Below are positions 1 to 40,022 of a stretch of 40,022 bases of DNA, piece after piece; position 1 is the first letter of the stretch, and each line of letters opens with the position of its first letter. Below the pieces are notes generated by a model that saw only the letters and a list, made by a program, of their open reading frames with translations, was not told the origin of the DNA and ran no database searches. The translations under genes were made by a program, and so were the position numbers. Origin of the DNA: Acidobacteriota bacterium (GTDB lineage: Bacteria; Acidobacteriota; Polarisedimenticolia; Gp22-AA2; AA152); assembly GCA_003222305.1 (NCBI GenBank), contig QHVQ01000018.1:1-40022 (forward strand), written 5' to 3'.

Positions 1-26
1 AAATAGCGGTCAGCGATTCTGGAACA
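1..26 (+). repeat. Left terminal inverted repeat of the IS630 element
   Basis: This 26-base end matches the complement of 1182-1207 at about 20 positions, including the outer six bases AAATAG. It lies just outside the stop codon of the transposase, as expected for a short IS with one gene. Confidence 0.65.
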
Positions 27-1121
27 TCATGCATAGGCCACTCTCGCCAGGGACGGTTGGCTCCCCGGGAACGGTGTGGCGTTTCGCAGAAAGTGGCGGA
101 CCTTGGTTAGGAGTCGGCTGATGGTTCGGCACCGATGATTGCGGGTCACGTTCGCGTGAAGCTGGAGCCACAATCGCTCGATGCGGTTCTCGTCGGGACT
201 GTATGGCGGCAGGAAGTGCAACCGGAAGCGGCCACCCCACTCCGCCAGCGCTGTCTTGACGATCTTGCTGTAATGGATGATGTAGTTGTCGAGGATGAGA
301 TGAAGCACCGGGGCGCGACGATAGCGTCGCAGCACAGCGCGCAGCAGGTTCAAGAAGAGCCAGCTCCGTTTCTGGTCGCCTTCGACCCAGACCAAATGTC
401 CCGTGCGGTGGCTCAGGGCTCCGGCGAGGAAGCGTTTCTCGTTCTGCCCCGGCGTGAGAACCCAGCGTTGTTGTCCCGGCAGAGTCCAGTCGGGACCGAT
501 TCGCGGATTCAGGTCGAGGTCCACTTCGTCGACGTAGAAGGCTTCCTCGTCGGGTTTCAAGGTGGAAAGCAGGCTGCGGATCTCTCGCAGACGCCGCTGG
601 CGACGAGCCTTTCGCCAGGGGCACAGCACCCGAGCACGAGCTCGGCCCCATCGGGCGCGCAGGATTTTCAAGCAGGTCCCGAGCGTGGACCGACTGACGC
701 GAACTCCTGTGCGTCTGGCCATCTCCCGGGCCAGCAACTCCCGGCTCCAGCTGCTGCGTTCCCACCCACAGTCGGTGGGAGCCAACCTCAGCAGTTGTCG
801 GAGTTCCTCCAGGAAGTTCTCGTCCACCTTCCGGTTGCCATTCTCCTCCCGCTGATCCTGCAATCCCGCGTCTCCCTCGGTGAAGTACCTCCAGGCGGTC
901 CGGCTTACGTGAGCCCGGGCCACCTTCAAGTGCCGCTGGATGGTCACCGAGCTGCGGCCTTCGGCCAGCAACACGATGATCAGGTAGCGCTTGCACAACT
1001 CGGCGTCCCGAGATTTCTGAGCCCGGCGAGAAAGGGCTCGACGTACCTGCCGGGAGATTGAGATAATGTCCGGGAGACTCAGTCTCAAGGGCACCTCCTC
1101 GAAGAAAGGTTGGCGTCGCAA
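27..1121 (-). CDS. IS630-family DDE transposase
   Basis: A 364-residue protein that would cut and rejoin the element's ends. Residues 45-80 form a helix-turn-helix region (short motif SSVTIQRHLKVARAHVSR), followed by a winged region and a DDE catalytic core. The likely acidic triad is D198 in FYVDEVDLD, D278 in LILDNYIIHYSK and E315 in ENRIERLW, just after the PPYSPDE motif typical of IS630/Tc1-like enzymes. Length is normal for the family. No frameshift or internal stop is visible, so the enzyme may be active. A parallel long frame on the same strand (10-1170) is a codon-bias shadow. Divergence between the terminal repeats suggests the copy is not very recent. Confidence 0.9.
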   Translation of the reverse strand: MRRQPFFEEVPLRLSLPDIISISRQVRRALSRRAQKSRDAELCKRYLIIVLLAEGRSSVTIQRHLKVARAHVSRTAWRYFTEGDAGLQDQREENGNRKVDENFLEELRQLLRLAPTDCGWERSSWSRELLAREMARRTGVRVSRSTLGTCLKILRARWGRARARVLCPWRKARRQRRLREIRSLLSTLKPDEEAFYVDEVDLDLNPRIGPDWTLPGQQRWVLTPGQNEKRFLAGALSHRTGHLVWVEGDQKRSWLFLNLLRAVLRRYRRAPVLHLILDNYIIHYSKIVKTALAEWGGRFRLHFLPPYSPDENRIERLWLQLHANVTRNHRCRTISRLLTKVRHFLRNATPFPGSQPSLARVAYA

Positions 1122-1181
1122 CCACCATTCTACGAGTCGGTGCCCTTCGCACGTTCAGCAATATTTTCATGAACTTACAAG

Positions 1182-1207
1182 TGATCCGGAATCAATGACT
1201 TCTATTT
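1182..1207 (-). repeat. Right terminal inverted repeat of the IS630 element
   Basis: The reverse complement begins AAATAG and shares about 20 of 26 bases with the left end. TA at 1207-1208 is the likely target dinucleotide. The repeat lies about 60 bases upstream of the transposase start. Confidence 0.65.
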
Positions 1208-1208
1208 A

Positions 1209-1541
1209 GGAGCGTCCTGTGTGCGATCGGTTCACCTGGAAAATTCGGTCCAGGGCCGGAGCTGACAGGTAGAGGTGCCCGGGGCCGGGATCCAGTGCGA
1301 TGCGCCTGGAATTGTGGGAGCCAATGGGTCATTGTCGCCCGTCGATCCGATCTTCAGAGTCACTCCGGCGGGCCTGTCCCTTGAGTGGCGATGCGGGGAA
1401 GATGGACTTGGGTGCCACGTCCGCTGCAGCGTGGGTGTTTCAAAGGAGAGACCGGTCAGCTACCCAACAGATTTGACCGAGCCGGCCCGCCGGAAGTCGG
1501 CGTGCGCTGGAAGTCAGCAGGGTCTGGAAAGGGTCGGGCGC
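1209..1541. other. Non-coding stretch between the IS and the desulfurase-like gene
   Basis: About 330 bases with no convincing gene. Frames that stay open here show no recognisable protein on either strand. The 3' end carries the promoter of the next gene. This may be the old flank of the insertion site. Confidence 0.4.
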
Positions 1542-1550
1542 TGCTATAAT
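1542..1550 (+). promoter_or_regulatory. Extended -10 promoter of the desulfurase-like gene
   Basis: TGC-TATAAT, a perfect -10 with the extended TGn element, lies 28 bases before the ATG at 1579. No clear -35 is visible, as is common for extended -10 promoters. The predicted 5' leader is about 20 bases. Confidence 0.6.
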
Positions 1551-1578
1551 TCTGCACTGCTTCGTGCCCGGAGGACAC

Positions 1579-2751
1579 ATGGGCAAGATTTATCTGGACA
1601 ATGCCACCACGACCCGGCTCGACCCCGAAATCCTCGTCACGATGCTTCCCTATCTGGAGGAGGAATTCGGCAGTCCCAGCTCACCCCACTCCCTGGGGCG
1701 GCGCGCTCGCGAAGCTCTGGAAGTAGCGCGAACAGAGGTGGCGCGCTTCGCGGGGTGCCAACAAGAGGAGGTGTTCTTCACGGCTTCGGCCTCAGAGGCC
1801 AACAACTTGGCGCTGAAAGGAGCTTTCGGCGCCCGGGGTCGGCGTTGGAGGCGGTTGCTGGTTTCCGCCGTGGAACATGCCTCGGTCCTCCACACGTCGC
1901 AGAGTCTGGCACGGGAAGCAGCGGACCTCGCGGTGGTGGGCGTCGACCTCCAGGGTCGGGTGGATCTCGATCTTTTTGCCGGGGCCGCGAGGGACGGAGC
2001 GGGCCTGGTCTCGGTGATGCACGGCAACCCCGAGGTGGGAACCCTGCAGCCCGTTCAGGACATTTGCCGCATCTCCAAGGAGTGTGGGGCGTTGGTGCAC
2101 ATTGACGCAACCGCGACGGCAGGCTTGTTCCCGGGTCTATGGCGTGAATTAGAAGCTGACCTGATGACTCTTTCGCCGCACCTATTCCATGGTCCCAAGG
2201 GCATTGCCGCCCTGATGGTTCGCCGCGGCATTCGGCTACTCCCCCAGATCGACGGAGGGATCCAGGAAGGTGGACTCAGGGCGGGGACCCAATCGGTGGC
2301 GCTGGCTGTGGGCTTTGGGGAGGCGGCACGCCTCGCACGGGAGGCAGCCCCGAACCGCGCGGCCCGCCTTCGGGTTCTTGGCCGGCGCCTGAGGGATCGG
2401 CTCGAGGAGACTCTCTCCGATTGGGTCCTCACTGGCCACCGCGAAGCCAGGATTCCCGGGCATCTGAGCCTCTGTCTCAAATACGTGGAGGGAGAGGCTG
2501 TCTTGGGGCTGTTGGACGACGCAGGGATCCTGGCGGGGAGCGGATCGGCCTGCACCCTGGGCGCCGGCAAGCCTTCTCATGTGCTGCAGGCCCTAGGATT
2601 GGACCCCGTGCTGGCGCGCGGTGCCGTGGATTTCTGTTTGTCTAAGCTCAACACCCCTGAAGAAGTCGACGAGGTGGGTGTCGCCCTGACCGATATCGTG
2701 GCCAGACTCAGGCGCCTGTCCCCCCTGGCACCCGGCGCGGCGGAAGTCTGA
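1579..2751 (+). CDS. Cysteine desulfurase-like protein lacking the PLP lysine
   Basis: A 390-residue protein of the NifS/IscS fold (class V aminotransferase). The start is ATG 1579, four bases after GGAGG, rather than the GTG at 1564. Family landmarks are present: YLDNATTT at the N-terminus, H100 in VEHASVL, N150 in MHGNPEVG, D176 in HIDATAT, and the mobile-loop cysteine C325 in GSACTLG. The Schiff-base lysine, normally SGHK or SAHK before the GPKG motif, is leucine here: SPHLFHGPKG, L202, codon CTA. The glutamine that normally contacts the PLP phenolate (DAVQ or DATQ) is alanine (A179), and the usual GGGHERGxRSGT stretch reads GGIQEGGLRAGT. Ordinary PLP-dependent desulfuration therefore looks impossible or much altered. 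The frame is intact and has its own promoter, so it looks like a maintained pseudoenzyme. Function unknown. Confidence 0.85.
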   Translation: MGKIYLDNATTTRLDPEILVTMLPYLEEEFGSPSSPHSLGRRAREALEVARTEVARFAGCQQEEVFFTASASEANNLALKGAFGARGRRWRRLLVSAVEHASVLHTSQSLAREAADLAVVGVDLQGRVDLDLFAGAARDGAGLVSVMHGNPEVGTLQPVQDICRISKECGALVHIDATATAGLFPGLWRELEADLMTLSPHLFHGPKGIAALMVRRGIRLLPQIDGGIQEGGLRAGTQSVALAVGFGEAARLAREAAPNRAARLRVLGRRLRDRLEETLSDWVLTGHREARIPGHLSLCLKYVEGEAVLGLLDDAGILAGSGSACTLGAGKPSHVLQALGLDPVLARGAVDFCLSKLNTPEEVDEVGVALTDIVARLRRLSPLAPGAAEV

Positions 2752-2753
2752 AG

Positions 2754-4022
2754 CTAAAAGGGACGGATGACGAGGCCGCTGTAAACCTTGGGATAGAAGT
2801 AAGTGCTCTTCTGGGGAAGTCGCAATCCTGCCTGAGCCGCCCGCACCACCGATTCAACCCGCAGCGGATTCAGCAGAAACGCCCCTTCCACCTCCCCTCT
2901 CTTTACCTTCCGGATCGCCTCGCCCGCATCGGGAGTGTAGCCGATGGCCCCACCCGCCACGGCCTCCAGGGAGATTCCCAGCGTCGCGGTGAGGATCTCC
3001 CTCTGAAGCAGAATCGTGTCCAGCTCTTCCAAGGGATCAGAGGTTTGAGCAGTCGGGCCATCGATTCGCAGCAGCAGAGGTGGGGCATTCCGGACGATCA
3101 CCGCGAAATGCCTCTCCCCCACCTCGCGAAGGCGCCCGAGAATCTCTTCCGGTTCCGCGTCCTTGGGGAGGTCGGTCACGGCGTGGCGTTGGCGAAGGAT
3201 GCCAGCCAAATCCCCTTCCTGTCCTGGGGCCTGCCTTTCCTGCAGAAGGCGATGGATAGGAAAAACTCTGAACCCGCGGTCCCCAAGGCTGCAGAAGAAT
3301 GCGAGCACGTACCGAGCCCCTGGGTCGCCTGGAAGCCGATCGCGCACGTCCATGGCCGACTCGAAGCGATGATGGCCGTCGGCGATGAGGGTCCAATCGG
3401 GGAGTAGTGCCTCCTGCAAGCGGGCCACGTCCCCCATTTCATGCATCCTCCACAGCTCGTGGGTGACGCCCATGCCATCGCGGAAGACGAAGAGCGGCTC
3501 CCGGTGTGCCGCTGACTCCAGGCACCGACCGGCCCCTCCTGTGGTGTCGGGATGCAGGAGAAAGATGGGGCTCAGGTTGGCGCGGCAAGCCTCAATCAGT
3601 CGGGTCCGGTCCTGTCGGGGCGCGTCCAAAGTCTTCTCGTGGGGGAGCACTGTCCGCCCGGTCCCTCCCCGGGGAGGAAGGGTGAGCGCTCCGAGAAAGC
3701 CCAGACGCCTTATCTCCTTCCCATCGGGTCCTCGGTAGGTCTGACGATATGGGTAGAAGGACGCCTCTGGATCCTGCTGTAAAGTGCCCTCCTCTTGCCA
3801 CCGGTGCAGCAGTGCGGCAGCCCCGCTATAAAAGCTCCCGTCCTCCCTACGGCCCGCTTCGCCGGGAAGGATCAACCGAACGACGTTTCGCGGGTGCAAC
3901 TTGAGATAGTGGGTTAGCTCTTGCGCGGAGATCACGTCATACGGGGGGGCGACGAGACGGGCCATCTCCGCCGCGAAACGAGGATGGTAGCGCAGGGCCC
4001 GGAACGGAACGATTTCGGTCAT
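2754..4022 (-). CDS. DUF1015 family protein
   Basis: A 422-residue protein matching the DUF1015 family from end to end. It has the N-terminal PFRALRY and VAPPYDVI motifs, LPHEKT near residue 127, and ADGHHR near residue 214. These are the signature blocks of a widespread family of uncharacterised, presumably cytoplasmic proteins. It has no signal peptide. The stop lies two bases from the stop of the convergent desulfurase-like gene. The start is five bases after the stop of the exported protein upstream on the same strand (4028-4594), so the two probably share a transcript. The biochemical role of DUF1015 is not known to me; the family call is firm, the function open. Confidence 0.88.
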   Translation of the reverse strand: MTEIVPFRALRYHPRFAAEMARLVAPPYDVISAQELTHYLKLHPRNVVRLILPGEAGRREDGSFYSGAAALLHRWQEEGTLQQDPEASFYPYRQTYRGPDGKEIRRLGFLGALTLPPRGGTGRTVLPHEKTLDAPRQDRTRLIEACRANLSPIFLLHPDTTGGAGRCLESAAHREPLFVFRDGMGVTHELWRMHEMGDVARLQEALLPDWTLIADGHHRFESAMDVRDRLPGDPGARYVLAFFCSLGDRGFRVFPIHRLLQERQAPGQEGDLAGILRQRHAVTDLPKDAEPEEILGRLREVGERHFAVIVRNAPPLLLRIDGPTAQTSDPLEELDTILLQREILTATLGISLEAVAGGAIGYTPDAGEAIRKVKRGEVEGAFLLNPLRVESVVRAAQAGLRLPQKSTYFYPKVYSGLVIRPF

Positions 4023-4027
4023 CCGAC

Positions 4028-4594
4028 CTACCGGCGGGTATTGTCACCGACGGTTGAAGGAAGCAGGCGGAGCGAGAGTCGGGTGAAGTATTGCTGCTCC
4101 ACGGCCCCGTTGGAATAGCGAGGGATCCATCGCATGGCGCGGATCTTTCCGTCCATCCCCCTGATTTGCAGGAGAGCTCGAAGATCGACTCGAGTGCTGG
4201 TGCTGCCCAGCGGTGACAGTTTCGCCTCCAGGCCATAACGCCCGGATCTCATCTCGTTGGTCTGGAACCAGGGATACTTGGGGGTCGCCTTGGGAGGAGG
4301 AATGGAGACATCCACCCCAAACTTTTTATCGTTGAACTCCACCAGGTCGGTGAGCAGGGTGCCGTCCTTCCTGCTCTCCTCCTTGAGGTTCAGCCTGTCC
4401 TCTTTCATGAGCACCAACAGCTCGGCGCGTACCCGCTCTGGCGGTGCGTTGAATTGCCAGGTCTTCCAGGGGGAATTGACAGGAGATGGGGCTGTCTCCT
4501 CTACTTTCTGAGCAGAGGGCTCGGGAGCCCCCAACAGCAACCCCGGAACGCTCAACAGAAGCAGCACCACGTTGGCCCGCGTCAGCGCACTCAA
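4028..4594 (-). CDS. Exported protein of unknown function
   Basis: A protein of 188 residues if it starts at TTG 4594. That start is preferred over the in-frame ATG at 4708 because an extended -10 element (4638-4646) lies inside the longer version, GGGAGGT stands just before the TTG, and the shorter protein begins with a proper signal peptide (NVVLLLLSVPGLLLGAP). The mature part has a short Pro/Ser/Thr linker and then an alpha/beta domain of about 130 residues (PWKTWQFNAPPERV through the C-terminus). Its pattern vaguely recalls periplasmic BamC-like or SRPBCC-type folds, but I do not recognise a family. It leads the DUF1015 gene by five bases. Confidence 0.65.
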   Translation of the reverse strand: MSALTRANVVLLLLSVPGLLLGAPEPSAQKVEETAPSPVNSPWKTWQFNAPPERVRAELLVLMKEDRLNLKEESRKDGTLLTDLVEFNDKKFGVDVSIPPPKATPKYPWFQTNEMRSGRYGLEAKLSPLGSTSTRVDLRALLQIRGMDGKIRAMRWIPRYSNGAVEQQYFTRLSLRLLPSTVGDNTRR

Positions 4595-4637
4595 AGCCGG
4601 AGCACCTCCCGAACTTCTGGATGCTGTGAAGACATTC

Positions 4638-4646
4638 AGTATAGCA
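4638..4646 (-). promoter_or_regulatory. Extended -10 promoter of the exported protein/DUF1015 pair
   Basis: On the minus strand the sequence reads TGC-TATACT, an extended -10 placed 43 bases before the TTG start at 4594. No good -35 is seen. Its position inside the longest open frame argues against a start at 4708. Confidence 0.55.
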
Positions 4647-4729
4647 TACGATCCTTGGCTTCCCACGAGTGGAAAGCGTTCGGAGCGCTTCTCCAAGGAA
4701 GCCCCCATCTCTCGCTAATCCCTCCGTCG

Positions 4730-4757
4730 TTGACTTCTGACCATCAGGACCTATAAA
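4730..4757 (+). promoter_or_regulatory. Sigma-70-like promoter of the selenoprotein gene
   Basis: TTGACT, a 16-base spacer and TATAAA form one of the best housekeeping-type promoters in the window. It lies 56 bases before the ATG at 4814. The region is divergent from the extended -10 element at 4638-4646, so both directions are driven from this short gap. Confidence 0.7.
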
Positions 4758-4813
4758 CTTTCGACTTCGTTGCTCTGCCGTTTCTCCCTCAACTCTCGCG
4801 GAGATCCTTCTTC

Positions 4814-5788
4814 ATGACGAGATCCCCGAATGCATTCCCCAGAAAGCGCCTGCTGCCGGGACTGGGGGTCCTGGTTCTGGTGGCCGGGCTCGGATGGTCG
4901 GGAGGGATTCCCCTCCTCGCACAGGCCGCTTCGTCCCCGAGCGGGGCCCAGCCCATGAATGGCCTGGACTTCAGCGGCCTCTCTCCGCAGCAGACCGCCA
5001 CTGCCACCCAGATCCTGAGTGAGATCCGCTGCAACTGCGGGTGCGGCATGACCCTGGCCGAATGCCGTACCAAGGATCCCAATTGCTCCCGTAGCCTTTC
5101 TCTGGCCCGCGGACTGATCGAGGACTTAAAGGGCGGCAAAGACGCGTCGACAGCACGGAATAATCTGCAGGCGGCCTTGGCCAAGGCGGCAACGCCTCCG
5201 CCGACCCCTCCTCCCGTTATGGACCCCAACAAGGTGTTCAAGATCGACGTCACCGGGGCACCTTTCAAGGGACCGAAGGGCGCCGCGGTGACACTGGTGG
5301 AATTCTCCGACTACCAGTGACCCTTCTGCGCTAGGCTTTTGCCTACCCTCGAGCAGGTGCTCGGGGCTTATCCGAAGCAAGTCAAGCTGGTCTTCAAGCA
5401 GTATCCGCTCACCTCGATCCACCAGAACGCCAAGCCAGCGGCCCTGGCGACGGTGGCCGCGCAGAAGCAAGGGAAGTTCTGGCAAATGCACGACAAGATT
5501 TTCCAGAACCAGGCGAATCTGATGGATGCCCAGGGCAAATACCGTTTCGCCGAATTCGCCAAGGAGCTAGGGATGAACGTGGCGAAGTTCGAGACCGACA
5601 TGAAGAGCCCCGAGCTGGAGAAGCTCATCGCCAAGGACCAGAAGGACGGCGCCGATGCCGAGGTGACTGGTACACCGTCCCTTTACCTGAACGGAAAGAA
5701 AGTGGCCGATCGCTCGTTTGAGGGGCTCAAGAAGATGATCGAGGCCGAGCTCTCCAAGGGCGCTTCGGGGGCCACCAAGCCCAACTGA
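4814..5788 (+). CDS. Selenocysteine-containing CcmH-like/DsbA-like thioredoxin fusion
   Basis: A protein of 324 residues if the in-frame TGA at 5318-5320 is read as selenocysteine (U169). The N-terminus has a positively charged signal peptide or anchor (residues 10-40). Next is a Cys-rich segment, RCNCGCGMTLAEC and CSRS (C73, C75, C77, C84, C91), that resembles the start of CcmH-type haem-maturation proteins. A Pro-rich linker follows, then a DsbA-like thioredoxin domain from about residue 140. Its active site reads FSDYQ-U-PFC, where relatives have CPFC. The cis-proline loop is GTPSLYLNG (P288). The frame continues intact on both sides of the TGA, and a hairpin with an AGGU loop follows at 5347-5366. 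A periplasmic thiol oxidoreductase is likely. The alternative, a nonsense change of a Cys codon, cannot be excluded from sequence alone. Confidence 0.8.
5318..5320 (+). other. In-frame TGA read as selenocysteine
   Basis: The codon stands where the N-terminal, attacking cysteine of the thioredoxin CxxC motif is expected, giving U-P-F-C. UxxC redox motifs are a known form of bacterial selenoprotein. Reading frame and homology resume in the very next codon. Confidence 0.75.
5347..5366 (+). promoter_or_regulatory. Candidate bacterial SECIS hairpin
   Basis: CCTCGAGC pairs with GCTCGGGG (eight pairs, one of them G-U) around the tetraloop AGGT. The loop begins 35 bases after the TGA, within the usual bacterial distance. 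Its AGGU matches the start of the E. coli fdhF SECIS loop (AGGUCU), in which SelB recognises G and U. A second small hairpin (TAGGC-TTTT-GCCTA, 5332-5345) lies between it and the TGA. The element lies inside the coding frame, as bacterial SECIS elements do. Confidence 0.6.
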
Positions 5789-5901
5789 GCTGCGCGCGGG
5801 GCCCGCAAGTAACGAAGCCGCCTGTCGGTCGAACCGCATTCCCCTCAGTGCCCCTCCAGCTTTCCGCTCTCCAGGTCCTCGATCATCCTTTGGACTCGGC
5901 T
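5743..5901. repeat. 159-bp direct repeat, copy 1
   Basis: Identical over 159 bases to 6844-7002, in the same orientation and offset by 1101 bases. This copy is in its natural setting: it holds the last 46 bases of the selenoprotein gene, the 56-base gap, and the last codons of the TPR gene on the other strand. It is therefore the likely source copy. Confidence 0.9.
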
Positions 5902-6909
5902 TGCCGTCGGCTTGGGAGGCCGGAGTTCCAGGCAGCGACGGAAATGCTCCAGTGCCATCGCCTTTCCCCCAGGGCGTCCGGCATAGATCACTCCTAGGTT
6001 TTGATGGAGCTCGGGTTGGTCCGGGCGCGCTGCCAGCGACATGAGGTAGTAACGCTCCGCCTGCTCCCCCTCCCCCTGCTGCTGTCTGAGATAGCCCAGG
6101 AGTGCCGGCGCCTCCCACTGCGACGGGTCCAACTCTAGAGATCGGTGAAGCTCGCTCTCTGCCTGGCCTCGCCTACCCAGGCCGAGCAGGGCCTCTCCCA
6201 ACCCCCTCCGCGCCACGGGAGAAGCACCATCGATGTGCACCGCCTCCTCAAAGGCCTCGAGTGCTTTCCCCATCTCGCGGCGCTGCAGATAGAGATCGCC
6301 CAAGCTGGAAAGAATCCGCAGAGAGGGCGGACTTAAACGAAGAGCCTCGAGCAGCTCCGCCTCGGCCCTCTCCATCTCCCCCCGGGCCTGATACAACGCG
6401 GCCAGGTTGTTATGAGGATCCGGAGAACGAGGATCAAGACTTGCAGCGCGGCGATAGGAGGCCTCCGCCTCCTCGATGCGGCCCAGGGCCCGGTAGGCAT
6501 TGCCAAGGTTGTTGTGAAGGGAGGCGCTCCCGGGAGCCTTGAGCAGCGCGGACTGCAGCAGCGCCACCGCCTCGCCCCCCTGACCTAAATCCGTCAGCGT
6601 TACGGCGAGATTTCTTCGGGCGGGTTCGAAATCATCGTAGAGCGCCAGACACCGACGGTAGTTATCCGCCGCCCTTGCAAGGTCGCCTCTGCGGCGATAG
6701 GCGTTGGCCAGGTTATAACGGACCTTGGCACTCCTCGGGCACACCTTGACCGCCGAGCGGAAGAGAGTGTAATCGTCTTTCCAGTCCCGGTTCCTCTCCC
6801 GGGTGCGCGCGCCCAGGCACGCGACCAAGAGAAATAAAACCACGGCCGAGCTCTCCAAGGGCGCTTCGGGGGCCACCAAGCCCAACTGAGCTGCGCGCGG
6901 GGCCCGCAA
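5845..6909 (-). pseudogene. TMTC-like TPR protein, C-terminal part
   Basis: This is the C-terminal half of a membrane-anchored TPR protein whose N-terminal half is at 7001-7981. Native sequence begins at about 6843 (VVLFLLVACLGARTRERNRDWKDD), a last membrane helix and the short link typical of TMTC-like proteins. Tetratricopeptide repeats follow to near the C-terminus; repeated NLGNAYRALG- and NLAALYQARG-type helices are visible. The first 20 or so residues of the open frame are translated from the second copy of the 159-bp repeat and are not real. The missing middle should contain several membrane helices. Without it this half lacks a start signal of its own, so it is probably not made, unless the break is an assembly error. 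Confidence 0.75.
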
Positions 6910-7002
6910 GTAACGAAGCCGCCTGTCGGTCGAACCGCATTCCCCTCAGTGCCCCTCCAGCTTTCCGCTCTCCAGGTCCTCGATCATCCTTTGGACTCGG
7001 CT
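6844..7002. repeat. 159-bp direct repeat, copy 2 (inside the TMTC/TPR gene)
   Basis: A perfect copy of 5743-5901 that replaces the middle of the TMTC-like gene. The junction at 7002/7003 itself creates the TAG that ends the N-terminal fragment. At the other edge GGCCGAG may have served as microhomology. A copy of a gene tail inside the same gene suggests template switching, or a misassembly of a repeat path. Confidence 0.9.
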
Positions 7003-7981
7003 AGCCGAGAAACGCCAGAGTCGCGATCACCGCCACCCCCAGGACCGCGCCGGGATCGGAAACTCCATTCACCGGGACAATCTGCGGGGCGGAGTAGTCA
7101 GCCGAGAGTTTCGCCGGAAAGACGAACAGCCCCAAATAGCGGCACGTAAGGAACAATGCCGTCACCACCCGCCGTGTGGCAGGAACGTGGGCCAAGGGGT
7201 TGTCGATCGGAGGAATCGCGCCCGGCTCCATGAGGACGCCGAGCACGCGCGCCCGTAGGAGCAGATAGACGCCCGCGATGGCTACCAGAATCACCAGTTC
7301 CGTGACCCGCAAGCGCCGCTGGGTTCCCTCCGGCCGCCCCATCAACTGATCCGTGAGCAACACTAGACCCGGATAGGCTAGGGCATTTTCCTTGGCCAGT
7401 ATCGCCAGGAAGAAGAGGACCGCGGAGCCGGCGAACACTGCGTTTCGCCTCCGTGAACTCCCCGCAGGGAACCTATCCAAAAGGAGGGCGGAGAGGATGA
7501 AAAGGGCCGAGAGGATCTCGGCGCGCCCCACCACTCCCGCCACCGCCTCGCTGAGGAGAGGATGCACGCAGAAGAGCGCGGCTCCCGCTAAGGGAAGAAA
7601 GCCCCAGCCGAAGAGCCTGGTCAGGAGGGCCATCAGTGTCATGCAGACCAGGGTATGGAGGAGAAGATTGACCAGGTGGAATGTCCATGGAGCTCCCCCC
7701 CCCGCGGCGTAATTGAGGGCAAAGGAGAGGATCGTGACGGGCCGATAGAGTCGGTTGGATCTCCCCTCCCCGGACCAGTAGGGAGTAACCCACAGCCCCG
7801 CGAGTCCCGAGAGAGAGCGCAGGTTCTGGTTTTCTTGGATGACGACCCGGTCATCGAAGACGAAGCCGTTACCCAATGTGTTGACGTAACTCCCTAGGGA
7901 GAGGAGAGCGATAACCAGAAAGGAGAAAACAGGGGGCAACTTTAAGGGGCTTGCCGGGTGTGGGGCCAATGGGCGGCTCAA
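7001..7981 (-). pseudogene. TMTC-like membrane protein, N-terminal part
   Basis: A 326-residue fragment with about eight hydrophobic helices. It shows the landmarks of bacterial TMTC-like (DUF1736/TPR) proteins: an acidic FVFDDRVV loop after the first helix, NRLYRPVTILSFALN, FHLVNLLLH, GRAEILSALF and AKENALAYPG. These proteins resemble O-mannosyltransferases, but their role in bacteria is uncertain. The frame ends in a TAG formed at the edge of repeat copy 2, and the rest of the gene continues at 6843 in another frame. The start is probably TTG 7981, with GAGG just before it; this is a weak call. It follows the exported protein at 8019-8726 by 37 bases, so the two were likely cotranscribed. 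Confidence 0.75.
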
Positions 7982-8018
7982 GCCTCAGGGAGCGGGTGGG
8001 AGATGGCCAAGACTTCGC

Positions 8019-8726
8019 TCAGCGGTCGCCGGCTGAGGTCGATTTTTGCGACACCTCCAGCTTCACCGTACGGGATCCGTTCGTGGTGACGAAATCGCTC
8101 TCGAGTGGTGTCCACTGTCCGTTGACCGCCAACAGGTCGAAACCCAGGTAGATGTCGTAGCGACCCACGGGCAGGGGAAAGGAGTACTCGGGTCGCAGCG
8201 TGGTGCAGGTGCCCGAGGCGATCCAGCGGACCACGTTATTGGTTCCATACCTGGTGGGGCTCTTCTTTAGTTCCTTCGCCGTGGGAAGTCGCGGCTGGAG
8301 AGGTTCCTTCGGCTTGCGTACCTTCTCCAGGTAGGCCGTCTTGATGGTGGGTGATTCCATGAGCTTGGTTACTCCCGGGGAGCCCTTCCGACTCACGGAG
8401 ATCTGATATTTGTAGCCCATGGTGGTGATCAACGGCCCGCTGCTCTGGTCCCGCGGTTTGAGGGTCTCTTTGGAGAATCCCAGTTCATTCCGGCTCACAC
8501 AGAACTTGCGGTTTCCCGAGAGCGACAACAGCAGCGTGCCTCCATCCGCCGAGGCCCGCGCGGTCTGCGGGAAAGGAGAAGTCTGGGCGACGGATGCTCC
8601 GGGGTGGGAGCCCTGGGTCTCGTCCTCAGGACTCGGCGGCTGCTGCGAAAACAGACTGGAAGTGCAAATCACTCCCAGGACCAAGGCTGAGATTCCGCCC
8701 AAGCCATTGACCTTTTCAAGCCCCAA
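8019..8726 (-). CDS. Exported protein of unknown function
   Basis: A 235-residue protein with an N-terminal hydrophobic segment (GGISALVLGVICTSSLF) followed by a disordered Ser/Pro/Gln-rich linker. The C-terminal 160 residues are rich in beta-strand patterns with paired aromatic and polar residues (PEYSFPLPVGRYDIYLGFD, near residues 183-200). That is compatible with a periplasmic or cell-surface beta-sandwich. I recognise no family. It is the first gene of a minus-strand unit with the TMTC-like gene. A possible -10 (TATAAT) lies on the minus strand at 8805-8810. Confidence 0.6.
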   Translation of the reverse strand: MGLEKVNGLGGISALVLGVICTSSLFSQQPPSPEDETQGSHPGASVAQTSPFPQTARASADGGTLLLSLSGNRKFCVSRNELGFSKETLKPRDQSSGPLITTMGYKYQISVSRKGSPGVTKLMESPTIKTAYLEKVRKPKEPLQPRLPTAKELKKSPTRYGTNNVVRWIASGTCTTLRPEYSFPLPVGRYDIYLGFDLLAVNGQWTPLESDFVTTNGSRTVKLEVSQKSTSAGDR

Positions 8727-9195
8727 CGCTATGACCCCCGTGTCGACCGAGCGCCTGTGCTATATTTCTTTCAATATCCTGAAGGTTTGCGAAAGGCAAG
8801 GCTCATTATACTGGTGCTGTCGGCCAGGAGCCAAGGGCGAGCCGGGAGAGCCGAATTCCCGGAACTGCCCATCTCGACTCGGGTGCGGGGATATTCTAGC
8901 TGGAGACCGGGAAGAAACCTCCGGCCCGAAGCGGGCGGCAATCGACCGGGGACTGGAAACCCGTGGGAGCAGGCACGCAGTGGGGAGGGGTGGGCAGCTC
9001 CGGGAAAGACCTGTCAAGATCCACGAGCCGGCTGGGATTGAGCGAGCCTAGGAGTCTCGGGTACGACGCTTTCTTGGCCACTCACCCTCCTTCCCACCTG
9101 CCGCCCTGGGAGGGCGAGCGGTGGGACAACCACCGGCTGAGTCGCGCGGCAATCTATCCAACAATTGGTGGACTGTCAAGAAAAAAACACAACAT
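8727..9195. other. Divergent intergenic region upstream of mutS2
   Basis: About 470 bases between divergent genes. It holds two opposing promoter-like elements: TGC-TATATT on the plus strand at 8758-8766 and TATAAT on the minus strand at 8805-8810. The rest is GC-rich, with several short self-complementary stretches. I looked for SRP, RNase P, 6S, tmRNA and riboswitch signatures and saw none. The plus-strand element is too far from mutS2 for a short leader, so a long 5' leader or a small RNA is possible. Confidence 0.4.
8758..8766 (+). promoter_or_regulatory. Extended -10 element upstream of mutS2
   Basis: TGC-TATATT has the same layout as the elements before the genes at 1579, 19329 and 34946. 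If active it would give a leader of over 400 bases for mutS2, or start a small RNA. Confidence 0.4.
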
Positions 9196-11592
9196 TTGGT
9201 AGAATTCGAAGTCACCTCACAATCTACGCTCGAAGCTCTTGAATTCCCGGCCGTCCTTCAGCTTCTTGAGGAGCGGTGCCGGACCCCCTACGGTAAGCAG
9301 GCCGCCCTGGCGCTGAGACCCACCCTCTCGCGAGACCTCGTTCTGAAGCTTCAGTCCGCGACCCACGAGATGGTTCAGTTTCGCAGCCTGCATGGAAACC
9401 TGCCGCTGAATCTCACGACGGACATTCGGCCCTTTTTCGGACGTCTGGGGGTGGAAGGCTCGCGGCTGACAGGCGCTGAGGTTCACCTGGTGGTGGAACA
9501 ACTCAAAGCTGCGCTGGAAGCACGTGGTAGCCTGGTTCGATGCCCTCAGGAGGCACTGCGTGAGGCCGGGCGCTCCCTTCCTGAAGTGGGGAATCTGGTG
9601 CGTTTCCTGGACGGGAAAGTCTCTCTCACGGGGCAACTCGAGGATCGCTGCAGCGCCGATCTGCTGCGGATTCGCCGTCACGTCACCTCCCTTTCCGCGC
9701 GGCTCGAGGCGGAATTGAGGGCCATCGTGAGCCAGGGGGAGATGGCCCGGGCCCTCCAGGACGATTTCATTGCGTTGCGGAACAATCGGCATGTCCTTCC
9801 CGTCCGGATTGACGCCCAGGGAATGGTGGAAGGCATCGTCCATGCCCTCTCCTCCAGCGGGGCGACCGTCTACATGGAGCCCCTCTCCACAGTCCCGCTC
9901 AACAACGAGCTGGTCCGTGCCAAAGAACAGGAAGAGGTGGAAGTCCAGCGGCTCCTCTTGGAATTCAGCGATCTTCTCCGCAGCCGGCTCCCCGAACTTC
10001 GCGATCTCGTCGAGGGCCTTGCCGAGCTAGATCTCCTCCAGTCCAGGGCGATCCTGGCGGAAGACATGGAGGGAGTTGATCCTGATTTCGTCGATGAGGG
10101 CGCGGGCTCCTCCCTTCTTCTTCACCTGGTAATGGCCCGCCATCCGGTGCTTGAGCGAGCCCTAAAAGGGGCGGGGCGGCCTCTGGTCCCGTTGAATCTG
10201 AGTCTGGAGCGGGAGCAACCGGTGCTGGTGGTGAGCGGTCCGAACACGGGAGGCAAGACCGTGGCCCTAAAGACGGTGGGACTCCTCGCCCTCATGGCCC
10301 AGAGTGGACTGAAGGTCCCGGCGCAAGAGGCGCGCCTGCCGATATTCCACAAGGTGCTCATTGACATCGGGGATCACCAGTCGATCTCCGACAGCCTAAG
10401 CACTTTCTCGGCCAGAATGGCTAACATTTCGAGCATGTCCAGGGAAACGGCCAGTCCCGCTTTGGTGCTCTTGGATGAGGCAGGAAGCGGCACCGATCCG
10501 GAGGAAGGGGCCTGTCTGGGCATCGCTATCATCGATTTTTTTCGGAGGCGCGGCGCCATCGTGCTGGCTACCACCCACCATCAGGGGATCAAGGCCTATG
10601 CCGCCTCCACTCCGGGTATGGCCAATGCCTGCATGGAATTCGATGAAGAGTCTTTGCGCCCCCTCTACCGCCTGCGCGCCGGGGCGCCCGGCCGTAGCGG
10701 CGGGCTGGACACGGCGGAGCGTCTGGGACTTCCCCGAGAAATGGTTCTGCAGGCTCGCCGACTCCTGCCGCGACAGCGCGAGATCCTCGACTCCTATCTC
10801 CGCGCTCTTCAGGCGCTTCAGGAAGAGCTTCGGCTGAAGCTCGAGAAGGTTGAAGAGGCTTCCAGGGATGCGCGCCAACGGGAAGCCGAGCGAGAAGAAA
10901 CGGAGCGGCGCCTGGCGCGCGAGAGGGAGACGCGCTTTGCTCGTTATCTGGAAGAGAGCTCCTCACGGGTGCGTGAGGAGTGGGCGAGGTTTCTGCGCGA
11001 GATAGAGGATCAGGAAGGAGCGCGGCGGCTCCGGCGGGAACTTGAGAAGCGGGAGAGGGAGACCCTGGAAACAAGTCGCTCCGGACTGGATCTGGATCTC
11101 GTACCGGCCTCTCGGAAGAGCAGGCCGGGTCGCTCCCTGCCCATCGCGCTGGGAGACAGGGTCCACGTCACTTCCCTAGGTTTGACCGGTACCGTGGAGC
11201 GGTTGGACGGAGATCGGGCGAGGGTCCGCTCGGGATCGAAAGTCTTAAACGTGCGCCGTGAGGACCTGGAAGCGCCGCAAGGGCCGTCCCTGCGAGAACC
11301 CGAGCTTCCCGCGGGGATCCGACTCCTGCGTGCCGAAGAGCCCCTGGTGCGGCAAGAAATCGACCTGACGGGAAAGAGGGTGGAGGAGGCCCTCACCATC
11401 CTCGACAAATACCTGGACGACGCTTCCCTGGCGGCTCTCAGCCCACTCCGGGTCATCCACGGACTGGGCACCGGGAGACTACGGGCGGCAATCAGGGGCT
11501 TTCTGGAGTCCCACCCGCACGTCGAAGGATTCTCAGAGGCGGAACAGAGGGAAGGAGGCAGCGGAGCGACCGTAGTCAGGCTGCGGCTCTAG
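9196..11592 (+). CDS. mutS2: MutS2 ATPase/endonuclease
   Basis: A protein of 798 residues from TTG 9196, close to the usual MutS2 length; the open frame reaches back to GTG 9121, but that extension is unlike the family. It has no mismatch-binding N-terminal domain, as expected for MutS2. The MutS-type core holds a Walker A motif (GPNTGGKT, K354), a Walker B motif (LLDEAGSGTDPE, D427/E428) and a signature helix. A long charged coiled coil follows, and a C-terminal Smr domain has EIDLTGKR (about 721) and HGLGTGR (about 755). Smr domains usually read DLRG; here it is DLTG. MutS2 proteins suppress recombination and act on collided ribosomes in some bacteria. The gene stands alone on the plus strand and is convergent with the genes at 11589-12313. 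Confidence 0.93.
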   Translation: MVEFEVTSQSTLEALEFPAVLQLLEERCRTPYGKQAALALRPTLSRDLVLKLQSATHEMVQFRSLHGNLPLNLTTDIRPFFGRLGVEGSRLTGAEVHLVVEQLKAALEARGSLVRCPQEALREAGRSLPEVGNLVRFLDGKVSLTGQLEDRCSADLLRIRRHVTSLSARLEAELRAIVSQGEMARALQDDFIALRNNRHVLPVRIDAQGMVEGIVHALSSSGATVYMEPLSTVPLNNELVRAKEQEEVEVQRLLLEFSDLLRSRLPELRDLVEGLAELDLLQSRAILAEDMEGVDPDFVDEGAGSSLLLHLVMARHPVLERALKGAGRPLVPLNLSLEREQPVLVVSGPNTGGKTVALKTVGLLALMAQSGLKVPAQEARLPIFHKVLIDIGDHQSISDSLSTFSARMANISSMSRETASPALVLLDEAGSGTDPEEGACLGIAIIDFFRRRGAIVLATTHHQGIKAYAASTPGMANACMEFDEESLRPLYRLRAGAPGRSGGLDTAERLGLPREMVLQARRLLPRQREILDSYLRALQALQEELRLKLEKVEEASRDARQREAEREETERRLARERETRFARYLEESSSRVREEWARFLREIEDQEGARRLRRELEKRERETLETSRSGLDLDLVPASRKSRPGRSLPIALGDRVHVTSLGLTGTVERLDGDRARVRSGSKVLNVRREDLEAPQGPSLREPELPAGIRLLRAEEPLVRQEIDLTGKRVEEALTILDKYLDDASLAALSPLRVIHGLGTGRLRAAIRGFLESHPHVEGFSEAEQREGGSGATVVRLRL

Positions 11593-11885
11593 TTCCGGGA
11601 GGCCTTGGGATCCACCATTTGGTCCATGAAGAAGTCCAGGAGCACTCGGACCTCGCGGATTCCGAGCTCATCTCCGTCGTGGCCCATCCGCAAAAGCTCC
11701 TCGCGCACCGATTGCGCGTCGAAAGCTACCTCGTCGCGGTCCTCGAACAGGGTCACACGGGCCTCCAACATCAGGACTCCAGCGATGTCGCCCAGGACCA
11801 CGGGAATCCTGCTCAGCGGCAACCGGGTCTGGCGGGACAGGCCGCGGAGCTTCTCCTCGAAATCCTCGAAGTCTGTTCCCGTCAC
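11589..11885 (-). CDS. Small acidic protein of unknown function
   Basis: A 98-residue protein starting at GTG 11885, which overlaps the stop of the upstream lipocalin-like gene as GTGA. That overlap implies translational coupling and supports this start over longer frames. It is acidic and predicted mostly helical, with a hydrophobic core segment (RIPVVLGDIAGVLMLEARV) and a C-terminal helix (REVRVLLDFFMDQMV). No signal peptide is seen and no family is recognised. Its stop overlaps the stop of mutS2 on the other strand by a few bases. Confidence 0.6.
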   Translation of the reverse strand: MTGTDFEDFEEKLRGLSRQTRLPLSRIPVVLGDIAGVLMLEARVTLFEDRDEVAFDAQSVREELLRMGHDGDELGIREVRVLLDFFMDQMVDPKASRN

Positions 11886-12313
11886 CGAATTCTCCGGAAA
11901 ATGAAGGTAGTGCCGTCCTTGACAGCCACGCCGCGCATCTCGTCCCCCGTGATGGTGAATTCCAGGGTGAAGGGAGGCTCCGGCTCGTAGATCACCGTCT
12001 GAGCCCGGGTGGACACATGGACAACAGGCACCAGGATCAGATGGTTGCCATCCACGGTATAGCCGCCGAACTGGGAGATGTTGGTCTGGCTGCCCTGCAG
12101 GGAGAAGTTGACGGTGGTGCTGTAATGCCCCTCCAGGAAGATGAACCCTCCTTGGGTTTCCACAGTCGACGAGGGATAGACGATCTTTTCCAGCTTCCAG
12201 ACTCCGGTCACCGGGTCCACGGTGGGACGGCTCTGCGCTCCCTCGCTGGCAAAGGCCTGGGCCAGCACCAACGCGCAGGTCACCTGTAGCCAGCATCTTC
12301 CAAGCCCTTTCAT
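11882..12313 (-). CDS. Exported lipocalin-like protein
   Basis: A 143-residue protein with a clear signal peptide (LQVTCALVLAQAFA). The mature domain begins DPVTGVWKLEKIVY, the usual opening strand of small lipocalin-like domains. Alternating beta-strands follow, ending TFTI-type and TTFIFRRIR. Such domains bind small hydrophobic ligands or act as secreted scaffolds; the ligand here is unknown. It is preceded by a good promoter at 12371-12398 and overlaps the next small gene by four bases. The fold assignment rests on strand pattern only. Confidence 0.65.
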   Translation of the reverse strand: MKGLGRCWLQVTCALVLAQAFASEGAQSRPTVDPVTGVWKLEKIVYPSSTVETQGGFIFLEGHYSTTVNFSLQGSQTNISQFGGYTVDGNHLILVPVVHVSTRAQTVIYEPEPPFTLEFTITGDEMRGVAVKDGTTFIFRRIR

Positions 12314-12370
12314 CTTCTCTCCCCCTTCGGGGCCCGCGCCGACGCCGCCCGGGTGGCTGGGGTCCCGGTC

Positions 12371-12398
12371 AATATAGTCCTTTCATACGAGTGGGCAA
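12371..12398 (-). promoter_or_regulatory. Sigma-70-like promoter of the lipocalin-like gene
   Basis: On the minus strand TTGCCC is followed by a 16-base spacer and TATATT. The -10 lies 57 bases before the ATG at 12313. No other gene would use it. Confidence 0.6.
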
Positions 12399-12411
12399 TG
12401 CTTCTGTCCTG

Positions 12412-13248
12412 TCAGGGACCGACAAGAAACGGATCGTCCCCCGCCTTGCCAGCAGCCAGATCCAGCGTGAGTCCCCGCTCCCCCTCTACGGTGAGCGGGC
12501 GATACCACCGGTAGACCGAAGGTCCCTCGCTGAAGGTCGCCCAGATCCGGTATTCGCCCGGGACGATGCCACCTACGCGATAGGCCCCGCCGGGATCGGC
12601 GGAGACCTCGACCACCTTGAACTCCTCTAGCAGGGCCTGCTCTCGTGCATCGTATTTCGCCTCCAGCGCCTGAAACTCCCCCTGTTTGGTCGCCAGCCGG
12701 CGCTTGGCCGCATCGAGGTTTTGGCCGGCCCGGGTGAAGTTGTCGGAGCTGTTCAGGGCTTGGCGTTTTTCGATCTCGAGAGCCACGATCTCCTCACGCA
12801 ACGCGCGGCTTTCCTGCTGATAGGAGGATACCAGGGCGACGCGCTTCGCTTCCAGTTGAGCCGCTTTCCCCAAGAGCACGATCCGCGCTCCAGCACCATA
12901 GCGGACCTCCCCTGACGCCAGCCTCAGCGTGATGCGGCCGGAGACTTCGGGAGCGGCTGGAGAGGGACCCGGGGCCGCTGGCGGCTGGATCGGCGGCGGG
13001 AACGTGGGGGGTGGAATTGCACCCTGGACCGATGGCGCACCCGCCCGCACCCATCCTTCCACCACGATGCGCACATAACCGTCCTTTTCCTCCAACGTGC
13101 GGCGCACTGCCCCGGGGAGCAGCACTGCAATGGGATGTCCGCCCGGAGTCTCCAGCACTTCTTCTCCACCGGCGGAGCGCACTTCTTCGGCCAGGACCCC
13201 CGAGAGGGACGCCCCGGAAAGCAGCATCAAGACCATGAGGGATTTCAT
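12412..13248 (-). CDS. Exported SH3-like, coiled-coil protein with a C-terminal beta domain
   Basis: A 278-residue protein starting at ATG 13248, where the signal peptide begins (MKSLMVLMLLSGASLSGVLA); the open frame runs further upstream without sense. Residues 25-75 look like a bacterial SH3-type domain (EVLETPGGHPIAVLLPGA, then DGYVRIVVEGWVRA). A Pro-rich linker is followed by a short beta region, then a charged coiled coil of about 75 residues (QLEAKRVALV through LEAKYDAREQ). The last 60 residues resemble a carboxypeptidase-regulatory-like fold (GGAYRVGGIVPGEYRIWA). It is likely a periplasmic structural or binding protein. A TATCAT -10 candidate lies on the minus strand near 13305-13310. 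Confidence 0.7.
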   Translation of the reverse strand: MKSLMVLMLLSGASLSGVLAEEVRSAGGEEVLETPGGHPIAVLLPGAVRRTLEEKDGYVRIVVEGWVRAGAPSVQGAIPPPTFPPPIQPPAAPGPSPAAPEVSGRITLRLASGEVRYGAGARIVLLGKAAQLEAKRVALVSSYQQESRALREEIVALEIEKRQALNSSDNFTRAGQNLDAAKRRLATKQGEFQALEAKYDAREQALLEEFKVVEVSADPGGAYRVGGIVPGEYRIWATFSEGPSVYRWYRPLTVEGERGLTLDLAAGKAGDDPFLVGP

Positions 13249-13369
13249 ACAAGACTCCGACAAAGGTCCGGTCGGGGGAGGATACTGAGGTGCAACGCCG
13301 GAACATGATAGCGTTCTGCCATGGCTCGGGCGAGGGGAAGGCCCGCCCGGCGGCGCGCTCGGGGCGAGT

Positions 13370-14200
13370 CTAGAGATGGAAGACGAAACCAAAGGTGTAA
13401 TTCTCATGAGGCGCCCCATCGGCAAGCCCGATATCCACGCCCAGGCGCAGCGCCAGGTTCTCCGTCGGACGGAAATCGATGGTGGGGGTGATCCGGAAGT
13501 CTACGTCGCCTCCGTCGTATCGCCGCGACTCGTATCGCGCCTCCGCCAGGAAGGTCCAGGAATAGGAGAGTTTCAGGAGGAAGCCGCCGCCTAGCGCCGC
13601 GGAGGTCTTGCCCGAGCCCGTCCCTGAAGGTTTCGGATCGCCGTTGAAGCGGACATCGGCGTTCCAGAGCAGAGCCGATCGGGTGCGGGTACGGCGGTTG
13701 GCGACAAACAGTCCGTAATCCGCCGCCCCGGATCCCAGAAGCTCGCCGTCGTCGGCCGTCGGAAACTTGACCAGCAACCCGGCCGCCCAAGAATGCGGCC
13801 CTTTCTTGAGCTGGAGCTTCGCGAACACATCCACATCGTCGGGGCCATTGTTGCTGAGGTCCGCGGCGAGTCGCTCCCCGAACAACTCCTGGTCTTCGGA
13901 GCGGGACCGGTCCAAGTATCCGAAGGTCCCCCCGAACTCCATGCGGTTGGCCACAGCGAAGGTCGCGATGCCCCGCACTCGGCTATCCGTTCCTCCGCTT
14001 CCCCAGTCGCCGTAGTCTCCGCGCAGCTCAAGCCAGGTCGAGCGAATCAGCTCACCGTCCTGGAGGAAATTATCCAGCTCCATCCATCGATGGTCGCCGG
14101 TGATCTCCTGCCCCTGGGCCACCGAGGATCCCCCCAGGAGCAGGAGAGAAAGAGTGAACAACGCTGGAAGACGATGATTCCGGACCGAGCGTCCCTTCAT
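13370..14200 (-). CDS. Outer-membrane beta-barrel protein
   Basis: A 276-residue protein starting at ATG 14200; GGGAGA lies eight bases before this codon, so the ATG at 14215 is rejected. A signal peptide (LFTLSLLLLGGSSVAQG) is followed by strands with alternating polar and aromatic residues through the whole chain (for example TWLELRGDYGDWG and WTFLAEARYESRRYDGGD). The C-terminus FVFHL fits the beta-signal of outer-membrane proteins. It resembles the porin-like family often annotated as phenol-degradation meta-pathway or transporter-type barrels. The substrate is unknown. Confidence 0.75.
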   Translation of the reverse strand: MKGRSVRNHRLPALFTLSLLLLGGSSVAQGQEITGDHRWMELDNFLQDGELIRSTWLELRGDYGDWGSGGTDSRVRGIATFAVANRMEFGGTFGYLDRSRSEDQELFGERLAADLSNNGPDDVDVFAKLQLKKGPHSWAAGLLVKFPTADDGELLGSGAADYGLFVANRRTRTRSALLWNADVRFNGDPKPSGTGSGKTSAALGGGFLLKLSYSWTFLAEARYESRRYDGGDVDFRITPTIDFRPTENLALRLGVDIGLADGAPHENYTFGFVFHL

Positions 14201-14240
14201 CTGACGTTCTCCCACATTTGTGTAATGGACTGGTTATTCC

Positions 14241-14268
14241 TTGATCCCGCTATCCGTCTCCCTATATT
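14241..14268 (+). promoter_or_regulatory. Sigma-70-like promoter facing a broken HU-like frame
   Basis: TTGATC, a 16-base spacer and TATATT point rightward. The nearest downstream start is ATG 14358. No intact plus-strand gene follows, which makes the promoter notable. Confidence 0.45.
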
Positions 14269-15287
14269 CGATCACGGGCTGTGTTCCTCCGATTCTGTCG
14301 CGGCCGGCGCTGATGAGGCGAATCCGCGACGTCCTTTGGACCCCGGGCGGATTGGGAATGACCAAGAAGGAGCTGATTCACCGGATTTGCCGGGACTGCG
14401 CCTCCTCGAAGAGAAACACTGGGCCGAGGGAGCGCGGTCGGACGGGAATGAAGCCCATCGTTGAACGGGGCCGCTCCGAGACTGCCCGCGTCCTCGCGGC
14501 CGGGACAACCCCGCAGTCCGCAGGTCGAAGAGGTCCGGCGCATTCCGCGACCGGGAGCCGACACGGTCACGGTCAGAAGACGGCGGTCCTTCTCCGACTG
14601 GCAAGCGTTCAGCCAGTCCTGCAAGGCGTCGATCTTGCGGATGTCCGGGAGGGAAGGCGCCGCGGCCTCACTCGGGGTCAAGTCTTCCCGCTCGCGAATG
14701 GATCGGACCTCTTCGTCGAAACTTCGTACTGCCTCGGCGCTGGCCGCCACCATCTCCAGCCCGCGCACTTTCTCCTGCAGCAGGGCGATTTCGATATTGC
14801 GATCCTCGATCTCTATTTCCGCTTGTCTCAGGTGGTTCTGCAAAAAACCAATTTCCTTCTCCGAGCGCTCCCGGATTTCCCGGATTTCCCCTTCCCGCTC
14901 CGCCAGAAGAGAATCCTTCATGTCCAGCTCGCCACGCGCCTCCAGCATCTTCTGACCGCTGGCCCGGATCATGCCGTACTGCACCAGCAGCCGCTCGTGC
15001 TTCATTACCAACTCGTTGTAAAGGTCTCTGGGCACGGTGCGTTCAGCTGGAAGCTCCGCCGCCCAGCGCGTGGTTAGGCTCGACGGCGCCGGGGAGGAAG
15101 GCTCCGCCAGGATCTCCCCCTTCACGAGTCCCAGGGCCTCGAGGTTCTCGAGCCCAATCCGAAATTCCTCGCCGAACTTTCCCTTCTCCTTCTCCGCAGG
15201 CAGCCTGCCGGTCTTGATGTACCGCCGGATCGTGGCCGGCGCGCGGCCCAATGCTTCCGAGGCCTGACGAATGGTCAAGGTCTTCAT
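14262..15287 (-). CDS. MerR-type helix-turn-helix, coiled-coil protein
   Basis: A 341-residue open frame with ATG 15287 and GGGGAG five bases before it. Residues 1-45 are a MerR/excisionase-like DNA-binding domain (LTIRQASEALGRAPATIRRYIKTGRLPAEKE). A linker leads to a long, strongly charged coiled coil (about residues 88-210). The last 100 or so residues, after LLTVTVSAPGRG, are low-complexity and unlike natural sequence. This tail overlaps a promoter-bearing region on the other strand (14241-14450). The real gene may end earlier, with a frameshift hiding its stop. The N-terminal domain suggests a transcription regulator or DNA-bridging protein; its target is unknown. Confidence 0.7.
   Translation of the reverse strand: MKTLTIRQASEALGRAPATIRRYIKTGRLPAEKEKGKFGEEFRIGLENLEALGLVKGEILAEPSSPAPSSLTTRWAAELPAERTVPRDLYNELVMKHERLLVQYGMIRASGQKMLEARGELDMKDSLLAEREGEIREIRERSEKEIGFLQNHLRQAEIEIEDRNIEIALLQEKVRGLEMVAASAEAVRSFDEEVRSIREREDLTPSEAAAPSLPDIRKIDALQDWLNACQSEKDRRLLTVTVSAPGRGMRRTSSTCGLRGCPGREDAGSLGAAPFNDGLHSRPTALPRPSVSLRGGAVPANPVNQLLLGHSQSARGPKDVADSPHQRRPRQNRRNTARDRI
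14358..14450 (+). pseudogene. Possible remnant of an HU-like DNA-binding gene
   Basis: After a plausible promoter (14241-14268), ATG 14358 begins MTKKELIHRICRD, close to the opening of HU/IHF proteins (MTKKELIDRI-type). Homology is then lost in every frame, and no GFGxF or RNPRTG motif follows. It overlaps the doubtful tail of the opposite gene. A degraded or frameshifted HU gene is possible, but chance similarity over 13 residues is also possible. Confidence 0.25.
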
Positions 15288-15399
15288 GAAGGCTCCCCTG
15301 AGATCGGGACGCCGCCCTCCCGGCGCGAGAATCTCGGGGGCGTGTCCGCGCGTGGTTATACCAGAAGCGATCCACGAAGTAAATAAGTCTGATGAGGGT

Positions 15400-15846
15400 T
15401 CAGCGCTTGAGGCGCTTGCGAGGGGCCGGGCGCGGCGCCTGACGACCCAGCCGTCCTTCCGCCAAGGCCTGGCAGATGTCCAGGGAGCTCACGATGCCCG
15501 TGAGCCTTCCCTTCATGCAGATGGGCAGCCGATGGATGCGCATCTTCCACATGAGCTCCGCGAGGCTCTCCACGGGGGTGTCCTCCTCGGCGCTGATGGC
15601 CGGCTCGGTCATGATCTCACCGACCGTGGTAGGGCCGGGGCCGGGCAACTTTCCCTCCGCAGGAGAGGTGAAGGGGTGTCGGCCGCGTCCCAGCCCGCCG
15701 AAGACCACGTCGCTCTCGGTCACGATGCCCCTCAGGCGACCGGCGGCGTCCACGACCGGGACTCCCTTGATGTTTCGTGTTTGGAAGATCTCGCACAGGT
15801 CGTCGATGGACATGGATGCGGTGGCGGTGGCCACCTCGCGGGTCAT
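15400..15846 (-). CDS. Protein with two CBS domains
   Basis: A protein of 148 residues from ATG 15846, made of a pair of CBS domains. The first holds MSIDDLCEIFQTRNIKGVPVVD and GIVTESDV; the second holds TVGEIMTEPAISAEE, RIHRLPICMKGRLTG and IVSSLDI. A CBS pair binds adenosyl nucleotides and usually regulates a partner protein. Homologues begin with an extra RDIM segment, and here the frame stays open upstream as ARDIM, with GGGAGG and CTG near 15879. The true start may therefore be a non-AUG codon about 11 residues earlier. The C-terminus is very basic (RQAPRPAPRKRLKR). Partner unknown. Confidence 0.8.
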   Translation of the reverse strand: MTREVATATASMSIDDLCEIFQTRNIKGVPVVDAAGRLRGIVTESDVVFGGLGRGRHPFTSPAEGKLPGPGPTTVGEIMTEPAISAEEDTPVESLAELMWKMRIHRLPICMKGRLTGIVSSLDICQALAEGRLGRQAPRPAPRKRLKR

Positions 15847-15966
15847 GATATCGCGGGCCAGGGTAGTCAGGGCATCCTCCCAACAGCGGCTTCATTATGC
15901 GACTCCGTCGTCGTAGTGACAAGCGCTTTCGAAGCCTCACTTGGCCTGCCTTGCAGGTTCCTGACC

Positions 15967-15972
15967 TATAAT
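15967..15972 (+). promoter_or_regulatory. -10 element of the ketosynthase cluster
   Basis: A perfect TATAAT lies 36 bases before ATG 16009. A possible -35 (TTGGCC at 15941) is 20 bases away, which is too far for a good match. It is the only promoter seen for the three-gene cluster. Confidence 0.5.
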
Positions 15973-16008
15973 GTTTGCCCGATCCGCGGCAGTCCCGTAG
16001 AGGATTCC

Positions 16009-17295
16009 ATGCCCGATCCCGCGCTTCCCTCAGGAAAAGGCCTTCCCCGCCGGGTCGTGGTCACGGGAATGGGCGCGGTGGCGCCCAACGGAAACGATCG
16101 CGAGTCGTTCTGGCGCGCCACCCGGTCCGGTGAGAGCGGCGTCGCTTCCATCGACTCTTTCGATACACAAGGGCTGGATTCCCGAGTCGCCGGCGAGGTC
16201 AAGAGATTCGACGCCGAGGGTCTTCTTAAGCGAAAGGAGCGGCAGCACGTCCCGCGGGTCGTGCCGCTGGCTTTGGCCGCTGCAGGTGAAGCGCTTCGGG
16301 ATGCCTCCCTGCTCGACCCGGAGGGGCGCGCAATCCATCCGCGAAATCTCGGCGTGGTCATCGGTTGCGGAGGGGGCGGATTGGAGTTCACGGAGCGCCA
16401 ATACGGGCATTACTTTCGAGGCGAGATTCGCAAAGCCAGCGTTTACGTCATTCCCAGCTCCACCACGGGCACCGTCAGCAGCGAAATATCCATCACCTTC
16501 GGCATCAAGGGACCTAGCCACGTATTGTCCGACGGATGCACCAGCTCCACCGACGCCATCGGCTATGCCTTCGAGACGATCCGATGGGGGCGGATGGCTC
16601 AACTGCTCACCGGCGGGGTGGACGCCACCATCTCCCACGGGATCGTCACCGGCTTTTGTTTGATGCGGGTACTCTCCACCGCTCGCAACGACGAGCCGGA
16701 AAAGGCCTCGCGGCCTTTCGATCGGGATCGGGATGGATTCGTGCTGGCTGAGGGGGCGTGGATGATGGTGTTGGAGGAGCGCGAACTGGCACTGCGGCGC
16801 GGCGCAAGGATCTACGGCGAGATTGCGGGATATGGCTCCACCTGCGACGCTCACCACCGGGTTCGCCTGGCGGATGAGGGCGAGGAGCCGGCGCGTGCCA
16901 TGGCTCTGGCGCTGGAAGACGCCGGAAGAAGACCGGAACAGGTGGATTACGTTTCCCTGCACGGCACCTCCACGCCACTCAACGACGTGGTGGAGACCCG
17001 AGCGGTCAAGCGCTGCTTTGGTCGTTGGGCCGAACGCATTCCGATGAGCGCCCTCAAGTCCATCATCGGGCATCCCCAGGGTGCCTGCGGTGCGGCAGCG
17101 GTGGTGGCCACGCTCTTGGGGATGCGCGATGGCTGGTTCCATCCCACCCTTAACCTCGACCATCCGGATGTCCGGTGCGACCTGGATTACATCCCCCACC
17201 TGGCCCGGGCGCTGCGGGCGGATCTCGCGCTTTGCAACTGCATCGGTTTCGGCTCGAAGAATGCCGCTTTGGTCCTTGCCCGACACGAGTCTTGA
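16009..17295 (+). CDS. FabF-like beta-ketoacyl synthase
   Basis: A 428-residue condensing enzyme starting at ATG 16009, with AGG upstream; the open frame extends far back but not meaningfully. The thiolase-fold triad is complete: C177 in SDGCTSSTDAIGYA, H318 in LHGTSTPLND and H355 in KSIIGHPQGACGAA, plus K350. A GFGSKNAALVL end replaces the usual GFGGTNA. The CTSS nucleophile context resembles ketosynthases of biosynthetic clusters (type II polyketide KS-alpha and related) more than housekeeping FabF (ACAS). It would condense malonyl-ACP with an acyl chain. No ACP, KS-beta or malonyltransferase gene is nearby. The methyltransferase gene follows three bases after its stop. Confidence 0.85.
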   Translation: MPDPALPSGKGLPRRVVVTGMGAVAPNGNDRESFWRATRSGESGVASIDSFDTQGLDSRVAGEVKRFDAEGLLKRKERQHVPRVVPLALAAAGEALRDASLLDPEGRAIHPRNLGVVIGCGGGGLEFTERQYGHYFRGEIRKASVYVIPSSTTGTVSSEISITFGIKGPSHVLSDGCTSSTDAIGYAFETIRWGRMAQLLTGGVDATISHGIVTGFCLMRVLSTARNDEPEKASRPFDRDRDGFVLAEGAWMMVLEERELALRRGARIYGEIAGYGSTCDAHHRVRLADEGEEPARAMALALEDAGRRPEQVDYVSLHGTSTPLNDVVETRAVKRCFGRWAERIPMSALKSIIGHPQGACGAAAVVATLLGMRDGWFHPTLNLDHPDVRCDLDYIPHLARALRADLALCNCIGFGSKNAALVLARHES

Positions 17296-17298
17296 TCT

Positions 17299-18015
17299 AT
17301 GCTCCGTCCACTCGCCCGCTCCCGGCGCGAAGAATGGCTGGACCGGCCCCATCCGGACCCGGCCTAGCTGCGCATCAATTTCGAAGACCTCCGCCGCATC
17401 AACCGGTGGTGGGGAGGGAATCGCTCCACTCTGGCCGCCTTGGCCCCGCCTCTTGACTCCTGGCCCAGGAGCCGCGCGCTCCGCGTCCTGGAGGTGGGAT
17501 CGGGGGGCGGCGATCTCCTCATGGCCCTGGCCAGGCGCTGCCGCAATCGCGGGATCACCGCAAGGCTGGTTGGCGTGGACCGGTGCCGGGTGGTGATCGA
17601 AATCGCCCGCCAGCACCTGGCGCCCTATCCCGAGATCCTCCTGCTTCGAGGAGACGGTCTCCGCCTTCCCTTTCCTCCCGGTACCTTCGATTTCGTGGTC
17701 TGCTCCCTGGTTCTTCATCACATCCCTGCGGAGCGCGCCGCGGAGTTTCTCCGCGGGCTGGGGTCTTTGGCCCGAGAGGGGGTCGTCGTGAGCGACCTCC
17801 GTCGCGGCCGGCTGGCGTACGCCATCACGCTCCTGTTCGCGCGACTCCTCACGCGCGGGCGGATGACCCGGGCGGATGCTCCCCTTTCGGTGCTCCGCTC
17901 TCTCACACTTTCCGAGGCCCGGGATCTGGCCCGCCGGGCGGGGTGGGAGAGGGGCTCAGTGCGACGCAGTTTTCCCCTGAGGTTCATCCTGCTCGATCGG
18001 CCTCTTCCACGCTGA
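17299..18015 (+). pseudogene. SAM-dependent methyltransferase with in-frame amber codon
   Basis: A 238-codon gene from ATG 17299 to TGA 18013-18015, interrupted by TAG at codon 23 (17365-17367). The segment before it (EEWLDRPHPDPA) and after it (LRINFEDLRRINRWWGG) belongs to a known methyltransferase type whose N-terminus carries a conserved NRWLGG-like block. A GAG-to-TAG change is the simplest explanation. The Rossmann domain follows: SAM motif I RVLEVGSGGGDLL (about residues 62-74), an acidic VGVDR, GDGLRLPFP, and VVCSLVLHH. The first post-amber start (TTG 17440) would lose the conserved N-terminal block. Either the gene is inactivated, the base is an error, or the amber is suppressed. It overlaps the next gene by one base (TGATG). 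Confidence 0.75.
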
Positions 18016-19199
18016 TGTCAGGGCGAGAGGAAATCGAGATCCTCGTGGTGGGAGGCGGTCCCGCGGGGGCGACCGCAGCCCTCCTACTCGCCCGATCGGG
18101 AATCGAAGTCTGCCTGGTGGAAAGGCGCCGGGAGTATCAGGGGAAGGTGTGCGGAGAGTTCGTGAGCGCCGAAGGGGTCGCGGTGCTGCGACGGCTGGGA
18201 ATCCTCGAGAGGCTCCTCTCAAGAGGCGCACTCCCGATCACCCACACCCGGATTCATTCGGCCTCGGGCGATGCTTTCGATTCAACCCTTCCCCGCTCCG
18301 CCGGAGAGGGCGGGATAGGAATAAGCCGCCGCCTCCTGGATGAAGCTCTCCTCGCTGACGCCGCCGCGGCGGGGGCGCGAATCTTCCGAGGGGCCCGGCT
18401 CAGCGGCCTGTCCCGCGTCGCGTCGAGGTGGGTCGCCCGGGTCCATCGCGAAGGAAGCACGGCGACGCTCTCTGCGCGGGTGGTGCTGGGCGCCGGTGGT
18501 AGGAATTCCAAGGTGGCGGAGCTGGCGGGGCTGGCAGGGACTCTTCCCAACGTCGGCATGGGGCTCCAAAATCATTTCCTGCGTCTCTCGCCATCGGATG
18601 AGCGCGTCAACTTGTTTTTGCTGCGCGGCGGTTATGCGGGACTCGCCCCGGTGGAGCAGGGTCGTTGGTGTCTGGGCGCCCTCCTTTTCCGCTCGGCGGC
18701 GGCGAACCCATTCACCGACCTCACGGCCTCCCTGGCTACGACGTCCGGAGCGCGAGCGATCCTCGCGTCCCTTGGCGACCGACTCGATCAGGGCGCCACG
18801 CACCCCATCCGGATCGGCATGCGCCGCCCGACGACTACCGGCCTGCTGCTGGCGGGCGATGCCGCGGGGAGCGTGGATCCCTTCTCGGGACAGGGGATCG
18901 CCCTGGCCCTCATGGGTGGCGAGGCGGCGGCCGAATCAATCCTTGGCATCCTGCGGGGCCGAGAGTCTCCTGCCCGCCTCGGTTACCGCGACTTTCTTCG
19001 ACGCGAGGTGGGCAGCCGGCTGATAGTGACGGCCTTACTCCGTCGGATCTTGGAACGCCCAAGTCTGGCTCATGCATGCGTCAGCGCCTTCCGGCGCCAC
19101 CCCATCCTGGCTTCCCGACTCGTAGGGCTCACCCGGAATTCGGGTGGACCCTTTCTGGGCCCTCTGCCGCGCCTGGCGGCCCGATTCCTCCTGAAGTGA
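18015..19199 (+). CDS. FAD-dependent oxidoreductase, geranylgeranyl-reductase-like
   Basis: A 394-residue flavoprotein of the GR2/p-hydroxybenzoate-hydroxylase fold. The N-terminal dinucleotide site is VVGGGPAGATAALLLARSG. The conserved G-D motif with the FAD ribityl contact is LLAGDAAGSVDPFSGQGIALAL. The KVCGEFVSAEGV segment after the first beta-alpha-beta unit matches the geranylgeranyl-reductase subgroup. Such enzymes reduce isoprenoid or other unsaturated chains, or oxidise cyclic intermediates. It is translationally coupled to the methyltransferase. Together with the ketosynthase it suggests a small lipid- or polyketide-modifying pathway. Product unknown. Confidence 0.82.
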   Translation: MSGREEIEILVVGGGPAGATAALLLARSGIEVCLVERRREYQGKVCGEFVSAEGVAVLRRLGILERLLSRGALPITHTRIHSASGDAFDSTLPRSAGEGGIGISRRLLDEALLADAAAAGARIFRGARLSGLSRVASRWVARVHREGSTATLSARVVLGAGGRNSKVAELAGLAGTLPNVGMGLQNHFLRLSPSDERVNLFLLRGGYAGLAPVEQGRWCLGALLFRSAAANPFTDLTASLATTSGARAILASLGDRLDQGATHPIRIGMRRPTTTGLLLAGDAAGSVDPFSGQGIALALMGGEAAAESILGILRGRESPARLGYRDFLRREVGSRLIVTALLRRILERPSLAHACVSAFRRHPILASRLVGLTRNSGGPFLGPLPRLAARFLLK

Positions 19200-19227
19200 T
19201 CTTCGCCCCGCAGCCCGCTGCCTGCTG

Positions 19228-19236
19228 TGCTAAGAT
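19228..19236 (+). promoter_or_regulatory. Extended -10 promoter of the aspartase gene
   Basis: TGC-TAAGAT, 92 bases before ATG 19329, has the same TGn-TA..AT layout as elements near 1542 and 34908. It lies just after the stop of the oxidoreductase gene, giving the aspartase its own transcript. Confidence 0.45.
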
Positions 19237-19328
19237 TCGTGCCTCGGAAGACCATTAACCGCGCCAACGTCGCGGGTCCCGGTTGTCCCACGGCCCCCAC
19301 CCAGCCGCACTGCCTCCGGAGAGAAACC

Positions 19329-20717
19329 ATGACCGCCACTCGCATCGAGAAAGACTCCCTCGGAGAGAGGGAAGTCCCCGTCGAAGCCTACTATGGGGTA
19401 CAGACCGTGCGCGCCCTCGAGAACTTTCCCATCAGCGGCATGCGTGCACATCCGGCCCTCATTACAGCACACGCCACCCTCAAGAAGGCCGCAGCCCTCA
19501 CCAACCGCGAGCTTGGAAATCTCGATCCGAAGATCGCCGTCGCCGTGATTCAGGCCGCCGACGAGCTTCTGGAGGGCGGGCTGCGAGACCAGATCGTCGT
19601 GGACGTCTTCCAGGCCGGGGCGGGTGTCTCCTTTAACATGAACTGCAACGAGGTCATCGCCAACCGGGCCATCGAGCTCCTGGGAGGACGCCGCGGCGAT
19701 TACCAGCTGGTGCATCCGAACGACCACGTGAACATGGCGCAAAGCACCAACGACACTTTCCCAACTTCCTTGCGACTCAGCTCTCTGACGATGATCCGGG
19801 AGTTGGACCCGGTGCTGGAGCGTCTGGAAAAGGCCTTCGCAGCCAAGGGAAGAGAGTTCGACGGTATCGTCAAGTCCGGACGGACGCATCTGCAGGATGC
19901 GGTCCCCGTGCGGCTGGGGCAGGAGTTCGCCGCTTATGCGGTCACCGTCGGGCGCTGCCGCGGGCGGATCCTCGCCTGTCGCGAAACGCTGTCGGAAATT
20001 GGGATCGGCGGCACTGCGGTGGGCACTGGAATCAACACCCATCCCGAGTACAGGGCCAGGATGGTGGCCCACCTCTCAAAGCTCACAGGGCATGATCTCA
20101 GAAACTCGCCCGACATGCGCGAGGCGATGCAGAGCCAGTTTCCGCTGGCTGACCTTTCTTCCGCGCTGAAGCTCCTGGCCCTGGAGCTGATCCGAATCGC
20201 CAACGATTTGCGCCTTCTTTCCTCCGGCCCTCGCACGGGTCTCGCCGAGATCCAGCTTCCCGCGGTACAGCCTGGCTCCTCCATCATGCCGGGAAAGGTC
20301 AATCCGGTCATGCCTGAAGTCTTGAACATGGTAGCCTTCCAGGTCGTCGGGAATGACCTCACCGTGGCACTGGCGGTCCAGGCTGGACAGCTTGAGCTCA
20401 ACGTGATGATGCCGGCCATGATTTACACCGTGCTCCAGTCCATGGAGATTCTCAAGAACACCCTGGAGGTTTTCCGGACCCGCTGCCTGGAGGGAATCAC
20501 CGCCGACGCCGCCCGCTGCGAGCGGTACGCCCTGGACAGTGTTGGAATCGCTACGGCTCTCAATCGTCACCTCGGATACGCCGCGGCGGCGGAGGTCGCC
20601 AAAGAATCCATGCGTTCCGGGAAATCGATCTACCAGATCGTGGTGGACTCGGAGCAGCTCAGGCGCATCCTGGATCCCCGGTCCATGACGGAACCGGGAA
20701 TCCCTGGAAAGACCTGA
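19329..20717 (+). CDS. aspA: Aspartate ammonia-lyase
   Basis: A 462-residue member of the aspartase/fumarase family, which splits L-aspartate into fumarate and ammonia. Features that favour aspartase over class II fumarase are the N-terminal RIEKDSLGEREVP and YYGVQTVRALENFPI, and the signature loop AVQPGSSIMPGKVNPV. The second serine of GSS is S318, which corresponds to the catalytic base of known aspartases. The HPNDHVNMAQSTNDTFP block is intact, as is SGRTHLQDA. Length is normal. The start has GGAGAG upstream. The neighbours are not metabolically linked in an obvious way. A fumarase side activity cannot be excluded. Confidence 0.9.
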   Translation: MTATRIEKDSLGEREVPVEAYYGVQTVRALENFPISGMRAHPALITAHATLKKAAALTNRELGNLDPKIAVAVIQAADELLEGGLRDQIVVDVFQAGAGVSFNMNCNEVIANRAIELLGGRRGDYQLVHPNDHVNMAQSTNDTFPTSLRLSSLTMIRELDPVLERLEKAFAAKGREFDGIVKSGRTHLQDAVPVRLGQEFAAYAVTVGRCRGRILACRETLSEIGIGGTAVGTGINTHPEYRARMVAHLSKLTGHDLRNSPDMREAMQSQFPLADLSSALKLLALELIRIANDLRLLSSGPRTGLAEIQLPAVQPGSSIMPGKVNPVMPEVLNMVAFQVVGNDLTVALAVQAGQLELNVMMPAMIYTVLQSMEILKNTLEVFRTRCLEGITADAARCERYALDSVGIATALNRHLGYAAAAEVAKESMRSGKSIYQIVVDSEQLRRILDPRSMTEPGIPGKT

Positions 20718-20990
20718 GGGGCAGTCCACTCCATGCTTCCCCTCTCGTCCACGGCCCCGAATTCCCTCCCACCGCTCCAGGAGCATTTCCCGGCGCCCCC
20801 TGAAGGTGGCCGAGGATCGCGGGGGCCCTGTCGTCGACTTCAGGACTTACTGCTGCATCCACGGCATGCACATCCTCCCGGTGTTGGGCCGAGCCGACAC
20901 CAACAACCACCCGATTCTGCACCGCGATCCTTCGAGTGGTCGACTCGAGGAGTTTGTGCTGAAGCATGGAGCGTTCACGAGAGAGGGGCG
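20718..20990. other. Gap between aspartase and protease genes
   Basis: About 270 bases between convergent genes. A plus-strand frame from GTG 20806 reads plausibly for some 60 residues (DFRTYCCIHGMHILPVLGR) and then runs into the antisense of the protease gene. I cannot assign it. It may be a small gene, a relic or chance. No terminator with a T-run is evident. Confidence 0.3.
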
Positions 20991-22643
20991 TCAGGGAGAT
21001 GGCTCTTGGGCGCTCCCGAGGCCTCGGGGCGGCAGGATTTTCAGGGTGCCGGTCCCGCGAGCCTGGATCCCCGAGATGAACGTTCCCCTCGCTTCCACCC
21101 CAAGCGCACCGGATTCCGAAATCCCTGAGAGCAACCGGCGCCGATCGAAATGAAGGCTCAGATCCGGAATTCCGTCCTGGTTCTCGTCCCCCAGGGTGGC
21201 GCTAAAAGCATTCGCCAAGACAGCCGCACCTCCAGCCACCGACAGGGTCACCGTATCGGGGTCCAGATCGGCCGCCGCGAACGGAGATTGGGGCTCCAGC
21301 CAGATCTTGAATCCGTGACCCCGGCTCCGGGGTGAGATCACCCCGGGTGACAATCCCAGGTCCATGGGGAGCAGGAGCGCATGAAAGACGTCCACCCGTG
21401 GAGTGATCCTGGAGGTTCTGGGATCGGTGACCGGTACGCCCCGACTCTTCAGGCGCTCCTCCACGTCGGCCGGAGAGAGTCCCGGATTGGCGGAAAGCAA
21501 CAGCGCAGCCGCGCCAGAGACATGAGGCGCTGCGAAGGAGGTTCCGCTCTGCGACTCCAGGCGGCCGAAGCTTCCATCGGTCACGATTCCCACCCCCGGG
21601 GCCAGCAGGTCCAGGGTGGGGCCGCCGTTGCTGAAGAAGGGAATTTGGTCCTCCCGGTCCACCGCTCCCACCGACAGCACTCCTGAAACGCACGCCGGAG
21701 AGCCCAGCATGTCGGAGCGCGCATTGTTTCCCGCCGCGGCCACCAGCAGCCCTCCCCTCCCCCGGAAGACTTCGGCGAGCTGGGCCAACGCCTCGTTGAA
21801 CAAGTCGGCCTGGTCGCACGGCGGAACATAGGGCCCCGCTGCGAGGCTCAGGTTCACCACCCGGACACCTGGGGCCTGGCTGACGACCCAGTCCAAGGCT
21901 ACCAGGACGTCGGAGAAGGTGCTGATCAAAGAGTCGCTCAGGACCCGCACGGCCAATATGCTGGCTCCTGGAGCGATCCCCGCAGGAGCTATGCTGCCGC
22001 GGGAGGCGATGACGCCGATCACTCCCGGTCCGTGGGAAGAAAGGCTGCGGGCGGATCCGGGTCCCGACTGCCTCGACGAGCCGTCGGGACAGCACCCTCC
22101 CCCGTAGGAGCAGAAACACTCTTCCCCCACGAGAGAGGGATCGAGATCGGGATTCTCAAGGATGTCGGTCCCGCTGTCGATCACCGCCACCGTGATCCCT
22201 TGCCCCCGGATCTCCAGAGCCTGCACCCGGTCGGCGCCGATCTGGGCGGCCGATTCCAGGTCGGCGCCCATCACGACCCCGTCCAGGTCCACCTTGGACA
22301 CCCGGGGATCCGCCATAAGCCGGGAGAGTCCCCTGTCGGTGATCCGGGCGATGAAGACCGGCACCGTCTCGAGACGGTGCTGAACCACCACCTCCGCCGA
22401 CGGAACTCGGCGCAGGACGTCTTCTACTAATGCCTGAGGCGTGGGGGCCCCGGAACCCTGCTCGCGGTGCAGCATCACCACCGCCTGCACCTCGCCCTGG
22501 CGCTGCAGTTCCCGGACCAGCCCGGGGCCTGCCCGTGGGCCTGATTCGGAAGAAGCGACCAGGGGGCCGGGAAGAGCCGCACCCAGAATAAGGAGGAGCC
22601 CCGGGAGATGCCCGAGGTGGAAAACCCTAGAAAAACGCCACAT
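20991..22643 (-). CDS. Exported subtilisin-like serine protease
   Basis: A 550-residue S8-family peptidase with a signal peptide (LPGLLLILGAALPGPLVA). A propeptide-like region (about residues 40-125) comes before the catalytic domain. The triad is D156 in VAVIDSGTD, H204 in SSHGPGVIGV and S369 in SQSGTSFAAPHVSG, and the oxyanion Asn is N306 in AAAGNN. Between Asp and His there is an unusual Cys-rich insert (EECFCSYGGGCCPDG; C177, C179, C184, C185) that could form disulfides or bind metal. After the catalytic domain, residues 430-550 form a separate beta-rich domain with a DENQDGIPDL calcium-loop-like motif. It is likely secreted or periplasmic. The substrate is unknown. Confidence 0.88.
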   Translation of the reverse strand: MWRFSRVFHLGHLPGLLLILGAALPGPLVASSESGPRAGPGLVRELQRQGEVQAVVMLHREQGSGAPTPQALVEDVLRRVPSAEVVVQHRLETVPVFIARITDRGLSRLMADPRVSKVDLDGVVMGADLESAAQIGADRVQALEIRGQGITVAVIDSGTDILENPDLDPSLVGEECFCSYGGGCCPDGSSRQSGPGSARSLSSHGPGVIGVIASRGSIAPAGIAPGASILAVRVLSDSLISTFSDVLVALDWVVSQAPGVRVVNLSLAAGPYVPPCDQADLFNEALAQLAEVFRGRGGLLVAAAGNNARSDMLGSPACVSGVLSVGAVDREDQIPFFSNGGPTLDLLAPGVGIVTDGSFGRLESQSGTSFAAPHVSGAAALLLSANPGLSPADVEERLKSRGVPVTDPRTSRITPRVDVFHALLLPMDLGLSPGVISPRSRGHGFKIWLEPQSPFAAADLDPDTVTLSVAGGAAVLANAFSATLGDENQDGIPDLSLHFDRRRLLSGISESGALGVEARGTFISGIQARGTGTLKILPPRGLGSAQEPSP

Positions 22644-22701
22644 AAGCGAAAGATACGTCCAGGAACCGCCCCCCGCAAGGCTTTCCTCGGGAGCCTGGGG
22701 A

Positions 22702-23154
22702 TCAGCGGGTGGCGGAGAAGACGGCCTGATCTACATCGTCCACAAGCGTGAGGTTCTCGCTGATGCTGACCACCTCCCGCAACGCCAGGATCCCGTTCAG
22801 GAAGGCCGCGGCCAGGGCCACCAGCCCGTGCAGCCAGGCAGGGGTCCATCGGAAGTGGGTGTGGGTGCCGCCTCCGATGATGTAGGCCACCATGATCAGG
22901 GTCATGGTGAGCATGGAGAGGGGAAAGACTCGGGCTTTGAAAGCCAGGGTACGCCGGTAGAGATCCTGGTCCAGTCTGAACTCCTTGACGACCTCCTTGA
23001 TCCGGGAACCCGTGCCAATGAAGTAGAAGAGGATGATGGCATGAGTGAAGATGGCGAGCAGGGTTACAGGAATGGCCCACTGAACGTGACCGGGGACCGA
23101 AATCCAGCCGCGCGATACTCCCACACCCATGAGCACCGGAAGCGGGAGGAGCAA
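22702..23154 (-). CDS. Small integral membrane protein
   Basis: A protein of 150 residues from TTG 23154, with four predicted membrane helices (about residues 1-20, 25-48, 80-95 and 108-125). A charged segment (GSRIKEVVKEFRLDQDLYRR) sits between helices two and three, and GGGTHTHFRW forms a His-containing loop. No family is recognised. The gene begins 18 bases after the stop of the DUF6687-like gene with GGGAGG near, so they form an operon. Starts at the following GTG or ATG codons would remove the first helix. It might serve as a membrane partner of its neighbour. Confidence 0.6.
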   Translation of the reverse strand: MLLPLPVLMGVGVSRGWISVPGHVQWAIPVTLLAIFTHAIILFYFIGTGSRIKEVVKEFRLDQDLYRRTLAFKARVFPLSMLTMTLIMVAYIIGGGTHTHFRWTPAWLHGLVALAAAFLNGILALREVVSISENLTLVDDVDQAVFSATR

Positions 23155-23172
23155 AGCGGAGAGAGCAAGACG

Positions 23173-24150
23173 TCACCTCCCGCGCAGAGACTCGGTGACC
23201 AGGGCCTCCACCCGCTCCAGGGGGAGCCCGCTCACCAGCGGTTCGCCCTCGCCGTCGGCCAGAAACAGCTTGGCCTCCAGGTCGTGGTTTCCCGTGTAAA
23301 TCCAACGCCCTTCCCGGCAGGGCTCCAAAGCGTTGAGCTCCAGCGCCAGGGGGGAAAGATCCAGACGCGCGCCCCGCGGAGGGGTCACCGTGTCGAACCA
23401 GGAAAAGACGTGGTGCTCCAGCTGGAACCGATACCCTCGACCGTCCCGGGTGGCCGTGAGAACCCGATGAAACCGGCAGGAGTCCAGGCGGGCCATTTTT
23501 TCCAGCTCCTCATCCGTCTCGATCACCGACACGCTGGAGGAAGGGTACTCCCGGATCCGAGCGCCTCCTTCCCGGAGACGCTGAAAAGAGTGGACGATGC
23601 TCTCGAACTCGTCCTCCCAGATCCTCCGGTGGGCACCACTCTGATAGAAAAGCTCCGGAAGCCGCCCCAGAAGCTCCTCGTACGCAGCCTGGGAGCGTGC
23701 GTCGCTCCCCAATCCCCGCAGCCGCGGAGCCACAGGTGAGCGCTGAGGATCCTCGAACGTCGTGACCAGGAGGTCAAATTTGACCGCGTCGGGCGAGGTA
23801 AAGGTACCGAAGTCTCCCGCCCGGGCTGCGTCCACCACAAATCGCCGGTGCCGCAATGCCTCCTGCGGATGAAGCACTGCCCAGACGGAGAGCAACCCGT
23901 CGGTGTCGAAATGATTGTTGGAGATCACTTCTACCTCAGAGAGGAACGTCTCCCGGCCGGGATCGGCCGCCAGCAGCAACGCCATCTCCGTGGTGGTGTC
24001 GGCGCGGTAGCGCGGCGGCGTGCGGTTGCCAGGCCAATGGCTCAGGTTCAGGGCCGGGGGTGCAACACCATCCACCACCAGCGTGCTACGGGGGTTCAGA
24101 CCCTCATGAAAATACTCGAAGCGGCGTTTCAAGCTCGACCCTTCCACCAC
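23173..24150 (-). CDS. DUF6687-like protein
   Basis: A 325-residue protein without signal peptide or membrane helices. It has the blocks LNLSHWPGNRTPP, ADTTTEMAL and SNNHFDTDGLLSVWA, which I associate with the uncharacterised DUF6687 family. The NNHFDxDG motif resembles the metal- or phosphate-binding DHH/DHD-type turn of phosphoesterases, but that is only an impression. The remainder holds many Arg/Glu pairs and a C-terminal region rich in aromatic residues. A minus-strand TATAAT at 24198-24203 precedes it. It leads the small membrane protein by 18 bases. The biochemical function is unknown. Confidence 0.65.
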   Translation of the reverse strand: MVEGSSLKRRFEYFHEGLNPRSTLVVDGVAPPALNLSHWPGNRTPPRYRADTTTEMALLLAADPGRETFLSEVEVISNNHFDTDGLLSVWAVLHPQEALRHRRFVVDAARAGDFGTFTSPDAVKFDLLVTTFEDPQRSPVAPRLRGLGSDARSQAAYEELLGRLPELFYQSGAHRRIWEDEFESIVHSFQRLREGGARIREYPSSSVSVIETDEELEKMARLDSCRFHRVLTATRDGRGYRFQLEHHVFSWFDTVTPPRGARLDLSPLALELNALEPCREGRWIYTGNHDLEAKLFLADGEGEPLVSGLPLERVEALVTESLRGR

Positions 24151-24197
24151 GCCTCGGGGGACCTCTCTGCGGTCCTTTCCTGGCTAAGCGCGCGCCG

Positions 24198-24203
24198 ATT
24201 ATA
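24198..24203 (-). promoter_or_regulatory. -10 element of the DUF6687-like operon
   Basis: A perfect TATAAT on the minus strand lies 47 bases before the start at 24150. The gap is shared with the divergent molybdenum hydroxylase operon, whose own promoter is not evident. Confidence 0.5.
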
Positions 24204-24310
24204 GGAAGGTCCCGCCGTGGCGGGCAACCGCCAGCCCGCCGGGAACCGGCCTTGACAGGAGAACGAGGGGCGCAGAAACTGATGTTGCAGCTTGTCGGAA
24301 GGGGGAATCC

Positions 24311-24847
24311 ATGAGCGCATCCGGCGGGGTTACGCCCCGCGCCGAATCGCGGACCCGATTGTCGCTCAGAGTCAACGGCGAGCCGGTGGAAGTTCTCTTC
24401 GAAACCTACAAGACCCTGCTCGAAGTGCTCCGCGAGGACCTCGGGCTCACCGGCACCAAGCACGGCTGCGAGCTGGGTGAGTGCGGCGCCTGCACGGTGC
24501 TGGTGGACTCCCGACCGGTTCTCTCTTGCCTGCTGCTGGCCGCCGAGTGCGAGGGGTCCCATGTGCGCACGGTGGAAGGGCTCGCGCAGGGGGCCTGCCT
24601 GCACCCCATCCAGGAGACGTTCGCAGACCTGGGAGCCGCCCAGTGCGGCTACTGTACCCCCGCCATGCTCATGACCGCCTGCGCGCTTCTGGAGAAACAT
24701 CCGAGTCCGAGTCGGGGGGACATCCGGCAGGCTCTCTCCGGAGTCCTCTGTCGCTGCACCGGGTACTTGCAAATCTTCGAGGCCGTCGAAGCAGCGGAAC
24801 GCCGAATCCGCGAGAACTCTCCCGGCGGATCGGAAGGAGGCGGGTGA
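24311..24847 (+). CDS. Molybdenum hydroxylase [2Fe-2S] subunit
   Basis: A 178-residue small subunit of the xanthine-oxidase family. The N-terminal plant-ferredoxin-type cluster has C53, C58, C61 and C73 (HGCELGECGAC, then LSC). The second helical-domain cluster has C112, C115, C147 and C149 (QCGYCTP and LCRCTGY). This protein would pass electrons between the molybdenum centre and FAD. The first gene of a tight operon, it overlaps the large-subunit start (GTG 24844) by four bases. Relatives include HcrC of 4-hydroxybenzoyl-CoA reductase and CoxS-type subunits; the partners decide in favour of the former. Confidence 0.88.
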   Translation: MSASGGVTPRAESRTRLSLRVNGEPVEVLFETYKTLLEVLREDLGLTGTKHGCELGECGACTVLVDSRPVLSCLLLAAECEGSHVRTVEGLAQGACLHPIQETFADLGAAQCGYCTPAMLMTACALLEKHPSPSRGDIRQALSGVLCRCTGYLQIFEAVEAAERRIRENSPGGSEGGG

Positions 24848-27402
24848 GCTCCAGAATCGCGGCCCTTGATCTGCAGGTGGTGGGAAAGCCCCGCCGACGC
24901 GTGGACGCCCGCGCGAAGGTGACGGGGCAGACCCGTTTCGCGGATGATTTGTTCCTTCCGCGGATGCTGCATTGCAAGCTGCTCCGCTCCCCTCACCCGC
25001 ATGCGAGAATCCGCCGCATCGACGCCCGGGCGGCGGTGACTGCACCCGGCGTGAAGCTGGTCCTCACGGGCGTCGATCTACCGATCCCTTACGGCATCCT
25101 GCCGGTGAGCCAAGACGAGCACGCTCTTTGCCTCAACCGCGTCCGCTTCGTGGGGGATCCCGTAGCGGCGGTGGTGGCGGTGGACGAGCAGACCGCTTGC
25201 GAGGCTTTGGACGGGATCCGGGTGGATTACGAACCTCTCCCCACCATCGCTGATCCGGAGGAGGCCCTGACCACTCCGCAGCCGCGCATCCAGCCCTATG
25301 GCGACGGAAACGTCCACAAGAAGGTTGCCCTCCAATTCGGAGAGGTGGACGCGGCCATGGCCTCCGCCGACAGGGTCTTCGAGGACATCTTCTTCTATGA
25401 GGGGAGCACCCATCTTGCCATCGAGCAGCACGCCGCCCTGGCCGCGGTAGATCCCGACGGCAAGCTTACCCTCTGGTCCTCCACCCAGACGCCCCATTAC
25501 GTCCATCGCGCCCTGTCCCGGGTGCTGGGGATTTCCCCCGCCCACATCCGCGTCATCGCCACGCCCAACGGCGGCGGCTTCGGCGGCAAGAGCGATCCTT
25601 TCAATCATGAAATCGTGGTGGCCAAGGCGGCAATGCTGCTCGGGCGCCCCGTCAAGATCTGCCTCACCCGGGAGGAGGTTTTCTACTGTCACCGCGGGCG
25701 CCACCCGGTTCTCATGAAACTGGTAACCGGCGTGAATGGCGACGGCCGGATCGTGGCCATGGATCTGCAGACCCTTCTGGATGGCGGAGCCTATGGGTCC
25801 TACGGCGTCGCATCCACCTTTTATACCGGAGCGCTGCAGACCGTCACCTACGAAGTCCCCCGCTATCGCTTCCGCGGATGCCGCGTATTCACCAACAAGC
25901 CTCCCTGTGGGCCCAAGCGAGGCCATGGCACTCCTCAACCGCGATTCGCGCAGGAAATCCAGCTCGACAAGATCGCCGTCGCCCTCGGTCGGGATCCGGC
26001 CGAGCTGAGAAAGTCCCAGCTGGCGAAGCCCCACGCCTTGACCGCCAACTACATGCGCATCGGCACCATGGGACTCGGGGAGTGCATCGACCGAGTGGTG
26101 GCGGGATCAGGCTGGAAGAACAAGCACGGTAAACTTCGATTCGGCCACGGCGTCGGACTCGCCTGCTCCTCGTATCTGTGCGGTGCGGGACTTCCCATCT
26201 ACTGGAACGCCCTGCCACACTCCGGAGTGCAGCTTCAGCTGGACCGTTCGGGCCGCGTCGCCGCATTCTGCGGTGCCACCGAAATTGGCCAGGGCTCCGA
26301 CGACGTCCTGGCCAATCTGGTGGCGGAGGTGCTCGGGATCGATCCCTTCGACATCCGGCTGGTCTCGGGTGATACCGATCTGGGACCGGTGGATCTCGGC
26401 TCCTATTCCAGTCGCGTTACCCTCATGATGGGTCATGCTGCCCTCCAGGCGGCGGAGCGTGCCCGGGACCTCATCGCCCAGGCGGTGTCCGCGAGTCTCG
26501 AGGTTCCAGCCTCGCGACTGGTCTTCGCCGGCCGGAGGGTGTTCGACGCGGAAGCTCCGGCGCGCGGCGTCTCCTTCGCCGAAGCGGTCCAGAGGGGTGA
26601 GGCCATGCACGGGACCCTGGGAACGACGGGCTCCTACACCCCTCCCGAATCGGCCGCGAAGTACAAGGGAGGCGGTGTGGGTCCGTCTCCCGCCTATTCC
26701 TATTCCGCCTGCGTAGTGGAGGTGCAAGTGCAGCCCGAGACGGGGTGGGTGGAAGTGGAGAAGATCTGGATCGCCCACGACATCGGCCGGTCGCTCAATC
26801 CGGTTCTGGCCCGCGGTCAAGTGGAAGGCTCCGTCTACATGGCCCTGGGGGAAGCGCTCATGGAGGAGATGGCCTACCGCCGCCTTCCACGGCACTTAAG
26901 CGGCGTGTTGGTCCACAAGTTTCCCTCGCTGCTGGAGTACAAGAGCCCCACCACGCTGGAGATGCCGGAGGTGATCACTTACCTGGTAGAGAATCCCGAC
27001 GAGGCCGGCCCCTTGGGTGCCAAGGAGGTGGGACAGGGTCCGCTGCTTCCGGTCATGCCGGCGGTGGCCAATGCCGTGTACGACGCCGTCGGGGTCCGGG
27101 TGGACGAAGTCCCCATCACACCGGAGAAGGTGCTTCGCGCTCTGGGCGACCGGGAGTCGCGACGCTGCGGGCCGAAAAGCTTTCCGTTCATCGTCTGGCC
27201 GGAGCCGCTGAAAGTCGCTCCCCCCTGGGAAGGAGGAGACGGCACGGCCGTGAACGAAAAACCCAGGCGCCGCAAAGAGGGGGTCCTCATGTCTCCGGAC
27301 GTGGTGCAGCCCGGACTCGCGCCACACCCGAGCACTCCCGAGGCTGGGCAGAAGACAGAATCCTCCGAATCATCCCCGGAGATGCCCGAGGTGCTTCGAT
27401 GA
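24844..27402 (+). CDS. Molybdenum hydroxylase large subunit, 4-hydroxybenzoyl-CoA reductase-like
   Basis: An 852-residue molybdopterin-binding subunit starting at GTG 24844, which overlaps the previous stop. Family motifs are GGGFGGKSDP, CGPKRGHGTPQPRF, GATEIGQGSDD and, near the C-terminus, GPLGAKEVGQGP with the expected catalytic Glu. CGPKRGHGTPQPRF, GLACSSYLCGAGLPIYWN and GSYSSRVTLMMG match the HcrA-type branch more closely than xanthine or CO dehydrogenases. A tail of about 45 residues after WPEPLKVAPPWEGG is low-complexity and extends to the overlap with the next gene. The substrate is likely an aromatic acyl-CoA or similar; this is inference from the branch. No benzoate-pathway gene is nearby. 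Confidence 0.85.
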   Translation: MSSRIAALDLQVVGKPRRRVDARAKVTGQTRFADDLFLPRMLHCKLLRSPHPHARIRRIDARAAVTAPGVKLVLTGVDLPIPYGILPVSQDEHALCLNRVRFVGDPVAAVVAVDEQTACEALDGIRVDYEPLPTIADPEEALTTPQPRIQPYGDGNVHKKVALQFGEVDAAMASADRVFEDIFFYEGSTHLAIEQHAALAAVDPDGKLTLWSSTQTPHYVHRALSRVLGISPAHIRVIATPNGGGFGGKSDPFNHEIVVAKAAMLLGRPVKICLTREEVFYCHRGRHPVLMKLVTGVNGDGRIVAMDLQTLLDGGAYGSYGVASTFYTGALQTVTYEVPRYRFRGCRVFTNKPPCGPKRGHGTPQPRFAQEIQLDKIAVALGRDPAELRKSQLAKPHALTANYMRIGTMGLGECIDRVVAGSGWKNKHGKLRFGHGVGLACSSYLCGAGLPIYWNALPHSGVQLQLDRSGRVAAFCGATEIGQGSDDVLANLVAEVLGIDPFDIRLVSGDTDLGPVDLGSYSSRVTLMMGHAALQAAERARDLIAQAVSASLEVPASRLVFAGRRVFDAEAPARGVSFAEAVQRGEAMHGTLGTTGSYTPPESAAKYKGGGVGPSPAYSYSACVVEVQVQPETGWVEVEKIWIAHDIGRSLNPVLARGQVEGSVYMALGEALMEEMAYRRLPRHLSGVLVHKFPSLLEYKSPTTLEMPEVITYLVENPDEAGPLGAKEVGQGPLLPVMPAVANAVYDAVGVRVDEVPITPEKVLRALGDRESRRCGPKSFPFIVWPEPLKVAPPWEGGDGTAVNEKPRRRKEGVLMSPDVVQPGLAPHPSTPEAGQKTESSESSPEMPEVLR

Positions 27403-28439
27403 TGCGCTGCGGCCGGTTCCACTACCACGCTCCCCGAACCCTGCGCGATGCCTGTGCGATGCTCCAGGATGCCGGTTCCGACGGCATGCTCCTGGCGGGC
27501 GGCACCGATCTAGTCCCCAACATGAAGCGCCGCCAGCAGACTCCGAAGGTGGTGATCTCGCTGCGGCACGTGGCAGGACTGCGGGATGCAGGTCCCGACG
27601 GGAACCGCGTCCGGCTGGGAGCGATGCTCACTCTCTCCGATCTTACGGCGAAGGAAGAGGTGAGGGCACGGCACACAGCGCTCTTTAAGGCGGCCGCGCA
27701 GGTGGCCACGCCCCACCTGCGGAACATGGGGACGCTGGGAGGGAATCTGTGCTTGGACACTCGTTGCAACTACTACGACCAGAATTACGAATGGCGCAAG
27801 GCCATCAACTTTTGCATGAAGAAGGCGGGAGAGATCTGCTGGGTGGCGCCGAGTAGCCGGCGCTGCTGGGCGATCTCATCCACCGACACCGCGCCGGCCC
27901 TAATCGCTCTGGGGGCCGAGGTGGCGCTGGCAACCAGAGACGGCGAGCGGACCCTTGGCGTGGCGGATTTCTGCCGGGACGACGGCATCCAATACCTCAC
28001 CCGCAACCCCGACGAGATCCTCACGCAGGTCCTGCTGCCCATTCCCGCTCCGGGAGAATCGAGCACCTACTGGAAGCTCCGACGACGGGGCTCCTTCGAC
28101 TTCCCGGTCCTCTCGGTTGCGGCCTGGATTCGGAGGCCTCCGGAGGGTCGGGTGGAGGCGGCCCGACTGGTGCTGGGGTCGGTGGCTTCGCGACCGGTCA
28201 TCGCCGAGGCGGCCGCCGGCCTGGTGGGCACCACGCTCTCCGAGGACGTCATCGAAGCGGTCGCCGAGGAGGCCTCGCGCCTAGCCAAACCCTTGGACAA
28301 CACCGATTTCTCCCTGGGCTGGCGCAAGAAGGCGGCCCGCTACCTCATCACCGGGGCGCTGAGAGAGCTTCGCGGGGACGACCCCCAGACCCTCGGCCCC
28401 TTGGCTCGGCGGGCCGCGGAGCTGGCGCCGGTAGGATGA
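27399..28439 (+). CDS. Molybdenum hydroxylase FAD subunit with extra [4Fe-4S] cysteines
   Basis: A 346-residue FAD-binding subunit. The FAD contacts are LLAGGTDLVPNMK (about 31-43) and TLGGNL (112-117). A loop then carries C123, C139, C147 and C156 (TRCNYYDQ, NFCMKK, EICWVAP, RRCWAIS). The spacing of 16, 8 and 9 residues equals that recalled for the four cysteines of Thauera HcrB that hold an extra [4Fe-4S] cluster. That cluster is the hallmark of 4-hydroxybenzoyl-CoA reductase and lets the enzyme run as a reductase with a low-potential donor. ATG 27399 overlaps the large-subunit stop, and its own stop overlaps the next start (ATGA). Confidence 0.88.
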   Translation: MMRCGRFHYHAPRTLRDACAMLQDAGSDGMLLAGGTDLVPNMKRRQQTPKVVISLRHVAGLRDAGPDGNRVRLGAMLTLSDLTAKEEVRARHTALFKAAAQVATPHLRNMGTLGGNLCLDTRCNYYDQNYEWRKAINFCMKKAGEICWVAPSSRRCWAISSTDTAPALIALGAEVALATRDGERTLGVADFCRDDGIQYLTRNPDEILTQVLLPIPAPGESSTYWKLRRRGSFDFPVLSVAAWIRRPPEGRVEAARLVLGSVASRPVIAEAAAGLVGTTLSEDVIEAVAEEASRLAKPLDNTDFSLGWRKKAARYLITGALRELRGDDPQTLGPLARRAAELAPVG

Positions 28440-29023
28440 TCCCGCCCGCGGGGCTCCGAGTCGGCGCGCTGATTCTCGCGGCCGGCGATTCCAGCCGTAT
28501 GGGTCGCTCCAAAGCCCTGCTTCCCCTCGAAGGCCGAACTTTTCTTGAGGTCCTCCTGGACCGGTTCGTCCGCGTGGGCGCTGCACCAATCCTGGTGGTC
28601 CTGGGAGGCGCAGCCCCGGACATCCTCTGCACTGTGAAGCTGAGCCTCACGCGGGTCGTGATCAACTCCGACCCTTCCCGCGGCCAGCTCTCCTCCATCC
28701 ACTGCGGTCTGGACGCGCTTGCCCCGCGCGAAGTGGATGCCCTCTTCCTGGCCCCCGTGGACACGCCAAGGGTAAGGCCCGAGACCCTGAGAAAGATGAT
28801 AGAGGCCCTGCCGGGACATTCCCTGGTGGTACCCGTCCACCGGGAACGCCGCGGCCATCCTGCCCTCTTCGCCGCCGATTGCTTCCCCGCGCTCCGACAG
28901 GCGCCCCCGGATCAAGGGGCACGTGCCGTGGTCCATGCCACCTCCGATCGCCTCGAGCTCCCCTGCGACGACCCCGGCGTATTGGAGGATTTCAACACGC
29001 CTGAGGATCTTCGCTCGCTCTGA
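28436..29023 (+). CDS. MocA-like molybdenum cofactor nucleotidyltransferase
   Basis: A 195-residue nucleotidyltransferase of the MobA/MocA type. The N-terminal loop LAAGDSSRMGRSK is the nucleotide-binding signature, and FLAPVDTPRV holds the metal-binding Asp. The sequence GHPALF near residue 138 is shared with cytidylyltransferases that make the dinucleotide form of molybdopterin. Xanthine-oxidase-family enzymes need molybdopterin cytosine dinucleotide, made by MocA, and the gene overlaps the FAD-subunit gene by four bases. A dedicated cofactor supplier for this enzyme is the natural reading. GTP use (MobA) is less likely but not excluded. Confidence 0.82.
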   Translation: MIPPAGLRVGALILAAGDSSRMGRSKALLPLEGRTFLEVLLDRFVRVGAAPILVVLGGAAPDILCTVKLSLTRVVINSDPSRGQLSSIHCGLDALAPREVDALFLAPVDTPRVRPETLRKMIEALPGHSLVVPVHRERRGHPALFAADCFPALRQAPPDQGARAVVHATSDRLELPCDDPGVLEDFNTPEDLRSL

Positions 29024-29092
29024 GGAGCGAGTCGGTCAACCGAAACTTCTTCCTTTCGCTATACTCTGCTTCCCTTCCGGGGACGCGGGAAC

Positions 29093-30313
29093 ATGATCGA
29101 ACTCCCAGAGATCCAGGCGGCGGCGTTGGTGGTGGAGCGATTTGTCCGCCCGACGCCTCATATTTTCTCCTACACCCTCAGCCAACTGCTGGATCGCCAG
29201 GTTCATCTCAAGCCGGAGAACCTCCAGCGCACCGGCTCGTTCAAGCTGCGCGGGGCGTGCAACCGGATGATGGCACTCACCCCCGAGGAAAAGAAGGGCG
29301 GGGTGGTGGCGGCTTCCGCCGGAAACCACGCCCAGGGCGTGGCCCTGGCAGCACAGCTCCTTCAGGTTCATGCGACGGTAGTCATGCCCGAGGAGACACC
29401 TCTCGTTAAGGTCGAGCGGACCCGTTTCCTTGGCGCGGAAGTGATTCTTCAGGGCGCCTCCTTCGACGAGTCGCTTGCGATAGCTAGGCGGGAGGAGGCA
29501 CGCCGGGGCCTTACCTTCATTCACGGTTACGACGACGAGAGAATCATTGCGGGCCAAGGAACGGTGGGGCTCGAGATCCTGAAGGATCTCCCCGAATGTG
29601 ACATGGTCATTGTCCCGGTGGGAGGCGGCGGGCTCGTGGCCGGCATCGCCCTGGCAATGAAGTCGATGCGGCCCCGGGTACGCGTGGTGGGAGTGCAGGC
29701 CGCCGGCTGTCCTTCCGCGGCGAAGGCCCTGGAGGCGGGGAGGCCCGTGCTCGTGGAGCATCCCCGGACCATTGCCGATGGTATTCGGGTGGGACAAGTG
29801 GGTGCCCTGCCCTTCGCGATCATCCGGCGTTGGGTGGACGACGTGGTCTTGGTCGATGACGAAGAGATCAGTCGGGCAATCGTCGTGCTGATGGAGAAGT
29901 CGAAGCTGGTGGTCGAAGCGGCGGGTGCGGTGGGCGTAGCGGCGCTCCTTTCAGGCAAGATCCGCCCCGAGGCACCCGTGGTCTCGGTGGTCCTCTCGGG
30001 GGGAAACATCGACACCAACTTTTTCGTTCGGATGCTGGAGCGGGGCCTGACTCATGAAGGACGGCTGGTGCTCTTGCGCGTAGGCATCGTGGACAAGCCC
30101 GGCCAGCTGGCCAAGGTGCTGGCGGAGCTGGCGACGCTGGGTGGAAATGTGCTCGACGTGAAACACTACCGGGCGGGCTGGCAGCTCCCCCTGGAAGGCA
30201 CGGAGCTCGAAATCCTGGTGGAAACTCGTGATCCCGACCACGGCCGTCAGATGGTGTCGCGGCTTCGGGGAGCGGGCTATGAAGTTCGGATGACCGGGCG
30301 GGACGAGACATGA
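29093..30313 (+). CDS. ilvA: Threonine ammonia-lyase with C-terminal ACT domain
   Basis: A 406-residue PLP enzyme converting threonine (or serine) to 2-oxobutanoate and ammonia. The PLP lysine is K51 in GSFKLRGA, the phosphate-binding loop is VPVGGGGLVAG (about 177-187), and ASAGNHAQGVA binds the substrate carboxylate. Residues 325-405 form a single ACT domain (LLRVGIVDKPGQLAKVL). One ACT domain and about 400 residues are typical of the shorter TdcB/IlvA type, not the two-ACT biosynthetic E. coli enzyme. A TATACT -10 candidate lies at 29060-29065. The LigT-like gene overlaps its stop by four bases (ATGA). Confidence 0.9.
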   Translation: MIELPEIQAAALVVERFVRPTPHIFSYTLSQLLDRQVHLKPENLQRTGSFKLRGACNRMMALTPEEKKGGVVAASAGNHAQGVALAAQLLQVHATVVMPEETPLVKVERTRFLGAEVILQGASFDESLAIARREEARRGLTFIHGYDDERIIAGQGTVGLEILKDLPECDMVIVPVGGGGLVAGIALAMKSMRPRVRVVGVQAAGCPSAAKALEAGRPVLVEHPRTIADGIRVGQVGALPFAIIRRWVDDVVLVDDEEISRAIVVLMEKSKLVVEAAGAVGVAALLSGKIRPEAPVVSVVLSGGNIDTNFFVRMLERGLTHEGRLVLLRVGIVDKPGQLAKVLAELATLGGNVLDVKHYRAGWQLPLEGTELEILVETRDPDHGRQMVSRLRGAGYEVRMTGRDET

Positions 30314-30906
30314 GCCGGCGGGACCGGGTATTCGGCGTGGTGGTGCCGGTACCGGAGGAGGTCTCCAGGATAGCCGATCGGGTTCGCCGTCATTACGATC
30401 CCAACTTTCCGCGCATCGGACCCCATGTAACCGTCCTGCCGCCGCGGAAAATGCAGCTCACGCGACGCCAGGTCCGCGAGGCCGTGGAGCGAGCGACACG
30501 CGGCATGCGCCCCTTTCGCATCGCCCTCGGTCCCATCCGCACGTTCCGTCCGGTGATGCCCGTGGTCTTCGCGAGCCTCAAAGAAGGGAAGGGACCCCTT
30601 TCTCGCCTCCACCGGAACCTGGCTCTAGGGGCCCTCAAGGGAACTGAGACGTTTCCCTACGTTCCACACCTGACCCTGGGACAGGCCCTGGACGCCAAAC
30701 GCTTCCCTCGGGCCCTGCTCCTGTCGCGCCGGCTTTTCTCGGGGGTTTCCAGAAATGTCTGGCCCGTCGACCGGTTGCTGATCGTGGAGCGCCTCTCCGA
30801 GGAGATCTGGATTCCCCTGCCGCCGGTTTTCATGAACCGTGCGACCCCCGCCGAGACGACCGGACGGGCGCGGACAACCCGATTCTCCCGTCGCCCAAAG
30901 ACCTGA
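30310..30906 (+). CDS. 2'-5' RNA ligase/cyclic phosphodiesterase (LigT-like)
   Basis: A 198-residue protein of the 2H phosphoesterase superfamily. The two histidine motifs are H39-V-T41 in GPHVTVLPP and H120-L-T122 in VPHLTLGQ, each on a predicted strand, at the expected separation of about 80 residues. Such enzymes act on 2'-5' RNA links or 2',3'-cyclic phosphates. The C-terminal 30 residues are basic and probably disordered. Its start overlaps the stop of the threonine ammonia-lyase gene, and queG follows 40 bases later, so the three are likely one unit. Substrate unknown. Confidence 0.82.
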   Translation: MSRRDRVFGVVVPVPEEVSRIADRVRRHYDPNFPRIGPHVTVLPPRKMQLTRRQVREAVERATRGMRPFRIALGPIRTFRPVMPVVFASLKEGKGPLSRLHRNLALGALKGTETFPYVPHLTLGQALDAKRFPRALLLSRRLFSGVSRNVWPVDRLLIVERLSEEIWIPLPPVFMNRATPAETTGRARTTRFSRRPKT

Positions 30907-30946
30907 AAGGGGCGCCGATGGTATCATCCGCGGCGGAGCCCGTTCC

Positions 30947-31957
<1,011 letters not shown>

Positions 31958-31961
<4 letters not shown>

Positions 31962-32809
31962 ACGACTTCAGCGATGCAATACGGCGCCTTCACCATCCCC
32001 CATGCCTCATTTACAGCATCCTCAGCCAGGCGTGGCCCGACTTGAGCGAGGGGGAGTACACCGAAAACCTGCTGGCCCTGCATGGCAGAATTCGCCTGGA
32101 GACCCACCGCTTCGCCGGTGCACTGGCGGAGCTCGAGGCTGGCCCGTCGACCTCCCTGGGCCATTTCCGTCCCCAAGCGGATCCGCGAAGATACCCTCCC
32201 CAGGACTCCCGGCAGTACCGCTTCGTCTTTCCTGAACGGGGAAGCCCGTCTCTCCTCCGATACCTCCCGGAGGGGAAGAAATACCTCGAAAAACTCGGTT
32301 TCGCCCCCGGAATGCCGGGAACCTTGCAGGAGACGGAGTTCCATCTCTCGGGCAGTCCGGCGCTGGATTTCATGGAAATCGTGGTGCGGGACATGGTGGG
32401 CATCGACCGAGGCGTGCACGGGAAGCAGATCCGCGCGCTGTCCAATGTCGGATTCGTGCTTCGAAACCTCGTCCTGGAGCTGGGGAAGCGGCGGCCAGAT
32501 TCCCACCCGTGGGCGGTGCTCTATTTCGATAAGCCCGGCACTCCCGGGACGATCACGTATGACATCTTTCGCGCCGCACTGCGCACGCTCCTTGAGGACC
32601 ATCTGGAGCGGGGAAGCTTCTCGCACGTCTGCCTTCATCAGCGCAAGCTGGGGCTTGGTCTGGGGGCCGAGTTTTCCCTGCGGATCCAGCTCCCCCTCGG
32701 CCTCGATCCGAAGTTGGACACCTTTCTTCACGACCTCTTCCACGAGGAAGGGGCGCTGGAGGCGCTGCGCTTCGCGCTGGCCATTCAAGAGGAGATCGTC
32801 GTCCCCTGA
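31958..32809 (+). CDS. Protein of unknown function coupled to queG
   Basis: A 283-residue protein starting at ATG 31958, which overlaps the queG stop as ATGA. It has no signal peptide or membrane helix. Visible features are an N-terminal LHHPPCLIYSILSQAWPDLSEGEY, a Pro-rich middle, and a C-terminal half with regular helices and strands (FSHVCLHQRKLGLGLGAEFSLRIQLPLGLDP). No catalytic motif is recognised. The overlap implies cotranslation with queG, which may hint at a role near tRNA modification, but that is only positional. Codon use is like that of its neighbours. Confidence 0.55.
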
Positions 32810-32896
32810 GAGGAACCTTCATTTGCTGCATTGCACCCATCGTCCACAGAGCATCCGATCGGGATCCGTAGGTCCCAAATTTCAGGAGTCACCCTC

Positions 32897-33361
32897 ATGT
32901 CCGCATTGGCCCCTGGCACCCCTGCCCCGAACTTCACGCTGAAGAATTTCGATGGGATGGAAGTGACCCTTTCCCAATTCCGCGGCAGGAAGAATGTGGT
33001 GCTGGCCTTCTTCCCTTTGGCCTTCACGCCAGTCTGTTCTTGTCAAATCCCTTCCTATCGAGATGACCTGGACCGCTTCGAGTCCTCCGACTGCCAGGTG
33101 CTTGCCATCGGCATCGGTCACACGGCCGCCCACAAGGCGTGGGTGGAATCTCTGGGAGGCGTGACGATTCCGGTGCTGAGTGATTTCTACCCGCACGGCG
33201 AGGTGGCGAAAAAGTACGGCGTGCTGCGGGAAGAGGGTTTTCCGGAACGGGCGGTCTTTCTCGTCGACAAGCAGGGCGTCATTCGCTACAGCTTCGTCAG
33301 CGAGCTGAGAAGACAGCCCGACAACCAAATCCTTCTGGAGGAGCTCGGAAAGCTCCGCTGA
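32897..33361 (+). CDS. Peroxiredoxin of the AhpC/TSA family
   Basis: A 154-residue thioredoxin-fold peroxidase that reduces hydroperoxides. It opens with [16 protein letters not shown], typical of the family. The peroxidatic site is [13 protein letters not shown], with C47 in the T-P-V-C context and a second cysteine two residues on (C49); C66 is the third. There is no C-terminal resolving Cys, so C49 or C66 may resolve, or an external thiol may do so. It is cytoplasmic by lack of a signal peptide. The start is ATG 32897; the open frame extends 22 codons further upstream but without similarity. Confidence 0.85.
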
Positions 33362-33574
33362 ACGGCGGAGGGCACGGGGCTGCGATCCCAGCACCTCCTC
33401 GGCGCGACCGTATCGGCTTGCCTGTCGCTGGAATCCAGAGGAGCTGCACCGTCGATTGGGTCATCGGCATGCCGTCGCTGGAGGAACTCGCTCAGGCCCG
33501 GCCGGCTTCGCGGGTACCCGCAGAGGGGCCGGAATCGGGAGGTGTCACGTCGGCCGGTTCTTCGAGGGACACCC

Positions 33575-34567
33575 TCATCGATCCCGAGGGACGGCCATCA
33601 TCCGTTCGAGGGTGAGTCGGGCCCGGGAGGCAATGTCGGGGTCGACCTGGATCTCGAAGACATCCTCCTGGAGGGAGCGGGCGATCGAGTCTAGGTCGTT
33701 CATTTTCATGTAAGGGCAGTGCAGCCGGCAGCCGATGCATCCGTCGGCCACGATGAACTCCTTGTCCGGGAAGCGCTTCTTGAGTTGATGGACCAGACCC
33801 CACTCGGTGGCGATGATGAAGGTCTTTGCCTCGGGGTGGCGCTCTACCGCGGCGACCATCCCGGTGGTGGAGCAGACCTCGTCCGCCAGCTCCAGCACGT
33901 CCTCGCGGCACTCCGGGTGGGCGACCACCACCGCCTCCGGGTGCCCGCGCCTTCCCGACGCCACGTCGGCTCCCCGGAGCACGTCATGCGTGGGGCAGCA
34001 TCCGTCGTAGATGACGATTTCCTTCTCCGGGAACTGCCGGGCGACCCACCGTCCCAGGTTTCGATCCGGCGTGAACAGGATCTTCTTGTCGGGGAGACTT
34101 CGGATGACCGAGACCGCGTTGGCCGAAGTGCAGCAGATGTCGGAGAGGGCCTTCACCTCCGCGGAGGAGTTGATGTAGGTGACCACGACGTGGTCGGGAT
34201 AGCGGCACTTCCATTCCTCGAGAGACTCGGCCGTAATGGAATCAGAGAGCGAGCAGCCGGCGGCCAGGCTGGGGAGCAACACTCTCTTTTCCTGATTGAG
34301 GATCTTGGCTGACTCCGCCATGAAATGGACTCCGCAGAAGACGATCGTCTGGCGCGGGTCCTGCTGGGCCTCGAGGGCGAGACCTAGAGAATCCCCTACG
34401 AAATGGGCTACGTCCTGGACCTCCGGGAGCTGGTAGTTGTGCGCCAGGATGAGTGCCTTGCGCCGCCTGGCCAGGCGGTGAATCTGCCTCCGAAGTACCG
34501 CATGACGTTCCTCGTCCACCTGGGCGTAGGCCGGGGGCGCTATCCGTACGGCAGTGGCTAACGACAT
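33575..34567 (-). CDS. nadA: Quinolinate synthase A
   Basis: A 330-residue [4Fe-4S] enzyme that condenses iminoaspartate with dihydroxyacetone phosphate to quinolinate in NAD synthesis. It shows the triplicated pseudo-symmetric layout. Likely cluster ligands are C105 (AGCSLSD), C191 (DGCCPTHD) and one of the cysteines in GCIGCRLHCPYMKMN (C277, C280, C284). LILAHNYQLPEVQD and GVHFMAESAKIL bind substrate. nadB and nadC are not in the window. The start is ATG 34567. It lies four bases after the stop of the small RHH-like gene, so both share the AT-rich control region. An overlap of the reverse kind with other genes is absent. Confidence 0.93.
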   Translation of the reverse strand: MSLATAVRIAPPAYAQVDEERHAVLRRQIHRLARRRKALILAHNYQLPEVQDVAHFVGDSLGLALEAQQDPRQTIVFCGVHFMAESAKILNQEKRVLLPSLAAGCSLSDSITAESLEEWKCRYPDHVVVTYINSSAEVKALSDICCTSANAVSVIRSLPDKKILFTPDRNLGRWVARQFPEKEIVIYDGCCPTHDVLRGADVASGRRGHPEAVVVAHPECREDVLELADEVCSTTGMVAAVERHPEAKTFIIATEWGLVHQLKKRFPDKEFIVADGCIGCRLHCPYMKMNDLDSIARSLQEDVFEIQVDPDIASRARLTLERMMAVPRDR

Positions 34568-34571
34568 GCCT

Positions 34572-34805
34572 TCACTCCACGACCCTCGCCCCGGGATCGG
34601 GACGGATGGTCTTGGTTCCCCGGGGGAAGATCCTCCAGAACTCCTTCTTGATCAGACTCGTGAGTGTGGCGCTCTTTGAGAAGCCATGGTAGGCGGCGAT
34701 GGCGTGCAACATTTCCACGTCCTTGCTGGTCGCCGTAAAGCTTCGCAGCACTTTGCGGGCGTTCCCGTCGCGCCCTGTGTGGGTCCGGGTGATCAGAGTC
34801 TTCAC
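34572..34805 (-). CDS. Small putative ribbon-helix-helix protein
   Basis: A 77-residue protein starting at GTG 34805, with GGAAGGAAG upstream. After a basic N-terminus it has a short strand (VLRSFTATSKD) and two helices (VEMLHAIAAYHGF and SKSATLTSLIKKEFWRIF), a layout like Arc/MetJ-type ribbon-helix-helix proteins. No family match is certain. It immediately precedes nadA (four bases between them) and faces a 40-base AT-rich inverted-repeat region. Autoregulation, with control of nadA or of the divergent outer-membrane gene, is the natural hypothesis. Unlike NrtR or NiaR it has no nucleotide-binding domain. Confidence 0.6.
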   Translation of the reverse strand: MKTLITRTHTGRDGNARKVLRSFTATSKDVEMLHAIAAYHGFSKSATLTSLIKKEFWRIFPRGTKTIRPDPGARVVE

Positions 34806-34826
34806 GATGGACTTCCTTCCGAAGAG

Positions 34827-34867
34827 GTTATATAAATACTATATATTCTATCGATATAAACTCTAAC
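34827..34867 (-). promoter_or_regulatory. AT-rich control region with imperfect inverted repeat
   Basis: The stretch is nearly all A and T in an otherwise GC-rich window. GTTATAT at its left edge mirrors ATATAAAC at the right, with TATATA cores between. It can supply -10 elements for the minus-strand RHH-like gene, which begins about 20 bases away, and is a plausible operator for that gene's product. Confidence 0.5.
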
Positions 34868-34907
34868 ACCCGAGCGCGCCTCTGTCAAGGGAAGGGCCTT
34901 CCTCCTG

Positions 34908-34916
34908 TGCTAGAAT
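34908..34916 (+). promoter_or_regulatory. Extended -10 promoter of the DUF5916 gene
   Basis: TGC-TAGAAT lies 29 bases before the GTG at 34946. It overlaps the upstream GTG 34907, so that codon cannot be the start if this promoter is used. Confidence 0.5.
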
Positions 34917-34945
34917 CCCGGCCCTCTTCTCGGGAGCAAGGAATC

Positions 34946-37198
34946 GTGGCTTGGATGTTCTCCCCCCAGCATCCGGCACGCTGGTGGGGGAGCTTTCTTG
35001 CAGCCCTCACCCTCCTCGTCACCGGGTCCTTCGCCGGCGGGGATCTCCTCCTCCACGCCGACGAAGCGCCGCCACCTCACCCTCCCCTTTTCAGACCTGT
35101 GAGAATCTCCCAGCCGCCCACGCTGGATGGCGTTCTGGACGAGGAGGTGTGGCGGGATGCCCCTGCCATCGACGATTTCGTGCAGCAGCTTCCAATCGAT
35201 AAGGCCCCACCCACCGAGCGCACGGAAGTGCGCCTCGCCTACGATTCCGACAACCTGTGCCTGGGAGTGCGCTTCTTCAACTCGGAGCCGTCCAAAATCC
35301 TGGCCTGGACGCTGCAGAGGGACAACGCCGGCATTCTGGGCGATGATCAGTTCGCCTTCGCGATCGACTCGTCCGACAACGGCCGGGACGGTTTCTGGTT
35401 CTCGACCAATCCCGCCGGGATCCGGAACGATTCGCAGGTCTTTGACGAGGGGCGGATCTTCGACGACCGATGGGACGCCGTGTGGGAGGTAGCCACCCGC
35501 GTGGACGAGCAGGGGTGGACCGCGGAGATCAAGCTTCCCTTCTTCAATCTCCGCTTCACTCCCTCTCATGAGAACACCATGGGGATTAATTTCTTCCGCG
35601 CGATCCGCCGAAAGAACGAAGAGGCCTACGCCCCCTACATTCCCCGGAATTATCATGGAACTCTCTCCTTTTCTCTGGCCCGCAAGATCCTGCTCGAGGG
35701 AATCCGCCGGGGCACCCGCGTACAGATCAAACCCTACGGCCTGGTCCGCGCCGACCAGAGGACGGATCCCGTCGAGGATCAGGATCTCCACGGCGAGGCC
35801 GGACTCGACGTTCTCAAGTGGGGACTGACTAGCAACCTCACCTTGGATCTCACCGCCAATACCGATTTCGCGCAGGTGGAGGCCGACGTGCAGCAGGTGA
35901 ACCTCACGCGATTCAGCTTGTTCTTTCCCGAGAAGCGCGATTTCTTTCTCGAGAACGCAGGACTCTTCGAGTTCGGATCCCCCACCCAGGCCGAGGTCTT
36001 CTTCAGCCGGCGCATCGGACTCTCCCTGGAAAGGGAACCGGTTCCACTTCTAGGCGGTCTACGCCTTACCGGGCGGGCGGGGAAGACCTCCCTCGGAATT
36101 CTTGACGTCGTTCAGGAGCAGGACGGCTCCGAGCCTCGGACCAACTTCGCCGTCGCCCGGGTGCGCCACGACATCCTGGCGCGATCGAGTGTAGGAATGA
36201 TCTTCACCGATCGGGAAGCGGAAGGCTCAGGAGGGGGAAACCGGGTGGCGGGAGCCGACACTCATCTGACGTTTCATGAGGACTATAACGTGGATTTTTT
36301 TTATGCCGCTTCCCGATCCTCTCGCTTGCTGGAGAACGGACTGCCACACGACCCAGGAGATCCGCGCGAGGGCTCCGCCTGGCGGCTCCGAGTGGGTCGG
36401 GACGGGGACATCTGGGAGGTGGCGGCGCGGCAGCAGCGGATCGACCCCGGCTTCGATCCCGGGATCGGATTCGTGCCCCGTCCGGACTCAATCACCTCAG
36501 AAGGAGTGGTGGCCTGGAAGCCGCGCCCGGCGGGAGGGCCCGTACGACAATATATCTTTCTCTCAGACTCCCTCTACATCACCGACCACACGGGGGAGCT
36601 GGAGACTCGGGACAACCTCTTCATGGCGGAAACCGACTTCCAGTCGGGAGATCTGGTGGGGGGCACCTACGAGGAGTCGTTCGAACGCCTTCGGGAAGAT
36701 TTCGTCTTCTACCCCGAGACCATCAACGTCAGGGTTGCCGCGGGGGACTATCCCATGCGCCAAGAATCCTTCTATTTCAACACGTACCAGGGACGGCGAG
36801 TGTCATCCAACTTCACCGGCGTGTTCGGCACCTTCTTCGGTGGGCGCAAGACCTCGGTGGTGGAGGAAATCACGGCCAAGTTCAACCCCCACCTTTCGGT
36901 GAACTCGCGTTACGAATGGGACCATGTCCGCCTTCCGGGAGGCGATTTCGACATCAATTTGTGGATCACCCGCTTCAATGTAGCGATCAGCCCGAGATTG
37001 TTCGGCTCCGCCCTGGTCCAGGTCGACGACATTAACGACGACATCGGAGTGAACCTGAGGGTGGATTGGCTGCACCATCCCGGCGCCGATCTATTCTTCG
37101 TTTACAACGAGTCGAGAAATCTCCGCCTCAAGCCCGGCGAGCCTAAGGTCAACGCCCGTGACACCACGGTGAAGCTGACTTATCTTTTCCGCTTCTAG
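34946..37198 (+). CDS. DUF5916 outer-membrane protein with CBM9-like domain
   Basis: A protein of 750 residues from GTG 34946 (ATG 34955 is an alternative). A signal peptide (FLAALTLLVTGSFAGG) is followed by a CBM9-like beta-sandwich (RISQPPTLDGVLDEEVWRDA at about 55-75, up to about 230). The rest is a large DUF5916 region made of outer-membrane-type strands; FFPEKRDFFLENAGLFEFG is the family signature. The last residues, LTYLFRF, form a beta-signal ending in phenylalanine. Such proteins are common in Bacteroidota and Acidobacteriota and are thought to sit in the outer membrane; ligand and role are unknown. It is convergent with the cytochrome gene. Confidence 0.85.
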   Translation: MAWMFSPQHPARWWGSFLAALTLLVTGSFAGGDLLLHADEAPPPHPPLFRPVRISQPPTLDGVLDEEVWRDAPAIDDFVQQLPIDKAPPTERTEVRLAYDSDNLCLGVRFFNSEPSKILAWTLQRDNAGILGDDQFAFAIDSSDNGRDGFWFSTNPAGIRNDSQVFDEGRIFDDRWDAVWEVATRVDEQGWTAEIKLPFFNLRFTPSHENTMGINFFRAIRRKNEEAYAPYIPRNYHGTLSFSLARKILLEGIRRGTRVQIKPYGLVRADQRTDPVEDQDLHGEAGLDVLKWGLTSNLTLDLTANTDFAQVEADVQQVNLTRFSLFFPEKRDFFLENAGLFEFGSPTQAEVFFSRRIGLSLEREPVPLLGGLRLTGRAGKTSLGILDVVQEQDGSEPRTNFAVARVRHDILARSSVGMIFTDREAEGSGGGNRVAGADTHLTFHEDYNVDFFYAASRSSRLLENGLPHDPGDPREGSAWRLRVGRDGDIWEVAARQQRIDPGFDPGIGFVPRPDSITSEGVVAWKPRPAGGPVRQYIFLSDSLYITDHTGELETRDNLFMAETDFQSGDLVGGTYEESFERLREDFVFYPETINVRVAAGDYPMRQESFYFNTYQGRRVSSNFTGVFGTFFGGRKTSVVEEITAKFNPHLSVNSRYEWDHVRLPGGDFDINLWITRFNVAISPRLFGSALVQVDDINDDIGVNLRVDWLHHPGADLFFVYNESRNLRLKPGEPKVNARDTTVKLTYLFRF

Positions 37199-37237
37199 GC
37201 AAGTCGCTCTCCCGCCGTCCCGTCAGCCACGGGAGGA

Positions 37238-38263
37238 TCAGGGAGTGTCGGATTTGCGTCGGCCCAGGGAGCGTATGTAGGCCACCAGGCACCACGCTTC
37301 ATGGTCAGTAAGACGCTGCGGATACATGGCCGTGCCGGGCACTCCCGACTGGATGGCGCTGAACCAATCCTGGGAAGGGCGGTCCTTCATGGCCTCGTAA
37401 TCGGAGAAACGGGTCGGGGGAGGAATCATGGCGGCGGCCGCTGGGCCGTCCCCCTCACCTTGAGCGCCATGACAGGACCAGCAACGTTTGTCGTAGAGCT
37501 CCTTTCCGGCCCGCGGGTCCCCGCTCTCGGGTTCCCGCGGTGGAGCGGTTTGCCCCTCCGCATACTTCACTAGGCTGCGCAGGTAGGCGATAACGTCGAA
37601 TTTCTCCTTCTCCGCGAGGGACTGCGGCGCCATGGCCGTTCCGGGCACTCCGACGGTCAGAGCCTGGTAGAGTCGCGCGCTGGTGCGGGAGACGACCTTG
37701 TCGGGGTCGGTGAAGTCGGCAGGCGCAGGCTTCAGGGCCTTGGAGGCTGGTCCGTTTCCGCGGCCGGTGGGGCCGTGGCAGGGCCAGCAGCGGCTGTCAT
37801 AAATCACCCTTCCCGCTTCGCGATCGCCGCGGCTCAAGCCCTCGAGGAAGCTCTTCTCTTTCAGCGGGCTGTGAGCCAGGGCGCGGACGTACGCGGCCAC
37901 ATCCACCGAGGATTGGGGATCCAGCGGCTGGGGATACATGGCGGTTCCGGACTTCCCCTTGAGGATCACGTCGAGGATCTCCGTCTCCGAGCGCTCCTTG
38001 AGCGCCTCGGGGCGGGTGAAGTCGGTGGGAGGCGGCTTCATTCCCAATGAAGCCGGGCCCTTCCCGTCTCCCACCAGTCCGTGGCAGGACCAGCACGACG
38101 TCATGTAAACCTTTTCCCCCGCGCGGAGATCGCCTGCCATGTTCACCGGCTTCACCCGCGGCACCTCCGGATTGAGCTGAGGCGAGGCGGGGGGGACGGC
38201 CGCCAGCGCCAGGAACAGCGCGGTTCCCCAGTTCCCGATGAACTCTCCCTTACAGCGCTTCAT
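37238..38263 (-). CDS. Exported triheme cytochrome c
   Basis: A 341-residue periplasmic electron carrier with a signal peptide and three tandem class I cytochrome c domains. Haem motifs are CWSCH (57-61), CWPCH (159-163) and CWSCH (261-265). The likely axial methionines are M109, M211 and M313 in GTAMYP or GTAMAP. Both sets repeat at exactly 102 residues, so the protein is a triplication with no net indels. Each module also repeats GPAS or GPAA and PPPTDF- or PAPADF-like segments. It could serve as an electron shuttle between membrane complexes. It follows the DMT transporter gene by four bases. No oxidase or reductase gene is in the window. Confidence 0.9.
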   Translation of the reverse strand: MKRCKGEFIGNWGTALFLALAAVPPASPQLNPEVPRVKPVNMAGDLRAGEKVYMTSCWSCHGLVGDGKGPASLGMKPPPTDFTRPEALKERSETEILDVILKGKSGTAMYPQPLDPQSSVDVAAYVRALAHSPLKEKSFLEGLSRGDREAGRVIYDSRCWPCHGPTGRGNGPASKALKPAPADFTDPDKVVSRTSARLYQALTVGVPGTAMAPQSLAEKEKFDVIAYLRSLVKYAEGQTAPPREPESGDPRAGKELYDKRCWSCHGAQGEGDGPAAAAMIPPPTRFSDYEAMKDRPSQDWFSAIQSGVPGTAMYPQRLTDHEAWCLVAYIRSLGRRKSDTP

Positions 38264-38267
38264 GACT

Positions 38268-39179
38268 TCAGGCCCGGTGAATCAAGACCACACTGGCTAG
38301 GATGAGTATCCCTCCCGCGAATCTCGCCGAGGGAATCGCTTCACCCAACAAGAGCGCCGACAGCGCCAGGGTGCAAAGCGGCTCCACCGTGCTCAGAATG
38401 GCGGCGCGGCTGGCGCCGGTGCGGGGCAGCCCCCAGAAAAAGGATACATCAGACATCACCGTGGCCACCGCGGCGATTCCCAGAATCGGACCCCAGGCGG
38501 CCACGGTGCGGGGAGGGGTCAGGGTTCCTTGAAAGAGCGCCGCCGTCAGGTAACCAAGAGCACAGACGCTCATGATCCAGGCGGTGGCGAGCACGGCATC
38601 GGTCCCCCGGATGAGGGGCGTTCCCACCAGCAGAAAGCCCGAGTACAGGAGGGATGCCGCAAGGGCCAGCACCGCGCCGCGCCAGTTCCCCAGCTCGGAA
38701 GGTCGTACGACCAGCAGGCACCCTCCGAGGGCCAGGGTCAATGCCCAGGCCTTGGTTCCGGTGATGCGCTCCCGCAGCACCACCGCAGCCAGCAGGGTCA
38801 CAAAGGCCGGATAGGTGTAAAACAGAAGAGTCAGCGTGGAGATGGGTGCCAATTTGAGAGCGCTAAAATAGATAAAGGACATGACCAGATACATCCCACC
38901 CATCCCCAGAAACCCAGCAACTTTTCGCCTTGGCAGAGGCTCCAATCTCCCTGACAGGATGAGGATGACCACCAGCAGCGCAACCGCCAGCACAAACCGC
39001 CAGGCCAGCAGGGGCACCACACCCACTCCCGCCGCGTAGGCAAGGGTCCCGAAGATGGGCATCGTGGAAAAGCAGAGGGCGGAAAGGAGCACGCTCCAGT
39101 CGCCCCGGCGCGCCTCCGCGCCCCGCTCCCCCACGACTGCCACCGGAGCGACCGCCTGACTCCTGGCTTCTGACATCAC
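38268..39179 (-). CDS. EamA/DMT-family transporter
   Basis: A 303-residue inner-membrane protein with ten predicted helices in two EamA halves (about residues 30-160 and 170-300). The first half has FGTLAYAAGVGVVPLLAWRF and the second FLLVGTPLIRGTDAVLATAWI; SRAAILSTVEPLCTLALSALLLGE is the typical EamA penultimate motif. The family exports amino acids, nucleobases or other metabolites; this member's substrate is unknown. The start is GTG 39179 or ATG 39176, with GGGGAG upstream. It is likely cotranscribed with the cytochrome gene, although no functional link is evident. Confidence 0.85.
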   Translation of the reverse strand: MMSEARSQAVAPVAVVGERGAEARRGDWSVLLSALCFSTMPIFGTLAYAAGVGVVPLLAWRFVLAVALLVVILILSGRLEPLPRRKVAGFLGMGGMYLVMSFIYFSALKLAPISTLTLLFYTYPAFVTLLAAVVLRERITGTKAWALTLALGGCLLVVRPSELGNWRGAVLALAASLLYSGFLLVGTPLIRGTDAVLATAWIMSVCALGYLTAALFQGTLTPPRTVAAWGPILGIAAVATVMSDVSFFWGLPRTGASRAAILSTVEPLCTLALSALLLGEAIPSARFAGGILILASVVLIHRA

Positions 39180-39259
39180 CGGAAAACTCCCCGAGTGGCT
39201 GGGAAAGGATTAATCTTCGGGAGGGCGACCAAGGTCAGTTTACGCTAAGATGTTTGCGC

Positions 39260-39754
39260 ATGAGCCCCCTCAAAGCAGGAACAAAGGCTCCCGAGTTCAC
39301 GCTGACCGGAATCGACGGGACCTCCCGCTCCCTCTCGCACGGGGACGGCGAGCCGACGCTGCTCACCTTCTTTAAGAACACCTGTCCCACCTGCCTACTG
39401 ACCTTTCCCTTTCTACAAAGACTCCATGAGCGTGTGGCAGGCGCCCCCCTGCGGTTCTGGGGAATCTCTCAGGACAGCGTGGCGGAGACTCGTGTCTTTG
39501 GAGAGGAATTTGGACTCACTTTCCCGCTGCTCCCCGACGACCCCGGCTATCCGGTGTCCAACGCCTATGGTCTCGCCAACGTCCCGACCCTTTTTCTGGT
39601 GGACGCCGGCGGCACCATCGCCCTAACCACGGTAGGGTTTTCCAGAGCCGACCTGGAGGCGCTGGCCACGGAATTCCGCAGGCGGTTTCGGATCCCCGGC
39701 GTCACCCCCCTGTTCGTTGAAGCCGACAACGCTCCAGTCATGCGTCCGGGCTGA
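39260..39754 (+). CDS. TlpA/AhpC-like redoxin
   Basis: A protein of 164 residues from ATG 39260. It opens with KAGTKAPEFTLTGIDG, the usual start of peroxiredoxin and TlpA-like domains. The redox site is FKNTCPTCLLTFPFL, a true CxxC, followed by NVPTLFLVDAGG with the cis-proline. There is no signal peptide, which differs from most TlpA proteins, so a cytoplasmic thiol-disulfide or peroxide role is likely. A TTG at 39254 is an alternative start. Confidence 0.82.
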   Translation: MSPLKAGTKAPEFTLTGIDGTSRSLSHGDGEPTLLTFFKNTCPTCLLTFPFLQRLHERVAGAPLRFWGISQDSVAETRVFGEEFGLTFPLLPDDPGYPVSNAYGLANVPTLFLVDAGGTIALTTVGFSRADLEALATEFRRRFRIPGVTPLFVEADNAPVMRPG

Positions 39755-39796
39755 GGCTCCCGCAATCACGCGGCCTAGGCTGGGCCGTCTCCCGAT

Positions 39797-40022
39797 TCAG
39801 GCATGCCACCGAAAACGCAGCACCGCATTGCCACGGTCCAGGACTACCGTGAGGTGCCGATCCACCTGCTGGAAATTCAGGCTCGCCCAAGCGTCTCCCA
39901 CCGCTCGAAAGCCTTCCGGCGGAGCGACGGGTTCCAGACCCCTGCCGGAGATGGCCACTCCGAGATCCTTCGGCAGCACCATCTCGATGCTCCCGGTTCC
40001 TGCATCTACGAAGGCCGCCGCT
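39797..40022 (-). CDS. C-terminal end of a truncated gene (toast-rack-like)
   Basis: This minus-strand frame is open to the window edge, so the N-terminus is missing. The visible 74 or so residues begin AFVDAGTGSIEMVLPKDLGVAI and end VLDRGNAVLRFRWHA. The VDAGTGSIEMxLP pattern recalls beta-helical toast-rack or adhesin-like DUF domains that often follow anti-sigma or LiaF-type regions. Identity is uncertain because most of the protein is outside the window. Confidence 0.55.
   Translation of the reverse strand, partial: AAAFVDAGTGSIEMVLPKDLGVAISGRGLEPVAPPEGFRAVGDAWASLNFQQVDRHLTVVLDRGNAVLRFRWHA

Follow-up and report, generated by a model that had tools for sequence, protein, structure and literature searches.

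DsbA-like and DsbG-like proteins with a UxxC active site, in which U is selenocysteine (Sec), are established selenoproteins (PMC1088965, PMC1794560, PMC9312934, PMC13188914), as the sequence-only reading of the window (the whole stretch of DNA analysed, 40,022 nucleotides of Acidobacteriota contig QHVQ01000018.1) also stated. The gene described here has in common with these proteins a Sec codon at the first position of a thioredoxin-fold CxxC motif and a DsbA/Thioredoxin_4 domain. Its frame (4814-5788) begins with ATG, runs uninterrupted for 168 sense codons and meets an in-frame TGA as codon 169, where the first cysteine of the DsbA CxxC motif belongs, before continuing open through P-F-C to a TGA stop codon at 5786-5788 (Table 1). 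All of this had been read correctly from the letters, as had the positions of the five N-terminal cysteines (C73, C75, C77, C84 and C91).

Table 1. Positions of the gene and its parts in the window, with the basis of each assignment.
Feature	Position	Strand	Basis or remark
Putative ribosome-binding site, CGGAG	4799..4803	+	10 nt before ATG; sequence inspection
CDS of a 324-residue selenoprotein, TGA169 as Sec	4814..5785	+	Frame and orthologue alignment
Probable export signal, RKRLLPGLGVLVLVAGLGWSGGIPLLAQA	4814..4927	+	Sequence inspection; end approximate
N-terminal Cys-rich CcmH-like domain (motif 5030-5095)	4955..5188	+	Invariant Cys, hhalign, profile match, helical model
DsbA-like thioredoxin-fold domain	5264..5746	+	Pfam PF13462/PF01323; Foldseek BdbD/DsbA
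UGA codon 169, Sec, first residue of UPFC	5318..5320	+	Frame, column alignment, codon conservation
Cys172, resolving residue of UxxC	5327..5329	+	Sequence; invariant in alignment
Small hairpin TAGGC[TTTT]GCCTA (UAGGCUUUUGCCUA)	5332..5345	+	Identical in three species; without loop G
Probable SECIS hairpin, CCTCGAGC[AGGT]GCTCGGGG	5347..5366	+	Published bSECIS rules (PMC13188914)
Cis-proline codon, TGTP loop, P288	5675..5677	+	Sequence and alignment

A TGA codon in this place could be a nonsense change or a miscall in an ordinary gene for a CxxC DsbA protein, making the locus a pseudogene or a sequencing or assembly error, and the source genome is indeed a fragmented draft (223 contigs and 2.8 Mb, 87% complete, with the window as contig 98). 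However, two independent genomes of the same genus (G201 and G137) have TGA in the same column, within FSDYQUPYC, and are similar to our gene on both sides of it, with full similarity downstream (72% and 69% identity). The codon is therefore shared by three species whose proteins are about 70% identical, with frames intact on either side and a peak of synonymous constraint just downstream. As both congeners share the TGA column and the downstream similarity, chance or sequencing error is excluded as the origin of the codon, in line with the original argument that a random nonsense change would rarely fall there, and the pseudogene or error explanation, already contradicted by the orthologues, is extremely improbable.

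Alignment of homologues showed that the column alternates between Cys and Sec. A genome of the same family (G092) has CPYC there, in a protein 64% identical to the Sec protein, and order-level relatives have Cys in a phylum-wide comparison; the named relatives are Acidobacteriota (for example L081, Acidobacteria gp22, 47% identical). Sec was also met within the same fused architecture in a Candidatus Solibacter usitatus MAG (L090), and a genome of the same class (G271; L027:883-2442 / L065) encodes the Cys-rich domain followed by two tandem DsbA domains, both UPFC, with near-identical SECIS hairpins after the two UGA codons. In a phylogeny of 93 DsbA domains, in which many deep forks are weakly placed and label changes were counted with gain and loss not polarised, the fused family needs at least three Cys/Sec changes, the starred branches forcing three for the fused Sec group. 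Sec is thus found in three or more places of the fused family, the relative with two UxxC domains being one of them.

The source genome encodes the complete machinery for Sec insertion, all four of selA, selB, selC and selD being present. SelB scored 339 bits, above its curated cut-off, tRNA-Sec (selC) scored 75 bits and was also called by ARAGORN, with anticodon TCA, and selA lies in two pieces at two contig ends, split by a contig break. The selD gene (L048, 364 bits) is interrupted by a single TGA, which lies in frame at the GGUAAK site, so SelD too is probably a selenoprotein. Both congeners have selB; tRNA-Sec was found in G137, and the same search did not find it in G201 (89% complete) or in the genome to which the Sec-bearing L090 belongs.

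Among the three Sec orthologues, 188 columns are identical in amino acid (Met and Trp excluded) and 40% of these use the same codon. Just one run of identical codons reaches a length of four, and it comprises 11 (codons 172-182) directly downstream of the UGA; a run of at least that length arose in 14 of 100,000 shuffles of codon identity among the amino-acid-identical columns. This stretch covers a small hairpin, UAGGC[UUUU]GCCUA (5332-5345), and most of a second, CCUCGAGC[AGGU]GCUCGGGG (5347-5366). Compared with Rfam at a cut-off of E <= 1, the locus gave no match, and the SECIS was therefore judged by published bSECIS rules, namely a loop of 3-9 nt with G in the first two loop positions, a stem of 4-16 bp, a spacing of 16-37 nt and an MFE of -7.5 or lower (PMC13188914). 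The second hairpin, with an 8-bp stem, a loop AGGU (G second), a distance of 34 nt from the UGA and an energy of -13.1 kcal/mol, satisfies all four rules in all three Sec species, G201 having two one-sided changes that preserve pairing, and the Cys orthologue has no corresponding SECIS-model hairpin. Synonymous recoding produced any model hairpin in 5-8% of cases and an equally strong one in about 1-3%. When the first 64 nt were folded by themselves, the result did not reach significance (z -1.23), and it was conservation, not this folding, that was decisive. The first hairpin occupies the place where a SECIS is usually found, but it lacks a loop G and was discarded as a candidate for that reason. 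The SECIS would then lie close to the upper limit of the permitted spacing, a point against the assignment; the first hairpin may act as a spacer.

Unfused Sec DsbA paralogues in the same phylum (one of them in G137) have a GGUC loop only 18-19 nt from the UGA, in GAGGGUCGGUCCGACCCUC-like hairpins, and thus the distal arrangement is peculiar to the fused gene among those examined. A separate DsbA paralogue with UPFC or UPYC and without the Cys-rich domain occurs in many genomes of the class (L055-L064, L074-L080); its SECIS is highly conserved and it scores below the NF041057 cut-off (L056, 111.5 bits). In Myxococcales Baikal-deep-G131 (L148, frame +1, residues about 1774-2672), one chain strings together four DsbA domains whose active sites read U, C, C and U in turn, both UGA codons preceding GAGGGUCGGUCCGACCCUC hairpins. 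Directly after the active-site Cys codon of the G092 gene (L019) stands GCGAGGGTCGAGCC, which looks like the opening part of the SECIS in the paralogues and is perhaps a SECIS that decayed after a Sec-to-Cys reversion.

If the UGA were instead a functional stop, the product would be a free Cys-rich CcmH-like protein, the DsbA half being translated separately or never. Table 11 yields just such a 168-residue ORF (automatic annotation with it would cut the gene at codon 168), and the Cys-rich domain does occur elsewhere as short standalone proteins. Yet the DsbA half has been conserved in the same frame, the UGA falling on its active-site residue, the Cys orthologues carry both halves in one chain, and the Sec machinery is complete and accompanied by a SECIS-model hairpin, all of which makes termination as the normal outcome very unlikely; partial termination at the UGA may occur. 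TGA169 is accordingly read as Sec, a coding assignment demonstrated by comparison of sequences, because of the Sec machinery, the TGA/Cys alternation in the column and the conserved hairpin region that follows the UGA, and the initial proposal of a selenoprotein is borne out; of the findings named with it as refuting ones, neither a genome without selC or selB nor a stop in all close homologues with no similarity downstream was observed.

The read-through protein matches Pfam Thioredoxin_4 (E 2.5e-25, residues 151-311) and DSBA (3.5e-22, residues 160-298), both matches spanning TGA169. With a profile score above cut-off, UxxC and cis-Pro it belongs to the DsbA-like superfamily (PF01323/PF13462), and Pfam and alignment alike confirmed the DsbA-like sequence that had been noticed from UxxC through the cis-proline loop. 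AlphaFold modelled both domains with confidence (mean pLDDT 81.5; residues 1-44 of low confidence), the Cys-rich domain as helical. The best Foldseek matches, which are BdbD/DsbA structures, cover the DsbA domain, and none of them extends over the N-terminal domain; ScsC structures also occur among the matches to the DsbA domain.

CcmH works in trans with a TlpA/CcmG-type protein, and the likeness to CcmH first seen in the N-terminal segment held as a remote similarity but not as a Pfam family match. Eight of its residues (C73, C75, C77, M79, C84, D88, C91 and S94) do not vary among the 12 to 14 homologues compared, the five Cys being constant in all 14. Pfam CcmH (PF03918) did not match this protein and matched 3 of 14 isolated N-terminal domains weakly (best E 0.014, below the gathering cut-off); a PDB search with the N-terminal profile gave a weak CcmH match alone (2kw0, E 0.72). 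The CcmH proteins of this Acidobacteriota clade have a CxCGC motif instead of CxxC, and hhalign matched the N-terminal domain to them with 92.7% probability (E 4e-7) over 47 columns, both profiles being small and Cys-rich. As Pfam support is weak or absent but the comparison with the clade's CcmH matches, we name the domain CcmH-like and not CcmH; the source genome also has a separate CcmH gene (L169) above the Pfam cut-off. Of 396 genomes from the phylum, 46 have a match to the module, which also forms the C-terminal end of a redoxin/TlpA-type protein and is present in short proteins that lack a DsbA domain; judged from these sequences, it is a repeated companion of thioredoxin folds. In L190-L201, proteins of about 300 residues, the CxCxC module lies near the C-terminus, L190 having a redoxin/TlpA-type domain.

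The N-terminal domain of the selenoprotein might instead be structural or metal-binding (for copper, say) and functionally unrelated to CcmH, which would bring the protein nearer to ScsC or to a copper-handling DsbA. A CxCxCxM motif would be apt for binding soft metals, the DsbA-domain matches include ScsC structures and the Pfam similarity to CcmH is weak, but the profile match to the clade's own CcmH and the lack of copper genes among the neighbours examined speak against this alternative, which we regard as possible, if rather doubtful. The neighbours (a DUF1015 protein, an aminotransferase and TPR proteins) include no operon partner tying the gene to cytochrome c assembly, and comparison of gene neighbourhoods gave no functional link. 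On the minus strand at 5845-7981 lie frames for a TPR protein and for a membrane protein of the TMTC type (DUF1736); they may be one gene split in two, since in L207 the counterpart is a single protein of 721 residues. All three Sec-bearing species encode VKOR, a protein able to take the place of DsbB, and it was not found in the Cys-bearing G092.

We consider it highly probable that the gene encodes a Sec-containing DsbA-like oxidoreductase, probably exported, SECIS-directed and with a CcmH-like N-terminal module. SelB and tRNA-Sec would insert Sec at the UGA under the direction of the hairpin within the CDS, and a location outside the cytoplasm would follow from the probable signal sequence. 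In U169-P-F-C172, Sec169 would be the attacking residue, exchanging disulfides with extracytoplasmic substrates via a Sec-S intermediate, either by attack on a substrate disulfide or by transfer of the Sec169-Cys172 selenenylsulfide, and a membrane VKOR partner of the DsbB type would presumably re-oxidise it. The CxCxCxM...C...C module may take part in the exchange in cis, as a further site for redox chemistry or metal handling, and that it feeds the DsbA active site in this way, much as CcmH serves its TlpA/CcmG-type partner in trans, is a plausible suggestion, offered tentatively. A larger claim, of a new type of redox enzyme in which the CcmH-like CxCxC module and the Sec DsbA domain form an in-cis relay maturing exported thiol or metal proteins, with Sec inserted via an unusually distal SECIS whose conserved spacer hairpin restores the usual effective loop distance, is on balance unlikely.

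The prokaryotic selenoproteome gains an architecture, that of an oxidoreductase made of two modules and probably exported. Exchange between Sec and Cys has happened repeatedly in this family, and one relative has Sec twice in a single chain. The 64% identical Cys/Sec pair from one family is suited to asking what advantage a DsbA domain draws from Sec, and the unusually spaced SECIS to testing recognition by SelB.

A literature search for CcmH, selenocysteine and DsbA combined found no paper, most subscription journals lying outside it; the sequence-only reading likewise did not know this fusion with Sec to be described. A Cys-rich N-terminal domain is not known from the accounts of UxxC selenoproteins (PMC1088965, PMC1794560, PMC13188914), from which our gene also differs in its distal SECIS and the extra hairpin before it. 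The best NCBIfam match is NF041057 (Rcas_1661 family thioredoxin-like (seleno)lipoprotein), whose alignment takes in the DsbA part (residues 115-311 alone) at 91.5 bits, below the curated cut-off of 190. With CcmH (PF03918) of the CxCxC type of these Acidobacteriota, the protein shares the CxCGC core, the next Cys and a helical extension with a conserved G, but it has extra Cys and Met positions (CxCxCxM...CR..D..C..S) and a DsbA fusion, lacks the C-terminal membrane helix and falls below Pfam thresholds. The catalytic-domain fold is held in common with ScsC, BdbD and Gram-positive DsbA structures (3eu3, 3gyk, 4xvw), proteins which to our knowledge have neither a Cys-rich CcmH-like module nor Sec. 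The parts are known, and it is the combination of a Sec DsbA domain with a CcmH-like Cys-rich domain that appears to be undescribed.
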